Shown here piece by piece: positions 1-64,000 of a stretch of DNA of 64,000 bases. A program made the translations under genes and the position numbers. This stretch comes from Bdellovibrio bacteriovorus HD100 (GTDB lineage Bacteria; Bdellovibrionota; Bdellovibrionia; Bdellovibrionales; Bdellovibrionaceae). The first letter of the stretch is position 1. Every line of letters begins with the position of its first letter. Where the stretch lies: assembly GCF_000196175.1 (NCBI RefSeq), contig NC_005363.1, positions 1,116,001 through 1,180,000 on the forward strand. Direction: 5' to 3'. The notes beneath the pieces were generated by a model. It saw only the letters and a list, made by a program, of their open reading frames with translations. It did not search any database and had not been told where the DNA came from.

Positions 1-57
1 ATTCAGGACCTGCGCACGTTTTCTTCTCAAGAGTTCGTTAACTCTCTGTTTCAATAG
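1..57 (+). CDS. C-terminal end of an upstream protein (partial)
   Basis: Frame 1 is open from the first base and ends in TAG at 55-57, giving an 18-residue tail ending in FVNSLFQ. The other two forward frames read less like protein: one closes early and one runs into the intergenic hairpin. The family cannot be told from so short a fragment. A GC-rich 6-bp hairpin (65-80) follows the stop without a T-run. Confidence 0.45.
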   Translation: MQDLRTFSSQEFVNSLFQ

Positions 58-158
58 TGTGGCTCGGGGGATTGCCCCCGGGATCTGACCAATTCCTGAC
101 GGAATTCCCGGAACAATTCGGTTATAAGAAGGGCCTCAAAACCTAAAAGGGGGCTCTT

Positions 159-599
159 ATGAAATCCGTCGTTCTTGCTTTTGTTCTTTTGGCGCTGCCA
201 GCTTTTTCCCAGGCTCAAACCTGCTTCCGTGCCACCGCGGCTTTGCCTGACGGTGTTGCCTCTGTTCTATGCGTTGATAAAGTGCTGTTGACGTCTGATG
301 AAAAGCAACTGGAGTTGGTGGGTCAGGATTATTCTGTACCGGCATTCCTGGATGTGATTCATACCAGCCGTCACAATGAAGACAAATTGAATTTCAAAGC
401 TCAAGGTGCCTTGGTTGATATCTGGCAGAGCGGTTGTGGTGATGGATTGTCAGCAAAACTGATGGTGAGTGGTCGCACTGAATATGGTGAAATCTATCCT
501 CAGTCTTTGAGCGTGTCTGTTGAAGTGGCAGAGACCAATGACACCTGCCACTCTGAACCTTCGAAACACACAGTTCCCTATGCACTGATCACCGAATAG
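159..599 (+). CDS. Small secreted protein of unknown function
   Basis: A 146-residue protein opens with a clear Sec signal peptide (charged MKS, then a hydrophobic VVLAFVLLALPAF core and a probable AQA-type cleavage site near residue 20). The mature part is about 125 residues with four or so cysteines, which suggests disulfides in the periplasm or outside the cell. An AGGGGG Shine-Dalgarno lies just upstream of the ATG. No known domain is recognised. It is a single gene, convergent with the SDR-type gene that follows, with only about 10 bp between the stops. Confidence 0.75.
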   Translation: MKSVVLAFVLLALPAFSQAQTCFRATAALPDGVASVLCVDKVLLTSDEKQLELVGQDYSVPAFLDVIHTSRHNEDKLNFKAQGALVDIWQSGCGDGLSAKLMVSGRTEYGEIYPQSLSVSVEVAETNDTCHSEPSKHTVPYALITE

Positions 600-609
600 T
601 CTTTTGCGA

Positions 610-1293
610 TTACTTCTGATCGGCGATGCGCTGGATGTGATCTGATTTATAAACATGAAAGCCCGGGTGGAAGTTCAAGGTGGCAATAGCCATAGCCCGG
701 GCAATGTCGTTGGCCTTTATCGCACGGTACTTCTTCAAGGGCCCCACCATCAGCTTGTTCAGGACGGGGCTGAGCTTCTGGGCGATGTCTTCGCCTGGTC
801 GCGATTCTTTGCGCTCACCCAAAATCAATGAAGGGCGGAAAACTTCGATCTGCGGGATCTTCAGTTTGCGCAGTTCATTTTCCATTTCGCCTTTGACCCG
901 ATTGTAGAAGATCTTGGATTCGGCGTCCGCGCCCATGGCTGAAATCACCAGAAGTTTTTGTGCGCCACAGGCTTCGGCGACTTTGGCAAAGTTCACGACA
1001 TAGCTATAGTCCACCTTGCGGAAGGCTTCTTGAGAGCCGGCCTTTTTAATAGTGGTTCCCAGGCAACAGATGAAGACCCCGGCCTTCAGCACATCTTGGC
1101 GCTGCTCAAGGCTGTCAAAATCCAGAATGATATTTTCAACGTGGGGAGGAATGCGGCCCATCGGGCTGCGCGAGACCGCTTTGATAGAGCGGACTTCATC
1201 AAGGTGGGCTAAAAGCAAAAGGAGCTCGTGTCCCACGAGCCCCGTTGCGCCTGCAATGCAGATATCAGTTGGATAAGTCATTGATGTGGTCAT
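610..1293 (-). CDS. NAD(P)-binding atypical SDR (HTATIP2/TIP30-like)
   Basis: This 227-residue protein starts with a Rossmann dinucleotide-binding motif, GATGLVGHELL, about residues 14-24. It continues with the NmrA/HTATIP2-like pattern: FICCLGTTIKKAGS, then the variant active-site region KLLVISAMGADAES with YNRVKGEMENEL, that is a Y-x3-K pair. It is probably a cytosolic oxidoreductase or NAD(P)H sensor whose substrate cannot be read from sequence. Two ATGs are possible (1293 and 1281). The upstream one has AGGAG only about 3 bp away, the second about 14 bp, so the start is uncertain by four residues. It lies downstream of, and co-directional with, the L,D-transpeptidase gene, with 23 bp between them. 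Confidence 0.85.
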   Translation of the reverse strand: MTTSMTYPTDICIAGATGLVGHELLLLLAHLDEVRSIKAVSRSPMGRIPPHVENIILDFDSLEQRQDVLKAGVFICCLGTTIKKAGSQEAFRKVDYSYVVNFAKVAEACGAQKLLVISAMGADAESKIFYNRVKGEMENELRKLKIPQIEVFRPSLILGERKESRPGEDIAQKLSPVLNKLMVGPLKKYRAIKANDIARAMAIATLNFHPGFHVYKSDHIQRIADQK

Positions 1294-1316
1294 TCTCCTG
1301 ACTTCGCAGAAGAGGC

Positions 1317-2879
1317 CTAGTTGTTGCCGCCTCTTCTTGTCGTGTCGTTTTCGTTTTCAGTTCTGTAAACGATCTTCGGAGGATTGTGTTTGCCTGAAGT
1401 TGTCAGGAATTCAGGTACAGAATCTCTGAAGTCGGCCAGACCGCTGACGCGGATCACGCCTTTAGTGCGTGTTCTGTCCGGATGTTTGTAATCGATGAAA
1501 CGACCTTCGTCCACCAGGAAGTAACCGGTGAAGTTTGTTTTCGCCGCATCTTTTTCCCAGCCAGAGTCGATTCTGTAACGGTCGCCGGAATTGCCGGAAG
1601 CCGCGGATCTGCCATAATTCAACTCGTTGGCGTTCGGGTACTGGTCCACGTCATATGTACCTTGTTCGATCAGATTTTGACCAGCAATAACCGGGATCGC
1701 CTTATCGATGATGTTTTTCGCGTCAGCTGACAAACCACCGCTTCTTTGTGCGCCGTCAGTCAACAGGATGTAGTTCCAAACCATCGGCTTTTCAAAGTTG
1801 TGCGCATAACGTGGCAATGGAGTTGTCTTCTTTTTGAAGATACCAGTGATCACTTCCGCTTCACGAGTGGATTCACGAGCGTAGACACGGTAGATGTCTG
1901 TGCCCGGAGTCAGGATGGATCGCAGGTAGGCAATCGCACGGTTTTCCAGACGAGTACAACCCGCAGAGCCTGGATTGGAGAACATGTTCATGAAGAACCC
2001 GCGAGTCAGCTCAATCGCTGCCGCGCCGTCTTTACCCCAGCCCATGGTTCCATGCAGCCACTGATAGTTCATACCGTTGATTTCGTCAGCCGGAGTGATC
2101 TTGGCAGCATACCAACCGAAAGCACCATAGATAGTGGAATTGCCCTGGGCATCGTCTACCATCCACTTGCGGGAGCTGATCAGTTTGGACATGCCATCCG
2201 TGATCGGGCCTGGAATTGTTTTCAGATCCTGACCGGCTTTATACCAGTGAGGATAGTGACCCTGACCGTCTTGATAGAATTTGATCCACTCAGAAATACG
2301 CGCATGGCCCAGCCAGGTTTTGAAGGCGTGAGGATCCGTTTTAGTACCCTCTTCAGGGCGGCCCACAACCATTTCAGTTTCCATCACAAGTTTGTGCGGG
2401 CAGCTTGGTGTTTCTGTGCAGCGCTCATAAACACGGGTTTTTTCTGTCGCAATATTCTGAATCACAAAATACTTGGAGGCTGCTGTTTGCAGTTGTTTTG
2501 CACTCAGATAGTCCTTGGAAACAAACAGTTCCGCAGAAACATCCGCTTTTACTGTCGCTGATTTGATGATTTTGATCTGAACCAGCGGGGTTGCTTCGTT
2601 CAGCAGGTCATAGATCTCAACTTCATCATTAATAGACAATTTACCAACAATGTTGGAGGCCGTCGTTGAGTTGCTGCTGCGAACATTCAGAGCATCCGCA
2701 GAGATAAAGTATCTGCCACCCACTTGCAGACTGGCTTTGGACAAACCTACAGCCGCAGCATTCACGCTGGCGTTGGCATCACTGGAAGTGATTTCCTGGG
2801 CTACCCCCAGCATAGGGGAGCTGGCAATCAACAAACTCAAAACTGCAGAGCAGAGTCGGCGCGTATTAATCTTTGTCAT
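1317..2879 (-). CDS. Secreted L,D-transpeptidase with SH3b domain
   Basis: The 520-residue protein has a signal peptide (about residues 1-28, ending near VAQE). A bacterial SH3 region follows at about 55-105 (ALNVRSSNSTTASNIVGKL), then a YkuD-type catalytic domain. The domain is recognised by WLHGTMGWG followed some 25 residues later by SNPGSAGCTRLEN, where the His and the SxGC-x-R cysteine are the family's catalytic pair. The enzyme would cross-link or edit peptidoglycan in the periplasm through meso-DAP residues. The remaining C-terminal 150 residues are not recognised. GGAGG lies 7 bp before the ATG. The gene is divergent from the one at 3042. L,D-transpeptidases are known in Bdellovibrio to modify prey and self walls, but which wall this one acts on is inference. 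Confidence 0.88.
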   Translation of the reverse strand: MTKINTRRLCSAVLSLLIASSPMLGVAQEITSSDANASVNAAAVGLSKASLQVGGRYFISADALNVRSSNSTTASNIVGKLSINDEVEIYDLLNEATPLVQIKIIKSATVKADVSAELFVSKDYLSAKQLQTAASKYFVIQNIATEKTRVYERCTETPSCPHKLVMETEMVVGRPEEGTKTDPHAFKTWLGHARISEWIKFYQDGQGHYPHWYKAGQDLKTIPGPITDGMSKLISSRKWMVDDAQGNSTIYGAFGWYAAKITPADEINGMNYQWLHGTMGWGKDGAAAIELTRGFFMNMFSNPGSAGCTRLENRAIAYLRSILTPGTDIYRVYARESTREAEVITGIFKKKTTPLPRYAHNFEKPMVWNYILLTDGAQRSGGLSADAKNIIDKAIPVIAGQNLIEQGTYDVDQYPNANELNYGRSAASGNSGDRYRIDSGWEKDAAKTNFTGYFLVDEGRFIDYKHPDRTRTKGVIRVSGLADFRDSVPEFLTTSGKHNPPKIVYRTENENDTTRRGGNN

Positions 2880-3041
2880 GAACGTCCTCCAGAAACGTAT
2901 ATCTATTAAACTTATGTCATTGACTCAAATCCTCTCAGCAAGAAGCGTGACAGCCTCCAGACCTGCGGTATTTTTGAAAGGATTGTTTTCAGCCGTCAAA
3001 CTGTTTATCAACGGAGCCCTTTTTGGGCACATGGAGGTTTC

Positions 3042-4676
3042 ATGAAGATGAGTAATTTTTTGCTGTTGGGTTTGATGCTTTTGCCAGGGTTGGCTGAAGC
3101 TCAGACGGCTTCCAAAGCATGGCGTATCACCAAGCCGTCGTGGACCGCAGCGGATGAACAGCGCTTTGGAGAGTTCGTCACCCAATTGGGTAATGCTGTG
3201 GAAAGGCGCGAATGTGCCACCGTGGACGAATGTCTGCGCAGCCCGGCGAATCCCTATGCCGGAACAGATCCGGCGGATCTGCGGCTGTTTGCCGATTGTG
3301 CGGATCTGCCTTACTATCTGCGCTCTTATTTCGCCTGGAAAAACGGACTTCCAATGTCTCTTGTCAGCAGTGTTAACACTCTGCCGGGATCTGAAAACAA
3401 AGACCCTCGCTATTCCAAATTCGGCAATGCTGTCGGCGGGCGCTACGACATCATCCCTAGCCGCACCAGCAATCCCAATGCGGTTCAACTATTAAATAGA
3501 ACCATTGTGGACATGACCTATTCAGCGACCTTCCGTATGATGGGTGACAAAGATGCAGCTCGTTTTACCGATTTCTATCCGGTTAAATTAAACCGCGAAG
3601 GCATTCGTCCTGGAACAGTGATTTATGATCCCGCTGGGCATGTGGCGATCATTCATCGGGTAACAGATGACGGACGTATTTTTTATATCGACTCCCACCC
3701 GGATAACACTCTGACTTCGGGAATGTACACACCGAAGTTCACCCGCAGCTTTCCAGGGCATGGCGCTGGATTCAAAAACTTCCGTCCACTGGCACTGCAG
3801 GGAGCTTCGCGCAAGGCCAACGGAGAATACTATGGTGGAAAAATTGTCGGAGCGCTGAACACCCAGCTTGCGAACTTCAGTGTCGAGCAATTCTATGGCA
3901 ATTCGCCAGACCCGGCCGGGGAATGGAACAAAGGCAAGTTCCTGCATCGCGGGGTGCAGTATCCGTACTATGACTATCTTCGTATCGCGATGGCCAGCGG
4001 GGATCTGAAAATTGATCCGCTTCAGGACATGCGTCAGATGGTGGCGGATATTTGTGTGAACTTGAAGGACCGTGTGGTGGCGGTCGATATGGCGATCAAA
4101 GCGGGGGTGGATCGTAAACCGCATCCAGAGCGTCTGCCGACGAATATCTTTGGTACGACAGGCGAGTGGGAAGACTATGCGTCTCCGTCCCGCGATGCCC
4201 GTTTGAAGGTGGGCTTTATGGATATCTTAAATCAGGCCCGCACTCTGGTTCAGCGTCAGCGTTCTGGCGATCCCGCGATCGTGTATAGCGGTGCCAACAT
4301 TGCCGAGGATCTTTTGGCGACGTACGAACGTGAAGCCCGCTTCTGTCAGTTCACCTATCGCAATTCGGCGGGTGGGTCTGTAACTCTGAATTTGGAGGAA
4401 GCCCGTCAGCGCGTCTTCGATATCAGCTTTGACCCGTATCACTGTGTCGAGCTGCGCTGGGGTGCCAAATCCCCGCAGGAGCTTGCGACCTGCATGGATG
4501 ATGAAAATAAACGTCTGTGGTATGACCGGGAAAGATGGCTGCGCAATCAGTGGGAGCGTCGCTATGACGCCCGCATGGATTATTCACTGGATGAGCTGAC
4601 CGGTCCGAAACCAGGCGCCGGGATCGCCCAGCCACCGGATGTGGATATCATCCGTTTGCTGAATTCCCTGAGATAG
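3042..4676 (+). CDS. Secreted protein with papain-like Cys/His arrangement, unknown function
   Basis: The 544-residue protein has a signal peptide cleaved near AEAQ (residue about 21). Residues 80-215 look like a cysteine-peptidase or amidase fold. FADCADLPYYLRSYFAW (C86) sits at the start of a helix, and much later come GHVAIIHRV (H200) and YIDSHPD, the order expected of NlpC/P60-, CHAP- or transglutaminase-like domains. This is inferred from pattern only, as no family is matched directly. The C-terminal 300 residues are rich in Arg and aromatic residues and contain several Cys, with no recognised domain. GGAGG precedes the ATG by 4 bp. It is divergent from the SH3b L,D-transpeptidase, which suits a role at the cell wall. 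Confidence 0.75.
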   Translation: MKMSNFLLLGLMLLPGLAEAQTASKAWRITKPSWTAADEQRFGEFVTQLGNAVERRECATVDECLRSPANPYAGTDPADLRLFADCADLPYYLRSYFAWKNGLPMSLVSSVNTLPGSENKDPRYSKFGNAVGGRYDIIPSRTSNPNAVQLLNRTIVDMTYSATFRMMGDKDAARFTDFYPVKLNREGIRPGTVIYDPAGHVAIIHRVTDDGRIFYIDSHPDNTLTSGMYTPKFTRSFPGHGAGFKNFRPLALQGASRKANGEYYGGKIVGALNTQLANFSVEQFYGNSPDPAGEWNKGKFLHRGVQYPYYDYLRIAMASGDLKIDPLQDMRQMVADICVNLKDRVVAVDMAIKAGVDRKPHPERLPTNIFGTTGEWEDYASPSRDARLKVGFMDILNQARTLVQRQRSGDPAIVYSGANIAEDLLATYEREARFCQFTYRNSAGGSVTLNLEEARQRVFDISFDPYHCVELRWGAKSPQELATCMDDENKRLWYDRERWLRNQWERRYDARMDYSLDELTGPKPGAGIAQPPDVDIIRLLNSLR

Positions 4677-4684
4677 CCACTTTA

Positions 4685-4704
4685 AGGGCCCGGTTCCGGG
4701 CCCT
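4685..4704 (+). terminator. GC-rich hairpin after the 3042-4676 gene
   Basis: AGGGCCCG and CGGGCCCT pair perfectly around a 4-nt loop eight bases after the stop codon. The following CTCTCATTTTG is only moderately T-rich, so termination efficiency is uncertain. Confidence 0.5.
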
Positions 4705-4826
4705 CTCTCATTTTGAGACACTTTCAAAGTGGCCGCCCTTAAATGTCTCTTTGGATAGTGTCTTGACGGCCAAAGGCCTTTCAAAAGCTCATATTACGGG
4801 TATAGGGCTTGCAAATATCGAAGATT

Positions 4827-6062
4827 ATGGAAGTGTCACTTCGTTTTGCCATGTCTGGATTGCTTTGCCTGTTGCTGATCGCAACGGGCGGGTGTTCTTT
4901 TAAGAAGGACCCGGCAAACGGCAAGGGAGCCCCGGTCACCCTGATCGAAGAAAAGGTCCTGCCTGAACATGTGGCCAGCCTGGATGAGATTATTGCCGGA
5001 GACGACGAGGAAAAGGCCATCGAAGCCCTGGTTCAACGCAAAGACGAGCTGGCGGCATTGTCCCGCGGTGGTGCAGTCAACGCGCTGGATCTGGCGATCA
5101 AACACGGAAAACAGAAAGTCGCGCAATTCCTGCTGATCAGCGGGCACAGTCCGTTTGTGCTGAATCAGGAAAGCCGAGAGAAGCTGACCTACGATGCGGC
5201 GATGGGCAAGCTGATTGAGTCGGCTCAGCTTGATGGGATGATGGATATTCTGCGCAGTTATCCGAAGAAGACGCATGAAGGAATTTCGCCAGATACTTCC
5301 ATGCAGAAGTTCCGCGATCGCATTAATGAGTACAAACTTGACTATCGTGGCTGTGAGAAATTCGCAAATATGCTGATGGAGAGGGAATATCTTACCAGAA
5401 ACCCGACGAAGCCAGGCTTATACTACGAGGCATTCAGTCAGTTGAAGCCTCGGGAGGTATTCAGCGATCTATTGAAAGACACTTCTTGTTCTGGTGAGAC
5501 GACACGCTTTTCTACGGAATTGATTAATAAATGGGTTGGTTACGAGTACTTGTATCAGTTTCAATCCAGCTTCAAGTCAATCGAATTTATCAAATCATTG
5601 GTATCTATGCGCAAAGGCGCGGCACTACTGATAGTTGTGCCAGCTAGTGGATGGCATGAGGATCATCTGGGTTTGATCTCAAGTCAGGTGAAGGTGAGCC
5701 CATTGGCGATGTTGATGCTAAAACGAGATTGCTTTGCAAGCGAGGGACAGCGCGATGAGTGGGTGGACTTGGTTCGTGAGCTGATGCTACAGTCTGGGCA
5801 GGAATATTCTTATCCTTATTATATGCCTGACGACATTCCAGATGGTTTAGGATCGTGCATGGGCGAAAATAAATACTGTGCCAGCAATCCTCGCAATGTG
5901 GAGAGTCTGTATAAGATCTTCCGCTATACAAATTCAAAATCTCAGCTATCGCAGACAGATTTCTATTCTCTATATACAGAGGAGCGTCGCGAGTTCGTTA
6001 AAATGAAACTTGATCAGTTCAAAGCCGAAATCTGTACTGAACCACAAAGGAGGATGTTCTAA
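4827..6062 (+). CDS. Ankyrin-type lipoprotein
   Basis: A lipoprotein signal (GLLCLLLIATGGC) places the mature N-terminus at a lipidated Cys. Residues 50-115 of the product look like one or two ankyrin-like helix pairs, for example ALDLAIKHGKQKVAQFLLISG. The remaining 300 residues are not recognised. The start is unclear: TTG at 4809, ATG at 4827 and ATG at 4851 are all in frame and none has a strong Shine-Dalgarno. The ATG at 4827 is used here, giving 411 residues. The stop overlaps the start of the next gene (TAATG), so the two are translationally coupled. The downstream neighbour has the same layout of lipobox, ankyrin-like block and long unknown C-terminal part, suggesting an old tandem duplication. 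Confidence 0.75.
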   Translation: MEVSLRFAMSGLLCLLLIATGGCSFKKDPANGKGAPVTLIEEKVLPEHVASLDEIIAGDDEEKAIEALVQRKDELAALSRGGAVNALDLAIKHGKQKVAQFLLISGHSPFVLNQESREKLTYDAAMGKLIESAQLDGMMDILRSYPKKTHEGISPDTSMQKFRDRINEYKLDYRGCEKFANMLMEREYLTRNPTKPGLYYEAFSQLKPREVFSDLLKDTSCSGETTRFSTELINKWVGYEYLYQFQSSFKSIEFIKSLVSMRKGAALLIVVPASGWHEDHLGLISSQVKVSPLAMLMLKRDCFASEGQRDEWVDLVRELMLQSGQEYSYPYYMPDDIPDGLGSCMGENKYCASNPRNVESLYKIFRYTNSKSQLSQTDFYSLYTEERREFVKMKLDQFKAEICTEPQRRMF

Positions 6063-7546
6063 TGAAGCACCTTCTGGTTTTGGTGGCATTCGTCTTCCTG
6101 GCTGCATGCTCGTTTGATAACGGCAAGTTTGACCCTGTGGAAAAGAAGGTTTCAACAAAGAAAGAGATGTCTCGAGGTCAAAAGGATCTCTTGACGGCCG
6201 CTCGCCTTGGAAATGTTTCGTTGGTCGAAAAGGCTATTGCCGGACTTGCTGTGCATGAGTTTTCTTATTCCGGGTTTTCAGAAACCCCGATGGGTTTGGC
6301 GGTCGCTGCCGATAATCTGGAGGTCGTGAAGGTTTTGTGGGCACAGTCTATTGATGCCTTTAATCTGGGAAGTGAGCAAAATAACTTTGAAAGGCAGGTG
6401 CTGAGGTCTCGAATCCAGGAGCAGTTCCGTACTCTAAAACATGTAAAGCGGGCTGAATCTATAAGAGTTGTATTGAATAAGTCTGCTGCTCTATTAGCAA
6501 CCGAATACGCAAAGAAGACTCAATCTGTATTGGAACTTGTTGCTCAGTCTGACTTTGCAGCTGCGCAAGGGCTTATAAACCGTACAGGATTGTCCTGCCA
6601 GTTTGTACGGAACCAGATTGTTCAGGATCTTCAGGCAGACGTAATCAAAGACTCCGCTGCAGTCGATAAGTTTCTAAAGCAGCTCAGTTGTGCGGAGGAA
6701 ATTTCATCTCAAGATTTGCAATTGCTGTATGAAGCGGAGCTGATTCGACAATTCCAACGCTACTTTAATGCTCCTGCGCTGTTGGCCTATTTGAGTAACC
6801 GCCCGAGCTTGAAATCGACCCTGTGGAATATCGATGAGTCTGGTCTATGGATGTCACCGGCTTTGTTGATGCGAATTTCCTGGTCATATGAAAATCATTG
6901 GAGTCGACAGGATTTGCTGTGCCCAAAGTTGGAGGTTGGAGCTTTGAACTGCAAGGAGTTTGCGGATGATGATTTTAATTCGTCAGACTATTTAATTGGG
7001 AAATACGGGATTAAGAAGACAGAGTTTGACTTGATTTACATGAAGCAGGGGCAGGTGCTTGGGAGCTACCGTAGATTTAAGCGGCAATCACGCAGTAACG
7101 GCCGGAAGGCGGATCCTGTATACAGGAACGCTAGTATGTATATTCATAGAATTCCATACTATGGGGAATTAGGAATGCCTAGTCGCAATGAGGATGGGCA
7201 AGTTGAGTATGAGGAAGAGCGTCTTCCTTGGACAGTCGGCATTCAACAGATGTTGGAAAATCATTATTTTGAAAGTGACAGCTTTGACGACGGGCAATGG
7301 GAAGAGATTCAAGAGGCGCGTCGTAATTCTGAAGAGGCTGAAAGATTGAGAAGGCAGGAAGAACAAGGGGATCAAGAAGAGTTCGTTGAAGAGAGCGCAG
7401 AGGAAAATGCGGAACACCGGAATGAGCAGACTCCGGGGGATCCCGACACTATCTTTGGAGACTTGCCTGGTCTGGACGAACCAGGTGATCTTCCGCCACC
7501 TCCACCTCCACTGCCGGGGCCGACCGATCTTCCTGAAGTTGAGTAG
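6062..7546 (+). CDS. Ankyrin-type lipoprotein with acidic and polyproline tail
   Basis: The 494-residue protein has a textbook lipobox (VFLAAC) at residues 12-17. Ankyrin-like helices lie at about 40-95 (DLLTAARLGNVSLVEKAI and MGLAVAADNLEVVKVLW). A long unrecognised body follows, then a charged Glu/Arg/Gln-rich stretch near 415-465, and finally a proline run (PPPPPPLPGP) in the last 20 residues. The tail could span the periplasm or bind peptidoglycan or a partner, but this is inference. The start overlaps the upstream stop by one base. From about 6.4 kb the codon use is visibly more A/T-rich than that of the nearby housekeeping genes, which may mean faster evolution or acquisition. Confidence 0.78.
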   Translation: MKHLLVLVAFVFLAACSFDNGKFDPVEKKVSTKKEMSRGQKDLLTAARLGNVSLVEKAIAGLAVHEFSYSGFSETPMGLAVAADNLEVVKVLWAQSIDAFNLGSEQNNFERQVLRSRIQEQFRTLKHVKRAESIRVVLNKSAALLATEYAKKTQSVLELVAQSDFAAAQGLINRTGLSCQFVRNQIVQDLQADVIKDSAAVDKFLKQLSCAEEISSQDLQLLYEAELIRQFQRYFNAPALLAYLSNRPSLKSTLWNIDESGLWMSPALLMRISWSYENHWSRQDLLCPKLEVGALNCKEFADDDFNSSDYLIGKYGIKKTEFDLIYMKQGQVLGSYRRFKRQSRSNGRKADPVYRNASMYIHRIPYYGELGMPSRNEDGQVEYEEERLPWTVGIQQMLENHYFESDSFDDGQWEEIQEARRNSEEAERLRRQEEQGDQEEFVEESAEENAEHRNEQTPGDPDTIFGDLPGLDEPGDLPPPPPPLPGPTDLPEVE

Positions 7547-7670
7547 TCCCATCTCAAACTGAGACGGGTGACAAATTGGGGCCCCTGTCTAGTAAACATT
7601 TCCCGTACGCAAGTATAGGCCCCGTACAGCTGGCACTTTTATTGGATATATAGAACCTGAAGAGGTTTCT

Positions 7671-9404
7671 ATGTCTATGAAGAGCTTGTTTAAAAAGACT
7701 TTCCTGATCGGTATGTCCATGATGACTCTGGCGCCCCAGTTTGCCTCCGCAGCACTGGAGTCGCAACTCAGTGGCTATCTGAATAAAGACCTTCAAGAAA
7801 TCCCGGTTATTTTTGTCCGTGGATCCAACTTCTATCTTCATAAAGCGACGTTGATTTCTTTGTATGAAAAACGTGGCTATTCCGCCATTTGGGTTGATGC
7901 GAATGGTAAACCTAACGCAATGGCGGCGGCCGTACGTGAGGCTCTTAAGTATGGTGCGACCTTGAATGGTCTTAATCCCGATGATTATTGGGATAGAATT
8001 GTTGAAAATATCTATACTTCAAACACTGATGGCAGATTCGGACCAACATTTGAGTTGGCAGTATCTGAAGCCGTCATTCGCTATGTGACCCACCTTTCCA
8101 CAGGTCGGTTTGATCCGATGGAAATTGATACTGATATTAAAATCTCCAAAAAGAAATTCACGGAATACGCAGAGTTGAACCAAGTGATCAGTTCTGTACA
8201 GGCGAATGTCAGTGCAAAGGCGTTGGTAGCGGGTTTGGATAAGTTTGCTCCGGCGCATCTTCGCTATGTGGATTTGAAACAGCTGCTGGCTTATTTCCGC
8301 AGTATTCAGACTGCGGGTGGCTGGTCTCAGATCAAACTTGCTAAAAAGAGTCTTCGCCAAGGTAACCAGGACCCGGCGATTCCGGCTATACGTGGTCGTT
8401 TGCAGAGTCTGGGGTATGCTGTGCCATCAACAGGTGATATTTATGATGCCGAGCTAAAGCGTGTGATCGAGGATGTTCAAGGCGTAAATGGTATGGGCGT
8501 CGATGGTGTTATCGGGAATGAGGTAATGACCTTCCTGAATACGTCTGTGGCGGACCGCGTATTCCAACTTGAAGTGAACATGGAAAAACTTCGTTGGTTG
8601 CCAAAGGCTATGGAATCCCGTCATGTATTCGTGAATCTGGCAACGACAGAGTTCCAGTTCTTTGATGAAGGCCGCAAGATCATGCATTTCAAAACAATCA
8701 ATGGTCAAAGCTACAGACGTACTCCAGTGCTGAGAAATATGTTGAGCTTCGTAGAACTGAATCCGACGTGGACTGCTCCAGAGTCAATTATCTTTAAAGA
8801 CAAGATAAATACGCTGCGAGGCAAGGATGGTCAGGAGTATTTGAGAAAGCACCGCATGCGACTCATAAGAAAATCAGATGGTAAAGAGGTAATTCCATCA
8901 GACGAACTGTTACAAAGTCTTTCTCGCAGCAATTTTCCATACCTATTGCGCCAAGATCCTTGGAGAAAGAATGCTTTGGGTTCTATCAAGTTTCCATTGC
9001 CAAATGAATGGTCCATTTATTTGCATCATACGGATAATCCAGATCTGTTTGATGAGAGCAAGAGACACTTAAGTTCAGGGTGCGTTCGCCTGGAAGATCC
9101 ATTCACTTTTGCTGAGTATATCTTGCGTAACAACGTGGCGGTCAAGTCAACGCAGACAGATGACTACTGGCCCAAGGATAAACTGGAGTCCTTTGTGCCG
9201 CCGGAAAAGTCAGAAGCTTATGTCGATCGTGAAAACTGGGAAAAGCGCATTCACTTGAAGGTGCCAGTTCCAGTTTACCTGATGTATCTGACGGTGGATC
9301 GCGCCCAAGACGGTGCGGTGAGATTCGTGAAAGACGTCTATGGTCAGGACGAGCGTGTGGCAAAAACAATGAAAGCAGTGAGACATGGCAATGAACTATT
9401 CTAA
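7671..9404 (+). CDS. YcbB-type L,D-transpeptidase
   Basis: The product is 577 residues (575 if the second ATG at 7677 is used) with a signal peptide ending near FASA. The N-terminal part resembles the YcbB scaffold region (LYEKRGYSAIWVDANGKPNA). A peptidoglycan-binding PGBD1-like segment follows (IRGRLQSLGYAVPSTGDIYD). The catalytic domain ends in YLHHTDNPDLFDESKRHLSS then GCVRLEDP, the YcbB variant of the L,D-transpeptidase active site with catalytic Cys and upstream His. It should form 3-3 cross-links or exchange D-amino acids in the periplasm. The gene heads an apparent three-gene run: the next coding region begins 13 bp on and the third 12 bp after that. It is the second, distinct L,D-transpeptidase in 10 kb. 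Confidence 0.92.
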   Translation: MSMKSLFKKTFLIGMSMMTLAPQFASAALESQLSGYLNKDLQEIPVIFVRGSNFYLHKATLISLYEKRGYSAIWVDANGKPNAMAAAVREALKYGATLNGLNPDDYWDRIVENIYTSNTDGRFGPTFELAVSEAVIRYVTHLSTGRFDPMEIDTDIKISKKKFTEYAELNQVISSVQANVSAKALVAGLDKFAPAHLRYVDLKQLLAYFRSIQTAGGWSQIKLAKKSLRQGNQDPAIPAIRGRLQSLGYAVPSTGDIYDAELKRVIEDVQGVNGMGVDGVIGNEVMTFLNTSVADRVFQLEVNMEKLRWLPKAMESRHVFVNLATTEFQFFDEGRKIMHFKTINGQSYRRTPVLRNMLSFVELNPTWTAPESIIFKDKINTLRGKDGQEYLRKHRMRLIRKSDGKEVIPSDELLQSLSRSNFPYLLRQDPWRKNALGSIKFPLPNEWSIYLHHTDNPDLFDESKRHLSSGCVRLEDPFTFAEYILRNNVAVKSTQTDDYWPKDKLESFVPPEKSEAYVDRENWEKRIHLKVPVPVYLMYLTVDRAQDGAVRFVKDVYGQDERVAKTMKAVRHGNELF

Positions 9405-9417
9405 AGGAGCCATGAAT

Positions 9418-10431
9418 ATGAAAAAGCAGCTTTGGACAGTATTGTCTGTGATGTTGTTTGCTGGTTCAGCCTGGGCTCAGGCTATGGGATCGCTGGCAGT
9501 GAATGGTGTGGGGGGCGAAAATCAGGGCTTCCGCAAAGTGAAGGCCGTTCGGTGCGACACAACCAAGCGTGGCAGTTGCGATAACCCTGTGTTCTTTGAT
9601 TTGAATAAGCCGACTGCAGTTCCGGCTGGCATGTATATCGTCGGCTTTGAGAATTCGATCAATCCCGACCTGGTGGAGGTCCGTCAAGGATCGACGACGA
9701 CTTTGCAATTGGAGAGAATCGATATTCCTGTGAACATGAGAGATCAAAAAGTCCGTGTCTATCGTGATATGTCTAAGCTGGTTGAGCAGCAGAAGATCTA
9801 CATGACAATGTTCTATATGAAACGTCATTTCTTCTTCCTGGATAAAGATAACTTCGGTGATCTTTATCTTGCGGGTGCTTGGGAGCGTGACTTTGTTCAG
9901 CGTTTTACCTACGAAGCTTGCGATAATGTTCAAGACGGTGATGATGCTCCCGCATCAGTTAAGCGGGCTGTGAAGATTTGTGAGGCTTGGGGCGCAGCAA
10001 GATCCCCCAAGGATCTTAGAAGTCTGTTCAATTTCAACGTGGTTGAACAACAGAAGGATGGCTCATTCGATCAGATATGGGTGTCTGCACCTTCGGACTC
10101 ACTTGTTATGAGGCATCCTCCATATTTGGTTGCTGTACCTTTGAAGAACTCGACCTTCGTGTCCGTCTTCCCCGGCGCGTATCGCATTAACGTCGAAGGC
10201 AAAGATGCTAATGGGAAAACAATCAAAAACGTCTCAATTGAAGTCGGAAACTACTCCAAATCCGGCAGTACTTTGGGTTTTTCATTGAACGTGGATGGCC
10301 TTTTCACTAACCTAGGTGAAGGGGATTGCGCATCGGCACGTACATGGGAAACTGAATCCCGTGCGTATTGCACGAGTGATGATCAGGAAGGTTGCGACCG
10401 TTCTGCCGCATCAAGCTGCACTCCCATGTAA
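9418..10431 (+). CDS. Secreted protein of unknown function, partner of the YcbB-like enzyme
   Basis: The ATG at 9418 is chosen because AAGGAG lies 8 bp upstream and the resulting N-terminus (MKKQLWTVLSVMLFAGSAWA) is a good signal peptide. Earlier in-frame ATGs at 9385 and 9412 would spoil it. The mature part, about 318 residues, has beta-rich character (GMYIVGFENSI, VRQGSTTTLQLERI, PGAYRINVEG) and a Cys-rich C-terminus with five cysteines in the last 30 residues, suggesting disulfides. No named family is recognised. Tight spacing with the transpeptidase gene suggests co-expression at the envelope. Confidence 0.78.
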   Translation: MKKQLWTVLSVMLFAGSAWAQAMGSLAVNGVGGENQGFRKVKAVRCDTTKRGSCDNPVFFDLNKPTAVPAGMYIVGFENSINPDLVEVRQGSTTTLQLERIDIPVNMRDQKVRVYRDMSKLVEQQKIYMTMFYMKRHFFFLDKDNFGDLYLAGAWERDFVQRFTYEACDNVQDGDDAPASVKRAVKICEAWGAARSPKDLRSLFNFNVVEQQKDGSFDQIWVSAPSDSLVMRHPPYLVAVPLKNSTFVSVFPGAYRINVEGKDANGKTIKNVSIEVGNYSKSGSTLGFSLNVDGLFTNLGEGDCASARTWETESRAYCTSDDQEGCDRSAASSCTPM

Positions 10432-10443
10432 TGGGAAAAGGGA

Positions 10444-11034
10444 ATGCATAAAATTGTTGTAAGTTTATTGTTTGTTTTTGGGCCTCACTTTGCGGGGGCT
10501 CAAGGCATAAAACCAGTCTCTGTTTCGTATGAAAACCTCATGCGATGCTTCCCCGAGCTTCAAGATGAAAAGCTGTCATTCAAGGTCGACCTCAACCGAC
10601 TGAAGGACATCATGGACGAAAAGTTCGTGACCTCCCAATCGCAGCTGCGTCAAAGAAAGATCCACTATCTGAACGCTGACAAAGAGCTGATGAACCTGAT
10701 CCTGCGAACCAAGTTTGCCGGGGCCAAGAAGGTCGAAACTGAACTTATTTTGCAGCAAGTCGACGAAAAGGGTGTCATCACCGATATCAAGCTGACAAAC
10801 AATCAGCGTCTGAATCCAAACCAGGACACGATCAACAACTTCCTGCTCAATGGAGTGATTAAATCAGACGAATACTCCTATAATGACACGAAGCTTAATA
10901 ATGTGATCTCGACCTACCGCCGGAACTTTAAAGAGATCCAGGAGATTGACCTGAACGACCGGGAAGGCAAACGCTCCGTCCACTGTGAAAACCAGAAGGA
11001 TCTCGGCATTATATGCACCTGTTCTAAAAAATAA
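10444..11034 (+). CDS. Small secreted protein of unknown function
   Basis: This 196-residue protein has a signal peptide ending near AGAQ (residue about 20) and a mostly helical, charged mature part. Cysteines occur near the mature N-terminus (LMRCF) and in the C-terminal CTCSKK. The sequence LRQRKIHYLNADKELMNLI and the surrounding segments resemble no family I can name. It is the last gene of the run beginning at 7671, 12 bp after the previous stop. An AAGGGA sits immediately against the ATG, which is closer than usual. Confidence 0.72.
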   Translation: MHKIVVSLLFVFGPHFAGAQGIKPVSVSYENLMRCFPELQDEKLSFKVDLNRLKDIMDEKFVTSQSQLRQRKIHYLNADKELMNLILRTKFAGAKKVETELILQQVDEKGVITDIKLTNNQRLNPNQDTINNFLLNGVIKSDEYSYNDTKLNNVISTYRRNFKEIQEIDLNDREGKRSVHCENQKDLGIICTCSKK

Positions 11035-11039
11035 ATCTG

Positions 11040-11067
11040 TTGAATATCGACCTTTTAGATATATACT
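11040..11067 (+). promoter_or_regulatory. Putative sigma70-type promoter upstream of zapA
   Basis: TTGAAT (11040-11045) and TATACT (11062-11067) are separated by 16 bp, directly after the stop of the preceding gene and about 110 bp before zapA. The resulting leader of about 100 nt contains no recognised riboswitch. Confidence 0.45.
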
Positions 11068-11179
11068 TTTCCTTGTGTTGATCTAGGATTTTTCTAGAGT
11101 TTTAAAAGGTTTAGGCATTCGAGGTCGAAAAGTTCGAAAGACTTCCAGACCCATAGATTCTGCAGCTGTTGAGGTGCTA

Positions 11180-11488
11180 GTGACATCTGAGAAAAAAACC
11201 TACAATTTCCTAATTGCGGGTGTCCCTTACAAATTAAAAACCTCTCATGACGACGCGACTGTTGAAGAGCTCGTTGAATTTGTAAATTCCAGAATGAATC
11301 AAGCCCTTGGTGTCACCAAGAATGGCTCCTATCAGAATGCAGCCGTGCTGACGGCGATGAATCTTGCTGAAGAACTTATTCTATTGAAACGCAAAGCCCA
11401 CCGCGAGTTGGAAAAACTTGAAGAGAAGGCCTTGCAACTTTCAATGGATCTGGAAAATTCCAAGAGCAACAAGGTTTTGAACAACTGA
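11180..11488 (+). CDS. zapA: ZapA-family cell-division protein
   Basis: The product is about 102 residues and matches the ZapA layout. A small N-terminal beta/alpha domain (TYNFLIAGVPYKLKT, then VEELVEFVNSRMNQ) is followed by a helix with AVLTAMNLAEELI. A C-terminal coiled coil follows (LKRKAHRELEKLEEKALQL). ZapA promotes FtsZ protofilament bundling at the septum. The start is a GTG. The one at 11180 has GAGG five bases upstream and is preferred over 11174. It is followed within 30 bp by a 5-formyltetrahydrofolate cyclo-ligase gene, an arrangement common to many proteobacteria. In a filament-forming predator the division role would be at multi-site septation, which is inference. Confidence 0.85.
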   Translation: MTSEKKTYNFLIAGVPYKLKTSHDDATVEELVEFVNSRMNQALGVTKNGSYQNAAVLTAMNLAEELILLKRKAHRELEKLEEKALQLSMDLENSKSNKVLNN

Positions 11489-11514
11489 CTTTGTTTTGAT
11501 TTCTTGGAGTGTCC

Positions 11515-12078
11515 ATGCCAGTTTCCTGGAGCTCTAAAAAGGACTGCCGGTCCTTCTTTAAATCTCTTTGTGCCCAAGAGTTTGCACAAGGTCTAGTTCA
11601 ACAACAACAGCAGCTCGACGCCCATCTGCGTGATTTTATGAAATCACAGACGGGGGTTTGGGGAGCCTACCGGGCCTTGCCCGAAGAGGCTCAGGTCGAA
11701 GAGGTGTTTCACATCCTTCACCTGAAATGGGCCTTCCCCAAAATGCGCGAGGGTCTTTTGGAATTCTATGAGACCCGGGATTTCGATCTCGGGCCCTACG
11801 GAGTGCGGGAACCAAAACCCGGCTCTTTCCAAAGATCCCTGGCCGAAATGTCCGGTCTGCTGGTTCCCGGTTTGGTTTTTAATAAGAATGGCAATCGCCT
11901 CGGTAAAGGAAAAGGGTTTTACGATAAAACCTTGAAATCCTTCCCGGGGGTGAAAGTCGGAATAGGCTTTGATTTTCAAGTCACTGCCGATCCGCTTCCC
12001 ACCGAGCCTCATGATGTGAAAATGGATTTCCTCATCACAGAATCAGGACTGGTCGATTGCAAGAAGCATCAGGAGTAA
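11515..12078 (+). CDS. 5-formyltetrahydrofolate cyclo-ligase family protein
   Basis: The 187-residue product has the family's C-terminal signature LVPGLVFNKNGNRLGKGKGF followed by YDKTL, and the downstream VKVGIGFDFQV and PTEPHDVKMDFLITE. In this family they contribute to ATP and substrate binding. The enzyme converts 5-formyl-THF to 5,10-methenyl-THF using ATP in the cytosol. The ATG at 11515 is preferred over the GTG at 11509 because GGAG lies 5 bp upstream. Position directly after zapA is the classical neighbourhood. The N-terminal half is more divergent than in E. coli YgfA. Confidence 0.88.
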   Translation: MPVSWSSKKDCRSFFKSLCAQEFAQGLVQQQQQLDAHLRDFMKSQTGVWGAYRALPEEAQVEEVFHILHLKWAFPKMREGLLEFYETRDFDLGPYGVREPKPGSFQRSLAEMSGLLVPGLVFNKNGNRLGKGKGFYDKTLKSFPGVKVGIGFDFQVTADPLPTEPHDVKMDFLITESGLVDCKKHQE

Positions 12079-12085
12079 ATGAATC

Positions 12086-13651
12086 ATGGAGATCGTAATC
12101 AGCGCCATTATCGGCCTGCTCATCGGTGGAACAGTCGTCTTCGTTATTAAACGTCTGCAGGACAACAACAAAAAGAAATCTGCACGTTTCGAAGCAGAAC
12201 GCATCGTCAACAAAGCCAACTCGGAAGCGGCTAAAATCAAAAAAGAGTCCGAAAACAAAGCCAAGGATTTCGAATCCCGCGCCCGCAAGAATGTCGAGCA
12301 GGACATTCACAAACAAAAATCCACTTTGAAAAACAAAGAGTCCCAGCTGGAGCGCCGTTTGAAAGAGGTCGAAGACCAGTTCAAACAAAAGATGGAAGAA
12401 AACGAGCGCTATCTGAACTCTTTGAAAGACCGCGAGGAAAAAATCGCGATCTCTGAAAACCGCATCAAAGATCTTGAGAAAAAAGGCGAGGCTCACATTG
12501 GGGAGCTGAAGCAAAAGCTTGAGTCCGTAGCCGCCATGAGCCAGGACGAAGCGCGCCGCCAGTTGCTGACAGCTTTGGAAGACGAAGCGAAACAGGAAGC
12601 AGCGAAGAAAATCGCCCAGATCGAAGAAGAAGCAAACAAAGAATCCGAGAAAAAAGCCAAGCGCATTCTGGCAACAGCTTTGTCCCGCTTTGCTTCCGAG
12701 TACACGTCTGAAAGAACTGTCAGCGTTCTGGCTCTGCCAAACGACGAGATGAAGGGTAAAATCATCGGCCGTGAAGGTCGTAACATCCGCACGTTGGAAG
12801 CCCACTGCGGTGTGGATCTGATCGTTGATGACACGCCAGAAGCAGTTGTGATTTCCGGTTTCGATCCGGTTCGCCGTGAACTGGCTCGTCGTACCATCGA
12901 AAAGCTGATGGAAGACGGTCGTGTTCACCCGGCACGTATCGAAGAAGTTGCCGAAAAGCAGCGCAACGAACTGATGAAATCCATGAAAGAGGAAGGCGAG
13001 CGCCACGTGATGGAGCTGGGCATTCCGAACATGCACCCTGAACTGGTGAAAATCATCGGTGGTTTGAAATACCGTTCTTACCAGGGGCAAAATGCCTTGA
13101 ATCAGTCTTTGGAAGTGGCGACGATTGCCGGTCTTCTGGCGGCTGAACTGGGTGTCAGCGTGAAGCTGGCTCGCCGTGCAGGTCTTTTGCACAATATCGG
13201 TAAAGCGATCGATCACACCGTGGAAGGCAGCTATGCTTTCGTGGGTGCTGAAGCCGCTAAGAAATACAATGAATCCGAAGATGTTTGTCATGCGATCCGC
13301 GCCCACGATGAAGAGGAAAAACCTCACTCCATCCTGGCTTGGATTGTTCATGCAGCTTACACTCTTTCCAGCTCTCGTCCGGGCGCACGTCGTCCACAGA
13401 TGGATACCTTCATCCATCGTTTGGAAGACCTGGAAAGCATCGGCAACAGCTTCGACGGCGTTTTGAAAACATTGGCCCTGCAAGCCGGTAAAGACATCCG
13501 CGTGTTGGTTGAATCCAGCCGTGTGACCGATGATCAGGCCGTGATGTTGTCCCGTGATATCGCTCGTAAGATCGAACGCGAGATGCCTCAGGCCGGTCAG
13601 GTGAAAGTCACTGTGGTTCGTGAAACCCGTTCTGTGGAGCATGCAAGATGA
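12086..13651 (+). CDS. rny: RNase Y homologue with degenerate HD site
   Basis: The 521-residue protein has full RNase Y architecture: an N-terminal membrane helix (about 1-22), a long charged coiled coil (about 25-190), a KH domain (about 205-265, [16 protein letters not shown]) and an HD-type domain with the family tail [14 protein letters not shown]. It would normally be the membrane-anchored endoribonuclease that initiates mRNA decay. The metal site is abnormal. The HD pair reads [10 protein letters not shown] (H369-N370), the EGSH histidine is Tyr383, the HH pair is H407-D408, and the AAD aspartate is Tyr425. Structure and length are otherwise intact, so it looks like a retained scaffold with lost or altered catalysis. 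Its stop overlaps the tyrS start. Confidence 0.93.
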
Positions 13652-14865
13652 TGAGTCCTCAGGAGCAGCTGGAAAGAATCAAATTCGGCACGGCCGACTT
13701 CATCAATGACGAGGACATGCTTAAAAAACTTAAGCGCTCGATCGAGACGAAGAAACCTTTGAATATCAAACTGGGTGCAGATCCAACACGTCCGGACATC
13801 CATCTGGGCCACACCGTTGTGATCAACAAACTGAAAACCTTCCAGGATCTGGGGCACAAGGTGTCCTTCCTGATCGGCGATTTCACAGCGATGATCGGGG
13901 ACCCCTCCGGTAAAAACAGCACGCGTCCGATGCTGACTCGCGAAGAGATCGAGGAAAACGGCCGCTCTTACGCAAAACAAATCTTCAAGATTCTGGATCC
14001 GGAAAAAACCGAGATCGTGTATAACTCCAGCTGGATCATGAAAATGACACCGGCGGAATTCATCACCATGACTTCCAAGTACACCGTGGCTCAGTTGCTA
14101 GAGCGCGAGGACTTCACCAAACGTTACAGATCCGGCACTCCAATCGGTATTCACGAATTCATCTATCCTTTGACTCAAGGTTACGATTCCGTGGCTTTGA
14201 AAACGGATGTCGAGCTGGGTGGGACGGATCAGAAGTTCAATCTTCTGGTCGGTCGTGCGATGCAGGCCGCTTACGGAATGGAAGCACAGTGTGTGCTGAC
14301 CATGCCGATTCTGGAAGGTATCGACGGCGTGAACAAGATGTCCAAGTCTTTGGACAACTATATTTCTGTAGTGGATACTCCAAAAGACATGTTCGGAAAA
14401 ACTATGAGAATTTCCGACGAGCTGATGTACCGCTGGTACGAGCTTTTGACTGACGTCGGTGCTGCTGGTTTGAATCAGCTGCGTGCGGATGTGGCCGAAG
14501 GCCGCAAGCACCCGCGCACAGTGAAAGTGGAGCTGGCAAAATTCCTTATTAAACGTTTCCATTCCCAGGCTGAAGCGCAAGCGGCGGAAGACGAGTTCAA
14601 CCGCATCTTCGTGGAAAAAGGTCTGCCGGATGAAGTGCCTGACTTTGAAGTCGAAGCCGAGACCCAAATGGGGCTGGCGGCATTGATGGTGAAAGCCCAG
14701 CTGGCGGCTTCCAACAGTGAAGCCGGTCGCCTGATCCAGGGTGGAGGTGTTCAGATTGACGGCGAGAAGGTTTCCGACCCTCGTTTGAAAATCGACCTGA
14801 AGTCCGGAGCAAGCTTCGTGCTGAAAGCCGGTAAAAAGAAATTCGTTAAGATTGTTGTTAAGTAG
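13648..14865 (+). CDS. tyrS: Tyrosyl-tRNA synthetase
   Basis: The 405-residue class I synthetase has the HIGH-equivalent HLGH at residues 52-55 and KMSKS at 230-234. It ends in an S4-type RNA-binding domain ([19 protein letters not shown]). The KMSKS form and overall pattern place it in the TyrZ-like branch rather than the KFGKS branch. It charges tRNA-Tyr in the cytosol. ATG codons at 13648 and 13651 overlap the rny stop, so translation is coupled to rny. Confidence 0.96.
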
Positions 14866-14890
14866 TCAGAACTGATCGGGGATCCGAGTT

Positions 14891-15697
14891 ATGAAAATCA
14901 AATTTCTTCCGCAGAATATCGAAGTCGAAGGAACTCCTGACAAGAGCCTTTTGCAGATTGCAACGGAGAACAAACTGGAAATCCGATCCATCTGCAAAGG
15001 TGTTCCATCCTGTGCGGAATGCCGGGTGCGTATCGCCGAGGGCGAGTCCAACACTCTGCCCCCGACGAAAGCCGAGTTGAGCCTGATCGGAACGAGTCAC
15101 TTTATTGATGGCCGCCGTTTGAGCTGCCAGGTTCGTTGTTATGGCGATGTCACCGTGGATCTGACTGAACAGGTTCAAAAGAGTGAAAACAAAGTCAAAA
15201 AAATCAGGGGCTTCCGCGCCAACAAACAGGTTGAATCCAAGGCCGTCAACGACACGATGCTTTTGACTGAAAAGCCGGAAGACCGTCCACAGCATCAGCA
15301 GGCAGACCGCAGTGCTGACTCAGCTGAAATTTCTTCTGAGATGGCCGCTGAAGGTGAGGCGACAGAGCAATCTCAAAGTCAGCCAAAGCAACAGCAGCAG
15401 CAACAACAAAAGCAGCGTCAGCAGCAACAGAACCGCCCGCAGCAGCAAAAGCAGCAGGGTGGTGGCGGTGGCAATCGCAACCAGCAGCAGAATCAAAAGC
15501 AAGGTCAGCAGAAACAAGGCGGCCAGCAACAGAAGCAGGGCCAGCAAAAACAGGGGCAGCCGAAGCAGCAGCAAAATCAAAAGCCGCAGCAACAGCAGAA
15601 CCAGAATCGCAATCAGAATCAAAATCGCAATCAGCAGCAGGGCCAGAAGCCCCCGCAGAATCAGCAGCCAAAGCCGGACCGTAAGGACGATCAATAA
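14891..15697 (+). CDS. [2Fe-2S] ferredoxin with Gln/Asn-rich C-terminal tail
   Basis: Residues 1-100 form a plant-type ferredoxin domain. Cluster ligands are ICKGVPSCAECRV (C-x5-C-x2-C) and a distal Cys in RLSCQVRC. The rest, from about residue 145 to 268, is almost wholly Gln, Asn, Lys, Arg, Gly and Pro, with tracts such as QQQQQQQ, and no hydrophobic core. The tail is basic and should be disordered. It could drive phase separation, nucleic-acid contact or a prion-like assembly. None of that is shown by sequence alone. The ATG is 25 bp after tyrS, so it belongs to the zapA-rny-tyrS transcription unit. Confidence 0.88.
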   Translation: MKIKFLPQNIEVEGTPDKSLLQIATENKLEIRSICKGVPSCAECRVRIAEGESNTLPPTKAELSLIGTSHFIDGRRLSCQVRCYGDVTVDLTEQVQKSENKVKKIRGFRANKQVESKAVNDTMLLTEKPEDRPQHQQADRSADSAEISSEMAAEGEATEQSQSQPKQQQQQQQKQRQQQQNRPQQQKQQGGGGGNRNQQQNQKQGQQKQGGQQQKQGQQKQGQPKQQQNQKPQQQQNQNRNQNQNRNQQQGQKPPQNQQPKPDRKDDQ

Positions 15698-15760
15698 TCC
15701 ACGCGGTCTGGACCTGTGGGCAGTGTCCTGTAAACAGATCTTTACCGATAAGTTTCAAGG

Positions 15761-16570
15761 ATGTCACACAAGATCACTTTCCGGGAACGGGGACAAGGGC
15801 CACTGCTAATACTTCTTCATGGTTATGGAGGAAGTGTTCACCATTGGGAATCCATCGCGGAAACCCTGTCGGCTCATTACCGTGTGATCGTTCCTAATCT
15901 AAGCCACATCTACATGAGCAGCGATAAGCTGTTCTTTACTGTGCAAATCGAAGCCGTCGCCAAGTTTATCCGTGAAAACTTCCCGGGTGAAAAGGTCAGT
16001 CTTGCAGGTTTAAGTTACGGTGGCGCTTTGTCCTGGGGCCTGGCCACGCAGCATCCGGATCTGGTTGAAAAAACTGTTTTGATCAATCCGATGGTGACCG
16101 ATCCTATTCGCCACTTCCTGCCTAAAGAATTGAAATTCTTTTTCGCCATTCCGCTCAACTTAAAAAGTGTCTATGTGATGCTTTCAACTCCGATGGGGCG
16201 GGCGTTCCTGAAGCGTTCGGCGCAGATCTTCCGCGATGAGCGCAGTGAAGGGGTGGTTTCGGTGGAAACACTCAAAGGCCGCAAGCTGCAGTTTGTGGCG
16301 CACATGATTCATCATTTTGCCTGGATCCTGCGTTCCGAGGACTGGGCTTACTGGCACACGCGTTTGTACGCTTACCGCGGTGAATGCCGGTTGATCTTTG
16401 ATGAAAAGGATCTGCTTTTTGATCAGACGGCCTATCGTCATTTTGCCAACCATATCGGCTGTGAGGATGTTGTGATTTTGACGGGTGCGGGGCACCTGGC
16501 AATTAAAACGCAACCCGAAGAAATCTCCCGTCTCATACGTGAGTTTTTAAGCGAATCCGTCGCAGCTTAA
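15761..16570 (+). CDS. Alpha/beta-hydrolase fold protein
   Basis: The 269-residue protein has the oxyanion loop motif LLHGYGGSVHHWES near residue 20, a nucleophile elbow GLSYGG near residue 86, an acid in LIFDEKDLLFD, and a terminal His in GAGHLAI. This is the usual order of an esterase, lipase or haloperoxidase-like enzyme. There is no signal peptide, so it is probably cytosolic. The substrate is unknown. It follows the ferredoxin by 63 bp and precedes a strong terminator, so it probably closes the operon. Confidence 0.88.
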   Translation: MSHKITFRERGQGPLLILLHGYGGSVHHWESIAETLSAHYRVIVPNLSHIYMSSDKLFFTVQIEAVAKFIRENFPGEKVSLAGLSYGGALSWGLATQHPDLVEKTVLINPMVTDPIRHFLPKELKFFFAIPLNLKSVYVMLSTPMGRAFLKRSAQIFRDERSEGVVSVETLKGRKLQFVAHMIHHFAWILRSEDWAYWHTRLYAYRGECRLIFDEKDLLFDQTAYRHFANHIGCEDVVILTGAGHLAIKTQPEEISRLIREFLSESVAA

Positions 16571-16602
16571 GATCAGATTCTATTTTGACCGAAAAAGAAA
16601 AA

Positions 16603-16627
16603 GGGAGTCGTGAAGACTCCCTTTTTT
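16603..16627. terminator. Bidirectional rho-independent terminator
   Basis: GGGAGTC (16603-16609) and GACTCCC (16615-16621) pair around GTGAA, with a T-run on the right and an A-rich run on the left. It therefore serves the hydrolase gene on the plus strand and the IscA-type gene on the minus strand. Confidence 0.88.
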
Positions 16628-16649
16628 GTTTTTGCATGTAAGGATAAAA

Positions 16650-16976
16650 CTAAACGTTGAAGCTGGAACCGCAGCCGCAGTGTTTGTTGGCGTTCGGGTT
16701 GTTGAACACAAACCCTTTACCATTCAAGCCGCCGGAGTATTCCAGGGTCATACCCAGCAGATAGAGCATGCTTTGAGAGTCCACGGCCACTTTTTGGCCC
16801 TGGGATTCAAAGAACTTGTCTCCGTCACGAGTCACGGTATCGAAATCCATTTTGTAAGACAGGCCTGAACAGCCGCCTTTTTTCACCTCAACGCGCAGAA
16901 AAGCCGCGTCGTCTTTTCCTTCATCTTTTTTTAGGGAAGCCAGTTTAGTTGCTGCTTCAGGTGAAATAGTGATCAT
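16650..16976 (-). CDS. A-type Fe-S carrier (IscA/ErpA family)
   Basis: The 108-residue product begins MITISPEAATKL. It carries the three conserved cysteines of A-type carriers: C36 in KKGGCSGLSY and C100/C102 in KHCGCGSSF. These proteins deliver Fe-S clusters or iron to apo-proteins. AGGAG lies 6 bp upstream of the ATG at 16976. A longer in-frame extension upstream is rejected because it crosses the leader and has no Shine-Dalgarno. It lies downstream of the cysteine desulfurase gene on the same strand, about 105 bp away, which fits a small Fe-S assembly unit. Whether it is ErpA or IscA cannot be settled here. Confidence 0.92.
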   Translation of the reverse strand: MITISPEAATKLASLKKDEGKDDAAFLRVEVKKGGCSGLSYKMDFDTVTRDGDKFFESQGQKVAVDSQSMLYLLGMTLEYSGGLNGKGFVFNNPNANKHCGCGSSFNV

Positions 16977-17080
16977 AGAAAGCTCCTTTAACGTCGCAGC
17001 CAGTATAACACAGCTGTCAAGGGCTGGGGAGCCCCGGATAGACCCTCCGGGGAGATTGTTCAAATTATTGTATTTACTAG

Positions 17081-18274
17081 CTATTTTTGAATAGCCTGCT
17101 TCAGGATCTGAGCCGCACGGCTTAATTCGTCCTGAGTCGTCCAGCGGCCCAGGCTCAGGCGCAGGGAGCATTGGACTTCCTCGGTGCTCAGTCCCAGGCC
17201 TTTAAGAACGTGGCTGACCACCATCGCACCGGTGCCGCAGGCTGAGCCCGTGCTCACACCCAGTTTCTGCAATCGAGGCAGGATCTGTTCGGTTTTGATT
17301 CCCGGCAAGGTGATGTTCAAGTTCGCCGGGGACCTGTCCGTCGGGTGACCGTTCAGTTTTACACCCGGGATGTTTTGCTGAAGTTCAGACCACAGGAAAT
17401 CACGCAGGTCTTTCATGTGCTGCACTTCTGCGGTGAAGTTTTGCTGGCAAAGCTCGCAAGCCGTTCCGAAGCCAACCACCGCTGGCACATTGACGGTGCC
17501 AGAGCGAAGACCACGTTCTTGACCGCCACCATAAATCAATGGATTCAGTTGAACCTTCGGATCTTTTCCGCGGATGTAAAGAGCGCCCACACCTTTGGGG
17601 CCATAGATTTTGTGACCCGAGAAAGACATCAGATCAATGCCCATTTCAGTCACATTCACCGGGATTTTGCCGACAGCCTGAGTGGCGTCTGTGTGCAGAT
17701 AGATTTGTTTTTCTTTGCAAAGAGCGGCGATTTCCGGAATCGGGTTGATGGATCCGATTTCGTTGTTCACCCAGATAAAGCTCATCAGTTTCGTGTGTGG
17801 TTTGATTGCCGCTTTCACCGCTTCAAGTTCAACCACACCGAATTTATTCACCGGCAGGAAGTCCACTTCCACACCCATTTTCTGAGCGGCGGCCATGCCC
17901 TTCATGATCGAGCTGTGCTCGATGTTGCTGGTGATAAAATGAATCGGGGCTTCCGGATTTTCTTCACGCAGTTTCGAAATCAGCCCGAAGATCACCCAGT
18001 TGTTGGATTCGGTGGCGCCACCAGTGAAAGTGACCTCCATGCTCTTGCAGCCGATGAAGCTGGCGACTTGGGTGCGGGCCTTGGCAACTGCATTTTCCGC
18101 GATCCAGCCCCAGTGATGACCGGCGCTGGCTGGGTTGCCGAAGAATTCTTTGAAGTAGGGCTCCATCGTGGAATAAACACGCGGGTCCACCGGTGTGGTT
18201 GCGTTGTAATCAAGATAGATGCCGGTGTCCTGCTGCAAAGTCTTTCCCATCGGGCGTTCGGTGCTCGTTTCCAT
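17081..18274 (-). CDS. Cysteine desulfurase (NifS/IscS family)
   Basis: The 397-residue PLP enzyme has YLDYNATTPVDPRV near the N-terminus, the HTDATQAVGKIPV segment, the PLP-lysine motif SFSGHKIYGPKGVG, and an active-site Cys loop STGSACGTGA. It removes sulfur from cysteine for Fe-S assembly. The active-site loop is of the short type. An internal ATG (MGKTLQQD, eight codons in) is an alternative start. It is followed by an A-type carrier gene but not by an iscU-like scaffold, so other ISC parts must be elsewhere. Confidence 0.94.
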   Translation of the reverse strand: METSTERPMGKTLQQDTGIYLDYNATTPVDPRVYSTMEPYFKEFFGNPASAGHHWGWIAENAVAKARTQVASFIGCKSMEVTFTGGATESNNWVIFGLISKLREENPEAPIHFITSNIEHSSIMKGMAAAQKMGVEVDFLPVNKFGVVELEAVKAAIKPHTKLMSFIWVNNEIGSINPIPEIAALCKEKQIYLHTDATQAVGKIPVNVTEMGIDLMSFSGHKIYGPKGVGALYIRGKDPKVQLNPLIYGGGQERGLRSGTVNVPAVVGFGTACELCQQNFTAEVQHMKDLRDFLWSELQQNIPGVKLNGHPTDRSPANLNITLPGIKTEQILPRLQKLGVSTGSACGTGAMVVSHVLKGLGLSTEEVQCSLRLSLGRWTTQDELSRAAQILKQAIQK

Positions 18275-18315
18275 AATGCCTATGAGCTAAACCTTGCCCG
18301 GGCGCCGGGTCAACG

Positions 18316-18333
18316 AAAAACGCCGGGAGGCGT
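18316..18333 (-). terminator. Terminator for the receiver-like gene
   Basis: On the minus strand ACGCC-TCCC-GGCGT is followed by TTTTTCG. It begins a few bases after the stop codon at 18336. Confidence 0.65.
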
Positions 18334-18335
18334 CT

Positions 18336-19904
18336 TTAGGCAACGACTTTGTCTTTCTGTTTTGCCTCAAAATCATGGATTTTTTCGTTCAGGAAGTTCT
18401 GGGCGCGGTATTTGTCCAGATCCTGGATATCGGCCTTCAAGATATGCAGGTTGGAAATACCCTGGTTTTGCAGACGTTGCTTTTGAACATCGAAAAACTT
18501 TGATCCACGGGGCGTATATAGGACGTACTTGTTATTTTTTGGAAGATAAATATAAACGTTGAATTCCACGGCCACATCGCCCGCCAGTTCGTTCAGGTGA
18601 ATGCTGGCCATTTCTTCGTCCGCGGAATCTCCGAAGGTGGTTTTGATGTCCTGGCGCGGGAAGAAGGCCATGGCAACCTCGTTGCCTTCGTGCACAGATT
18701 TGCGCAGGAACTCGGCCTGTTCCAGTGCCCACTCTTCAAATGGCACTTCCTTGATGTTCAGCTGCATTGATTCGCTGTCCTCAATTTTCTCACCATTTTC
18801 CTTCAGAAAGCGGAACAGGCGTTCACGGACTTTTCGCAGAAAAGCATCGTCCAGCTTGCGGTCTTTGCCCATGGCGGTGATCAAATAGCCGGAAAAGCGG
18901 GTGGACTCAATCACGATGCAGGAAATGTTGGTGGAGTTTTCGATGGCCTCGGATTCTGCAAAGCTGGTTTTAATGCAGGATTTTTCCAGTGCGTCTTTGG
19001 TTCCGCGCAGGATGATGGAGTCTTTTTTCGCCGACAGGGGATTGTCTTCAATCTGCTCTGGTGTCGGACGTTCCTTGCGGCGGGTTGTGGTGGGCATCGG
19101 CGCCCAGCCTGCTGCCGCTTTGTTGGCTGCGTTCTGCCGCATCAGCATCGCATTGAGCGTTTCGTCACTTTCATCGATACCGGAACCCATGCTGTTCCCG
19201 GCACCGTGCCCTTGTTGGGCCCAGCCCGGCCCCAGGCCGTTGTTTTGGCCGGACGGTTGCATCAGCCCCAGATTCAGTTCTGAGTTGGTTCCAGGCATAT
19301 ATCCGATATTGGATTTGTTTTGCTGGCCGCCGGCAGAGATTGAAGAGTCGGTGGTGTGGCCGCCAGAAAACTGATTGCTGCCGTCATCCCCCCCAAGCAG
19401 CTGCTGTAATATGCTTTGTGCATTCTGGGAAGACAGGGTGCCACCCTCACCTTTGATGGCAATGACACTGCCGTCTTCGGCGGTGCTGGAGCCAGTGCGC
19501 TGAAACGGATTGGTGACACCTTTGGCCTGCTGGTCTTTATAGAACTTGTTGACGGTTCTTTCCACGGCGGGGCCTGTGATCGGAGGATACAGGACGTACT
19601 CGCTGTTGCTGGTGTTGAGCATGTTGAAACTGGCTGCGGAATTTTCTTCAGCGAAAACAATCACGCACACCGGAAAAGCCTGTGCCAGAATCTTGGGCAG
19701 GTTTCGTACTTTGCGGTTGGGGTGATCGATGCTGACCATCACAAACTGCGGCTGCTCCTGAACCAAAAAGATCAGGGCCTCTTTCAAATTGGTCGTGGAC
19801 TTGATGGTCCAGTCGCGGTTCTTTAGAAAGCCCTCGACGGTTCCCAGGCTTGTCGGCTTGGATTTGATGATGAGGAGCTTTTTCTTGATCGAGTCTTGAC
19901 TCAT
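18336..19904 (-). CDS. Receiver-like domain protein with long linker, unknown output
   Basis: Starting at MSQDSIKKK, about 522 residues are encoded. Residues 8-125 look like a CheY-type receiver fold: KKLLIIKSK, then PQFVMVSIDHPN with an Asp at the phosphorylation position, then PVCVIVFAEEN. The acidic pair near the first strand is absent, so phosphorylation is doubtful. A Gly/Asn/Gln/Ser-rich linker of about 150 residues follows. Then comes a C-terminal domain of about 230 residues with alternating strands and helices that I cannot name. An upstream ATG at 19931 is possible, but AGGAC sits closer to 19904. The gene stands alone, divergent from nrdJ. Confidence 0.72.
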   Translation of the reverse strand: MSQDSIKKKLLIIKSKPTSLGTVEGFLKNRDWTIKSTTNLKEALIFLVQEQPQFVMVSIDHPNRKVRNLPKILAQAFPVCVIVFAEENSAASFNMLNTSNSEYVLYPPITGPAVERTVNKFYKDQQAKGVTNPFQRTGSSTAEDGSVIAIKGEGGTLSSQNAQSILQQLLGGDDGSNQFSGGHTTDSSISAGGQQNKSNIGYMPGTNSELNLGLMQPSGQNNGLGPGWAQQGHGAGNSMGSGIDESDETLNAMLMRQNAANKAAAGWAPMPTTTRRKERPTPEQIEDNPLSAKKDSIILRGTKDALEKSCIKTSFAESEAIENSTNISCIVIESTRFSGYLITAMGKDRKLDDAFLRKVRERLFRFLKENGEKIEDSESMQLNIKEVPFEEWALEQAEFLRKSVHEGNEVAMAFFPRQDIKTTFGDSADEEMASIHLNELAGDVAVEFNVYIYLPKNNKYVLYTPRGSKFFDVQKQRLQNQGISNLHILKADIQDLDKYRAQNFLNEKIHDFEAKQKDKVVA

Positions 19905-20101
19905 TCCCCACGTCCTTTGAAACGTACTCATGTTTTTCTTAACGGAACGTTGTCGCTAACAAACAAGAGTTTGGGGTTACAGCGCGGTTAGATTGCCGAG
20001 GCTTAACAGAACACAGGCCCTTGGGCCATGCTTGTATCGCACATCTGTACTGTCCAAATCGTGGGCTTGGCTCAGAAGGAAAGAATCTCTAGACTGAATG
20101 T

Positions 20102-22396
20102 ATGAAAAAACAAACTCTGCACAGCCCGTCGTACTTTGTTTCTGGAGGCAAAAATCCAGAGAGTCTTTTCGCCTGGAAAAATGTGAATTGCGAAATTCGC
20201 AACCGCAAGGGCGAAGTGTTTTTCGAAATGAAGAATGTGGAGGCACCCGAGGGCTGGTCCCAATTGGCAATTGATATTGCCGCCAGCAAGTACTTTAGAA
20301 AAGTCGGTGTTCCCAAGACCGGGCATGAGACTTCGGTTCGTCAGATGGTGGACCGGGTGGTGAAGGCGATTGTGGCCTCTGCGATTCGCCAGGGGGGATA
20401 CTTTGCCACGCGCAAAGAGGCCGACATCTTTGCCAAAGAATTGAAGTTCATTCTGCTGTCCCAGCGGGGCGCGTTCAACAGCCCGGTGTGGTTCAATGCC
20501 GGTTTGTGGGAGGCTTACAAAGCACAAAGCCCCAGTGAACATTTCGCCTGGGACGAAAAAAAGAAATCCATTCAGGCCACCAAAAATGCCTATGAGCGGC
20601 CGCAGTGTTCAGCGTGTTTCATTCAAAGTGTCGATGACAGTATCGAGAGCATCTTTGATCTGGCCAAAACTGAAGCCAAGCTTTTCAAATATGGTTCGGG
20701 CACGGGCAGCAACTTCTCAAAAATTCGCAGCAAGTACGAGGCCACCGGATCGGGCGGAAAAAGTTCGGGCCTGATTTCCTTTTTGGAGGTTCTGGACAAG
20801 GGCGCGGGTGCGATCAAATCCGGCGGGACCACCCGCCGGGCCGCCAAGATGGTGGTGGTGGACATAGATCACCCCGAGGTTCTGGATTTCATTGACTGGA
20901 AAATGCGCGAAGAGCAAAAGGCGCATCTGCTGATTGCCGCAGGACTCAGTGCGGATTTCGAGGGCGAGGCCTATCGCACGGTATCCGGGCAGAACGCCAA
21001 CAACTCGGTCCGGGTCAGCGATGCCTTCATGAAAGCGGTGGAACAAGAGCGACCGTGGAAGCTCAAGGCGCGTTTGACCGGAAAAGTCTTGCGTGAAATT
21101 CCAGCCGGCGAAGTCTGGAACCGTATCACACGCGCGGCGTGGATGTGCGCGGATCCCGGCATTCAGTTCCATGACACCATCAACAAGTGGCACACATGTC
21201 CTGAGACAGACATCATTCATTCCAGCAACCCGTGTTCTGAATACATGTTCCTGGATGATTCCGCCTGCAATCTGGCTTCCATCAACCTGGTGAAGTTCTT
21301 AAACGACACCGGAGACTTTGATTTTGAATCCTTTATTCATACGGCCCGCACGCTGTTTGTGGCGCAGGAAATTCTGGTGGACTATTCCAGCTATCCAACC
21401 CAAAGAGTTGCGCAGAATTCCCATGACTATCGTCCTCTGGGGTTGGGCTTTGCCAATCTGGGCAGCCTCCTGATGCGAAAGGGCGTAGCCTATGACAGCG
21501 ACGAGGGCCGCGCGTGGGCGGGGGCTTTGACATCGTTGATGTCGGGGGTGGCTTATCTGACCAGTTCCGAGATGGCCCGGGCCAAGGGGCCGTTTGCGGG
21601 ATATCGCAAAAACAGCAAATCGATGCTGAAAGTGATGAAGATGCACGAGCGTGCCCTGAATCAGGTGGCGTGGAAGATGCTTCCCGCCGGCATAGACAAG
21701 GCCGTCCGGAATTTATGGAAGGGCGTCTTGTACAACGGCGAAAAGTACGGCTATCGAAACGCTCAAGCCACGGTGATCGCACCGACCGGGACTATCGGAC
21801 TTTTGATGGATTGTGACACCACCGGGATTGAGCCGGACTTTTCTTTGATCAAGTTCAAGAAACTGGTCGGCGGTGGCGAAATTCAGATTGTGAACCAGTC
21901 CGTGGACGCGGCTTTGGCGTCCCTGCAATACTTCGAAGACGAACGTCAGGCGATTTTGAAATATGTCGAAGAAAACAACTCGGTCGTGGGCGCTCCGCAA
22001 ATGCACCCGGAAGACCTGCCGGTCTTTGACACCGCCACGGCAATGCCAGGCCAGCGGGTTTTGTCCCCGGAAAGTCATGTGAAGATGATGGCGGCAGTGC
22101 AGCCGTTTATCAGCGGGGCCATCTCCAAAACCGTGAACATGCCAAGCACGGCCACCGAAGAGGACATCAGCCGCATTTACTTCCTGGCCTGGAAGCTGGG
22201 GGTGAAGGCCGTGGCGGTGTACCGCGATGGCAGCAAACAAAGCCAGCCTCTGAACCTGAAGGAAAAGCCCAAAGTGGTGGAGGAAGTCGGTGTTCCGAAT
22301 TTCACTATGAAATGCCCGGAATGCGGGAGTGACACAGTGCTTACGAGCGGCTGTTACAGATGTCCAAACTGCGGCACGACGGTGGGTTGTTCCTAA
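20102..22396 (+). CDS. nrdJ: Class II (adenosylcobalamin-dependent) ribonucleotide reductase
   Basis: The 764-residue protein shows an early [19 protein letters not shown] segment with a redox Cys, and [16 protein letters not shown]. The finger-loop region [20 protein letters not shown] carries the thiyl-radical Cys. The C-terminal zinc ribbon (CPECG and CPNCG) is typical of NrdJ. It reduces ribonucleotides to deoxyribonucleotides without needing oxygen. No cobalamin riboswitch consensus or NrdR box was seen in the 170-bp upstream interval, which holds divergent signals for two genes. Confidence 0.95.
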
Positions 22397-22485
22397 AGAC
22401 TTGAAGGGCAACTCGCTGCGGCGGTGCTGGTCAAAGTTTGGTGGGACCTTTATCCTCTCTGTTCTCTTTAACTAAGGACTGCTTT

Positions 22486-23682
22486 ATGTCTAAAAAAGAT
22501 ATTTTTGGTGATGATATTAACGAGACAAAAGACTTCGCAAGTTTCGAAGAACTTTTTGCTCAATCTGAAAAAGGGATGAAGACCAAACTTTCCGTGGGCG
22601 ATCAGGTTCATGGCGAGATCCTTTCCATCGGTAAAGAAGAGGCCTTTGTGGCCACGGGCACTCCGACAGACGGCATGATCCTGACCAAGGATCTTTTGGA
22701 TGAAAACAAAGAAGTAAAATACAAAGTCGGCGATTACATCGACTGCGTTGTGACTTCCATCAAAGGTGGCGAAGTTCGTCTGGCGAAAAAAGGCTCGATG
22801 AATGCTTCCACAGATTCTTTGGAAGACGCTTTCGACATGGAACTTCCGGTGGAAGGCCGTGTGACTGAAACCTGCAATGGCGGTTTCCGCGTGAGCATCC
22901 AGGGTAAAACGGCGTTCTGCCCAATCAGCCAGATCGACAGCCGCTTTGTTCAGGATGCCAATGAATACGTTGGTAAAAAATTCGACTTCATGATCACTCA
23001 GCTGGATCCAAAAGGGCGCAACATCGTTGTCTCCCGCCGCAAGGTTCTGGATCTGCAAAAAGCTGAAAACGAAGGTACGTTCATGCTGAAACATCAGCCG
23101 GGCGCTTTGCTGGAAGGCAAGATCGTTCGTCTGGAAAAATTCGGTGCGTTCGTGGAGCTGGAAGCAGGCATCGAAGGTCTGATCCACGTTTCTGAACTTT
23201 CCTGGTCCCGCGTTCATGACCCTAAAGAAGTGGTGATGGCCGGTCAGCCAGTGACAGTGAAACTGATCAAAATGGAAGAAGTCGACGGACGTCTGAAAAT
23301 TTCTTTGTCCCTGAAACAGGCTGACGGCGCTGGCAATCCTTGGATGACAGTTCCGCAGAAATTCCCAGTGGGCACCGTGGTGCAGGGGAAAGTGGAAAAG
23401 AAAGAAACATACGGTCTGTTCGTAAACATCGCTCCGGGTGTGACGGGTCTTTTGCCTCGCTCTAAATGGCGTGATTCCGTGGATGCCGCTCAATACGAAA
23501 ACAAAAAGCGCGGGGACGATGTGACTGTTCAGGTGGATCAGATCATGTTTGAAGAAAAGAAGATTTCTTTGGCTTTGCCTGGTGAAGCTGAAGATCACAG
23601 CTGGAAATCCCACTCCACAACCTCTTCCGGGTTGGGGGCGATGGCAGAGGCTTTGAAGGGCCTTAACATCAAGAAGAACTAG
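22486..23682 (+). CDS. S1 RNA-binding protein with four S1 domains
   Basis: The ATG at 22486 has AAGGA 7 bp upstream and gives 398 residues. Four S1 OB-folds can be counted: about 35-105 (GDQVHGEILSIGKEEAFV), 115-190 (VEGRVTETCNGGFRVSI), 205-285 (LLEGKIVRLEKFGAFVELEA, then GLIHVSELSW) and 300-375 (GTVVQGKVEKKETYGLFVNI). It is shorter than ribosomal protein S1 (usually six domains), so it is an S1-like RNA-binding or translation-associated protein. Its codon use looks strongly biased, suggesting good expression. A strong terminator follows. Confidence 0.9.
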   Translation: MSKKDIFGDDINETKDFASFEELFAQSEKGMKTKLSVGDQVHGEILSIGKEEAFVATGTPTDGMILTKDLLDENKEVKYKVGDYIDCVVTSIKGGEVRLAKKGSMNASTDSLEDAFDMELPVEGRVTETCNGGFRVSIQGKTAFCPISQIDSRFVQDANEYVGKKFDFMITQLDPKGRNIVVSRRKVLDLQKAENEGTFMLKHQPGALLEGKIVRLEKFGAFVELEAGIEGLIHVSELSWSRVHDPKEVVMAGQPVTVKLIKMEEVDGRLKISLSLKQADGAGNPWMTVPQKFPVGTVVQGKVEKKETYGLFVNIAPGVTGLLPRSKWRDSVDAAQYENKKRGDDVTVQVDQIMFEEKKISLALPGEAEDHSWKSHSTTSSGLGAMAEALKGLNIKKN

Positions 23683-23714
23683 TTGTTTCATTTTGATATT
23701 CTGAAGTTGTCAAA

Positions 23715-23749
23715 AGCCCTTTGGGTCTAAACCCAAGGGGCTTTTTTTT
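23715..23749 (+). terminator. Rho-independent terminator after the S1-domain gene
   Basis: AGCCCTTTGGGT pairs with ACCCAAGGGGCT around a CTAA loop with one T-G wobble, followed by eight T. Confidence 0.9.
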
Positions 23750-23876
23750 GTGGCTACTTTAGTTTGGAAAACAGTTTTTCATCATTTTTCCGGTTAATCC
23801 TCAATAAAACTGTTCCACGAGCCGATAAGTGTGTCAGAAGCGAACCCATTTGAACGTCTATCGGGGTCAAGGAATC

Positions 23877-24242
23877 ATGAACAGCAATGTCGTGTCTTAT
23901 ATTGAGACAAAAATTCAGGAATATGCCGCCGAACGGTGGTTGTTTCAGAACTTCAAATTTGAAGGCCTGAAGCTGCGTCCGCTGGAACAGCGCAAGTACT
24001 TCGACTTTGGGGTGATTGAGGTGTGTTTGAACTCCAACGGCAGTATTGATATTGCCGGGGACTTCTATCGCAACTCCATCACACCGAAAGAATACAACTC
24101 CATCCAGGACGCCTGCGCGATGGTGTATGATCATCTTCGTTATGCCGATCAGAACTATCGCCGTCTGGTGCAGGCCCCTGAAGACTGGACAAAAAAAAGC
24201 TTCTTCAGCAAGATCTTCTCCGGCTTTAAAAAAGCCGGCTGA
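23877..24242 (+). CDS. Small conserved-looking cytosolic protein, unknown function
   Basis: The ATG at 23877 is chosen over the upstream GTG at 23829 because AAGGA lies just before it and the leader codons look non-coding. The 121-residue product has no signal peptide or membrane helix and resembles no family I can name (YIETKIQEYAAERWLFQNFKF, then SIDIAGDFYRNSI). Its end is convergent with the cinA remnant, with no gap. A perfect 8-bp inverted repeat (24220-24238) inside the last codons may terminate transcription for both strands. Confidence 0.68.
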   Translation: MNSNVVSYIETKIQEYAAERWLFQNFKFEGLKLRPLEQRKYFDFGVIEVCLNSNGSIDIAGDFYRNSITPKEYNSIQDACAMVYDHLRYADQNYRRLVQAPEDWTKKSFFSKIFSGFKKAG

Positions 24243-25342
24243 TCACAGATTGCGAAGCCAGAAAATCAGCGCCATCTCGGCAAAGTACTGATGACGGCGC
24301 TCTTTCATATTCGCCGACTTGTAAGGGCTGGTGATAAAGTCCTTCACCTTGCGGCCCTTGTATTCCAGACTGACTTCGCAGCTGTGTTCATCCTTGGGGA
24401 AAATATGCAAGTGCAGCCCGGCAGGGCTTTTCACCTCGCGGGACTTTGAAAAACTCCACATTTGATCCGTCATAAATCCACGCAGCACCGGCATCAGGCG
24501 GTTCATCAAAAACTGTCCGGTGACTTCATCAATCACACAAAGTGAGTGAACCTGCTTTAGCTTTTCGGCAAAGATTTCCGCGGCGTCTTCGCCGTCGCGG
24601 GCCAGGGTGCAAAACTGCAGGGCTTCGGTCAGACGGGCAAAGGCGGGTTCCAGACCGGCTTCTTCACTGCGATAGTAAGAGGCTTTCACCTCCACATAGG
24701 GAAGATGCACACGGTACCCAATATCCACGTGGATGCCTTTCAGAGCTTCTTCCACGATCAAGGCCACATCGGATTCGCCCACGCCAAGAGTGTCCCATTT
24801 TCGGGTCAGGTAAGGATCCAGTTTGCGGGCTTCGCTTTGCAGCCACTCTTTGATGTTTGCACCCCAAACGGCCTCGATCTCGCGGGGAGGTCCGGGCAGG
24901 ACAAAAACTTTTTTCCCGTGTGCTTCAAGAGAAAAGCCGTTGGCGGTGCCTTCGGCATTTGCCAGGATGGTGGCACCTTCCGGAAAAAGCACTGTTGGCG
25001 CTGAATCTCTTTCACCACGTATCCGCGTGACGTCAGGCGGTCGTTGACGTGTTGCCAGCTTTTTTCATCGAACGTCAGTTTTTTGCCGGCCCAGTCCGCC
25101 ACCACATCCCGGGTGAAGTCATCCGAGGTCGGGCCCAGGCCCCCGGTGATAAAAATCAAATCGGCTTTGGCGGCGCAAAACTCGATCCCCTCCAGCATCA
25201 GGGGGCGTTCATCCGGAACCACCAGGTGTGCCTTGGTGGTCATTCCCAGATCTTTGAGTTTTTTGGAAATCCAGGAGGCATTTTTGTTTACTATCTGACC
25301 GTCGGTCAGCTCGGTTCCAATGCCCAATACAGCGGCTTTCAT
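24243..25342 (-). pseudogene. cinA: cinA-like gene interrupted by a frameshift
   Basis: From the start at 25342 the frame encodes a MoCF-biosynthesis/CinA N-terminal domain: AVLGIGTELTDGQIVNKNASW, split here as AVLGIGTELTDG and QIVNKNASW, then FITGGLGPTSDDFTRD. At 24984-24988 a run of five T (minus strand) ends sensible CinA sequence at IQRQQC. CinA sequence resumes in another frame as LFPEGATILANAEGTANGF, VFVLPGPPREIEAVW. One extra T would restore a single frame of about 366 residues. The C-terminal third does not show the CinA amidohydrolase motifs. It may be a true mutation, a sequencing error in a homopolymer, or slippage on C-TTT-TTC. Confidence 0.8.
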
Positions 25343-25523
25343 ATTCTGCGGTCTCCCTCGAAGAAATTTAAGGTATTCCACCCCCGGATTTGCGTCCAGA
25401 ACCAATGCCGGGCCCCTTGTTAAATGGCACAGATGCGACGCATTATTGTGGTCAAAACCTTGCCCCGAAGGCAGTCACTACATAGATTCACCAGACTGTA
25501 CTGCACCTTTAAGGAGTCCTAAT

Positions 25524-26732
25524 ATGTCTTTCAATTGGAAAGAATTCGATCTGTACAATCCAACCCCTGAACACGCAATGTTGCGTGAAACTTTGAAGTC
25601 TTTCACTGAGGCTGAAATCGAGCCGCAAGCGCACGAACATGATCGCAGTGAAAAGTTCAATCTGGAGTTGTTCCGTAAAGTGGGTGAGTTGGGTCTGTTG
25701 GGAATCACCGTTCCTGAGCAGTTCGGCGGTGCAGGGATGGATGCCACAGCGGCGACCATCGTTCATGAAGAGTTTTCTGCCGCGGATCCGGGTTTCTGCC
25801 TGGCGTATCTGGCGCACTCCATGCTTTGCGTGAACAACATTGCTGTGAACGGCAGTGATGAACAGCGCCACCGTATTTTACCAAAGCTTTGCTCTGGTGA
25901 GTGGGTGGGCTCCATGGCGATGTCAGAGCCTGCTATCGGAACCGACGTTCTGGGCATGCAGACGACCGCAGTAAAAAAAGGTGATGAATACATCATCAAC
26001 GGCCGTAAGATGTGGATCACCAACGGTACCATCGATGAAAACAACACTCCTTGTGACCTGGTTCTGGTCTATGCCCGCACTGGTGAAAAACACGGGCGTG
26101 CTTTGATCTCCACTTTCCTGGTTGAAAAAGATCACAAAGGTTTCGCTGTCGGTCAGAAGATCAAAGACAAGCTGGGCATGCGTGGTTCCAACACCGCAGA
26201 ACTTGTGTTCCAGGACTGTCACGTTCCGGCAAGTGCACTGATCGGCCACGAAGGTGACTCCATGTTGCACATGATGCGCAATCTTGAAATCGAGCGCCTG
26301 ACACTGGCTGCGATGAGTTTGGGTATTGCCCGTCGTTCTATTGAAATCATGAACCGTTACGCGACCGAGCGTGAGGCTTTCGGCAAATCCTTGAATCACT
26401 TCGGTCAGATGCAGCGTTATATCGCGGATTCCTATGCTGAATACAAAGCGGCTCGTGCGTATGTTTACGAAACAGCTCGCCGTATGGATTTGAACAAAGA
26501 AGGCAACCGTCTGGATTCTGACGGTGTGAAACTTGTGGCAACCACGATGGCGAAAAACGTGGCAGACCGTGCGATTCAGGTTCTGGGTGGTTACGGCTAC
26601 GTGGGCGAATACGTGGTGGAAAGACTTTGGAGAGACGCGAAGTTGCTTGAGATCGGTGGCGGTACTTTGGAGGCCCACCAGAAGAACATCACTCGCGACC
26701 TGGCAAAAAATCCGGAAGCTCTTTACAAATAG
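25524..26732 (+). CDS. Acyl-CoA dehydrogenase
   Basis: The ATG at 25524 has AAGGAG 7 bp upstream and gives 402 residues. The family's three domains are present: helical N-terminus (LRETLKSFTEAEIEPQAHEHD), beta domain (AMSEPAIGTDVLGMQT, then YIINGRKMWITNG) and C-terminal helical domain (RDAKLLEIGGGTLEAHQKNI). The Glu in LLEIGGGT lies where short-chain enzymes keep the catalytic base. It oxidises an acyl-CoA with FAD and passes electrons to ETF. The chain-length class is not certain, and isovaleryl- or glutaryl-type enzymes are possible. It stands 20 bp before a TrmH-type gene. Confidence 0.92.
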   Translation: MSFNWKEFDLYNPTPEHAMLRETLKSFTEAEIEPQAHEHDRSEKFNLELFRKVGELGLLGITVPEQFGGAGMDATAATIVHEEFSAADPGFCLAYLAHSMLCVNNIAVNGSDEQRHRILPKLCSGEWVGSMAMSEPAIGTDVLGMQTTAVKKGDEYIINGRKMWITNGTIDENNTPCDLVLVYARTGEKHGRALISTFLVEKDHKGFAVGQKIKDKLGMRGSNTAELVFQDCHVPASALIGHEGDSMLHMMRNLEIERLTLAAMSLGIARRSIEIMNRYATEREAFGKSLNHFGQMQRYIADSYAEYKAARAYVYETARRMDLNKEGNRLDSDGVKLVATTMAKNVADRAIQVLGGYGYVGEYVVERLWRDAKLLEIGGGTLEAHQKNITRDLAKNPEALYK

Positions 26733-26752
26733 TCCAGTCTACAGAGGTCAGA

Positions 26753-27469
26753 ATGTTCCCATATGGGCCCGAACTTGAAATCAATGCCAATCTTCGCGTG
26801 AACTACCAGCTGGTGCTGGAGAAGATCGGGCCCCTGCTGACTGATGAACGCCGCCAGAAGATCGAAAAAGTGGTGGCGCTTCGCAATTTTGACACGGCCG
26901 TGGTGCTTGAGGGCATCTATGACCGTGGCAATATCTCCGCCGTGATGAGATCTGCCGAGGGTCTTGGCTTTGGCAATTTCCACGTCATTGAAACCCAGGA
27001 AAAATTCAAAGAAGCCAACCGGGTCACCCAAGGGGCTGACAAATGGGTCGAAGTTAAAAAATGGAAAAAGACTGCGGACTGTGTGAAGGCTTTGAAAAAT
27101 CAGGGTTACAAAATCTATGTGACTCATTTGGATGCGAACGCCAAACCTCTGCATGAGATTGATTTCAGCGGTAAGACAGCCCTGGTGCTTGGTAACGAGC
27201 GTGACGGTGTGACCCCTGAAATGATTGCGGCCGCAGATCAAACGATCATCATTCCCATGACGGGCTTTGTGCAAAGCTTCAATATTTCCGTGGCCGGGGC
27301 TCTGGGGCTTTATCATATTTCCCAGGACCGCTTGAAACGCCGTGGAACCAACGCGTCCCTGACGGAAGAAGAGCAGGGGATCTTGCGGGCTCACTATTAC
27401 ATGAGAACCCAGGACAGCGCAGCCCAGTATCTGGAAGAGATGTTTTCCCGGGGCACTCTTAAATCCTGA
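26753..27469 (+). CDS. SpoU/TrmH-family RNA 2'-O-methyltransferase
   Basis: The 238-residue SPOUT protein has the three family motifs: YDRGNISAVMRSAEGLG (motif 1), TALVLGNERDGVT (motif 2) and IPMTGFVQSFNISVAGAL (motif 3, forming the trefoil knot and SAM site). Pattern and size are closest to TrmH, which methylates G18 of tRNAs, but rRNA targets are not excluded. An N-terminal segment of about 40 residues is helical. It is probably transcribed with the acyl-CoA dehydrogenase gene. Confidence 0.9.
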   Translation: MFPYGPELEINANLRVNYQLVLEKIGPLLTDERRQKIEKVVALRNFDTAVVLEGIYDRGNISAVMRSAEGLGFGNFHVIETQEKFKEANRVTQGADKWVEVKKWKKTADCVKALKNQGYKIYVTHLDANAKPLHEIDFSGKTALVLGNERDGVTPEMIAAADQTIIIPMTGFVQSFNISVAGALGLYHISQDRLKRRGTNASLTEEEQGILRAHYYMRTQDSAAQYLEEMFSRGTLKS

Positions 27470-27493
27470 CTTCAAACTTGTGTCGCCCTTTAA

Positions 27494-27515
27494 TTTCCAA
27501 TAACCTTATTGGAAA
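27494..27515. repeat. Perfect 10-bp inverted repeat before the phytase gene
   Basis: TTTCCAATAA and TTATTGGAAA flank CC. The repeat ends 3 bp before the AGGGGA Shine-Dalgarno of the phosphatase lipoprotein gene. It could be an operator or an mRNA hairpin. There is no T-run to make it a terminator. Confidence 0.7.
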
Positions 27516-27529
27516 GAAAGGGGACCCCG

Positions 27530-28411
27530 ATGAAGAAACTGCTTTTGCTTCCCGTTCTGTTTGCGGTCGCTGCCTGTGCGCAAAAATCCGTAAGCCTCAC
27601 TCCGGATAAACCAGTCAGCACCAAAATTCCTTTTTTTATGACAAGGCCTCAGCCGACAACTCCGGTAGAGCTGGTGTTTGATAAAGACCATGCAGCGCCA
27701 AAGCCCATGAATTATCGCAAGAGCGATTCTTTGCGCATGTCCGGCAGTGCCACCTTCAGCCCGAAGGCGCTGAAAGAAGTCGCTAAGCCCGTTAAAAAGA
27801 ACAAGGCCTCTCTGTACGTCTTTGACCTGCGCCAGGAATCCCACGGTCTGATCAATGACATCCCGGTGACCTGGTACGCGGACCGCGACTGGGCCAATGC
27901 CGATCTAAATCATGAAGAGGCCGTTCGCCGCGAACGCCGTTTGTTGGGCGATCTGCGTGTCGGGGATAAGATTGGCACCACCGCCATTCAAAGCATCGAA
28001 ACTGAAGAAAGCATGATCCGCACCGGAGGACACCAGTATGTGCGTCTGACGGTGACCGATCATGTGCGTCCGGTGGATTCTGAAGTGGATCGTTTTATTG
28101 AAAGCGTGCGTGCGCTTCCAGAAAATGCCTGGGTGCATTTTCACTGTCGTGCCGGCAAGGGCCGTACGACGACATTCATGGTTTTGTACGACATGCTGAA
28201 AAATGCGAAGACTGATTCGTTTGAGGAAATCATCAAACGCAATACCGAGCTGAGTAATGACTATGACGTGCTGACGGTGCCAGCCGATGAAAAGGACTGG
28301 AAGTATCCTTATCAGAAAGAGCGTGCGGCATTCGTTACTGAGTTCTATAATTATGCCAAAGCCCATCCAAATGGAGAGGGCATGCTTTGGGGTGAGTGGG
28401 TGTTAAGATGA
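27530..28411 (+). CDS. PTP-like phytase (cysteine phosphatase) lipoprotein
   Basis: The 293-residue protein has a lipobox (FAVAAC) and a PTP active site HFHCRAGKGRTTTFMV with Cys206 and the invariant Arg. The general-acid region DLRQESHGLIND and the helix after the P-loop match the PTP-like inositol phosphatases (phytases) of Selenomonas type. It would remove phosphate from inositol polyphosphates or related substrates outside the inner membrane. A phosphatase of this class from B. bacteriovorus has been structurally described (recalled from literature, not checked). The ATG at 27530 with AGGGGA 5 bp upstream fits the lipoprotein signal. It overlaps the next gene by 4 bp. Confidence 0.93.
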   Translation: MKKLLLLPVLFAVAACAQKSVSLTPDKPVSTKIPFFMTRPQPTTPVELVFDKDHAAPKPMNYRKSDSLRMSGSATFSPKALKEVAKPVKKNKASLYVFDLRQESHGLINDIPVTWYADRDWANADLNHEEAVRRERRLLGDLRVGDKIGTTAIQSIETEESMIRTGGHQYVRLTVTDHVRPVDSEVDRFIESVRALPENAWVHFHCRAGKGRTTTFMVLYDMLKNAKTDSFEEIIKRNTELSNDYDVLTVPADEKDWKYPYQKERAAFVTEFYNYAKAHPNGEGMLWGEWVLR

Positions 28412-28842
28412 AGTATTTGATGATTGTGGCTGTGGCTCTGGTGTTATCAGCCTGTGCGACCAAGAAAACCAAAGACCTGGATTTTGATGATCTGCCGGCT
28501 GAAAAGAAGACCGCAGCAAAGTCGTCCAAGTCAGACAAAGCCCCCAAGGCTGACGCAAGCCCGGCGGAAATGGCCCGCAATTCCGGAATTGTGGTGGACC
28601 CGCAGGAACTGGCGCTGTTGGATCGTATGACCAAGGCGGTGGAGCTTTATGTGCACAAAGGGAACAAAAAGGAATTCAACACTCTTTGCAAAGACAAGCG
28701 CTTTGATTGTTTCGTGAATGACAAATTCCACCCGGCTAAAAAGAAGAAAACCGCACGCGGAATTCCTCCCTATGCCAGCGGCTCTAAAATGGGCCTGCAA
28801 GGGGAAGAACGCATTCAGCTTCGCTACGAGTTTTATCCTTAG
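28408..28842 (+). CDS. Small lipoprotein of unknown function
   Basis: The ATG overlaps the phytase stop (ATGA), so the pair is translationally coupled. The 144-residue product has a lipobox (LVLSAC), a Lys/Asp/Ala-rich linker to about residue 60, and a compact C-terminal part with two Cys (TLCKDKRFDCFVND). No known domain is recognised. It may assist or anchor the neighbouring phosphatase, which is inference from the coupling. Confidence 0.78.
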   Translation: MKYLMIVAVALVLSACATKKTKDLDFDDLPAEKKTAAKSSKSDKAPKADASPAEMARNSGIVVDPQELALLDRMTKAVELYVHKGNKKEFNTLCKDKRFDCFVNDKFHPAKKKKTARGIPPYASGSKMGLQGEERIQLRYEFYP

Positions 28843-30404
28843 TTTTTTCTTAAGATGATGGACTTCATCAGGGGCTCCTGATCCGGGAGCTCAAAGTCCA
28901 GCCCTTGTGCCGGAGCCGGCAGAATCTTGAATGAAAAATCTTTTTTCAGTTTGTTCAGGCGCAGGTGCAGATCCCCTGTCGTCCATTTCTCGTAATTGGT
29001 GCAGAACAACAGCAGACCGTCTTTTTGCAGGCAGTACATGCAGTTGATCAGAAGCTCATCAAAGTTCTTGCTGATGGAGAAGACCCCGTTTTTGGATCTG
29101 CCGAAAGAGGGCGGATCACAGACGATCATACCAAATTTTCTCTTGCGACGGATGGTGCCCTTCAGGAACAGGATGCAATCCTGCACCCAGAATTCGTGAT
29201 TCTCGGCTTCAGGATCAAGGCCATTGATGGTGAAGTTGTGTTTGCTCCATTCGATAAAGTTCTGGGACACGTCCACGGTGCAGACTTCACGGGCGCCAGC
29301 CAAAGCTGACACCACACTGAATCCGCTGGTGTAAGAGAACAAATTCAAAACACTGCGGCCTTCAGCGTGATTCTTGACCCACAGGCGGTTTTCACGCTGA
29401 TCCAGGAACAGTCCCGGGGACAGGCCGGTGTCGCTGCGCAGATCATAGATCACGCCGTTTTCCTTGGCCTGCCAGCGTGAAGCGGTGTTGCCGATATGCC
29501 AAAGCACTTCGGCGTTCGGGTCTTCCCCGCGATTCAGCATCTTTCGGACAAGAATCTTTTTGTGATACTTCTTTGCGATTTTTTCAAAGCGCAACAAATC
29601 CTGAACCGTTGGATCGGATTCCTTGTACCAGTAAACCCACAGATATTCGCCATATTGATCGATGCGGTAAGTGTCCAGCTCGCGATGGGCAAGGCGCAGA
29701 CACTCATCAGTCAAAGTTGAAAACTTGTACATGCGTTCGCGGCGCTGAAAGGCTTCTGTCAGGATTTGTTCTTCCGGATCGGCCGTGAAGTCGTCTTCGG
29801 CCCAGCCTGGCAGAGGAGTTTCATAACGGACTTTTTGGCCATTCAACTCAAAGCCCAACACCTGCGAGTGCAGGCACAGACGGAAGTGGTTGGTCCCATT
29901 GTGATCACTGTCACCCAGAACGGCGATGCCGTTGGCTTCAGCATGCAGACGGATCTGGTGCGGTTTACCCGTGTGGGGCACGGCTTCCCACAACTGGTAA
30001 GGACCCAAAGCTTTCACCCATTTGAAACTGGTTTTGGAATTGGGCTCCTGGGTGTCGCGGCTGACGAAGACATTTTTTTCCTTCTGGATGAAGGATTCAT
30101 AGGTGAACTCAGTGCGGGCGATTTTTTTGTCGGTCAGGAAAAGGTATTTCTTTTCGACCTTGTGCTGCTCAAAGGCTTGAGTCAGCTGGGCGGCAATTTC
30201 AGAGCTGGTGGCAAAGACCAAAGCGCCGGAAGTGGCTTTGTCCAGACGATGCACGGTGTAGAGCTTACGATCCAGTTCTTCTTCATAAATTTCGACACAG
30301 CCGCGCTGACCATACTCGGGCGTATGGGTGTTCAGACCTGCGATCTTGTCAACGAAGATGCAGCCCGCTATTTCGGTGTGTTGAAGCTTAATTATCCGTG
30401 TCAT
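28839..30404 (-). CDS. RluA-type pseudouridine synthase fused to an RlmI/RlmK-like methyltransferase
   Basis: In this 521-residue protein, residues 1-230 are an RluA-family pseudouridine synthase: the catalytic-Asp motif HRLDKATSGALVFA is near residue 52 and GKPHQIRLHAEANGIAVLGD follows later. No S4 domain precedes it. Residues 245-521 are a class I SAM methyltransferase with FLDQRENRLW, the SAM-binding LNLFSYTSGFSV, and the catalytic CDPPSFGRS motif, as in the m5C and m7G rRNA enzymes RlmI and RlmKL. A single polypeptide would thus carry two RNA-modifying activities, presumably on nearby rRNA sites. The stop overlaps the end of the convergent lipoprotein gene. Confidence 0.9.
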   Translation of the reverse strand: MTRIIKLQHTEIAGCIFVDKIAGLNTHTPEYGQRGCVEIYEEELDRKLYTVHRLDKATSGALVFATSSEIAAQLTQAFEQHKVEKKYLFLTDKKIARTEFTYESFIQKEKNVFVSRDTQEPNSKTSFKWVKALGPYQLWEAVPHTGKPHQIRLHAEANGIAVLGDSDHNGTNHFRLCLHSQVLGFELNGQKVRYETPLPGWAEDDFTADPEEQILTEAFQRRERMYKFSTLTDECLRLAHRELDTYRIDQYGEYLWVYWYKESDPTVQDLLRFEKIAKKYHKKILVRKMLNRGEDPNAEVLWHIGNTASRWQAKENGVIYDLRSDTGLSPGLFLDQRENRLWVKNHAEGRSVLNLFSYTSGFSVVSALAGAREVCTVDVSQNFIEWSKHNFTINGLDPEAENHEFWVQDCILFLKGTIRRKRKFGMIVCDPPSFGRSKNGVFSISKNFDELLINCMYCLQKDGLLLFCTNYEKWTTGDLHLRLNKLKKDFSFKILPAPAQGLDFELPDQEPLMKSIILRKN

Positions 30405-30443
30405 CCGACTACTATAATTCGGTTTTTATTGTGGGTCACTGGG

Positions 30444-30581
30444 AGATTCGTTAGAACTTATAGCTGGACCTCGCCGCTCAGACAGTCCTCGTTCGTGTTT
30501 TTTTGGCGGTGGCTCCGCAGAGGCTGTTTTGCCTCACTGCGGAACTCGCGTCGATGTCCAGCTATAAGTTCTAACGAATCT
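30444..30581. repeat. Foldback element A, upstream of lemA
   Basis: Two 26-bp arms (30444-30469 and 30556-30581) are perfect reverse complements around an 86-nt centre. The centre holds its own hairpin, with CCGCAG and AGGC pairing to GCCT and CTGCGG. Blocks of the centre (GACAGTCCTCG, GGTGGCT-CCGC, TGCGGAACT-GCG) recur in element B at 31981-32109, while the arms do not. The right arm ends four bases before the lemA Shine-Dalgarno. Confidence 0.85.
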
Positions 30582-30599
30582 AACGGAGGCCTTGTTTTT

Positions 30600-31190
30600 A
30601 TGAAAAACCGTATTCTAGTTCTTGCTTTGATGTTGATGCCATTTTTGGCAGGTTGTGGGATTCAATCTCTTCCTCAAGCTAAGAATGCTACTGAGGCTGC
30701 TTTGGCTGAGGTGAACAATCAATACAAACGTCGGGCTGATTTGATTCCGAATCTTGTGAATGTTGTTAAGGGTTATGCGAAGCATGAAGAAGCTACTTTG
30801 ACGGCGGTGACAGAGGCTCGTGCCAAAGCGACCGCTATGCAGATTGATCCTTCCAAAGTGACTCCCGAGCAACTGGCGAAATTCCAGCAGGCGCAAAGTG
30901 GTTTGTCTCAAGCTTTGGGTCGTTTGATGGTGGTGTCAGAGCAGTATCCTCAGTTGAAAGCGGATCAGAACTTCCGTGATCTTCAGGCTCAGCTGGAAGG
31001 CACCGAAAACCGCATCACAATTGCTCGTCAAAGATACATCGAGACTATCAATGCATTTAACAACCAAGTCAGCGTTCCGCCGACAAGCTGGACAAATGCG
31101 ATCATGTATCACTTCGAAAAAATGCCTCAATGGGACATGACTCCGGAAGAAAAAGCTTCTGCTGAAAAAGCACCGGAAGTGAAGTTCTAG
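30600..31190 (+). CDS. lemA: LemA family lipoprotein
   Basis: The ATG at 30600 (GGAGG 10 bp upstream) gives 196 residues with a lipobox (PFLAGC). The LemA helical pattern follows: EVNNQYKRRADLIPNLVNVV, KGYAKHEEATLTAVTEARA, then ITIARQRYIETINAFNN. LemA proteins are membrane-anchored helical bundles of unclear role, often next to TPM-domain genes as here. The same frame is open for 800 bp upstream, but that stretch lies antisense to the methyltransferase gene and crosses the foldback element, so it is not coding. Confidence 0.9.
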   Translation: MKNRILVLALMLMPFLAGCGIQSLPQAKNATEAALAEVNNQYKRRADLIPNLVNVVKGYAKHEEATLTAVTEARAKATAMQIDPSKVTPEQLAKFQQAQSGLSQALGRLMVVSEQYPQLKADQNFRDLQAQLEGTENRITIARQRYIETINAFNNQVSVPPTSWTNAIMYHFEKMPQWDMTPEEKASAEKAPEVKF

Positions 31191-31203
31191 TTTGTCAGGG
31201 AAC

Positions 31204-31959
31204 ATGCGTTTCTTAGCATATTCTTTTTTCGCTTTCTTCTTGGCCCTGGGTGTTTCCGCCCGGGCTGAGTTTAAGGTTCCCACGCTGACCGGTCCTGTGA
31301 TGGACGAGGTCGGTTATCTTTCCCGCAACGACCGTCAAGAGCTGATGCAGCTTCTTTATGACTTCAACAAACGCGGGGTCGCTCAAGTTCAAGTTTTGAT
31401 CGTTCCTACCTTGGATGGCATGCCCATCGAGATGGCGTCCATTGCTGTCACTGACAAGTGGAAGCTCGGGGACGAGAAAAAAGACAACGGGGTTTTGTTC
31501 CTGATTGCGGCCAATGATCGCAAACTGCGTATTGAAGTCGGGCAGGGTCTTGAAGGCGCTATTCCCGATGTGATCGCCAGCCGGATCATTCGTGATCAGG
31601 TGGTGCCGTTGTTCCGCGCCCGTCAATTTTCTGCCGGGATCGTGCTGGGGACACACGAGATCTTACGTCTGGCGGATAAAGAGTTCGCAGAACAAAACGG
31701 ACTGCAGGAAGGTGTTCCTGCAAAAAGTGACCGTGATGGTTCCGGCGGCGATATTCCTATTGGTGTGATCATCATTCTCTTCATCATTATTTCTATCCTG
31801 GGTCGCTTTGGTGGCGGTCGTGGACGTCATCTTCGTGGTGGCGGCTGGGGCGGTGGCTACGGTGGTGGTGGGGGATGGTCTTCCGGCGGGGGTGGCGGAG
31901 GCGGCTGGTCCGGTGGTGGCGGCGGCTTCAGCGGCGGGGGCTCATCCGGCAGTTGGTAA
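31204..31959 (+). CDS. Secreted/membrane TPM-domain protein (YgcG family)
   Basis: The product is about 251 residues with a signal peptide ending in SARAE. A TPM domain follows (GPVMDEVGYLSRNDRQELMQ, then DNGVLFLIAANDRKLRIEVG and GLEGAIPD). A transmembrane helix (PIGVIIILFIIISIL) comes next, then a Gly-rich C-terminus ending SGGGSSGSW, the hallmark of this family. The TPM domain lies on the periplasmic side. The start is ATG 31204 or TTG 31192, as AGGGA sits very near the ATG. The gene lies 13 bp after lemA. Confidence 0.88.
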   Translation: MRFLAYSFFAFFLALGVSARAEFKVPTLTGPVMDEVGYLSRNDRQELMQLLYDFNKRGVAQVQVLIVPTLDGMPIEMASIAVTDKWKLGDEKKDNGVLFLIAANDRKLRIEVGQGLEGAIPDVIASRIIRDQVVPLFRARQFSAGIVLGTHEILRLADKEFAEQNGLQEGVPAKSDRDGSGGDIPIGVIIILFIIISILGRFGGGRGRHLRGGGWGGGYGGGGGWSSGGGGGGGWSGGGGGFSGGGSSGSW

Positions 31960-31980
31960 ACCAAGCTCTCGGGGCTGCGT

Positions 31981-32109
31981 CTTGGGGAAAGGCTCTTTGC
32001 CTTACCCGCTTCGGACAGTCCTCGCTCTTGGTTTTCTGTGGTGGCTGCCGCTGGGTTTTTGGTGTTCGCTTGCGGAACTTGCGAGTAAGGCAAAGAGCCT
32101 TTCCCCAAG
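31981..32109. repeat. Foldback element B, between the two TPM genes
   Basis: Two 25-bp arms (31981-32005 and 32085-32109) are perfect reverse complements around a 79-nt centre, and pairing continues outward past one mismatch (CTGCG with CGCAG). The arms do not resemble those of element A, but the centre shares its blocks: GGACAGTCCTCG, GGTGGCTGCCGC and TGCGGAACTTGCG in the same order and orientation. Confidence 0.85.
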
Positions 32110-32231
32110 TCGCAGACGAGGCCTGGCTGACAACCTAGGATTCGCCTTTTTGCTTAATGCCTAGCCTTGGGTGTGTTGAAGTCGTTTTGGCTGGTGTTTG
32201 GCAGCGGTAATTGATTTTTTGAGGGAAATTT

Positions 32232-32879
32232 ATGGCTTGGATTAATAAATATCTTTCTGAAGCGGATCTTGCGCGGATTGAGGCTTCTATTTCCAAGGTG
32301 GAAGAAACCACTTCGGGAGAGATTGTTCCTGTAATTGTTCGTCGTTCTTCCGCCGTGGGGCATGTGCCTTTGACGCTGACTTTGCTTTTGACTCTGTTTT
32401 TGGTCATTGTTGAGTTTCCGTTCAGTGACTGGTTGTGGGTGACTCCTTGGGTTTATCTGTGGCCGGTGATTGTTGTGATCTTCTTTGGTCTTTCGCAAGT
32501 GTTGGCCAAGTCCAAGTGGATTCAGAAAGTGTTTGTTCCTGAAAAGGACGAACTGGATTCGGTTCACCGTCGTGCGCATCTGGAATTCTATCTGAACCGC
32601 ATTCATCGCACCGAAGGCGGGACCGGGGTTTTGATCTTTGTCTCTGTGATGGAAAAGAAAGCTGTCGTTCTGGCGGATGAGGGGATCTCAAAAAAACTGC
32701 CCAAAGAACACTGGGATGAGATCTTGGGCATGCTGGGTAAACATCTGCATGAGGGCAAGTGGGCGGATGGCTTTGTGGCGGCAATTGAGGCTTGTGGCAA
32801 GGACCTGCAGACTCATTTCCCGGTCATTTCTGGTAAAGGCAATGAGCTTAAAAATCATCTCATCGTCAAGGATGTCTAA
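32232..32879 (+). CDS. TPM-domain membrane protein
   Basis: This 215-residue protein shows the second TPM-like layout: an N-terminal helix (LSEADLARIEASISKVEETT), a strand SGEIVPVIVRR, and two membrane helices at about 45-65 and 72-90 inserted in the domain. Then come RRAHLEFYLNRIHRTEGGTG, VLIFVSVMEKKAVVLADEGI and the C-terminal helix. It has no signal peptide and no Gly-rich tail. It is co-directional with lemA and the YgcG-type gene but separated from them by 272 bp that contain foldback element B. Confidence 0.88.
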   Translation: MAWINKYLSEADLARIEASISKVEETTSGEIVPVIVRRSSAVGHVPLTLTLLLTLFLVIVEFPFSDWLWVTPWVYLWPVIVVIFFGLSQVLAKSKWIQKVFVPEKDELDSVHRRAHLEFYLNRIHRTEGGTGVLIFVSVMEKKAVVLADEGISKKLPKEHWDEILGMLGKHLHEGKWADGFVAAIEACGKDLQTHFPVISGKGNELKNHLIVKDV

Positions 32880-32968
32880 GTGTCCTGATCTGGGGCAGGG
32901 CAATTAAGTCCCTGCAATCCTTGTCGGTGTAATTCATATTTGAGAACTCGCATTCCGAAAAGTACTGT

Positions 32969-35083
32969 ATGCGAGTCCTTGTTTTGAACGTTCTATTATC
33001 TGGTTTCGCGTTGATTTCCGTGGGTTGCACCCTGGAGGCCAACATCGCTGGGCAAATGCTGCCTTCACTGTTGCGTCCCGACGGTGGGGAGGGTGTTGTT
33101 GATGCCCCTCAAATATCTCAGAAAATTTGTGCGAATGGACCCGTGTTTTCTCAAGCGGAGATGCCGTCGGGTGAAACGATCTTGGCCGGTGACTTTACTC
33201 GCATCGGCCCCTGCAGCAGTCCTTTCTTAAAATACAATCCAGTCACGGGTGCAGTTGAGTCCATCGGACCTTCCGACGCCGCCGTCGGAGAAGCTCATGT
33301 CATTGAGGCGGATGGGGCTGGAGGTTATTATGTCGGGGGGTACTTTGAGGCCAAGAATGGATCTCAAGCCTTGATTCATATCAAACCGGACGGGACACTT
33401 TCGGATTGGAATCCCCAACTTTCCCGTGGAGCTCTTGCTGCAGGGGTGAGTGCTCTGAAGGTTCATGATGGAGTTCTTTATGTGGGAGGAGATTTTACGG
33501 CAGCGGGCAGCCCTTCGCTGAGCCGGACCGCTCTTGCCGCCTTTGATATCGCCACGGGGGATTTGTTGCCTTGGGCGCCACCGCTGACCACGGACAGTTT
33601 CGGGGACTTGCACATTCGTTCAATCGAGATTGCTTCTGGATCCATATTTATCGCAGGGGCTTTTGGAACTGTTGGCGCCAATCTTCATGTTTCCGAAGGT
33701 GTAGCCAAGATCAATTTGACTGATAATAATGCCGACACTTCTTTTGCCGCCACGGGGTTAAGTTCTCAATCCGGAAAAATGAAATGGCATAACGGAACCC
33801 TGGTGCTTGTGGATGGTGGAGGACTTGTGATGCTGAACTCCACCAACGGTGCCAACACGGGGTTTGTCGCGGGACTGACGGCGGTGCCGGCTTGGGGAGG
33901 CTTCTCGGACTATGAGCTGAAGGGCGATGAGCTTTGGATTGCCGGAATGTTTGATGCCGTCAATGGTCATCCCACTCGAAACATAGCCAAGTTCGATTTT
34001 AGCGGCGCAACTCCAACACTGGACACAGGCTGGGCGACCACCTATGAACCGGAAGGTTGGGTGTCACAGTTAAAAGTCACTGACAGCCATATCTTGTCGT
34101 TCACAAATGGAACTGTGGGGTACTGGAATAAATCGAACGGAACTCAGTACGTTCCTGCAGTGGCCAGTCCGGTGGGCGAAGGCACTTATTTGGGGGCTCT
34201 CAATGAAGGTGAAGAGTTGCTGTATGTGCATAAGTCCAAAACACTGGGGCTTCCCGAAACCAGATATCTGGTCATGTATGATCCTGACGGAGAAGTGATG
34301 CCCTGGGCTCCTTCGCCCAATGACTATGTCAAGTCCGTGGTTGTCCATGAGGGAAGGATTTTTGTCGGTGGCAGGTTCACCAACATTGGCGTAACACCTT
34401 CGGGCAAACGTTATCTGGTAGAGCTGGACACCGACGGGGAGGTCACCTCCTGGGATGCGGATGCCAATGACGAAATCTATGATATGCGAAGCGTGCAGGG
34501 AAGTCTGCTGATTGCGGGTGAATTTACCAGTATTGGCAGCGATGGAATGGGAGCGGCTTATCTTGCAAAACTCAGCTTCGTCGATGCGACAGGTGTGCCT
34601 TGGACAACTCAGGTGGACGGTCGGGTGTTTGGATTCGATATTGAAGGATCTGCCCTGGTGTTCGGTGGCGGTTTTTCAACGGTGGATGGTCAGGCTGTCG
34701 AAAATCTGGCAAAGGTGGATCTGAATACGGGGAGTCTGCTTGGTGGAACACCAACAGTCGACAGTTGGGTCAATGGCGTGGCTGTCATCGATGAAAAAGT
34801 TTATCTATTCGGGCAATTTACGGATGTGGGTGGTGAAGCCCGCTCGCGTCTGGCGGCTTTCAATCTTTCAAATGGTTCAGTGACCGCTTGGGCGCCGAAT
34901 ATCGCCGTCTGGGCCTCCCGGGCCATGCGAGAAGTGTCCGGCAAGGTCATCGTGATGGCCCATTTCAACACGTACAATGGGGTCAGCTACACCGAGGGCA
35001 CTCTGGTGCTGGATCCGGATACCGGGGCCAAAGTGGCAGATCCTCGAAATCTTTATAGTTCGACCGTCTGGCTTGAAGAGTAA
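32969..35083 (+). CDS. Large lipoprotein with beta-propeller-like repeats
   Basis: The 704-residue protein has a lipobox-type N-terminus (ALISVGC) and at least seven to nine degenerate repeats of about 60-75 residues. They are built around GGDFT-, GGRFTNIG-, GGGFSTVDG- and FGQFTDVGG-like strands followed by LAAFDLATGDLLPWAP-like strands. This is the pattern of delta-60 or PQQ-like propellers found on bacterial surfaces. It is probably outer-membrane anchored and may bind ligands or partners. No enzyme motif is seen. It stands alone after the TPM genes and before the tRNA. Confidence 0.82.
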   Translation: MRVLVLNVLLSGFALISVGCTLEANIAGQMLPSLLRPDGGEGVVDAPQISQKICANGPVFSQAEMPSGETILAGDFTRIGPCSSPFLKYNPVTGAVESIGPSDAAVGEAHVIEADGAGGYYVGGYFEAKNGSQALIHIKPDGTLSDWNPQLSRGALAAGVSALKVHDGVLYVGGDFTAAGSPSLSRTALAAFDIATGDLLPWAPPLTTDSFGDLHIRSIEIASGSIFIAGAFGTVGANLHVSEGVAKINLTDNNADTSFAATGLSSQSGKMKWHNGTLVLVDGGGLVMLNSTNGANTGFVAGLTAVPAWGGFSDYELKGDELWIAGMFDAVNGHPTRNIAKFDFSGATPTLDTGWATTYEPEGWVSQLKVTDSHILSFTNGTVGYWNKSNGTQYVPAVASPVGEGTYLGALNEGEELLYVHKSKTLGLPETRYLVMYDPDGEVMPWAPSPNDYVKSVVVHEGRIFVGGRFTNIGVTPSGKRYLVELDTDGEVTSWDADANDEIYDMRSVQGSLLIAGEFTSIGSDGMGAAYLAKLSFVDATGVPWTTQVDGRVFGFDIEGSALVFGGGFSTVDGQAVENLAKVDLNTGSLLGGTPTVDSWVNGVAVIDEKVYLFGQFTDVGGEARSRLAAFNLSNGSVTAWAPNIAVWASRAMREVSGKVIVMAHFNTYNGVSYTEGTLVLDPDTGAKVADPRNLYSSTVWLEE

Positions 35084-35110
35084 TGACGCCACGTTGCGCT
35101 GGCCCAAACC

Positions 35111-35138
35111 TTGCGTTCCGCAGGGCTTCATTGATAGT
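35111..35138 (+). promoter_or_regulatory. Possible promoter of the tRNA-Arg gene
   Basis: TTGCGT (35111-35116) and GATAGT (35133-35138) are 16 bp apart, ending 14 bp before the mature tRNA start. Matches to consensus are partial. Confidence 0.35.
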
Positions 35139-35152
35139 CTGAGGCCCTCTAT

Positions 35153-35228
35153 GCAGTCGTAGTTCAATGGATAGAGCACTTGGCTTCGAACCAAGGGGTT
35201 GCAGGTTCGAGTCCTGCCGACTGCACCA
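35153..35228 (+). tRNA. tRNA-Arg (anticodon UCG)
   Basis: A full 76-nt cloverleaf can be drawn. Acceptor GCAGTCG pairs with CGACTGC. The anticodon stem CTTGG/CCAAG encloses loop CTTCGAA with anticodon TCG, reading CGA. The T arm is GCAGG-TTCGAGT-CCTGC. CCA is encoded, and a T-run follows within 10 bases and may terminate transcription. Confidence 0.95.
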
Positions 35229-35281
35229 TCCTTTTTTTCTTTTTCCCTTTTAATACTGTTTCGGACCTGGCGCGGGCACAA

Positions 35282-35295
35282 CTGCCGACTGCACC
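35282..35295 (+). repeat. Duplicate of the tRNA-Arg 3' end (att-like)
   Basis: CTGCCGACTGCACC is repeated exactly from the tRNA 3' end at 35214-35227, 68 bp away start to start. Such copies are typical of tRNA-targeting integration scars, although no integrase or island lies between the copies. Confidence 0.6.
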
Positions 35296-35367
35296 TTTCT
35301 TGGCGGATAGAGTGGAATTGATTTTGCCTGGGCTTCGTTGCATCCTTTTAGAGCAAGGGGTGTTGTC

Positions 35368-35961
35368 ATGAGTGGCAAAAATGCCAAAGTGGATGCTTTC
35401 ATTCAGTCAGAGAAGAAGTGGAAAGAGGAAGTTCAGCTGCTGCGGCAGATTGCATTGGACAGTGGTTTGAGCGAAGACTTTAAATGGAGTCTGCCTTGTT
35501 ATCTGCATGAAGATAAAAACATCGCCATCATCCAGAACTTTAAGAACTCCTGCGCATTGATGTTCTTTCAGGGGAGTGAACTTAAAGATTCAAAAAAACT
35601 GCTGAAGTCACCGGGTGCAAACTCTCAGTCGGCAAAACGCTTTGAATTCACCAGTGTCGCTGACATCACGAAAGTGAAGGCGGCAATTCGCGCTTACATC
35701 AAAGAAGCCGTCAAGATTTCTGAAGCCGAAGTGAAAACCCAAAAGAAACCGGCAAAGATGCCAGCCTTGCCTGCAGAATTGAAACAGGCCCTGGATAAAA
35801 ACAAGAAACTGAAAGCCGCTTTTGGAAAGCTGACTCCGGGCCGTCAGCGCCTGTATCTGATGCATATCACTTCAGCCAAACAAGCGGCCACCCGGGTTTC
35901 CAGAGTGGAAAAATGCATTCCGCGCATCTTGCAGGGGTTGGGATTGAACGACAGGCCCTAG
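35368..35961 (+). CDS. YdeI/DUF1801 family protein
   Basis: The ATG at 35368 has AAGGGG 7 bp upstream and gives 197 residues. The N-terminal part matches the DUF1801 fold ([20 protein letters not shown], then [20 protein letters not shown] and [12 protein letters not shown]). The C-terminal part has the YdeI tail ([49 protein letters not shown]). Members are small cytosolic proteins of unclear role, linked in some species to bacteriocin or stress resistance. Its stop overlaps by 4 bp the end of the convergent YaiI-type gene. Confidence 0.88.
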
Positions 35962-36407
35962 CGTCGTTTCAGGGACTGGATGATTTCATCCAGTTTCCCC
36001 AAAAAGCGGGAGCGGTCTTTTTTATCCATCGGTGCGGGACCGCCGCGCATTTCGCCCATATGACGAAGATTCTGCATCAGCTCGCGCGTCGCCACCGCTG
36101 ATCCAATGCTGTCTTCAGTGAATTCGACACCCTTGGGACCCAGCGCACGGACTTGGCGTTTCACGCAGCGCTCGGCCAACAGAATATCCGCAGTCACCAC
36201 GATGTCGCCAGGCCCTGCCTGCTCGACAATCCAGTCATCGGCGGCATCGAAACCGGAAGACGCCACCACCATTTCCACTCGCTCGTTGGCGGGGATGTTG
36301 ATGTACTTGTTCGCAACCACAAAGACTTTCAGCTGATAGCGTTCGGCGACCTTATAGATCTCGTCTTTGACGGGGCAGCCGTCCGCATCGATAAAGATAA
36401 TCAGCAT
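35958..36407 (-). CDS. YaiI/YqxD family (UPF0178) protein
   Basis: The 149-residue protein begins with [20 protein letters not shown] and continues with [20 protein letters not shown] and [18 protein letters not shown], the three conserved stretches of this PIN-like family. The conserved Asp residues (DADGCP, TADI) suggest a metal site and a possible nuclease activity, though function is undemonstrated. It has no signal peptide. Confidence 0.92.
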
Positions 36408-36422
36408 AAAGCCTTTCTGGCC

Positions 36423-36974
36423 TTAGCAGCCTGAACCTTCCATGATGATAGTGTACACCTTGCCGGTTTCACTATCAATCACCAGCAAAGCCGCGAATTG
36501 GAAGCCGCACTGAACAGCGCCGACCGGGCCGACTCCGTATTTCACAGTTTTGATGTGGCGAAGAAGAGAAAAGGCATTTTGAGCTTTCAGATAAGCTTCA
36601 GAGAAAGCCACTTTGTCTTCCGTGGTCTGTTCGCTGTATTCAAGGTTTTGTTCCAAAACACTGAGGACGTATTCGGAGGCCCCTTTCAGGTCTGAACTGC
36701 CCCAGTTGGTGGAATCGCCCTGCCAGGCCGCCGCATTGTCTCCCTGCCAACTGGCTTCAAATTCCTCTGCAGACTCGACTTCGCCCGCTGCGAGTGCAAA
36801 TTCGCGAACCATGCCTTTGACGTCCGTGGAAGGTTGGACCTGAGTCACGCGGGTCTCTTGGGCGATCTGGCTTAGTTGTGCCACAGCTTGTTCGATGGTG
36901 CGGGAGTTATAGTCGCTTTTGGCAAAACTGGAAGCAGACAGAAGAAGGGTCAGGGTAAACATAAGCGTTTTCAC
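36423..36974 (-). CDS. Secreted protein of unknown function
   Basis: This 183-residue protein has a signal peptide ending in SSFAK, a helical acidic middle with two WQGD repeats (SWQGDNAAAWQGD), and a C-terminal beta section with two Cys (AVQCGFQFA and the last residue). No known family is seen. It lies just upstream of the YaiI-type gene on the same strand, 15 bp away, but a functional link is not evident. Confidence 0.72.
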   Translation of the reverse strand: MKTLMFTLTLLLSASSFAKSDYNSRTIEQAVAQLSQIAQETRVTQVQPSTDVKGMVREFALAAGEVESAEEFEASWQGDNAAAWQGDSTNWGSSDLKGASEYVLSVLEQNLEYSEQTTEDKVAFSEAYLKAQNAFSLLRHIKTVKYGVGPVGAVQCGFQFAALLVIDSETGKVYTIIMEGSGC

Positions 36975-37088
36975 TTTTGGGCTCCAAAGAAAGGTTTATG
37001 AACCTGCTTATAGAGCCTGCCCTGATATTTGTTAAATATATAAAAATATAGTTAATATACTATAAATGTATAAAAACTAATCTAAGGG

Positions 37089-37442
37089 TCAAAGGGGATT
37101 GCAGTATCCGGACAGATGCACCCGGTAATTCTTATCAGAGGTGAAGATTTCAAACATTCCTTCCTGATAGCCTTCGCGATGGCAAGTCAGGGTCAGGCGA
37201 TAGCGGCAGGAAAGCTCGGAGCGCAATTGTTCGGGGCAGTCGCTTGCGACGGTGAAGCCGCCCCCAGAAATTGTATGTGAAATGTCACGAAGTGCGGTGG
37301 CATTGTAATTAGTCAAAAGCATGTCCTTCGAGCGTTCGGCACCCACCATCAGCATCCCAAAATCCATGCGCGATTCAACCTGCGCGCTAACTGCCAGGGG
37401 GGAAAGCAAGACAAAGAACACCAGCGTTTTCAGGCACTTCAT
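37089..37442 (-). CDS. Small secreted ASH/immunoglobulin-like protein
   Basis: The 117-residue product has a signal peptide ending in VSAQ and one beta-sandwich domain: MDFGMLMVGAERSKDMLLTN, SGGGFTVASDCPEQL, YRLTLTCHREGYQEGMFEI. The succession of strands resembles ASPM/SPD-2/hydin (ASH) domains. It contains four Cys and is probably disulfide-bonded. It may be a periplasmic or surface binding module. The role is unknown. Confidence 0.72.
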   Translation of the reverse strand: MKCLKTLVFFVLLSPLAVSAQVESRMDFGMLMVGAERSKDMLLTNYNATALRDISHTISGGGFTVASDCPEQLRSELSCRYRLTLTCHREGYQEGMFEIFTSDKNYRVHLSGYCNPL

Positions 37443-37618
37443 AAGATCCTCCTAAGGTGACAATTCATTGGGCCTGTGCCCGGATTTTCAGTCAAACTTT
37501 TGGCGGGAACAGGTGGATGAATCTGTTCACACTTTATTGATGAAACAGGTTCTGGTCGTGGGCTCGTTGACCGCTTCGAGGGGATTTGTAATCTGAAGGT
37601 CACCCCAAGGAGGTTCCC

Positions 37619-38296
37619 ATGAAGAGCGTTCTGTTCATCACCGCGTTTCTTTTTGTCTGGCTGGCACAGGCAGCCCCGGCACCGGATCGCTGCAAGACCC
37701 TGACCGAAACCCAAGGGGGCGTGCAGCTTCAGCGCATCTGGCTTGAGCAGGCGGGCATCTGCATGTTGTCTGTTTCTCCCACGGATGCCTACAAGGACAT
37801 GATCTATCGCGACTATGTGCTGACCGAAGATGGCATGTTCATGGTCTTTAACGCTTATGGTACCGATGGGCAGTTCGGAGCCCGTGACTTTTTCCTGTTC
37901 CCAAGAAAGCAGACTGTGATCAGCCATCAGTGGGTGCCGGAAAAAGACGAGCTGATCATCGAGCACGTCACCGGAGACAAGTTCGTCTTTGATGTTAATA
38001 AAGCTGTTCTGAAGTCCATTTCGGGGGCTGCGAAAGTGGTGGTTGATAAAGTCGCCACCAATAATAAAGGCGGCGTATCCATCGTGGGTTATCAGGGGCA
38101 GATTCTGGATGTGGGCTTTGCGCTGAATCAGGATCCGGCGATGATCCGCAGCGGGAATTCGGTTCTGACCGGAGCGCAAAGAAACTGTTCTCTGCGCAAT
38201 CTGGATATTTTCAATTACATGAGTGACGGCGACGTGATCTTTAAGTTCAGAAAGGACACCGACTTTCAGCGTCTGGTGTCCTCTGCCTGCCGTTAG
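37619..38296 (+). CDS. Secreted protein of unknown function
   Basis: The 225-residue protein begins with a signal peptide (MKSVLFITAFLFVWLAQAA) after an AAGGAGG Shine-Dalgarno. The mature chain is beta-rich (GVQLQRIWLEQAGICMLSV, YVLTEDGMFMVFNAYG) with four or five Cys. No family is recognised. It is convergent with, and overlaps by 4 bp, the secreted protein gene on the other strand. Confidence 0.75.
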   Translation: MKSVLFITAFLFVWLAQAAPAPDRCKTLTETQGGVQLQRIWLEQAGICMLSVSPTDAYKDMIYRDYVLTEDGMFMVFNAYGTDGQFGARDFFLFPRKQTVISHQWVPEKDELIIEHVTGDKFVFDVNKAVLKSISGAAKVVVDKVATNNKGGVSIVGYQGQILDVGFALNQDPAMIRSGNSVLTGAQRNCSLRNLDIFNYMSDGDVIFKFRKDTDFQRLVSSACR

Positions 38297-38898
38297 AAGG
38301 AATGCATCAGCTCTGTGAACTTGCGACGGTCACGGAGCTGGGAATCCAGGTCGTGCAGGGATTTGTTGATGAAACGAACCTCAAAGGAATTGGATTCGGG
38401 ATTTTCCTCCAGAACGTCGCGATAGATGAATTCATGAATCACCAGCGCAGCCTTTTGATTTTCATCCAAAGAGCTCCATACCAATGAATCAATGTCATAC
38501 TCCTGAATGCCAAAACGACTTTCATTGGTCTGAACAATGGCAATCTTCAGTCGGCAGCCACGACCCAGTTCCATATCACCCTGGTCGTTGGGGCCTTCCA
38601 AAGCAAAAGAGGCCTTCCAGCGGATTTGTTGAGGCCACTGCTTCAGCCACTGCGTGTATTTCAAGGCTTTCTGGGAATTCACCGGACGGATGCGCGCGAT
38701 CAAGTCAGACACTTTGGCCTGGTAGGAACGGGCCGGGGAGTACTGAACGTTGATCCCTTCTTCCTTGGCTTCCGCCATTTCCAATGCGACGGTGGGTTGG
38801 TTCAGGCAGCTGACGACGTAGCCGCCGTTGCGAACAACATATTGAGCAAATGCGCTGGGCGCGGCCAATAAAACGATAAGAGCAAGCAGATGTTTCAT
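38293..38898 (-). CDS. Secreted protein of unknown function, coupled to a TIGR02147 regulator
   Basis: A signal peptide (ending SAFAQ) precedes an NGGYVVSCLN segment, a long helix, and AALVIHEFIYRDVLEENP near the C-terminus. The HE pair recalls a metallopeptidase helix, but no complete HExxH is present, so catalysis is not claimed. The ATG at 38898 overlaps the stop of the regulator gene upstream by 4 bp, so both are translated as one unit. Confidence 0.75.
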   Translation of the reverse strand: MKHLLALIVLLAAPSAFAQYVVRNGGYVVSCLNQPTVALEMAEAKEEGINVQYSPARSYQAKVSDLIARIRPVNSQKALKYTQWLKQWPQQIRWKASFALEGPNDQGDMELGRGCRLKIAIVQTNESRFGIQEYDIDSLVWSSLDENQKAALVIHEFIYRDVLEENPESNSFEVRFINKSLHDLDSQLRDRRKFTELMHSF

Positions 38899-39653
38899 TC
38901 GGTCTCCTTTGGCACGGCGGGCAGCAGTTGCATGCCCAGCGTGTAAATTTCAGTGCATTCACCCTGAGTCAGCTTTCCGTAAACCTTTTTCCAGGCCTTT
39001 TCGAGTTCTTTTTTTGCCCGGTCCAAATTTTTCGGATTTACAGCCATTGTCAGGTAAACCATTTCCCTTTTTTCAGTGGGAACCTGCGGGAAAATGTCAG
39101 TCGAGCGCTTCAGGGCCTCTTTGTGCAATTTTTGCACGTCAAAGTTCGGGATGTCGCTTTCAGAAGCCAGGCTGCGCACGGTTTTCACATAAGTGGTGGG
39201 GCTGTTCATTTCAACCAGTCCCAGTTGCAAAAGCTTGTTCATGACAGTTTGCGTGCGTTCGGAAGGAACTCCGGTTTCAGATGAAATCAGCTCCACATCC
39301 CATTCTTCTGTGTGCAAATCCATTGCCGCCAGCACCAGGAAAAAATCCACACTGGAAACTTCGGAGAATTCTGATTTGCTCAGAACGCGTTCTATAGAGT
39401 GGGTGGCTTTTTTGCGTTTTTTCTCGGAGTCATACAGGGACTGGGCCTTCTGTTGGTCTTCTTCCGTCAGGCGCAAACCTGCCACCAGCTTGTTGAAGTT
39501 AGCCGAAGACACCGGGCGCTTGTTGTTGAAAATCTCGGACAAGTGACCCGGAGAGATCTCCACCCGCTGAGCCAAAGCACGCAGTGAGAATCGCGGATTT
39601 GCCGCACGTCTTTCTTCAAACTTTACATGGAAAAACTTATTCAACGTCTTCAT
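38895..39653 (-). CDS. TIGR02147-type regulator (HTH plus DUF4423)
   Basis: In the 252-residue protein, residues 20-65 form a Cro/CI-like helix-turn-helix (FSLRALAQRVEISPGHLSEI, then FNNKRPVSS). The rest matches the DUF4423 pattern: VLSKSEFSEVSSVDFFLVLA, SSETGVPSERTQTVMNKLLQ, LGLVEMNSPTTYVKT, REMVYLTMAVNPKNLDRAKK. The family is common in Fibrobacter and Bdellovibrio, usually beside a small secreted-protein gene, as here. It probably controls its own operon. An imperfect palindrome at 39678-39700 is a candidate operator. The ATG lies at 39653. Confidence 0.9.
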   Translation of the reverse strand: MKTLNKFFHVKFEERRAANPRFSLRALAQRVEISPGHLSEIFNNKRPVSSANFNKLVAGLRLTEEDQQKAQSLYDSEKKRKKATHSIERVLSKSEFSEVSSVDFFLVLAAMDLHTEEWDVELISSETGVPSERTQTVMNKLLQLGLVEMNSPTTYVKTVRSLASESDIPNFDVQKLHKEALKRSTDIFPQVPTEKREMVYLTMAVNPKNLDRAKKELEKAWKKVYGKLTQGECTEIYTLGMQLLPAVPKETE

Positions 39654-39677
39654 TTGGCAAAAACACTTACCAACTCA

Positions 39678-39700
39678 AATTGGACATGTATATGTCAATT
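39678..39700. promoter_or_regulatory. Candidate operator upstream of the TIGR02147 gene
   Basis: AATTG-G-ACAT and ATGTCAATT are inverted around GTAT, with one extra G in the left arm. The inner GACAT/ATGTC is perfect. The site lies 25-47 bp upstream of the regulator start, overlapping a minus-strand TTGACA that could be a -35 box. Confidence 0.45.
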
Positions 39701-39771
39701 GCGAGGTTTTCCCGAGTTTAAGCCTTTTTGAAGGACGAACTGTTCGAAATTTCATGGCGAACACCAAAACG

Positions 39772-39800
39772 ACAAAACCGGCTGTGGTAGCCGGTTTTGT
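39772..39800 (-). terminator. Terminator after the lysozyme-fold gene
   Basis: ACAAAACCGGCT and AGCCGGTTTTGT pair over 12 bp around a 5-nt loop, 25 bp after the stop of the gene ending at 39825. T-rich sequence follows on the minus strand. Confidence 0.8.
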
Positions 39801-39824
39801 AGGATTTACCTGACTTGAAGACGA

Positions 39825-40622
39825 CTATCCGTCCCAGGCGCCGTTTTCCGGGCTGTCGCTGACTTGCAGAGCTTTCCAGACTTCCTCGTTGTCGAAGAAT
39901 TCTGCCTGCTTCACGTTCAGACGTTTTTCATCGTGGCAGGGAACGTAAGCGCTGATGGATCTTGAGATCTTTTTGGCTTTTCCACTGGCTGCCTGCGGGC
40001 GCAGAACATCCCAGTAGGATTTACGACTGAACAGAGCATTGTCCCGGCGTAACTGACCATTCAACATGTCCAGGGTGCAGGCGAAAGTGTTCACCGGTGT
40101 TTTACTGTCGCCCTTCTCGCAGGACTTTGCATAGACCTGTTCGCGCCCCACATGCAACTGCATCAGGCCATACAGACTGCCGTTGGGCCCTTTTGCTGTG
40201 GCTTTCGGGTTGCAGGTGCTTTCGTAGTGGGTCATGGCATTAAAGACCAGAACCCAGAAGTTGGCCTTGTCGGTGGGCTTCATGATTTTATAGGTCGGGC
40301 ATAGCTGATAGATATCCGGAGAGCCTTCTGCCAAGTGGGAGAAGTTGCCGGCCATATATTCCTTGCGGATGGCATGGCCCCATTCACCGATTTTGGTGCC
40401 CGTGGCGTAGTTGCTACAGGCCGGTCCCCATTTGTATTTGTCATTGATATCGTCAATGACTGAAGCCACGAAGGTGAGATTGTCTTTCATTCTGAGGCCG
40501 TTGGGTGTTTCGACAAAGCAGTCGGTGCAGTGACCGGCTTCAGTGCCGCTGGCCAGAGCCGGGGAGCCGTACAGGATCGCAGCCACAAGCAAGGTGCTGA
40601 TGCATGATGAAAGGACCGTCAT
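39825..40622 (-). CDS. Secreted lytic-transglycosylase-like protein
   Basis: The 265-residue protein has a signal peptide ending in ALASG and a Cys-rich mature N-terminus. A lysozyme-fold core follows: THYESTCNPKATAKGPNGSL and YGLMQLHVGRE carry the ES...GLMQ motif of SLT enzymes, whose Glu is the catalytic acid. The product would cleave glycan strands of peptidoglycan, its own or prey. The C-terminal part is longer than usual and contains PCHDEKRLNVK. GGGGGAG lies upstream of the ATG. It is monocistronic, with a terminator downstream. Confidence 0.82.
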   Translation of the reverse strand: MTVLSSCISTLLVAAILYGSPALASGTEAGHCTDCFVETPNGLRMKDNLTFVASVIDDINDKYKWGPACSNYATGTKIGEWGHAIRKEYMAGNFSHLAEGSPDIYQLCPTYKIMKPTDKANFWVLVFNAMTHYESTCNPKATAKGPNGSLYGLMQLHVGREQVYAKSCEKGDSKTPVNTFACTLDMLNGQLRRDNALFSRKSYWDVLRPQAASGKAKKISRSISAYVPCHDEKRLNVKQAEFFDNEEVWKALQVSDSPENGAWDG

Positions 40623-40962
40623 TTCGTCTCCCCCTATAAATACCGATTAGACTTGAGGCGTCATTGCGGGGCGTTCCCCATTTATAGCCTTCCCTAGAGT
40701 CATCGGCTCTTGGCTGGACCTTCTATACTGAAAAAATGACTAAATGTTCCCATAGAGGCTGAAAACAGGACTTTTTGGGGAACATCCCAGTTCGAGACAG
40801 GGCAAAATCCTTTGAAAATCCAATAGGATTGAACACAATTTATTGACCATTTTGCCCGGATAAGCGATTCAGTGTTTCTGGAATTTGACCGTGGTCATTT
40901 CAGGGGTTTATTTGCCTTAAAAGGTGATAGAATCCTGAGGCCATCTGGAGAGACAAAAAAGA
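40623..40962. other. 340-bp intergenic region between divergent genes
   Basis: No open frame of note, RNA motif or repeat pair was seen. It should hold the promoters of the lysozyme-fold gene (left) and the ABC ATPase gene (right). The right end contains TTGACC boxes and a TAGAAT near 40927, but none gives a convincing spacing. Confidence 0.5.
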
Positions 40963-42672
40963 ATGAGCAACACAAATATTATCGAAGTCCGCAATCTTGC
41001 TGTTGAGTTTAAAACCGAAGACGGGATTGTACAGGCCGTAAAGGGCATCTCTTTCAATATCCCAAAAGGTAAAACAGTTGGGTTGGTGGGTGAGTCCGGT
41101 TCCGGTAAAAGTATCACGTCCCTGGCGATCATGCGTTTGATCGGAAATCCAGGCCGTGTTTCCAGCGGTGAAATTCTATTTGAAGGCCAGGACCTGCTGA
41201 AAGTTTCTGAAAAGAAAATGCGTGAGATCCGTGGTGCACGCATCTCCATGATCTTCCAGGAACCAATGACATCTTTGAATCCGGTTCTGACGGTCGCAGA
41301 TCAAATCACTGAAACCCTGATGCTTCACCAAAACCTGAACAAACAGCAGGCTTTGGACAAAGCTTTGGATCTTCTAAAACAAGTCGGCATCCCGCACGCT
41401 GAAGAACGTCTGTACTTCTATCCTCACAAATTCTCCGGCGGTCAGCGCCAGCGTATCATGATCGCGATGGCGATTGCTTGTAATCCGGATGTTCTGATCT
41501 GTGACGAGCCAACCACCGCGTTGGACGTGACGATCCAAAAACAAATCCTGGATCTTCTGGCAGACATCCAAAAAAGAACTCACATGAGTCTTTTGTTCAT
41601 CACCCACGATCTGGGTGTTGTTGCTGACATCGCTGATGAAGTGATCGTGATGAACAAAGGTGAAATCGTTGAGCGTGGTGTTTCCAAAGAAATCTTCGAC
41701 AATCCAAAGCACCCGTACACAAAGGGTCTTTTGGCGTGCCGTCCTTCTTTGGATGAAAACCCCGTTCGTCTTCCGGTTCTTTCTGACTTCATGAGTGCAG
41801 CGGGCGAAGAAATCACGCCAGGCGCACGTGTGTACACTCCAGCCAAAGAAATCATCCGTGAAGACAAAGTCATTCTTGAAGTGAATGACCTGAAAACCCA
41901 CTTCCCTCACACAGGCGGTCTGTTGGGTCGTGTTCAGAGCTATACAAAGGCTGTGGACGGCGTCAGCTTCAAAGTTAAAAAAGGTCAGACCCTGGGACTG
42001 GTGGGTGAATCCGGTTGTGGTAAAACCACTCTGGGTCGCACGCTGATGCGTTTGATTGAGCCGACGGACGGTCAGATCATCTTCGATGGTCAGGACATCA
42101 CCAAGCTTGATTACGGTCACATGCATCCGATCCGCAAAAAAATGCAGATCATCTTCCAGGATCCGTATGCTTCCCTGAATCCGCGTATGACTATCGGGAC
42201 CATCCTGATGGAACCAATGCAGATTCACAACATCGGTGAAAACAACAACGAGCGCCGCGAAATTGCCGCTGAGATGCTGAAAAAAGTGGGCATGAGCCCG
42301 GCAATGATGAATCGTTATCCGCATGAGTTCTCTGGCGGTCAAAGACAGCGTATTTCCATCGCGCGTGCTTTGATGGTTCGTCCTGAATTCATCGTGTGTG
42401 ACGAGTCCGTGTCTGCGTTGGACGTTTCCATCCAGGCTCAGATTCTGAATTTGTTGTTGGACCTTCAGGATGAAATGAACCTGACGTACATCTTTATCTC
42501 TCACGATCTGTCTGTGGTGAAATTCATCTCTGACGAAGTGGCAGTGATGTTCGGTGGTAAGATCGTTGAGCACAACACGGCTCAGGCGATCTACGATGCC
42601 CCTCAACACGACTATACCAAGAAGCTTCTAAGCGCGATTCCAAAAGGGATCCCGAAAGAGCTGACAGTTTAG
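40963..42672 (+). CDS. Double-ATPase ABC transporter subunit (oligopeptide/YejF type)
   Basis: The 569-residue protein contains two complete peptide-type ATPase halves. Half one has Walker A GESGSGKS, signature [12 protein letters not shown] and Walker [13 protein letters not shown]. Half two has [21 protein letters not shown] and [13 protein letters not shown]. The second Walker B reads DES in place of DEP, a common variant that leaves the catalytic Glu intact. Such fused subunits energise di/oligopeptide importers at the inner membrane. No permease or binding protein is adjacent, so it is an orphan here. Confidence 0.95.
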
Positions 42673-42695
42673 TTTTTTAAAACATGAAAAAGAAA

Positions 42696-42718
42696 AAGGC
42701 CGGTGATGAACCGGCCTT
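42696..42718. terminator. Bidirectional terminator between ABC ATPase and sugar kinase genes
   Basis: AAGGCCGG and CCGGCCTT flank TGATGAA between convergent genes. Modest T-rich sequence occurs on both sides. Confidence 0.75.
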
Positions 42719-42741
42719 GTTTATTTGTTTTGTCTGTAGTC

Positions 42742-43704
42742 TTATTTTTTTCCGTAAAGGTGGGGCAGGAAGCCCGCGCCGATAACGCCTGCATGGTTCT
42801 GAGTCTTGGCCACTTCAATCGGGCATTCAAAGACCGTCTTGCTTTGGCGGATCATCTTTTTGTAGTGATCCTTCAGGTCTTTTAAGTACATGTTACGAAT
42901 CTTGATCAGACCGCCGCTGAGGAAGATCTTCTCAAGGTTGTAGCCGATAGAAAGGTTATAGCAAAGAATCGCCAATGCCCAGGCCATTTCCTTGAACAGC
43001 ACCTGGTACTTGGCATCGTTGGCGGCAATCAGTTCTTCCACGGAATTTCCAGTGAAACCCATCTCGCGTGCGCGACGAAGAAGGCCCGTGCCGGAAGCAA
43101 TGCCTTCCACTGTGCAGTGGTCGATCTTTTCCGGATTTTTCATCAGGCGCTGGTAATCAACAACGATATGGCCGTATTCAGAGCCCATGCCGTCAGACTG
43201 GCCCGGCAGGCCGTTAAAGATCACGCCAGTGCCCACACCCGTGCCGATGGTGACTATCGCAAAGGACTTCATTTTCTGTGCGCCACCAACCCAGCCTTCA
43301 GCCAAAGCTGCCGCCGTGGCATCGTGCTGGAAGAACACCGGGGTCTTCCAGGTTTTGTGAATCTCTTTGGTCAGCAGATCCAGGATCGGAACGATCTTCC
43401 AGCCTGGATAGTTGGCAGGATTCATCAGAGTGCCGGTTTCAGCATTCAAAGGACCTGCGCTGGCCAGACCAATGCCCCTAAAGACAGAGGCTTTGGTTTC
43501 GTTCGGGAAACGTTTTTTGAAATCCAGAGCAATGTCCGTCATCAGTTGAATCAGGCGCTTTTGGGCCTTGGGTGCGGACTTCTCGCGGTTCATGTCGACC
43601 GGAACCTTGATGAAATCCAGCATTTCGCCGGTATCAGAAAGCAGCGCTGCTGCCAGTTTGGTTCCGCCCAGATCAAGACCGATGGTGTAGGTTTTCTTTT
43701 TCAT
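42742..43704 (-). CDS. ROK-family sugar kinase (probable glucokinase)
   Basis: The 320-residue protein has the ROK ATP-binding start IGLDLGGTKLAAALL, the sugar-binding HDATAAALAEGWVGG, then VTIGTGVGTGVIFNG and GSEYGHIVVD. The usual zinc motif CxCGxxGCxE is missing; the corresponding place reads DHCTVEGIASGTGL, with a single Cys. It probably phosphorylates the glucose released by the amylolytic enzymes of the same operon. It is the last gene of a six-gene run, one base after the amylase stop. Confidence 0.9.
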   Translation of the reverse strand: MKKKTYTIGLDLGGTKLAAALLSDTGEMLDFIKVPVDMNREKSAPKAQKRLIQLMTDIALDFKKRFPNETKASVFRGIGLASAGPLNAETGTLMNPANYPGWKIVPILDLLTKEIHKTWKTPVFFQHDATAAALAEGWVGGAQKMKSFAIVTIGTGVGTGVIFNGLPGQSDGMGSEYGHIVVDYQRLMKNPEKIDHCTVEGIASGTGLLRRAREMGFTGNSVEELIAANDAKYQVLFKEMAWALAILCYNLSIGYNLEKIFLSGGLIKIRNMYLKDLKDHYKKMIRQSKTVFECPIEVAKTQNHAGVIGAGFLPHLYGKK

Positions 43705-43705
43705 A

Positions 43706-45148
43706 TTATTTTTTAACTTGTGCCTTCACTAAAAGAACCAAGGATGAATAAGGCGCCAGTGTTGCGCGCACTTTTCCGCTGTTGTTGACGCTAAAGCCTT
43801 TAGCGCAACTGCGGGATTTCAGGCGATAACCCGAATCCACGATGTTGCAGTATTCGCCGGCGGGAAGATTGGTCTGGAATTCTTTGGTCACCGACTGACC
43901 ACCAAAGTTCATGGCCACAAAACCAAAGCGCGGACGGGCAAACGAGATCACGTCGCGGCCGTGGGTTGACCAGTTTGATACACTGAAGGCCTTGTCGGTC
44001 TGATTGCGGAAGTCCACCATGGCAGCCACTTCCGGCAGACGGTGTTCGCAAGTCCAAGGGGCGCGGCACTGGTTCTGTTCATCCAGAATCGGCAAGGTGC
44101 GAAGGTTGTCATTCAAAGGCGGTCCCTGATCGAAAGAATTAAAATCAAATCCGGAATACACCTGTGGGTAACCAAACGGCCACGCCAGCATAAAGATCTG
44201 CGCCAGACGGTACAGGTGCTGTTCAGGGCTTGAATATTTCAAGACGGAATAATCATTTGTGCGTTCGATGTCGTGGTTGGTGACAAAGACGATGGAATCA
44301 ATACTGTTTGGGAATCCACTGGCAATAAACTGCAAAGCCTCGGTGTTCTTATCTTTGAAAGCATACCCCAGACGGTGAGGATAATCGTAGGCCGTCACAT
44401 CACTGAACGGCGTATATTCGGCGTATTGAACGGGGCCTGCCGGGTCATAGATGATTTCAGAATAGATGTAAGCCGATCTTTTCAGACGCTTCAGGATTTG
44501 ATCCAGATCACGGGCCGGGATGTGTTTGGCGGCATCAATGCGGAAGCCAGCCACACCCAGATCCAGCAGACGGTTTAAGTACTCGGCCTGTTTTTCCTGC
44601 ACGTAAGTGGATTCGGTTTTCAGGTCCGCCAGATCGACCAGCTCGCAGTTTTGCAGCTCGTACAAATCACGGAAATCACGGATGTCATTGTTGCCGTTTC
44701 TGCCACAGTGATGGAAATCCTGAGGGGAATAAAGACCCGGGTATTCGTAGTGACTAAACTGCGTGCCGGCAGAACCCACACCTCCGGGAATGCCGGTCAT
44801 GTGGTTCAAGATCGCATCGGCATAGACATCGACACCGGCCTGACGGCAGCGGCGGACCATGTCGGCAAATTCAGCCTCAGTCCCTGAACGGGATTCCAGT
44901 TTATAGCTGACAACCTGATAACGTTCCCACCAAGGGTTGCCCTGCCAGTGAATGTGTTCGTGAGGCGGGGAGACCTGAACGGCAGAAAATCCCGCCGGGC
45001 CCAGATAGGTTTCACATTCACGGGCAACATCATTCCAAGGCCATTCAAACAATTGAACGAAGACTGTGCGCGGAGCCGCAGCTGCTGACAGGCAAGATGC
45101 CAAAGTCAGCAAGAACGCTGTAAAACCGAGAGACAAACTGCGGATCAT
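43706..45148 (-). CDS. Secreted alpha-amylase (GH13)
   Basis: The 480-residue protein has a signal peptide ending SAAAAP and the four GH13 regions: VDVYADAILNHMTG (I), GFRIDAAKHI with the nucleophile Asp (II), YIYSEIIYD with the acid/base Glu (III) and FVTNHDIERTND (IV). The N-terminal VFVQLFEWPWNDVARECETY and the C-terminal beta domain resemble animal-type bacterial amylases. It would cleave internal alpha-1,4 bonds of glycogen, starch or maltodextrins in the periplasm or outside. It sits 9 bp after malK. Confidence 0.94.
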   Translation of the reverse strand: MIRSLSLGFTAFLLTLASCLSAAAAPRTVFVQLFEWPWNDVARECETYLGPAGFSAVQVSPPHEHIHWQGNPWWERYQVVSYKLESRSGTEAEFADMVRRCRQAGVDVYADAILNHMTGIPGGVGSAGTQFSHYEYPGLYSPQDFHHCGRNGNNDIRDFRDLYELQNCELVDLADLKTESTYVQEKQAEYLNRLLDLGVAGFRIDAAKHIPARDLDQILKRLKRSAYIYSEIIYDPAGPVQYAEYTPFSDVTAYDYPHRLGYAFKDKNTEALQFIASGFPNSIDSIVFVTNHDIERTNDYSVLKYSSPEQHLYRLAQIFMLAWPFGYPQVYSGFDFNSFDQGPPLNDNLRTLPILDEQNQCRAPWTCEHRLPEVAAMVDFRNQTDKAFSVSNWSTHGRDVISFARPRFGFVAMNFGGQSVTKEFQTNLPAGEYCNIVDSGYRLKSRSCAKGFSVNNSGKVRATLAPYSSLVLLVKAQVKK

Positions 45149-45157
45149 CCGATCTCC

Positions 45158-46201
45158 TTAAAGCCTTTGATTCAGGCCCGTTTTTTTATCAAACAGGTGG
45201 GCCTTTGTCAGGTCGATCTTCAGGGGCAGGGTCTGCTTCATGGAAAAATTATCCATCGAATCCACCAGGATGCGTACGTTGTTACCGGCAAGTGTTCCGT
45301 GAAGCATCTGCTGGCCGCCCAGGTTTTCGGAAATATCAATTTGGAAGTCCCCCAAAGCAACTTCTTGGGTTCCCAAGGGCCCCTGATTCAAGGCAAAAGC
45401 ATCCGGGCGGATGCCCAGAATCTGATCCGCCTTGCGTGCTTCAGGCCATGGGATCTTTTCCAGAACCGCGCCTTCCAGGAAGTTCATTTCCGGTGAGCCG
45501 ATGAAGGTCGCAATAAAGGTGTTCTTGGGACGGTGATAAATCTCAGACGGAGTTCCGATCTGCTCAATCACGCCGTCTTTCAGAACCGCGATACGGTCCC
45601 CCAAGGTTGTGGCTTCCATCTGATCGTGGGTCACATAGATCATCGTGCTTTTCGAGTTGTGATGCAGGCGTTTGATTTCCAGACGCATCTGGGAACGAAG
45701 ATGGGCATCCAGATTCGACAGCGGTTCATCAAACAAAATCACCGGAGTCTGACGGCTGAGCGCACGGCCCAAAGCCACACGCTGGCGCTGACCGCCGGAA
45801 AGTTCTTTCGGTTTGCGATCCAGAAGGTGTTTGATCTGCAAAAGCTCGGAAATTTCATTCACGCGTTTGGTGATTTCAGCCGCCGCCAGATTTTTTAGCT
45901 TCAAACCAAATCCCATATTTTCCGCCACGGTCATGTGCGGGTACAGAGCATAGGACTGGAAGACCATGGCGATGTCGCGGTTTTGCGGTTCGATGTCGTT
46001 GATCTTTTTTCCGTCGATGCTGATGGTTCCGGAATCCGCGGACTCAAGCCCCGCCAGGGTTCTTAACAAAGTCGATTTGCCGCAACCGGAAGGTCCGACC
46101 AGAACCAGAAATTCCCCCGGAGCGATGTCCAGATCGATGCCTTTCAAGACATCGGCAGAACCGAAACTTTTTTTGATGTTGGAAAACTGAATTTTTGCCA
46201 T
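45158..46201 (-). CDS. malK: Maltodextrin ABC transporter ATPase, MalK/UgpC type
   Basis: The 347-residue protein has Walker A GPSGCGKST, signature LSGGQRQRVALGRAL and Walker B VILFDEPLSNLDA. A MalK-like OB-fold C-terminal region follows (ILGIRPDAFAL). It energises sugar uptake through the malEF/malG membrane parts. It may be shared with other sugar importers, as MalK homologues often are. Only one base separates it from the malG stop. Confidence 0.94.
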   Translation of the reverse strand: MAKIQFSNIKKSFGSADVLKGIDLDIAPGEFLVLVGPSGCGKSTLLRTLAGLESADSGTISIDGKKINDIEPQNRDIAMVFQSYALYPHMTVAENMGFGLKLKNLAAAEITKRVNEISELLQIKHLLDRKPKELSGGQRQRVALGRALSRQTPVILFDEPLSNLDAHLRSQMRLEIKRLHHNSKSTMIYVTHDQMEATTLGDRIAVLKDGVIEQIGTPSEIYHRPKNTFIATFIGSPEMNFLEGAVLEKIPWPEARKADQILGIRPDAFALNQGPLGTQEVALGDFQIDISENLGGQQMLHGTLAGNNVRILVDSMDNFSMKQTLPLKIDLTKAHLFDKKTGLNQRL

Positions 46202-46202
46202 A

Positions 46203-47021
46203 TCAACCCTTCACGCTTCCCATGGTCAGGCCAGAAACCAGATATCGGGAAATACTGATGAACAAAATCAAAACCGGAACGCTGACGATCAAGGCGCCAG
46301 CGGCATAAAGACCCCATTGGGTCGCAAGACTTGCCTGGAACGAACGAAGTCCCAACGGCAATGTGTAGAGCTGTGGATCCTGCAAAACCACGGCGGCAAT
46401 CACGTATTCACTCCAACTGCTCATAAAGCTGAACAAAGCCGTGATCACCAGCGCCGGAGAAGACACCGGCAGAATGATCTTATAGAAGATCATCCATTTC
46501 GAGCAGCCATCCAGCAACGCCGCCTCTTCCAGCTCGCGGGGGATGGTGTCGTAATAAGCCTTCATCTGCCAGATACAGAAAGGCAGCGCGGTTGAAGAAT
46601 AAATCAGGAACAAGCCCCAGAAGCTGTCAATCAGGCGCAGTTTCGACAGGATGATATAAAACGGCAGCATCAGCATGGTCGCCGGGAACATCTGGGTCAT
46701 CAACAGTGAAAATAGCATCATGTTGCGCCCGCGGAAGCGGTATCTTGCCAATGCATACGCACTGGTCGATGCCAAAGCCACACCCAAAAGTGTGGTCGCC
46801 GCACTGACCACCAAAGAGTTGCGCATCCAGATCAGGAAGTCGGTGGTGGCAAACAGATCCACAAAGTTCTTAAAGGAAGCATTCGGTCCGATGATTTCCA
46901 AGGACTGTGTCTGAAAGGCGTTGTCGGGACGCAAAGACACCGACAGCACATACAAAATCGGATAAATTGAAAACAGTGAGAAAAGCAAAATGCTGATCCA
47001 GGAGAAGGTCTTTTTAAGCAT
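46203..47021 (-). CDS. malG: Maltodextrin ABC transporter permease, MalG type
   Basis: The 272-residue permease has six predicted membrane helices and the cytoplasmic EAA loop EEAALLDGCSKWMIFYKIIL that docks the ATPase. The ending YLVSGLTMGSVKG is characteristic of MalG proteins. Its ATG overlaps the malEF stop by one base. Confidence 0.93.
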   Translation of the reverse strand: MLKKTFSWISILLFSLFSIYPILYVLSVSLRPDNAFQTQSLEIIGPNASFKNFVDLFATTDFLIWMRNSLVVSAATTLLGVALASTSAYALARYRFRGRNMMLFSLLMTQMFPATMLMLPFYIILSKLRLIDSFWGLFLIYSSTALPFCIWQMKAYYDTIPRELEEAALLDGCSKWMIFYKIILPVSSPALVITALFSFMSSWSEYVIAAVVLQDPQLYTLPLGLRSFQASLATQWGLYAAGALIVSVPVLILFISISRYLVSGLTMGSVKG

Positions 47022-49222
47022 TACTTCGTCTCCTTTTTGAATTGGCTTTTCAGGGATCCCAGACCCCAGATCACCAGAATCAGGAAGATGATCACGGACA
47101 CGGAAGCCGCATAGCCATAGCGATACAGATTGAAGGCCGCTTTATAAACGTAGCTGACCAGAATGTGCGTTTGATCACCCGGTTCCCCCGAGTTACTGAC
47201 CAGCCAGATCACATTCAGATTGTTAAACGTCCAGATGGAGCCCAGCAAAGCTGCCGGAGCCATCACCGGCAAAAGCAACGGCCATGTGATATGACGGAAG
47301 CGCTGCCAAGCATTGGCGCCATCCAGTCTTGCGGCTTCGTACAAAGAGCTTGGAATGGACTGCAAACCGCCCAGGGCCACGATCATCATAAACGGGAAGC
47401 CCAGCCACACGTTGGTCAAAATACACGCAGCAAAAGCCGTCGTCGGCTGACTGAGCCACTGAACCGGGGACATGTGCAGGAACTGTTGCAGGAAGATATT
47501 GATCGGCCCATATTCCTGATTGAACATCGCGCGCCAGGTAAGAGCGGTGATGTATTGAGGCACCGCCCACGGGATGATCAACAAGGCCCGCCAGAATCCT
47601 TTCCCCGCGATCACTTGATTGATGATCACCGCCAGGAACACACCAATAGAAACGTGGAAGACAATGTTCACCACGGTCCAGATGACGGTTTTCAGGAACA
47701 GGGAATAGAAGCGCGGATCCGAAAGAGCTGCGATATAATGATGGAAGCCCACCAGGGACCAGTCTTGGAACGTGCGCAGACTGAAGTTCGAAAACGAAAT
47801 CGCGATATTATAGAAGAACGGATAGATGATGACAGCAAAGATGCCGATAAACGCCGGCAGCATCATGTAATAGGCAAAACGCTGGGGCCCGCGGAATCCT
47901 TTAAAGAATGCCACTAGCGAGTTTCTTGTCAGCCAGATCAACAGCACGATGCCAATGCCGAAAATAACTTTCAAAACAGTGGCGCCCACGCCCGGGGTCA
48001 GAACCTCGTTCATATCGCGGATCTGCTGTTCAGCGGTGATTTGCGCCTGCTCCGCGGCGGCTTGCGGTTGCAGACTGCCGGCTAGAACTTTTTGATACTG
48101 AATGCGCAGACTGTCCCAGACCGCACGCACTTCCGGGGTTACCGGCATAGGCGTGCCGACTTCCATGATGTCGGCAGAAATTTTCAAGAGTGGATTGTTT
48201 TTGACGATGTCAGATTCACGCGCCTGCAGATTTGACGGTAGAACGCCGACTTTCTCAGCGAACAGCAATTGCACTGGCGTCGAAGTCAGATACTTCAAAA
48301 GTTTGACGGCCGCTTCGTAATGAGCCTCGCTTTTCATGTTGGCGTTCAGGGAATAACCCTTGGTGCCCACCAGCGGACTTGGCCATTTGCCGGTTTCAGA
48401 AATCATTGGAATGCGAGCGATGCCGAAATCCACCTTGGCTTGCTGATAGTCACCCCACGACCAGTCACCGTTGATTAACATCGCGGCTTTGTTTTCTTTG
48501 AACAAAGCATTGGCGGTTTCATAGTCGCATTCTTTCGGGATGATCTTGTCCTGATCCCGCAGCTTCAGAATGAACTGGAAAGTGTCTTTCAAAGCGGTGG
48601 TATTCAGGTTCGGAGTGACACCGTCGGCTTTTAAGAAGGCTTCGCCAAAAGCGGGAATAAACGGAGCAAAGAAAAACGGCTCTGTATAATTGAACACCAG
48701 ACCCCAGCGGTCGATTTTGCCATCGCCATTGGTGTCCACCGTCATTTTTTTGCCAAGCTCGATCAATTCCTGTGAATTTTTTGGCGGGGTGGTGATGAAC
48801 TTCTTGTTATACAGAAGCATCAGATGGTTTCCGACCGCATCGCCGATCATATAGTGTTTGCCGTCGTAAACGGGGGCGGCCAGTGGATCAAAATTCTGGA
48901 AGTAATCAGAGCCCAAAACTTCGTCCAGCGGGCGCACGATGCCCATGGTGGCAAAGGGCCCGACCTGATCGCTGGGGCCGTAAACCAGCTCAGGACCGCT
49001 GCCGCCCATGGCGGCAGACTGGAAGCTTGAACGAAGCTCTTCGGTTTCACGGTAAGTGGCCTGAACGGTGATGCCGGGATTTTCTTTTTCAAATTTTTCC
49101 AGGGCTTCGGCCAAGACCTGACGGTGGCCATAGATCATCTGGTGCCAGATCTGGATGCGCACATCCTCGGCCCGGGCGGTGAGTGAAGCGAAAATCAGAA
49201 AAGGAAGAATCCAGAATTTCAT
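47021..49222 (-). CDS. MalE-MalF fusion: solute-binding protein joined to permease
   Basis: The 733-residue protein starts with a signal peptide (ending TARAE). A maltose-type binding protein covers about residues 20-400 (IQIWHQMIYGHRQVLAEALE, AAMGGSGPELVYGPSDQ, LINGDWSWGDY). A linking membrane helix follows (LKVIFGIGIVLLIWL, near 415-435). Then comes a MalF-like permease with further helices and the EAA loop YEAARLDGANAWQRFRHITW. The binding domain is thereby tethered on the periplasmic side of its own channel. It is a true in-frame fusion, with no stop or start signals between the parts. Its ATG overlaps the pulA stop. Confidence 0.93.
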   Translation of the reverse strand: MKFWILPFLIFASLTARAEDVRIQIWHQMIYGHRQVLAEALEKFEKENPGITVQATYRETEELRSSFQSAAMGGSGPELVYGPSDQVGPFATMGIVRPLDEVLGSDYFQNFDPLAAPVYDGKHYMIGDAVGNHLMLLYNKKFITTPPKNSQELIELGKKMTVDTNGDGKIDRWGLVFNYTEPFFFAPFIPAFGEAFLKADGVTPNLNTTALKDTFQFILKLRDQDKIIPKECDYETANALFKENKAAMLINGDWSWGDYQQAKVDFGIARIPMISETGKWPSPLVGTKGYSLNANMKSEAHYEAAVKLLKYLTSTPVQLLFAEKVGVLPSNLQARESDIVKNNPLLKISADIMEVGTPMPVTPEVRAVWDSLRIQYQKVLAGSLQPQAAAEQAQITAEQQIRDMNEVLTPGVGATVLKVIFGIGIVLLIWLTRNSLVAFFKGFRGPQRFAYYMMLPAFIGIFAVIIYPFFYNIAISFSNFSLRTFQDWSLVGFHHYIAALSDPRFYSLFLKTVIWTVVNIVFHVSIGVFLAVIINQVIAGKGFWRALLIIPWAVPQYITALTWRAMFNQEYGPINIFLQQFLHMSPVQWLSQPTTAFAACILTNVWLGFPFMMIVALGGLQSIPSSLYEAARLDGANAWQRFRHITWPLLLPVMAPAALLGSIWTFNNLNVIWLVSNSGEPGDQTHILVSYVYKAAFNLYRYGYAASVSVIIFLILVIWGLGSLKSQFKKETK

Positions 49223-51885
49223 CAGTGACCGGCTTTCTGAATTAGAATCACGGTGCTGCGACCCGGGATTTGAATGCGTTTGTCAGAAGGGGCCAGCAGA
49301 ACCTGTGACAGAGTCGCGTCGACTTTTTCATCCAGCAGCGGATGCAGTTCCCAGTTCTGGCCTAAGACTCGGTGTTCGAAGCTGCGGGCTTCGCGAGCGG
49401 CGTTGAAGAAAATCAAAAGTTTTTCCGAGGACGACTGCAGGTGCATCGCAATCAAACCCGGCTCGGTTTGTTTGTCGTTATCGATAAAGGTCAAAGACTT
49501 CTGAATCTCGGACAAATCGTTGAGTTTGAACAGGTTAGAACTTTGACGGACACGCAGCAGGGCTTTGAAGTACTTTTCTGTGCGGGTGATCAGCTCAGGC
49601 GTGACTTTCATGCCGGGTTCCTGCAGGCGTGGTTGCCAGAAAGACCAGTCCTCCACGTTTTTCCACGCGGGTGGCAGTCCTGCGCCCCAGAAGTTCTGCT
49701 GACGGCTCCAGTCGATACGATTAAAGAAATCCCCCGAATTGTAACTGTCCTGATCGCCATTTTTACTGCGCAAAAGCTCAGACCCGGATTCAATAAACGG
49801 AATACCCTGACTTAGCATCGGCAATGCCAGGGCCAACTGATGCATGCGCTGGCGGTCTTCCGATTTACTCAAAGAAGGGAAACGTCCGTTGGTATAGAAC
49901 GGTGCCTTGGCCTGAACGGCATCCCACAAAGTGTAACCGTCATGGGCGGACACATAGCTGACAGTTTCAAGCGCTTCGGCACTGGTGCCGGTCGGCGCCC
50001 CACGATAGTGCAGTTGTCCTGCAGTCACGAATGAGCCCCAGTGTTCTTTGAATTTGAAATCACGAAGGTTGCCCGCAAGGCCCGCTTTAATCACATCACC
50101 CAGATGCAAAAGCTTTTCGCGCTGGCCGTTGATATCGGTCGGAGTGTTGCGATTGGCAGGTTCTTTGTTGAAATCAAAATAAAGCCCCGTCGCAAACCCC
50201 TGGTCGGATTTTTCAGCGGAATTGGTCGTGCCTCCACGAACAGCGTCGCGCAGACGGTCGTTGAAGAATCCATAGCCGCTGCCATAGGAATTCAGCATGT
50301 GCAGGGACTCCGCTGGATAGCGGTCATAGAAGGAACCAAACGCCCAGCCTTCGCCGTACAGATAGATTTTGGATCCATCGATGCCGTCTTCTCTTTCCGT
50401 CAGGCCGCGCAATTCGGATTTGATTTTCTCCATGGTGTTGCGGGAATGGAAGGACATCAGGTCAAAGCGGAAGGCGTCGATTTTATAGGTGCGTGCCCAG
50501 TGCAGCACACTGTCGATCATAAGCTTTTCCATCATGCGATGTTCGCTGGCGGTGTCGTTGCAGCAGGAGCTTTTTTGAATGTCACCCTCGTCATTCACTC
50601 GGTAGTAATAAAGCGGCACGATCTTATCAAAGACAGAGTAGGGTTCCAGACCTGCTTCATAGGTGTGATTAAATACAACGTCCTGAACAACTCGCAGGTT
50701 CATCTTATTTAGTGCCTGCACCATGTTGCGGGTTTCATAAACGCGGCGTGATCCGTTAGGATCCGTGGCATAACTGCCCTCAGGGGTCATAAAGTGGACC
50801 GGATCATAACCCCAGTTGAACGGGTCTTTGGCTTTGATGCGACCAAGATAGGCTTGCGCTTCTTGCAGGTCGGAACTTTCGGAATCGTAGTTTTCCCAAG
50901 CGTCTTTGTTTTCCGGAACCGAACCAAAGTCATTGAACGGCAGCAAATGCACGTGGGTCATCCCGGCGTCTGCCAAAGATTGAAGGTACTTCGAGCTTTC
51001 GGAGTTGGTTTGTGCGAAAGCTTCATAGCCACCACGATATGGGAACGGCACGGTGAAATCAGCCACGCTGAAATCACGGATGTGCAGTTCATAAATTACG
51101 ATGTCGTTGAAAGAACGAAGAGCAGGCTTATGCAAACGATCCCAGCCTTGCGGCTTCAGAGAGGAATCATTCAGATTTACGATTTGGGACTTGGCTCCGT
51201 CGGCCGTCAGGCTGAAGCTGTAAGGATCTGTGACCGTGTGGGTTTCAACCTGATCGCTCAGTGGCTGATACGCTTCCACTTGGTAAAGATAGAAATAGTT
51301 GACGTATTTTCCGGGAAGATCCGCGAACCATACGCCTTGCTGGCGGCTCATCGGCAGAACGGCTGCTGGATTCGTATCTTGAGCATCCTTATATAGCAAC
51401 AATTCAACATTGCGTGCGGTGGGCGCCCATAGTTTTACGCCGACACTCGTGGAACGCACATGTGCGCCCAGATCATCGCCGTCATAGAAGTACATTTGAT
51501 CCAGAATCCCGGAATATTGCAAAGCCGTGGAATCCAGAATTTGGCCATTTTTATTGGATACAAAAAGACGCAATGGACGCCGGATCAGCTGATCAATTTG
51601 CGTGGAGGAAAGATGCTGCGTGCTCAATTCAACGTGGGAAGAGTCGGTGCGAATCACTGGCAGAAGAATGGAGTCCTGCTGGTGCAGTGAGATGCGTTCT
51701 CCGAGTGAAAATAAAAGATTTTGGTGAACACGGAAGCCTTGTGGCAGACGAAAAACAATGCGCGAGTTATCCACCCACTGGGCGCGGGCAGGGGCTTTGG
51801 CTTCAGCAATTTGTCCCAGCAAAAGTGTGCAAGAAAGTACGAAGCTGCAGATCAATAGTAGTGAACAAAAGCGGAAGCTCTTCAA
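49222..51885 (-). CDS. pulA: Secreted pullulanase-type alpha-1,6-glucosidase
   Basis: The 887-residue protein has a signal peptide (near residues 1-30) and N-terminal beta domains (carbohydrate-binding and a CBM48-like unit, SVGVKLWAPTARNVELLLYK). The GH13 catalytic barrel has LRVVQDVVFNHTYEAG, DAFRFDLMSFHSRN, IYLYGEGWAFG and YVSAHDGYTLWD as its four regions. It debranches alpha-1,6 links in glycogen or pullulan and works with the amylase. It is the first gene of the operon, divergent from lamB with 91 bp between start codons. Confidence 0.93.
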   Translation of the reverse strand: MKSFRFCSLLLICSFVLSCTLLLGQIAEAKAPARAQWVDNSRIVFRLPQGFRVHQNLLFSLGERISLHQQDSILLPVIRTDSSHVELSTQHLSSTQIDQLIRRPLRLFVSNKNGQILDSTALQYSGILDQMYFYDGDDLGAHVRSTSVGVKLWAPTARNVELLLYKDAQDTNPAAVLPMSRQQGVWFADLPGKYVNYFYLYQVEAYQPLSDQVETHTVTDPYSFSLTADGAKSQIVNLNDSSLKPQGWDRLHKPALRSFNDIVIYELHIRDFSVADFTVPFPYRGGYEAFAQTNSESSKYLQSLADAGMTHVHLLPFNDFGSVPENKDAWENYDSESSDLQEAQAYLGRIKAKDPFNWGYDPVHFMTPEGSYATDPNGSRRVYETRNMVQALNKMNLRVVQDVVFNHTYEAGLEPYSVFDKIVPLYYYRVNDEGDIQKSSCCNDTASEHRMMEKLMIDSVLHWARTYKIDAFRFDLMSFHSRNTMEKIKSELRGLTEREDGIDGSKIYLYGEGWAFGSFYDRYPAESLHMLNSYGSGYGFFNDRLRDAVRGGTTNSAEKSDQGFATGLYFDFNKEPANRNTPTDINGQREKLLHLGDVIKAGLAGNLRDFKFKEHWGSFVTAGQLHYRGAPTGTSAEALETVSYVSAHDGYTLWDAVQAKAPFYTNGRFPSLSKSEDRQRMHQLALALPMLSQGIPFIESGSELLRSKNGDQDSYNSGDFFNRIDWSRQQNFWGAGLPPAWKNVEDWSFWQPRLQEPGMKVTPELITRTEKYFKALLRVRQSSNLFKLNDLSEIQKSLTFIDNDKQTEPGLIAMHLQSSSEKLLIFFNAAREARSFEHRVLGQNWELHPLLDEKVDATLSQVLLAPSDKRIQIPGRSTVILIQKAGH

Positions 51886-51976
51886 AGATTTCCCCCAAAA
51901 AGTTTGAGTCTTCGTGCGTAAGGTCTTTTCAGGCGCAGACTTTATGGGTATCCCTCAGCTTTTTCAAGGGAACTCG

Positions 51977-53257
51977 ATGAAAACTATTACGATTGCGTTA
52001 TTGTTTTTGATTCTAAGCAGCACAACTCACGCTGTGGAAACGACTTTCACAGGATATCTGCGTGGCGGAAGCGGACTGAACATGCAGGGTGGTCACATGA
52101 ATTGCTTTGGAAATGCGGGAATGCCCGGTAATTTCCTTCGTTTAGGCAATGAGTGCGACTTCTATACCGAATTGGCCATGGTGTTCCACCATGTTAAACC
52201 CACCGAAACAGATCCCGTATTTTTCAAAACTCAGTTCCGCATGGTCTATAGCTCTTTAGGAACGCGTCAATGGGAAGCCTCTGCAAACCGCGACACAAGC
52301 CAGATTGAAGCGTTTGTGAAGGCCGGTGGTTTTACCGAAATCCCCGGGGAATTCTGGGTCGGTAAAAGATTTTATCGTGATGTCGATCTTCATATCTTTG
52401 ACTGGTACTACTACGCCGACATGAGCGGTGTGGGTGCGGGGATCGAAGGTCTGCCGTTGGGTGAAGGGCGTTTTGCTTTCGCTCACTTGATTCAGGCTGA
52501 TGATAATTTGAATGACACCAATGTCGGTCGTCCGGTTTTGAATGCGTTGGATTTGCGCTGGACAGCGGTGCCGTCATTCGCTGATCAGAAGCTGAATTTC
52601 TGGGGCGTGTATGCATGGGCCGCGGGAAGCTCCACGGACACCGAAGAATATGTTCCGACGAATGGTTATTCTTTGGCGACACGTCTTCAGGGCCCTGTGT
52701 GGGGTGGTAACAATAACTTTGCCATTTTGTACGGAAAGGGCACGATGCGTGGATTCAACATCTATGCTGACAGCACAGTGCCTGCGACGGATGAAAGCCA
52801 GAACCGCGCGTGGACCTGGAGATTTGTTGAAGACTACACCTATGATGTAACAGATCGCTGGGCGCTGATGTTCGGTCTGGCAGCAGAGATTGCTGACAGC
52901 GGCACTGATGCAGACAGCAAAAGTCAGATGCAGGCCATCGGTGTTCGTCCGATTTACTTTGTATCCGATCGTTTCCAGTGGGCCTTCGAAGCGGGTTATT
53001 CCCGCATCAACAATGAATCTGAAAAAACCGCGGGTGGCGACTATGTCGGGGATCGTGACCTGGGTCGCGTGACTGCGGCAGCTCAGTTGTCCGTCGGAAA
53101 AAGCATGTGGGGTCGCCCCGTGATGCGTGCGTTTGTGTCCCACTCGTTCTGGAATGACGCCAACCAAGGCGCAAGCTTCATCGGAAACCGTGCCCCCGCT
53201 TTCAGCGACAAGCTCAGCGGCACGAACTTGGGTTATCAATTCGAAGCTTGGTTCTAA
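51977..53257 (+). CDS. lamB: Maltoporin (LamB family)
   Basis: The ATG at 51977 has AAGGGA 5 bp upstream and gives 426 residues with a signal peptide ending THAVE. Similarity to E. coli LamB is visible across the chain: FTGYLRGGSGLN, FLRLGNECDFYTEL, EFWVGKRFYRDVDLHIFDWY, SGVGAGIEGL. The C-terminus ends in an aromatic residue (EAWF), as outer-membrane barrels do. It forms a trimeric maltodextrin channel in the outer membrane. It is transcribed away from the pullulanase-led operon, and the short intergenic space must hold both promoters. No MalT-box consensus was seen. Confidence 0.92.
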   Translation: MKTITIALLFLILSSTTHAVETTFTGYLRGGSGLNMQGGHMNCFGNAGMPGNFLRLGNECDFYTELAMVFHHVKPTETDPVFFKTQFRMVYSSLGTRQWEASANRDTSQIEAFVKAGGFTEIPGEFWVGKRFYRDVDLHIFDWYYYADMSGVGAGIEGLPLGEGRFAFAHLIQADDNLNDTNVGRPVLNALDLRWTAVPSFADQKLNFWGVYAWAAGSSTDTEEYVPTNGYSLATRLQGPVWGGNNNFAILYGKGTMRGFNIYADSTVPATDESQNRAWTWRFVEDYTYDVTDRWALMFGLAAEIADSGTDADSKSQMQAIGVRPIYFVSDRFQWAFEAGYSRINNESEKTAGGDYVGDRDLGRVTAAAQLSVGKSMWGRPVMRAFVSHSFWNDANQGASFIGNRAPAFSDKLSGTNLGYQFEAWF

Positions 53258-53685
53258 TTTTTATTTTGGTACCAATTCCATAGGTCTTGGCTGAACTGAG
53301 CTGCGCTGGTGCTGCCGTCGTGAAGTGACTTCACTCGGCGCAAAGCCGTGGCTTGGTCTTTCTGTTGGATTTTCAGAATACGGAAAAGTTCAGTGACGTT
53401 TTTGCCTTTTCCGGCTTTCAGATCTTTGCCCAAGTTGTCATAGTTGATTGTTGCGAACTGCTGGGCTTCAAGCGCCATTTCATCCATGGCACTGGTGGGT
53501 GCGTTTGTGGCCGCCGTTGCGGATGCCGGAGCAGGGCCGCTTTTCATGATTTCAGCATCCCGGGCGTGGGTTTCCCAGTTCGGAACAAGGGCTTCGTCGC
53601 CTTCCGGAGTGGACGGGGTTGGCGTGGTGGCGCAGCCTGCGGCAAACAAGGCCATGACGACAAGTCCTTTTGATTTCTTCAGCAC
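53254..53685 (-). CDS. Small lipoprotein of unknown function
   Basis: The 143-residue product has a lipobox (LFAAGC), an Ala/Thr/Pro-rich linker to about residue 70, and a helical C-terminal part (NVTELFRILKIQQKDQATAL, then FSQDLWNWYQNKN). No known family is recognised. Its last codon overlaps the end of lamB on the other strand, and it lies 9 bp after the pirin gene, with which it may be co-transcribed. Confidence 0.75.
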   Translation of the reverse strand: MLKKSKGLVVMALFAAGCATTPTPSTPEGDEALVPNWETHARDAEIMKSGPAPASATAATNAPTSAMDEMALEAQQFATINYDNLGKDLKAGKGKNVTELFRILKIQQKDQATALRRVKSLHDGSTSAAQFSQDLWNWYQNKN

Positions 53686-53694
53686 AAAAACTCC

Positions 53695-54591
53695 TTACCC
53701 TTTGTTTGCAGGTTCCGGTGGCAACGGGATGATATCAGTTTCGCCGGGGACTTGCGGGAAGGTCAACTCTCTCCATTGTTTTTTGGCCTCTTCGATTTTT
53801 TCCTGTGAAGAGGAAACATAGTTCCAGTAGATATAGCGTGGCTCTGGGAACGGTTCGCCTCCAAGGACTATAACTTGCGTGTCTTCAGTGGCGGTGACTT
53901 TCAAGGATGAGCCTTGTTCCAGGACCACAAAGTCGTCCGGTGGAATGATTTTGCCGTCAATATCCAGGCTGCCTTTGATGATATAGAAAGCCAGTTCCTG
54001 CGTGCCGGGATCGTAGCTGAAGGTTTTTCCCTTATTAAGCTTCACATCCATAAAGAACAGCGGTGAATACACATCCACTGGTGACTTTCTGCCCAGCGCT
54101 TCTCCGGCAATCAGTGCCACGTCGGCATCGTCGACTTTAAAACGCGGAATGCTGCTTTCAGGGTGATGTTTGAAGCTGGGTTCGCGGTCTTCCTGGCTCA
54201 GTGGCAGAGCCACCCAGAACTGCAGCAGGTGCAGGCGGTGCGCTTTGCCGATGACGTTTTCCGGCAGTTTTTCAGAATGTGAGATCCCTTTGCCTGCGGT
54301 CATCCAGTTCACATCCCCCGGAGTCAGCACCTGTTTGTGCCCAAGGCTGTCGTGGTGAAGAACTTTTCCCTCCAGCAGGTAACTGAGGGTGGACAAACCG
54401 ATGTGAGGATGAGGGCGCACGTTCAGCCCATCACCTGCGGCGAAATCGGTGGCCGGGAAATAGTCGAAAAAGATGAAGGGGCCTACCATTCGCTTTTTGG
54501 AGTAGGGGATCAGGCGGTGGACTTGAGGCCCTCCGACAGAGACCAGCCTCGGTGCAATTTCCATCAGAATATGATTTTGCGTAGAACTCAT
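53695..54591 (-). CDS. Pirin-family protein
   Basis: The 298-residue bicupin has the pirin metal site: RPHPHIGLSTLSYLLEGKVL, then HHDSLGH and MTAGKGISHSEKLPE, supplying His and Glu ligands. Pirins bind Fe or other metals. Some act as quercetinases or as redox-dependent regulators. There is no signal peptide. It is divergent from the AMP nucleosidase gene. Confidence 0.93.
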   Translation of the reverse strand: MSSTQNHILMEIAPRLVSVGGPQVHRLIPYSKKRMVGPFIFFDYFPATDFAAGDGLNVRPHPHIGLSTLSYLLEGKVLHHDSLGHKQVLTPGDVNWMTAGKGISHSEKLPENVIGKAHRLHLLQFWVALPLSQEDREPSFKHHPESSIPRFKVDDADVALIAGEALGRKSPVDVYSPLFFMDVKLNKGKTFSYDPGTQELAFYIIKGSLDIDGKIIPPDDFVVLEQGSSLKVTATEDTQVIVLGGEPFPEPRYIYWNYVSSSQEKIEEAKKQWRELTFPQVPGETDIIPLPPEPANKG

Positions 54592-54670
54592 AACCGGACC
54601 CCTTTTCTTCTGCGAAATATCATGTTAGCTTAAACCAATTTACCAATTGAAGAAAATTATTAGGAGTAGC

Positions 54671-55444
54671 ATGAAAACAAAAAAAGAAATCGTCGATAAC
54701 TGGTTGCCTCGCTACACAGGCGTGCCGCTGAATGAATTCGGGCAGTATATTCTGCTTACAAATTTCGGTAACTACGTGAAAATGTTCGCTGAACAGTTCA
54801 ACGTGCCGGTGCGCGGTTTGGATAAGCCGATGCAAAGTGCCACGGCTGAAAACATCACCATCCTGAACTTCGGTATGGGCAGTGCGTTGGCCGCAACCTG
54901 CATGGATTTGCTTTCAGCAATCAATCCCAAGGCCGTTTTGTTCCTGGGTAAATGCGGTGGTATCAAAAAGAAAAACCAACTGGGTGACTTTGTTCTGCCG
55001 ATCGCGGCCATCCGCGGTGAGGGCACCAGTAACGAATACCTGCCGGCAGAAATCCCGGCTCTTCCGTCATTCCGTCTGCAAAAAGCTGTTTCCACCATGA
55101 TCGCGAAACACAGCTGCGATTACTGGACAGGCACGGTATACACCACCAACCGCCGTGTATGGGAACATGACGAACAGTTCAAAGATTACCTGACTAAAAC
55201 ACGCGCGATGGCCGTGGATATGGAAACTGCGACCATCTTTGTAACCGGTTTTGTGAATGAAATCCCACGTGGCGCTTTGTTGCTTGTGTCTGACAACCCG
55301 ATGATTCCAGACGGTGTTAAGACGGAAGAAAGCGACAAGAAGGTCACAGCCAACTTTGTAGACAAGCATTTGGCTATCGGAATTGATTCCTTGCGTGAAC
55401 TGCGTGACTCTGGTGAGTCCGTGAAGCACATGCGTTGGGATTGA
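54671..55444 (+). CDS. amn: AMP nucleosidase, short form
   Basis: The ATG at 54671 has AGGAG 4 bp upstream and gives 257 residues. Family segments include LNFGMGSALAATCMDLLSAI, AVLFLGKCGGI, AVDMETATIFVTGF and LLLVSDNPMIPDGVKTEESD, the last containing the purine-binding Asp. The end SGESVKHMRW matches the short AMP nucleosidase group, which lacks the large N-terminal domain of E. coli Amn. It cleaves AMP to adenine and ribose-5-phosphate, useful for recycling prey nucleotides (inference). Confidence 0.9.
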   Translation: MKTKKEIVDNWLPRYTGVPLNEFGQYILLTNFGNYVKMFAEQFNVPVRGLDKPMQSATAENITILNFGMGSALAATCMDLLSAINPKAVLFLGKCGGIKKKNQLGDFVLPIAAIRGEGTSNEYLPAEIPALPSFRLQKAVSTMIAKHSCDYWTGTVYTTNRRVWEHDEQFKDYLTKTRAMAVDMETATIFVTGFVNEIPRGALLLVSDNPMIPDGVKTEESDKKVTANFVDKHLAIGIDSLRELRDSGESVKHMRWD

Positions 55445-55519
55445 TTTCAGACATATTGTCCGTTCCATGATTTTCAAAAACCCCTCGGGTCGACTAGGGT
55501 CATTGCCTAGGAGGCCTGC

Positions 55520-55987
55520 ATGGGGAAGTGGCTTATACTTATTCTGACGATCTTCGCTTTATCAACCGGGGTTGCAAACGACGGACTGCCGGTGCCTTTG
55601 CCGGACGATCCCTATCCTGGTGAGCCTTATCCTGTACCACCTCCAGCTCCACCGAAAGATGTCCCTTATTCGCTAGGGGGCGGGGAAACCGGACGCTTCG
55701 GCACCAGAACTTTTGATTTCTTTCCACGCTATGACCTGAATCGCATCAAACGCATTCGATTGGTGGGGCTGCGCAACAATCTAGAGATTGTTGAAGTGCA
55801 TATTCAGTACGCGGATTCCTCCGCTGAGCGCCGCGAGTATCGGTTGGAAGGAGAATTGAAATCCAGTGGAGTGCGTGAAGCTGCTTTGGACGGGCGGCCG
55901 ATCTATCGCATATCCGTGAAAGCCTCGCCTTCGTACTTCTGGAAAAAGCCCGGTGGATTCCGAGTTGATGTCATCGCCGTGAAGTGA
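55520..55987 (+). CDS. Small secreted protein with proline-rich linker
   Basis: The 155-residue protein has a signal peptide ending VAND, then a Pro/Tyr-rich segment (PDDPYPGEPYPVPPPAPP). A beta-rich domain of about 100 residues follows (FDFFPRYDLNRIKRIRLVGL, EIVEVHIQYADSSAERREY, GGFRVDVIAVK). The domain shape resembles small periplasmic binding modules, but no family is named. Confidence 0.7.
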   Translation: MGKWLILILTIFALSTGVANDGLPVPLPDDPYPGEPYPVPPPAPPKDVPYSLGGGETGRFGTRTFDFFPRYDLNRIKRIRLVGLRNNLEIVEVHIQYADSSAERREYRLEGELKSSGVREAALDGRPIYRISVKASPSYFWKKPGGFRVDVIAVK

Positions 55988-56094
55988 GATATGCCTATTT
56001 ATCGAGCATGAAATTTAGATATGAAAATGCAAAAAGGTCTCGGTTTGTGGGGGGCTTTTCTGTGATTTTCACCTTTTTTCATGCAATTAACATA

Positions 56095-56123
56095 TTGTGT
56101 CATTCCAGAAGTTGCGATATAAC
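56095..56123 (+). promoter_or_regulatory. Putative sigma70-type promoter
   Basis: TTGTGT (56095-56100) and TATAAC (56118-56123) are 17 bp apart, about 50 bp before the following gene's Shine-Dalgarno. Confidence 0.5.
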
Positions 56124-56176
56124 TGGGCCACTTTAAATCACCTAGACGTTTTAATGCACTATTGGGGAGGCTCGTT

Positions 56177-56716
56177 TTGATCAATCCAGGCACTAACATG
56201 CACGCCGACGAAATCGACACAGATTTGGATTCTGACCTAGATAACGAAAAAGAGGTGAAGAAATCGGCCTTCGACGTAGATGTCGATGAAGAACAGGAAA
56301 CCGCTCTATTGGCGAGCCTGTCTGACAACCTTCTGATGGAAGGTGAAGAAGATGACCTGAACCTAGATGACGTGGAAAACATCCTTGAGCTTCAAGACAC
56401 GAACTTCCCGAAGTTCACTTTGGCTAAAAACAAGGCACGTTTCCTGAGAATGGTCAGCTGGTACCGTGGTAAAGAAGAGTGGATCGAAGTAGCTCCTCTT
56501 TCTGGCGTAACCAAACTTTTCAAGACGCAAACGAAAGAATTGGAAGGCATCCGTTCTTCCAAGTTGGATTATGAAATGGAACTTGAGACTGGAACTTTGA
56601 CTCCATCTCAAAGATCTTACCGCCGCGATGAACTTAAAATGTGCAAGGTTCAGGAGAAAATGGCAGTTCACTTGATCTCCAAACTTCAAGTGAAAATCAA
56701 ATCCGGCCGCCGCTAG
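56177..56716 (+). CDS. Acidic-N-terminus cytosolic protein, unknown function
   Basis: A TTG start at 56177 is proposed because GGGGAGG lies 6 bp upstream. ATG 56198 and TTG 56162 are alternatives. The product, about 179 residues, begins with about 70 mostly acidic residues (DTDLDSDLDNEKEVKK, EGEEDDLNLDDVENI). A basic C-terminal domain follows (FPKFTLAKNKARFLRMVSWY, SQRSYRRDELKMCKVQEKM). The charge split suggests a nucleic-acid or partner-binding protein with an autoinhibitory tail, which is inference. A terminator follows. Confidence 0.7.
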   Translation: MINPGTNMHADEIDTDLDSDLDNEKEVKKSAFDVDVDEEQETALLASLSDNLLMEGEEDDLNLDDVENILELQDTNFPKFTLAKNKARFLRMVSWYRGKEEWIEVAPLSGVTKLFKTQTKELEGIRSSKLDYEMELETGTLTPSQRSYRRDELKMCKVQEKMAVHLISKLQVKIKSGRR

Positions 56717-56749
56717 TTCAGCGCCAGCTGAAGCAGTAAAAAGCAAATC

Positions 56750-56782
56750 AAACCCAGCCCTCAAAAGCTGGGTTTTGTTTTT
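56750..56782 (+). terminator. Rho-independent terminator
   Basis: AAACCCAGC and GCTGGGTTT pair around CCTCAAAA, followed by TGTTTTTCC. Confidence 0.85.
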
Positions 56783-56836
56783 CCTGGGGTTTTGGTTTAG
56801 AGTTTAGGTCGTAGCTTTTACAGAAAGGTTCCGACT

Positions 56837-57340
56837 ATGAAAAAGAACAACAAGTCCGAAAAGCACGCGAAGCCCTCTATCAACATTGGTATCCAGGAAA
56901 AAGACCGTCAGAAAATTGCTGATGGCCTGTCCCGGTTGTTGGCAGACTCTTACACTCTTTACCTGAAAACGCACAACTTCCACTGGAATGTCACCGGTCC
57001 TCAGTTCCAGACTTTGCATGTGATGTTCGAGGGGCAATACACCGAGCTGGCAACAGCCGTGGATCTGATTGCTGAACGCATCCGCTCTTTGGGTGTGGCC
57101 GCTCCGGGCACATACAAGGAATTCGCGAAACTGACCAGCATCGAAGAACCTGTGGGTGTTCCTTCCGCAACAGATATGATCAAACAACTGGTGGAAGGGC
57201 AGGAGGCGGTTGTTCGCACGGCTCGTTCCATCTTCCCGTTGGTTGAAAAAGCTGGCGACGAAGTCAGCGCGGATTTGCTGACTCAAAGAATGCAGCTTCA
57301 CGAAAAAACGGCGTGGATGCTTCGAAGCATGCTGGAATAA
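56837..57340 (+). CDS. dps: Dps-family ferritin-like protein
   Basis: The 167-residue protein carries Dps signatures: [20 protein letters not shown] with the ferroxidase His, then [20 protein letters not shown] with ferroxidase Asp/Glu, and [13 protein letters not shown]. The Lys-rich N-terminal tail ([14 protein letters not shown]) could bind DNA as in E. coli Dps. It stores iron and protects DNA under oxidative stress, including perhaps the non-growing attack phase (inference). It is monocistronic and followed by a terminator. Confidence 0.94.
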
Positions 57341-57369
57341 TTTTTTGGTTTCACAAACCTAAGAAGAAA

Positions 57370-57394
57370 AAGCCTCCGCAAAGGAGGCTTTTTT
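57370..57394. terminator. Bidirectional terminator between dps and the solute-binding gene
   Basis: AAGCCTCC and GGAGGCTT flank GCAAA, with a T-run to the right and an A-run to the left. The right side overlaps the last codon of the minus-strand gene. Confidence 0.9.
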
Positions 57395-58130
57395 ATTTGG
57401 ATAGCTGTTGATCCAGCAGCTTGCGATAAATGCGCTGATTCTTTTTTAGAGCAGCCTCTACCATCTGATAGGTCTTTTCGTCGATGTCTTTGCGAAAGGC
57501 CACATGCAGATTCAAAGTGGTGTCTGGCACCACAAAGACCTGATACTGATCATCCACTCTCAGTTTGCGCAAAATGTATTCTCCGTTGGAGGCAGTTGGG
57601 ATAAAGATGCCATCCAGTCTTTTGGCGCGGATCTTCTGCAGGTTGCGCTCGATCACATTTTCACCACTTAAAGGTTCGATCTTGATTCCGTGCTTTAGAA
57701 GCTCTGTCGGAGTGAAGGAATCCTTGGAGTGCCCCAGAGTGCGCCCGCGGAAGTCCTTGAGTGAGGTCGCCCGGGTCAGGGGGGAGTTGCGGGGAATGAT
57801 AATCGCCGAAGATGTCGTGAACAAGGGTGTTTTGGAAAAGCGCATGTACTTTTCTCGTTCGGGTGAGGGCACCAGGAACAGGGCGACGTCCACCTTCTTG
57901 TTCTGCATGTCCCATAAGACGCGTGCAAACGGCGTGGCCACCCAGCGCACTTCGGTGTTAGGCAGTTTCACATAGTCTTTGAAGAACGTGATGCCCGGAC
58001 CCTCGGGTTCTTCATTCAAAGTGAAAATGTGCGGAGGCAGGTCATAGACATTCACTCGCAACACTTCCGCAAACGTGAAAGATCCCGAGAAAAACGTCAA
58101 TATAAAGAGAGCAGATAGAAACTGTGGCAT
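57393..58130 (-). CDS. Family-3 extracellular solute-binding protein
   Basis: The 245-residue protein has a signal peptide ending in TFAE and a periplasmic binding fold of the amino-acid type: VLRVNVYDLPPHIF, GITFFKDYV, KVDVALFLVPSPEREKYMRF, SLKDFRGRTLGHSKDSFTPT. It has no adjacent permease or ATPase, so it may be a sensor-type or stand-alone binding protein. The ligand is unknown. Confidence 0.85.
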   Translation of the reverse strand: MPQFLSALFILTFFSGSFTFAEVLRVNVYDLPPHIFTLNEEPEGPGITFFKDYVKLPNTEVRWVATPFARVLWDMQNKKVDVALFLVPSPEREKYMRFSKTPLFTTSSAIIIPRNSPLTRATSLKDFRGRTLGHSKDSFTPTELLKHGIKIEPLSGENVIERNLQKIRAKRLDGIFIPTASNGEYILRKLRVDDQYQVFVVPDTTLNLHVAFRKDIDEKTYQMVEAALKKNQRIYRKLLDQQLSK

Positions 58131-58417
58131 TCCAGAACGTCCTTAATAAACAGCCAGCACTAATATAACAAAGACAGTCCGAAGCGACGAGCAGATTGTG
58201 GAAGCTGAATTTGCCGATAAAACCGGCAAGAATTTGGGCATAAATTCGGAAAGGTCGGTCAAGCGGGATTTTTGGACCGACAAAAGTCCAGTGTTTTGGC
58301 CTGCTTAAAGTGTCTCAAAAAATATTTGCAACTGGCCCTAAATTCTCAGCGTGATACGCCGATAGGTACAAAGTGAGTCAAATAGGCTTTGTTAATGTTT
58401 CAAAAGGGGAGGACTAA
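58131..58417. other. 287-bp intergenic region between divergent genes
   Basis: It separates divergent starts and should carry promoters for both. A plus-strand TTGCAA (near 58327) and AT-rich stretches are present, but no -10 at good spacing was found. The Shine-Dalgarno GGGGAGGA directly precedes the HTH gene. No open frame or repeat was seen. Confidence 0.45.
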
Positions 58418-58852
58418 ATGTCACGTACAGTTATGATCGTGGTGAGCGATAGCCAGGAAACAATCGAAAACACAAAGAAGTACTGGGAGAACCACGATGT
58501 GACAGTTCAAGCATATTCATCTGCACAGTTCAGAGAAGGGCTTGATAACGCATTTTTCAGACAACAACTAGTAGCGGGTGTTCCGGCTTTGGCTTCAGGC
58601 ACAAGCCCGATCAACTCTGACGTGGGTGGTGGTAACGTAATCCAGTTCCCAACGCCAACAGCTACTTCATCCAGCGTTCAGAAAATGGAAGAGCTTGAAG
58701 CTCACGCCATCGAAAACGCGATCGTACAATACAAAGGCAACCTGACTGAAGCGGCAAAAGCTTTGGGTATCGGTCGCGCGACTTTGTATCGTAAAGTGAA
58801 GCAATACCACATCGATCCTTCTGCGGCTCGCAAGAAGAAAGTGGCTGCTTAA
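58418..58852 (+). CDS. Fis-type HTH protein with receiver-like N-terminus
   Basis: In the 144-residue protein, residues 1-50 resemble the first part of a receiver domain (TVMIVVSDSQETIENTKKYW) without a convincing phosphorylation site. A low-complexity linker follows. Residues 85-130 form a Fis-type helix-turn-helix as in NtrC regulators: EAHAIENAIVQYKGNLTEAA, then KALGIGRATLYRKVKQY. The tail is basic. The AAA+ domain is lacking, so it cannot activate sigma54 and probably acts as a DNA-binding nucleoid or repressor-type protein. A strong Shine-Dalgarno suggests high expression. Confidence 0.85.
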   Translation: MSRTVMIVVSDSQETIENTKKYWENHDVTVQAYSSAQFREGLDNAFFRQQLVAGVPALASGTSPINSDVGGGNVIQFPTPTATSSSVQKMEELEAHAIENAIVQYKGNLTEAAKALGIGRATLYRKVKQYHIDPSAARKKKVAA

Positions 58853-58874
58853 TTCTTCCTTTTGAATTGAAAAG

Positions 58875-58909
58875 CAAAGACCGGATGAACAAACATCCGG
58901 TCTTTGTTA
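58875..58909 (+). terminator. Rho-independent terminator after the Fis-type gene
   Basis: CAAAGACCGGATG and CATCCGGTCTTTG form a 13-bp stem with an AACAAA loop, followed by TTATT. Confidence 0.85.
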
Positions 58910-58922
58910 TTACAGGACCGAG

Positions 58923-60128
58923 ATGACGCGGATCTTTGCAATTCTTCTGGCAGTCTCCTGCGCCTACGGGGCGTATCATTTCACTCTGCAACGCGGATTC
59001 GTGAATCCGTATCCGGCAGTGTGTGATCTTGTCGCGGAAAGAATCTTTCTGGACGACAGCAAAATAAAAAACTGGAAAAAGACCTGCAGTCGGCGCAGCC
59101 GTCTGGTCACTCCGTATTCTCCGAAAAAACTGATCATCAAGGACATGAATAATGCCCTGGCGTTGCTGAAAGTGTCGCACCTGGAAGTTTACGATTCTTC
59201 TGAAGTGGCCAGCATCTGGCGCGGAGAAAGTCTTGAAACCGGCATTGAAAGCCGTTTTGTCGACGGGGAACTGGTCATTTATAAAATTCATCCTGATTCT
59301 CCGGCGCAGGAGGCGGGTTTGAAACCCGGTGATGTCATTCAAAGCATCAATGCCGAGCAGCCCAATCCCTGGGAGGCGCAGACCGAGCAGGGCTCGTACC
59401 TGATGCTTCGTCAGGACAAGGAATTTTCTGTGAAAATCAAACCTCGCTCCATCCAGCGGTCCGAGGATCTGAATCTTGAAATCAAATCCGCGCAAAAGGC
59501 GGTGCTGGAAATTCCGTCTTTCCGCGCGACTTTCTTTGAAGAAGAAAAGTTGAAAACGCTGCAACAGCAAATCGCACCGTTAAGCAAGCTGGTGGTGGAC
59601 CTGCGGGGAAACCCCGGTGGGAACTTTGTCGCGGGCCTGCGTTTTCTTTCGTTGTTCATGTGCAAGGCCGAAGAAGTCGGGCGCTTGGTGAAACCCCGTG
59701 CGCCGGTGAAGACACCTGCCGAGCTTCCCAATGACTTGAGAGATCAGGAACAACTGGCCGTGCTTGATAACAGCAGCGAGATTTTGTTGAAGACTTACGA
59801 CAACCCCCAGTGCTTTAAAGGCGAGGTGCGGGTGCTGGTCGATGGGAAAAGCTCTTCTGTGGCTGAAATGGTCGCGCAGGCTTTGAAAGAGTTTAAAAAA
59901 GCACCGTTGCTGGGAAGCCCCAGTCGCGGGCAGTTGCTGGTCGGTGTCTGGTATCCTCTGGACGAGGTCGGGCCAGGAGTGCAGATCTCTATCCCCGAGG
60001 CGATCTACTTAAGTCACAAGCAGCATCAAATCGAGGGGCAGGGTGTGGCTTTGGATCGGGTCTTGTACTACAGCCTCCCGGAAATGCAGGCGGGGATTGA
60101 TTCTTGGGTGAAAAAGGCCCTCGACTAG
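58923..60128 (+). CDS. S41-family protease-like protein with PDZ domain
   Basis: The 401-residue protein has an N-terminal signal or membrane helix, a PDZ domain (about 105-180, IYKIHPDSPAQEAGLKPGD then VIQSINAEQ) and a C-terminal-processing-peptidase core (LVVDLRGNPGGNFVAGL, then VDGKSSSVAEMVAQALKEF). Ser312 aligns with the catalytic Ser of Prc/CtpA. The catalytic Lys, 25 residues on, is Gln337 in GSPSRGQLLVG. It may be inactive or use another base, as tricorn-type members do. It would act in the periplasm. The ATG follows the terminator of the previous gene by 14 bp. Confidence 0.85.
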   Translation: MTRIFAILLAVSCAYGAYHFTLQRGFVNPYPAVCDLVAERIFLDDSKIKNWKKTCSRRSRLVTPYSPKKLIIKDMNNALALLKVSHLEVYDSSEVASIWRGESLETGIESRFVDGELVIYKIHPDSPAQEAGLKPGDVIQSINAEQPNPWEAQTEQGSYLMLRQDKEFSVKIKPRSIQRSEDLNLEIKSAQKAVLEIPSFRATFFEEEKLKTLQQQIAPLSKLVVDLRGNPGGNFVAGLRFLSLFMCKAEEVGRLVKPRAPVKTPAELPNDLRDQEQLAVLDNSSEILLKTYDNPQCFKGEVRVLVDGKSSSVAEMVAQALKEFKKAPLLGSPSRGQLLVGVWYPLDEVGPGVQISIPEAIYLSHKQHQIEGQGVALDRVLYYSLPEMQAGIDSWVKKALD

Positions 60129-60299
60129 AGTCCCGGATGTATGGCGTTTGTCGTCTCACAGTGAGATGATCATAATAATACGTCAAACATCTTTTGTACG
60201 TCTGTTCAGGCTCTGAGCAGCTAGAATGAATTGGTGTGGTTTAAAAACGGCATGCCCTTCGCAAGAGAGATATTACAGTCACTTGCCAAGGGGTTATAA

Positions 60300-60917
60300 A
60301 TGAGGAACGCAAACGTGATCGAATTTCCAAAAGCACAATCAGTAAGAAAAAGACTGCAGGACAAAGCCCAGGAACAAAAAGCTGTTCTTGTTCTTTCCAT
60401 CGCTTCCGTGCTTTTGATGACGGTGTTCCTGAATCAGTGGCTGGTGCGCGGCCCGGATCAAAACCTGGCGAATGGCGGCAACCGTGGTGTAGCGAGCTTT
60501 GAACCTTCCAGCTTCGCCAAAGATGTGAAGTGGGAGCATGATCTGGCAAAAAGAATGGCAACAGAAAAATCCACAATGGCAGCAAGCCTTGCAGAAGCAC
60601 CGACTTTGCGTGACGAGCTGGTTTTTGGTTACCTTGAAGGCAAATACGGCATGAAACTGTCGCAAGGCCGTATTGAAAGCCTGGAGTTCATTGACGCTCA
60701 GGCGGGTGAACAACCGATGGCTATCGAAGACAAAGCCGGCTTCCTTAAAAAGTATTCTGAAGCATTCGGTATGAACTATGCCGAAGTGTCTGTGGCCTCC
60801 AACGCTGAAGGGGAGCAGGTCTATAGTCTGATCGATTCCTCCAAGCAAATCATCGGCAAAGCGCAGTTCGTTACCGATGATCAAGGTCGCGTTCAGGCGA
60901 TCAATTTCGCCCACTAA
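60300..60917 (+). CDS. Single-pass membrane protein, unknown function
   Basis: The 205-residue protein has a short basic cytoplasmic N-terminus, one membrane helix at about 28-47 (VLVLSIASVLLMTVFLNQWL) and a periplasmic part of 155 residues, mostly charged helices followed by strands (VYSLIDSSKQIIGKAQFVTD). No family is recognised. AAGGGG lies 8 bp before the ATG. It lies upstream of the RDD and rhomboid genes in the same direction, with about 40 bp between. Confidence 0.75.
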   Translation: MRNANVIEFPKAQSVRKRLQDKAQEQKAVLVLSIASVLLMTVFLNQWLVRGPDQNLANGGNRGVASFEPSSFAKDVKWEHDLAKRMATEKSTMAASLAEAPTLRDELVFGYLEGKYGMKLSQGRIESLEFIDAQAGEQPMAIEDKAGFLKKYSEAFGMNYAEVSVASNAEGEQVYSLIDSSKQIIGKAQFVTDDQGRVQAINFAH

Positions 60918-60956
60918 TCTCTTTAGTGTTTCCTGTTTCAGGCCGATACGATCTGT

Positions 60957-62183
60957 ATGGTATTTCCAGATCTGTCGGCTCCAGAAGTTAAGCCTCATCA
61001 TCCAAGATCCAGTACAGTGCCGGTGGCCTTTGTGGCGGACCGATTTATTGCACTGATACTGGATTTTCTGATTTTATCACCCATCGTCAGTCTGCTTGTT
61101 GCGGGACTTGTTCGTCAGACCAAGACATTCTTTCTGTTGAATGCGAATTCGGCGGAAGGCGTGGTGGCGGCCGGCCTCGTGGTGCTGGCCGTGGTCTTTA
61201 TCGTGACCTTTCTGCAGTCTGTGTTTTTATACTTCTGGCAGGCGACTCCGGGGCAGATCTTCCTGCAGTTGCGGGTGATTGCTTATCCGGTTTATCAACC
61301 GCGTTTGTCTTACGCCCAGTGTGTGATTCGTTCACTCAGTTGGAGCTTCAGTTTTGTGCTGCTGGCTTTGCCGTTTATGGAGATCCTCAGCCACCCTCTG
61401 CGCCGGGCGTTCCCGGATCGTGCAGCGGACACGCTGGTGATCACACTTAAAAAGGTTCACGACGACGGACCTCATCCGATCGAATCGCGTTTCATCAATT
61501 CCTGGATGCGCATGAGTTTGCTTTTCCTGCTGCTGTTCGGGGTGCTGGGGTACTTCAAGACCTATCACAGTCTGATGGCGGGCGAGTATCGCGAAAAAGG
61601 CGGCACTCAAGTCGCGGCCTGCAAAGAAATGCGCGGCAGTGCGGATCTTGAAGGTGTGGCTCGTTTGGATGCCGCTTTGTCTTTGTATTTGCTCAATGAA
61701 ATTTCCGGTGAGTGTCTGGATAAAGAGGCGGAGGTGGCGTTGTGGGGAGATCCGGTCAATGCCCAACCGCTGGCTTATCTTGCCAAATACCTTTTGGCGG
61801 ACGGTGCGGCCCAGGAACAATACTTTAGCAAAATCTGTGAAGACTCGTCTTCGTCGACCTGTGCGCTGGCGCGCTACATGGCGGAAGAGGGGGACCATGA
61901 GGATCTTGAGCTGGCCGATGGCCGTCTGTGGACGACTAAATTCCTCAAGTCAGAAGAGCTGTTTGCCTCCAATGACTTTGCCGGCAGTTTGAAGGCGATC
62001 TCTGAATTGCAAAAGAATCCGATTCTGCAGTCTGGTCTTGAAAAACGCTTCGTTCGTTCTGTGTGGGCTTTGCGTGATGCCGAGCTGGTCCCGCAAAGTG
62101 GCAATGGCGGCCGTATGCCGGCAAGCGCTGCTGAACAGGAAAGCTGGATTGACGACTTCAAAGAACGTTACGAGGTTCCATGA
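60957..62183 (+). CDS. RDD-family membrane protein with long C-terminal repeat-like region
   Basis: In the 408-residue protein, residues 20-160 form an RDD domain: VAFVADRFIALILDFLILSP with the Arg-Asp pair, a second helix, then YFWQATPGQIFLQLRV and RAFPDRAADTLVI. A further helix lies near 185-205. The C-terminal 190 residues look like Sel1/TPR-type helix pairs (VARLDAALSLYLLNEISGEC, AYLAKYLLADGAAQEQYFSK). It may act in envelope transport or assembly. The stop overlaps the start of the rhomboid gene by 4 bp, indicating translational coupling. Confidence 0.87.
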   Translation: MVFPDLSAPEVKPHHPRSSTVPVAFVADRFIALILDFLILSPIVSLLVAGLVRQTKTFFLLNANSAEGVVAAGLVVLAVVFIVTFLQSVFLYFWQATPGQIFLQLRVIAYPVYQPRLSYAQCVIRSLSWSFSFVLLALPFMEILSHPLRRAFPDRAADTLVITLKKVHDDGPHPIESRFINSWMRMSLLFLLLFGVLGYFKTYHSLMAGEYREKGGTQVAACKEMRGSADLEGVARLDAALSLYLLNEISGECLDKEAEVALWGDPVNAQPLAYLAKYLLADGAAQEQYFSKICEDSSSSTCALARYMAEEGDHEDLELADGRLWTTKFLKSEELFASNDFAGSLKAISELQKNPILQSGLEKRFVRSVWALRDAELVPQSGNGGRMPASAAEQESWIDDFKERYEVP

Positions 62184-63118
62184 TCATCCCTTGCCCGGAA
62201 GACTTTAAAGACTATTCCAAGTACCCGCTGACGATCACGCTGGCGGTGCTGAATGTCTTTATTTTTATTCTGATCTTCAGCGGGGTGAACTCGGGTCTGA
62301 CTTCCTCACCGGTGTTGCAAAAAGACGGGCTGGTTCTGACGGGCAGGTTGTACTACCAGTATCTGCAAAACATCCCGGCCGAGATTCTTTATGAAAAGCC
62401 CCAGTGGGTGCATCAGATGAGTTCGGGCAATACCGAACAGATGGGGATTCTGGGGGCCTTTGCACTGAGAGACAGTCGCTTTCTGGAACAGGCTGAAGCC
62501 GGCGTCTATCGCGGTGACGAAGTGCAGATCGCTGCCTGGAAAAAGAACATCACTGAATTCCGCAAAAAGTATCAGGAACAACTGCTGTATCGCTTCGGGC
62601 TGAGTTCCGGGGCGAAGGGGCCTCTTTCCTGGCTGACTTATCAGTTCTCTCATTCAAATTGGATGCATCTGCTTTCGAATCTGGGTTTCCTGGTATTGCT
62701 GGGGGCGGCAGTCGAAGTGATGGCTGGAAGCTGGGTGCTTTTGTTTGTCTATATGGTGGGGGGCATGGCCGGGGGCCTGGGCTTCCTGTTGTCTGATACT
62801 CACGGAACTGTGCCGATGGTGGGGGCGAGTGCCTCGATCAGTGCGCTTTTGGCATTTTATTGTGTAGCCGAAACTCGAATGCGAGTGAAGTTTCTATATT
62901 TTGCATCGCCGATGCCAGGGCATTATGGCGCGATTTATTTGCCGACCCTGCTGATCATACCTTTGTTCCTGGTCGTCGATCTGGCGAACCTGTGGGCGAT
63001 TCCTGAAGGCCTTGGCGGCGGCGTTGCTTACGCGGCCCACCTGGGTGGCAGCTTGTTTGGCACCATGCTGGGGCTGATTTACCGCGCGAAATCCACACCG
63101 ATTCTGACTCCATCCTGA
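62180..63118 (+). CDS. Rhomboid-family intramembrane serine protease
   Basis: The 312-residue protein has the rhomboid pattern: HSNWMHLLSNLGFLVLLGAA (L1/TM2 region), YMVGGMAGGLGFLLSD, the catalytic-Ser motif VGASASISALLAFY, and a catalytic His in AAHLGGSLFGTMLG. The N-terminal helix (TITLAVLNVFIFILI) is followed by an extra soluble insertion of about 90 residues before TM2. It cleaves membrane proteins within the inner membrane. Coupling to the RDD gene suggests a shared complex or substrate (inference). Confidence 0.92.
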   Translation: MIIPCPEDFKDYSKYPLTITLAVLNVFIFILIFSGVNSGLTSSPVLQKDGLVLTGRLYYQYLQNIPAEILYEKPQWVHQMSSGNTEQMGILGAFALRDSRFLEQAEAGVYRGDEVQIAAWKKNITEFRKKYQEQLLYRFGLSSGAKGPLSWLTYQFSHSNWMHLLSNLGFLVLLGAAVEVMAGSWVLLFVYMVGGMAGGLGFLLSDTHGTVPMVGASASISALLAFYCVAETRMRVKFLYFASPMPGHYGAIYLPTLLIIPLFLVVDLANLWAIPEGLGGGVAYAAHLGGSLFGTMLGLIYRAKSTPILTPS

Positions 63119-63140
63119 CTCTGTAATTTCTATATACCCG

Positions 63141-63170
63141 TTGACAGAAACGTTACCGGTGAGACACATT
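63141..63170 (+). promoter_or_regulatory. Possible promoter of the endonuclease gene
   Basis: A perfect TTGACA (63141-63146) is followed after 18 bp by CACATT. The -10 match is weak. Confidence 0.3.
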
Positions 63171-63219
63171 ACCGTCCAGAGGCTGGAGATCACCCCCAAC
63201 GTTGAAATGGCGGACCCGA

Positions 63220-64000
63220 ATGAAGCTAAGCAAGCTCATTAAGTCAGTGATTGTTCTTACATTGTTATCTTTTGTTGGTGTCGCAAATGCGGCAAACCAA
63301 TCCCAAGCGGTCCCATACTATGGGGAAGAGTTCTATCGCGACCTTCGCGCCGGAGTTTCCGGTGAGGCTCTTCAAAACCGAATCAAATCTGTCCTGCAGA
63401 ATTATCATATCGCCGTAAAAGGCTCTTATGATCTTGTGGTGAAAAACTGCATACAAGGGCAAGGTCATTGCTACCGTCACACGGCGATCGGCTACAAAGC
63501 AGCCAGAGTGTTCCTGATGGGGAAGTACTACCTGGTGAAAGACGGCAATCAGTATGCGGTTCGTGACGTGTACTGCAACTCGGACCGAGGCCCTGAAGAC
63601 TTCCGCAGTTCTCCGCCATCTCCGGGCTCCATCCCGAACAACACCGTGATCAACGTTGAGCACACCTGGCCACAAAGCCACTTCACTCGTCGTTTCCCGG
63701 ATGATGTTCAAAAATCCGATTTGCACCACCTGTTCCCGACGGATTCTCAATTGAATGCCATTCGCGGCAACCATCCCTTCGGTGAAGTCACTAAAGACGT
63801 GATGGAGCTGAAATGCCCGGATTCCCGTTTCGGTATCGGCAGCGCCGGTTCTGACGAGGTGTTTGAGCCACCACAAAACCATAAAGGGAATGTGGCTCGT
63901 GCGTTGTTCTATTTCTCTATGCGCTATGACCTTCCGATTGATCCCCAGGAAGAAAACGTTCTTCGCAAGTGGAACCATGAAGACCCGGTAGATCAAGACG
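63220..64000 (+). CDS. Secreted endonuclease I family protein (partial, runs off the end)
   Basis: The frame opens at ATG 63220 and remains open to the window end (260 codons). A signal peptide (IVLTLLSFVGVANAA) is followed by the endonuclease I/EndA core: VINVEHTWPQSHF with the catalytic His, then DLHHLFPTDSQLNAIRGNHP and FGEV. These metal-dependent nucleases act in the periplasm or outside and degrade DNA non-specifically. In a predator this could digest prey DNA (inference). A possible conserved partner cysteine network is suggested by several Cys (KNCIQGQGHC, YCNS). Confidence 0.9.
   Translation, partial: MKLSKLIKSVIVLTLLSFVGVANAANQSQAVPYYGEEFYRDLRAGVSGEALQNRIKSVLQNYHIAVKGSYDLVVKNCIQGQGHCYRHTAIGYKAARVFLMGKYYLVKDGNQYAVRDVYCNSDRGPEDFRSSPPSPGSIPNNTVINVEHTWPQSHFTRRFPDDVQKSDLHHLFPTDSQLNAIRGNHPFGEVTKDVMELKCPDSRFGIGSAGSDEVFEPPQNHKGNVARALFYFSMRYDLPIDPQEENVLRKWNHEDPVDQD

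Follow-up and report, generated by a model that had tools for sequence, protein, structure and literature searches.

A [2Fe-2S] ferredoxin encoded behind RNase Y in Bdellovibrio bacteriovorus as a candidate accessory of RNA decay

The gene at 14891..15697 (+ strand, ATG start) encodes a ferredoxin (fdx) of 268 aa with a C-terminal tail. It lies in the window analysed here, a stretch of 64,000 nucleotides (1116001-1180000) of the single-contig 3.78 Mb genome of Bdellovibrio bacteriovorus HD100. From gene order we infer a [2Fe-2S] protein dedicated to the RNA-decay machinery of the order, acting as its accessory and most probably as a partner of RNase Y; we give this reading a probability of roughly 45%. 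Its place in the rny operon and its often long unstructured tail suggest that it tunes RNA decay by redox or Fe-S state. The partner could instead be PNPase, as the pnp gene adjoins a relative of this ferredoxin in a sister lineage. A search of the open PMC literature found no paper on this gene.

Ferredoxin domain, peptide and fifth cysteine

As the preliminary description had recognized, the gene encodes what appears to be a normal [2Fe-2S] ferredoxin; profile, cysteines and predicted fold all fit. The Pfam profile Fer2 (PF00111) matched residues 7-82 with 30.8 bits (cut-off 21). The ligands C35, C41, C44 and C79, arranged as CX5CX2C...C, were invariant in an alignment of 42 of the 59 loci (A1), from which 17 near copies had been left out. 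AlphaFold2 placed the domain, residues 1-103 (14891..15199, +), confidently in a beta-grasp ferredoxin fold, with no regular structure past residue 103, and a Foldseek comparison of the model with the PDB returned several kinds of [2Fe-2S] ferredoxins. The best solved relatives by sequence were Isc-like and adrenodoxin-like ferredoxins. The N-terminal ferredoxin domains of AcsV (47.2 bits, cut-off 800) and NqrF (39.5 bits, cut-off 295) were among the best NCBIfam matches, yet both lay far under the cut-offs and are parts of larger enzymes.

The domain is present throughout the order. The ferredoxin profile matched in all 73 order-level genomes of the phylum sample (E up to 7.1e-41), and the ferredoxin was likewise matched in 59/59 genomes of the relatives sample. 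Among the best 80 of 113 relatives in a scan of genome contigs, the nearest named ones were Bdellovibrio, and the domain of B. bacteriovorus strain kdesi was 88% identical. The viral contigs searched held no relative of the ferredoxin.

Two features outside the ligand set are also conserved. A fifth cysteine, C83 (codon 15137-15139, +), lies four residues past the last ligand and was found in 77 of the 81 rny-linked ferredoxins, in 2/21 of the pnp-linked ones described below and in none of nine Isc-like ferredoxins. Furthermore, a basic linker between the Fer2 domain and an acidic linker (residues 129-159, net -7; 15275..15367, +) carries the peptide ESKAVNDTMLL (residues 115-125; 15233..15265, +). 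Peptides of this type occurred in 69/81 order-level orthologues against a mean of 5.8 for the same stretches shuffled, with a pattern written post hoc from the inspected sequences, and several of the 12 non-matching orthologues had degenerate forms. The idea that the peptide is part of the ferredoxin fold was unsupported, as its pLDDT is about 50 and it is unplaced in the model. Of the 81 rows at hand (80 loci and the window), two further alignments, A2 and A3, used 78 and 34, with L143, L174 and L185 left out of A2.

The gene neighbourhood

The window gene order is mthfs-rny-tyrS-fdx, all on the + strand. The upstream member of this conserved block, mthfs (5-formyltetrahydrofolate cyclo-ligase; 11509..12078), is followed by rny (RNase Y; 12086..13651; TIGR03319, 610.7 bits, cut-off 454.35), which overlaps by 4 bases with tyrS (tyrosine--tRNA ligase; 13648..14865); tyrS ends 25 bases ahead of fdx. 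A same-strand rny was found upstream of fdx in 76/81 loci, and the other five end before reaching the rny position: three of them were settled by other records of the same contigs (L116 for L010, L121 for L024, and coordinates for L023), and the last two run into contig ends. At the head of the block stands the cyclo-ligase gene in all 44 loci with 3.7 kb upstream. Among the named loci, taken from the best 80 of 113 relatives, rny was present in 77/80 (the other three end too early) and the cyclo-ligase gene in 69/70; this set overlaps with that of the 81 loci, many genomes being in both.

The preliminary description had named both rny and tyrS as operon partners; of the two, rny proved to be the constant one. 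Although tyrS lies between rny and fdx in 70/81 loci, fdx sits right behind rny, at most 115 bases away and with no tyrS between, in six. The constant neighbour of fdx is therefore rny, kept wherever the sequence reaches, and tyrS was rejected as the meaningful partner. The frequent tyrS, together with the true ferredoxin fold and tails resembling those of RNA proteins, would agree with a carrier that supplies electrons to RNA-modifying Fe-S enzymes (such as radical-SAM tRNA enzymes), whose basic tail leads it to RNA or ribosomes and for which rny and tyrS are fellow RNA genes. We regard this as quite improbable, however, since the linkage survives without tyrS at those six loci, and a comparison of loci, rather than a dedicated search, revealed no modification enzyme as a conserved neighbour.

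Downstream of fdx, an alpha/beta hydrolase gene follows after 63 bases (15761..16570, +), which as a neighbour is not conserved across the order. A two-way terminator-like hairpin (16597..16627, either strand; called by consensus match alone) separates it from a convergent pair on the - strand, an A-type Fe-S carrier (IscA/ErpA-like) ORF at 16650..17171 and an IscS/NifS-like cysteine desulfurase ORF at 17081..18274. Of the 52 named loci offering 5 kb or more downstream, 28 have iscA or iscS there on the other strand (39/80 in all), about 0.4 to 6 kb from fdx. This fits a general Fe-S role and makes a general Fe-S ferredoxin quite possible. Conserved gene order, on which the RNase Y reading draws, can also reflect inertia. 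A housekeeping ferredoxin would carry electrons in general or for Fe-S assembly, its gene belonging to an old housekeeping operon, and its tail would be tolerated low-complexity drift without a role. The Isc-like and adrenodoxin-like nearest solved structures and the frequent gain and loss of the tail speak for it.

We consider this explanation, the main rival, a genuine possibility, but several observations point away from it. The protein shares its fold and the CX5CX2C...C ligands with ISC-type ferredoxins (TIGR02007; E. coli Fdx, 1i7h; P. putida FdxB, 3ah7). However, it scored 29.8 bits against that model (cut-off 132.1), below two paralogue stretches of the same genome (43.6 and 48.5 bits). 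The acidic stretch ahead of the last ligand is weak, with a median of 1 acidic residue versus 6 in Isc-like ferredoxins, and the ligand spacing is 34 in 81/81 rny-linked and 21/21 pnp-linked ferredoxins versus 35 in 9/9 Isc-like ones. It is encoded in the rny rather than an isc operon, and carries a C-terminal motif and a tail; a classical Isc ferredoxin was thus rejected as a candidate. The iscA-iscS pair itself is on the other strand, behind the hairpin, and no iscA/iscS match was found near the 21 loci of the sister lineage. Finally, two RNA-decay operons (rny and pnp) carry a ferredoxin, and the tail composition is held in near relatives, both of which argue against a housekeeping carrier with a drifting tail.

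Some minor observations concern the same region. An Rfam scan of 10000-18500 gave nothing at gathering score, and a 6S RNA near the cyclo-ligase gene was not found. At 23086-23565 (+) of the window, two stretches in one 425-residue open frame match the C-terminal end of the PNPase model, and are presumably S1-like. The Bdellovibrionales rny-tyrS-fdx block was also met on two public MAG contigs (L132, L174) that bear the names Streptomyces griseus and Natrialbaceae archaeon and are probably mis-binned. One genome carries a second, diverged tyrS-fdx fragment on a 3199-base contig (L095; G042:C87), either a duplicate or contamination.

A relative behind pnp, and the distribution of RicT

The RNA connection proposed in the preliminary description turned out stronger than the sequence alone could show: to the rny linkage across the order comes a pnp linkage in a sister lineage. 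This lineage, family f17 of the same phylum, is probably the Bacteriovorax group; of its 61 genomes with a match of E 1e-15 or better, 23 were sampled. Its closest ferredoxin, 141-376 residues long with a charged extension (21 loci counted), sits behind pnp and dut of the rpsO-pnp-dut operon in 21/21 loci, with rpsO seen in 19, and two further loci have a tailless ferredoxin at the same pnp-dut place. The rny of f17 follows the cyclo-ligase gene, away from the ferredoxin, in the five genomes examined. A ferredoxin match at E up to 1e-15 was absent in 10 f17 genomes with RNase Y. In 20/21 loci (L060-L079, L094) an ORF of about 95-130 aa lies between dut and the ferredoxin gene; the one tested from this position matched Pfam PHA_gran_rgn with 29.3 bits (cut-off 26.6).

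When an f17 ferredoxin was used as query against two genomes of the order, the rny-linked ferredoxin was the best match, ahead of paralogues. In a ferredoxin tree of 30/81 rny-linked, 21 pnp-linked, 8/12 other and 11 paralogue rows, the rny-linked sequences formed a clade of their own (99/98), and a second clade (96/87) united the pnp-linked set and the two tailless sequences. The union of these clades, and with it orthology of the rny- and pnp-linked ferredoxins, was neither supported nor rejected (AU p 0.269).

For an Fe-S protein associated with RNase Y there is a known counterpart. RicT (YaaT, PSP1 family; RicAFT/Y-complex) requires its clusters for a stable complex with Rny in Bacillus subtilis, according to PMC10470536. 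The two proteins share a link to RNase Y, and the genomic link to rny expected of a RicT-like factor was found for the window ferredoxin. Their folds are unrelated, however: the cluster of RicAFT is a [4Fe-4S] type, as given in PMC6751060, whereas the window protein is a [2Fe-2S] ferredoxin whose tie to RNase Y is one of gene order. PSP1 (PF04468) had no match in the window ferredoxin, nor elsewhere in this genome.

PSP1/RicT is rare in the order, being found in 3/73 genomes of the phylum sample and 3/59 of the relatives sample, as opposed to 70/71 f17 genomes with RNase Y. The pattern CX4CCX30CX4CC was kept in the six PSP1 proteins read across the phylum, including the three of the order. Judged from these profile matches, the order is mostly without RicT, the known Fe-S partner of RNase Y, and has an Fe-S protein fixed behind rny. 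This contrast is one phylogenetic split, which alone proves nothing. Coexistence is possible, as three genomes of the order have both RicT and the rny-linked ferredoxin, and f17 keeps its pnp-linked ferredoxin together with RicT. RNase E/G was present in 58/59 relatives, and RNase Y is therefore not the sole decay endonuclease. In one congener RNase E/G appeared as two distant partial matches with a stop inside each (G006:C1:533360-534055 and 875973-876638), possibly rearranged or broken.

A bolder extension can be drawn for the Bdellovibrionota as a whole. Their ferredoxin would be a redox or Fe-S-status subunit of the RNA-decay machinery, its gene lying with that of RNase Y in one lineage and with that of PNPase in another. 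In the Bdellovibrio order it would have replaced RicT, which is mostly lost there, and would make mRNA decay respond to redox or iron conditions inside the prey. The tail would tune RNA contact or condensation while evolving freely. We think this full scenario rather unlikely as it stands.

For the ferredoxin as a partner of RNase Y, the computed anatomy (fold, cysteines, peptide and disordered tail) and the place behind rny let us infer how docking, signalling and tail might work together. The conserved peptide, in its general form SxAVxG/D, may dock the ferredoxin on its partner, most likely RNase Y (or PNPase). The [2Fe-2S] cluster, perhaps together with the neighbouring C83, would then report redox or Fe-S status, and the state of the cluster could alter nuclease activity or target choice, in a manner similar to that of RicT, which with its Fe-S clusters works together with the Bacillus enzyme. 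What Fe-S clusters contribute to RNase Y has yet to be settled even for Bacillus (PMC10470536, PMC6751060). An independent test could come from a further Fe-S protein with a different fold that is linked to rny where RicT is mostly missing.

The C-terminal tail

The final 109 residues (160-268; 15368..15694, +) form a Q/N/K-rich tail of net +15. They comprise 55 Q, 12 N, 12 K, 11 G, 8 P, 6 R, 3 D and 2 S, with no hydrophobic or aromatic residue, which bears out the earlier picture of a Q/N-dominated extension (67 Q/N) with scattered basic residues (18 K/R). Its expected disorder was likewise confirmed by prediction: the last 140 residues of the ferredoxin are predicted to be disordered, and the AlphaFold2 pLDDT is <50 across residues 128-243. 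The richest 80 residues hold 54 Q/N. CAR x5 occurs at 15 sites in this genome (5 in a reversed control); of the ORFs there that encode QQQQQ and are 60 aa or longer, the runner-up has 26 in 80. The tail is thus exceptional among the Q5-bearing ORFs examined in the genome.

The tail looks translated, with its composition held among near relatives: it mixes CAG and CAA codons, near relatives are separated by gaps of whole codons, and dN/dS is low. Compared with the nearest relative, 24 codons of the Q/N part differ synonymously and 10 non-synonymously (dN 0.039, dS 0.576). A close pair, L016/L017, gave dN 0.056 and dS 1.11, and L001 versus L003 dN 0.19 and dS 1.60, with more distant pairs saturated; alignment of repeats may flatter all these figures. 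The codon mix and the near-relative dN/dS also disfavour simple triplet slippage as a full account of the tail. Positive charge as its special mark was weakened, since the last 50 residues of tyrS products have a median net charge of +6.

Comparison of orthologues, the check suggested in the preliminary description, showed the tail to be variable. At least 30 residues follow position 135 in 52/81 order-level orthologues, and fewer in the other 29; the tail is therefore dispensable. In two genomes reduced to 1.2-1.3 Mb (L092, L093), the gene order and a form of the motif persist but the tail is gone. At least 30 Q/N in 80 residues occurred in 15/81 orthologues and were missing even in close congeners of the window strain: within the genus (n=24), 12 orthologues are rich in Q/N, two carry other basic tails, and in 10 fewer than 30 residues remain after position 135. 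On a tyrS tree of 74 of the 81 loci, the Q/N state required four changes (at least three forced by starred branches), and long versus short tail 14 changes (at least seven forced). Q/N richness therefore appears to be lineage-specific.

This bears on the idea, put forward in the preliminary description, of a prion-like or condensate-forming protein that assembles through Q/N and thereby recruits an electron carrier into RNA granules. The usual yardstick for prion-like stretches is 30 or more Q/N in 80 residues, which the tail clearly exceeds; it is predicted to be disordered, and rny is in the operon. However, the lineage-specific Q/N richness, with RG- or NR-rich tails, or none, in other lineages, is at odds with a prion-like nature as an essential property. 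Many K/R and P residues and a lack of aromatics, as seen here, are also unfavourable for amyloid. We hold this explanation to be very improbable, and prion behaviour is the least likely part of the mechanism. A very high Q/N content and disorder are shared with Q/N-rich prion-like domains such as that of Rho of Clostridium botulinum (PMC4703818), whereas the ferredoxin tail is rich in K/R and P, free of aromatics and unconserved among orthologues. In the text of a survey of bacterial prion-like proteins (PMC4606120), the terms Bdellovibrio and ferredoxin were absent.

The tail also resembles the basic, low-complexity and disordered-looking ends of bacterial DEAD-box helicases; four helicases encoded in this genome carry such ends (L212, L214, L215, L216). 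The scaffold region of RNase E is another basic low-complexity tail of bacterial RNA proteins. In contrast to the helicase ends, the ferredoxin tail is attached to an electron-transfer fold and Q/N-dominated in this strain, and its RNA contact is putative. For an accessory of RNA decay, the tail may be an optional polyelectrolyte that makes weak, multivalent RNA contacts or raises local concentration, and possibly tunes condensates. Its composition would be free, but usually net positive and poor in hydrophobic residues when long, the Q/N form being one lineage-specific solution.

Among the long tails, 44/52 are net positive, with a median hydrophobic fraction of 0.05. Orthologues with no tail or with Q/N, RG, NR or E/K-rich ends on one domain offer a natural experiment on bacterial disordered tails; the types are Q/N/K, RG-rich, NRNR-rich (NR/K-rich), E/K-rich or short. 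The eight remaining long tails include two with basic last 30 residues (L029, +6; L039, +11) and six with similar E/K-rich ends, which are probably helical instead of low-complexity (L035, L036, L038, L046, L050, L057).

Follow-up and report, generated by a model that had tools for sequence, protein, structure and literature searches.

Stem-loops at the lemA/TPM cluster

The stretch of DNA analysed here, called the window, comprises 64,000 nucleotides of the Bdellovibrio bacteriovorus HD100 genome (positions 1,116,001-1,180,000 of the 3,782,950-base chromosome) and harbors a lemA-like gene followed by TPM-type genes, among which lie two hairpins, element A (30444-30581) and element B (31981-32109), detected from the sequence and with a repeat finder and each formed around a common two-part core (Table 1). 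Their outer arms are perfect inverted repeats of 26 bp in A and 25 bp in B, as the first-pass annotation had described, and extend to 34 nt at 94% in A, with the inner part included, and to 35 nt at 94% in B. The centres have ordered blocks in common, again as first described, namely GACAGTCCTCG (starting at 30481 in A and 32014 in B), GGTGGCT(x)CCGC within either loop, and TGCGGAACT, whereas the arms of A and those of B are unrelated in sequence. Inwards from the arms, both elements have a short stem interrupted by a C-T or similar mismatch, then the 5′ motif, the loop and the 3′ motif. Element A does abut the lemA Shine-Dalgarno sequence. A lemA promoter with its −10 hexamer in the left arm of A (TTGTGG-17-TAGAAC) was considered and rejected as too weak, a promoter scan yielding only a promoter on the other strand.

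Table 1. Features of elements A and B and their neighboring genes (positions in the window).
Feature	Position	Strand	Remark
Element A left arm, 26 bp, perfect	30444-30469	+	Native lemA leader sequence, also in species without element A
Element A inner left stem	30470-30479	+	Single C-T mismatches, then CTCA junction (pairing diagram)
Element A 5′ core motif AGACAGTCCTCG	30480-30491	+	
Element A variable loop	30492-30537	+	A-poor, T-rich, contains GGTGGCTCCGC
Element A 3′ core motif TGCGGAACT	30538-30546	+	
Element A right arm	30556-30581	+	Inverted copy of 30444-30469; missing at empty sites
lemA Shine-Dalgarno CGGAGG	30584-30589	+	Directly 3′ of element A
lemA-like gene	30600-31190	+	ATG at 30600; named in the first-pass annotation from sequence alone
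TPM-type gene 1	31204-31959	+	Stop about 21 nt 5′ of element B left arm; named likewise
Element B left arm, 25 bp, perfect	31981-32005	+	
Element B 5′ core motif CGGACAGTCCTCGC	32012-32025	+	
Element B variable loop	32026-32070	+	
Element B 3′ core motif TGCGGAACT	32071-32079	+	
Element B right arm, 25 bp, perfect	32085-32109	+	

A dispersed family of stem-loop elements

Elements A and B are copies of a family of small dispersed stem-loop elements. The pattern GACAGTCCTCG-N30..60-GCGGAACT has nine exact matches in the HD100 genome and none in a reversed control, and when further matches to the 5′ motif TTCGGACAGTCCTCG were examined, they turned out to be full copies whose loops are longer or shorter. 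A covariance model, the search first proposed for these elements, yields 21 matches in the HD100 genome (about 21 copies) and matches in 23 of the 24 genomes of the genus Bdellovibrio, where 145 distinct copies were catalogued, so that the early concern that no further copies might exist is dispelled. At the level of the order, 37 of 141 genomes have matches, although long hairpins of any kind also score in the model; the two order-level matches inspected both have the same core. Copies are gained and lost between species, and in two species about 90% identical to HD100 the same core is found at the same loci, with most copies syntenic. No family of Rfam release 15 reaches its gathering threshold on the elements, the sole RNA family found being tRNA, and a minus-strand hit to SSRC8_2 (26.7 bits against a threshold of 72) is a sub-threshold long-hairpin match. 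None of the eight attack-phase sRNAs listed in PMC3627812 coincides with a copy, nor was a description of such a family found in the open-licence PMC literature.

The family reaches well beyond Bdellovibrio. An exact scan for GGACAGTCCTCGC-N20..50-TGCGGAACT in 84,980 species returned 27 stretches, against an estimated chance expectation of about 0.9, of which eight belong to Bdellovibrio and 19 to Adlercreutzia, Enterorhabdus, Rubneribacter, another member of the Eggerthellaceae, Collinsella, another actinobacterial MAG, Myxococcales MAGs, a deltaproteobacterial MAG and an Omnitrophota MAG; contamination is possible for each of the MAGs, a caveat that does not extend to the named isolates of Adlercreutzia and Collinsella. 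The motif occurs 13 times in the Myxococcales MAG nzgw251 and twice in the Omnitrophota MAG, and at least 16 of the 19 stretches outside Bdellovibrio have paired variable arms. In Adlercreutzia caecimuris, more than 30 further places match one of two query copies, some over about 80 bp of core only and others with the arms included, and one Adlercreutzia subfamily has inner arms in common. Viral contigs gave no exact match to the core pattern. On these matches, the family spans several bacterial phyla: Actinomycetota, Myxococcota, Omnitrophota and Bdellovibrionota. With 21 matches in one genome, copies across genus, order and phyla, and none in the reversed control, the notion of chance hairpins with a coincidental common core can be dismissed.

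A conserved core and its position behind genes and tRNAs

The core consists of two strands, CTTCGGACAGTCCTCGC ... TGCGGAACTCGC, around a variable, A-poor loop, the whole set on a long Watson-Crick stem. Core sizes fall into three clusters (45-52, 60-70 and 95-100 nt), of which the mid and long classes have T-rich loops (A 10%, T 40-46%). Near-invariant across the order, the core has 5′ and 3′ motifs that can form a conserved stem, P2, in which AGUcCuCGC pairs with GCGGaACU. Single changes in P2 give G-U about 33 times and A-C twice, and in copy L158 a compensatory A-U pair is seen; in the short class there is an inner hairpin with covariation, its inner stem being Watson-Crick-only. Where the core takes the variant form GGACACATCC, the arms are still perfect or near-perfect. 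In all, the core looks like a folded single-strand motif.

The placement of the copies relative to genes is distinctly one-sided around tRNAs: 24 of the 145 copies lie directly 3′ of a tRNA, all in sense, and none precedes one, the tRNAs concerned being all Leu (TAA, GAG, CAA) or Arg (TCT, CCT). Another 56 copies follow a sense ORF, with 17-90 nt (mostly 40-60) between stop and core, 45 precede a sense ORF, and 20 have an antisense ORF ending on their right side. In the other phyla, the copies lie 36-53 nt after the stop in most cases in which a stop was found. One copy (L121) occupies the leader of an apparent leucyl-tRNA synthetase gene (HD100 leuS), and copies also stand behind three tRNA-Leu genes, possibly a coincidence.

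This sense placement behind genes and tRNAs in several phyla, the separate copy that each gene of a convergent pair possesses, the A-poor loop, the G-U-tolerant P2, the covarying inner stem of the short class, and a core scarcely altered across an order are all what would be expected of the main rival to the interpretation developed below, a cis-acting structured RNA (3′-UTR, trailer or leader) whose long outer stem, P1, is kept only by selection for RNA pairing, any arm sequence serving equally well. As a full account of the elements we consider it rather unlikely, for reasons that lie in the arms.

Location behind stop codons would also suit transcription terminators, or insertions into native terminators whose stems became the arms, and a hairpin with a T run does occur in the left arm at rpoN and in those of the group L201/L209/L214/L229. 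Yet terminator-like hairpins are found in 34 of 136 left arms, compared with 45 of 144 controls taken downstream and 11 of 132 taken upstream, and the z-scores for arm folding are nearly those of the controls. In A and B, the right arm is not immediately followed by a T run. On these counts we regard this explanation as highly improbable. A search of element A for an intrinsic terminator (stem of at least five pairs, loop of 3-8, T run) was negative. Insertion behind native terminators as a general rule was likewise rejected, there being no enrichment of terminator-like left arms over the downstream controls.

Arm pairing and substitutions

In 19 aligned copies, 94.4% of cells pair, compared with 60% in shuffles and 31-44% in slid registers, and 22 of 23 arm pairs display two-sided changes, which bears out the proposal that each copy either retains its pairing or acquires it afresh; G-U occurs in just one of the 437 arm cells. 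The arm cells of the 145 copies comprise 3498 Watson-Crick pairs, 67 A-C, 24 G-T and 70 other combinations, and the isolated interior mismatches 38 A-C and 15 G-T, with the proviso that cells from related species are non-independent and the excess of A-C over G-U is weaker than the raw counts imply. Ordinary RNA stems tolerate G-U better than A-C. In the arms, A-C mismatches are some 2.5 times as frequent as G-T on the sense strand, the opposite of what a sense RNA stem would lead one to expect.

Compensated arm changes between homologous copies, of which 44% are transversions (114 transitions, 90 transversions), have a ratio near that of the flanks (525 transitions, 596 transversions). At several loci, the identity of the left arms is only 0.46-0.63 beside upstream flanks of 0.86-0.97, with the right arm changing in step with the left. 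At ahcY, a 13-nt block differs between HD100 and genome G003 in both arms, with the outer arm and upstream flank nearly unchanged. The rarity of G-T relative to A-C and the flank-like spectrum of compensated changes suggest DNA copying from arm to arm more than selection on an RNA stem, and so point to the former as the better explanation of arm pairing. They also count against the cis-acting RNA, for which covariation is strong and G-U is tolerated in P2, but not in the arms. Taken together, the G-U-tolerant P2 and the G-U-poor arms indicate that the core behaves as a sense-strand fold and the arms as DNA repeats; of the earlier suggestion of a structured RNA with compensatory arms, the first part agrees with the core and the second fits the arms poorly.

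Arm sequences are for the most part private to a locus, and their per-position composition across Bdellovibrio copies is close to random. The view that arms are unrelated between copies holds for A versus B, though not for the Adlercreutzia subfamily mentioned above or for some orthologous loci; copies whose arms are conserved throughout, the outcome that would have spoken against it, did not emerge. Orthologues have conserved arms at the lemA, rplL and tRNA-Leu loci, and those of the orthologous copies L050 and L052 are fully conserved although the loops change, which suggests selection on the arms there. At the tRNA-Leu(TAA) loci (L022, L091, L210 and others), two versions of the arms are distributed across species without tracking loop similarity; L091 and L210 have loops in common but not arms, as if the arms had been exchanged and re-copied.

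Empty sites and the origin of the arms

Alignment with empty sites, as had been recommended for these elements, was carried out at lemA and other loci. In species without element A (genomes G014, G011, G001 and others), the leader reads ...GATTCGYTAGAAAT(..)AGCTGGAC and then passes directly into the lemA start region; the left arm is thus present there, and the core and right arm are missing. In species with element A, the core and the inverse of the left-arm sequence are added after the left-arm sequence. At lemA, therefore, the core and an inverted copy of the upstream flank were inserted beside an existing left-arm sequence. In eight other genomes (G020, G010, G015, G013, G023, G022, G016 and G012), the recognisable part is limited to the outer AGATTCGATAGAAAT. 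Among the species that have element A, the right arm tracks changes in the left arm. A lemA protein tree allows for either one or several entries of element A.

Other loci give a mixed picture. At the rpoN site in genome G006, the left arm is present and the core and right arm are absent. HD100 has no element at the L128 locus, where it retains only part of the left arm. The right arms of the tRNA copies include the inverse of the tRNA 3′ (CCA) end, and these copies thereby agree with flank copying. Species without element B have 11-67 nt between the TPM1 and TPM2 genes with neither arm, so that both arms of B came with, or after, the insertion, and at the recG-rsmD copy of Adlercreutzia the empty sites similarly have no pre-existing left arm. 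No target-site duplication was seen by eye at the lemA, rpoN and L128 empty and filled sites, and the ends of the elements are not sharp. The L117 site in G006 was rejected as an empty site, since it reads as a slippage deletion leaving a coreless hairpin. Copies L128, L147 and L086 lie at the very start of a lipoprotein-like gene, readable in frame, the HD100 orthologue being without a copy. The original idea that flanking DNA is copied into an inverted duplicate thus holds for element A, whose left arm pre-exists, and the sequences are consistent with it at the tRNA copies and rpoN, but neither element B nor the recG-rsmD copy shows it.

Template switching can create and maintain hairpins (PMC8794818). 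If the core allows a growing DNA strand to fold back with the left arm as its template, such switching would make the right arm and, after a mutation in the left arm, would later rewrite it; the arms could then drift freely and yet stay complementary. The core itself would be retained because it works in folded, single-stranded form, most probably as RNA at the 3′ ends of transcripts, given that the copies lie immediately 3′ of genes and tRNAs in the sense orientation. Such a self-completing stem-loop, its arms made and maintained by core-primed fold-back copying and its core retained for some role near the ends of transcripts, seems to us about evenly poised between right and wrong. More tentative is the picture of a palindrome, present across several phyla, whose core fold would prime the copying of upstream DNA into an inverted right arm and go on rewriting that arm, giving every copy its own almost perfect stem made out of host DNA. 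The absence of a pre-existing left arm at B and recG-rsmD weakens the generality of flank copying, and sense-strand placement, loop composition and P2, which fit a plain RNA element too, count against template switching, as do the fully conserved arms of L050 and L052. The plain cis-acting RNA, in turn, accounts poorly for a lemA right arm that mirrors a pre-existing leader.

Relation to known palindromic elements

Integron attC sites, of about 60-140 nt, lie downstream of ORFs in fixed orientation and are variable, imperfect palindromes. Their outer boxes, RYYYAAC and GTTRRRY, are conserved, whereas in the present family the conserved motif lies 25-35 bp inside the stem, no R′′/R′ boxes are conserved at the outer ends of the copies, and the copies stand singly behind housekeeping genes. 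Group IIC introns insert in sense behind terminator hairpins, but are intron-sized RNAs with a reverse transcriptase, and a preference for terminators is not general here. Palindromic elements of Rickettsia are mentioned in PMC3733652. They resemble the present family in being palindromic and, through the L128 copy, in occurring at the start of a coding gene, but differ from it in sequence. The Rickettsia elements insert into coding genes, and their ends are conserved. REP palindromes, which carry a GTAG or CGTC tag and are associated with RAYT transposases (PMC3733652), and the BIMEs are likewise small, dispersed, intergenic and often near 3′ ends, but there the palindrome itself is conserved, while the present copies conserve their centre and have private outer arms, unrelated to one another, and neither end bears a constant tag. 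MITEs, ERIC and RUP elements (PMC2229807) are similar in being non-autonomous, about 100-150 bp long and formed of one long stem; their terminal inverted repeats are conserved family-wide, unlike those of the present family except in the one Adlercreutzia subfamily.

If the elements were non-autonomous mobile DNA recognised through the hairpin of one strand, in the manner of REP/RAYT or attC, G-T would be about as harmful as A-C; this reading could account for outer and inner stems that are Watson-Crick-only, for presence and absence between species, and for the many matching places in A. caecimuris. We nevertheless regard it as improbable, given the lack of conserved ends and of visible target duplication, the synteny of most copies between species about 90% identical, and a conservation of the core at single loci that exceeds that of a fossil.

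Known small bacterial repeats, then, usually conserve their ends, whereas this family conserves its inside and has private, nearly perfect arms, some of which are inverted host DNA (a gene leader, tRNA 3′ ends). Template switching with quasipalindrome correction, which makes and repairs perfect inverted repeats in one step and is a candidate process for the arms, is a general mutation mechanism (PMC8794818), as distinct from a repeat family with a conserved core. The family offers a natural test of whether hairpins stay paired through DNA template switching or through selection, an issue that PMC8794818 brings up for RNA genes. Its unchanging core in the phyla named above, mostly near transcript ends, further points to a function or a mobiliser undescribed in the open-licence PMC literature.

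Two elements, L280 (G000:C1:2406870, minus strand) and that of the G003 ahcY locus (L283/L274), contain a second insertion nested in the core, between ACAG and TCCTCGC, made up of two perfect hairpins whose arms are unrelated, with an identical linker, TCCTTCGGACTTCGCG, between them; the linker is found nowhere else in the 24 genomes. A dispersed repeat of another kind, about 30-40 nt long, lies downstream of the L122 element (query positions 2242-2278) and is present many times in each of four Bdellovibrio genomes.
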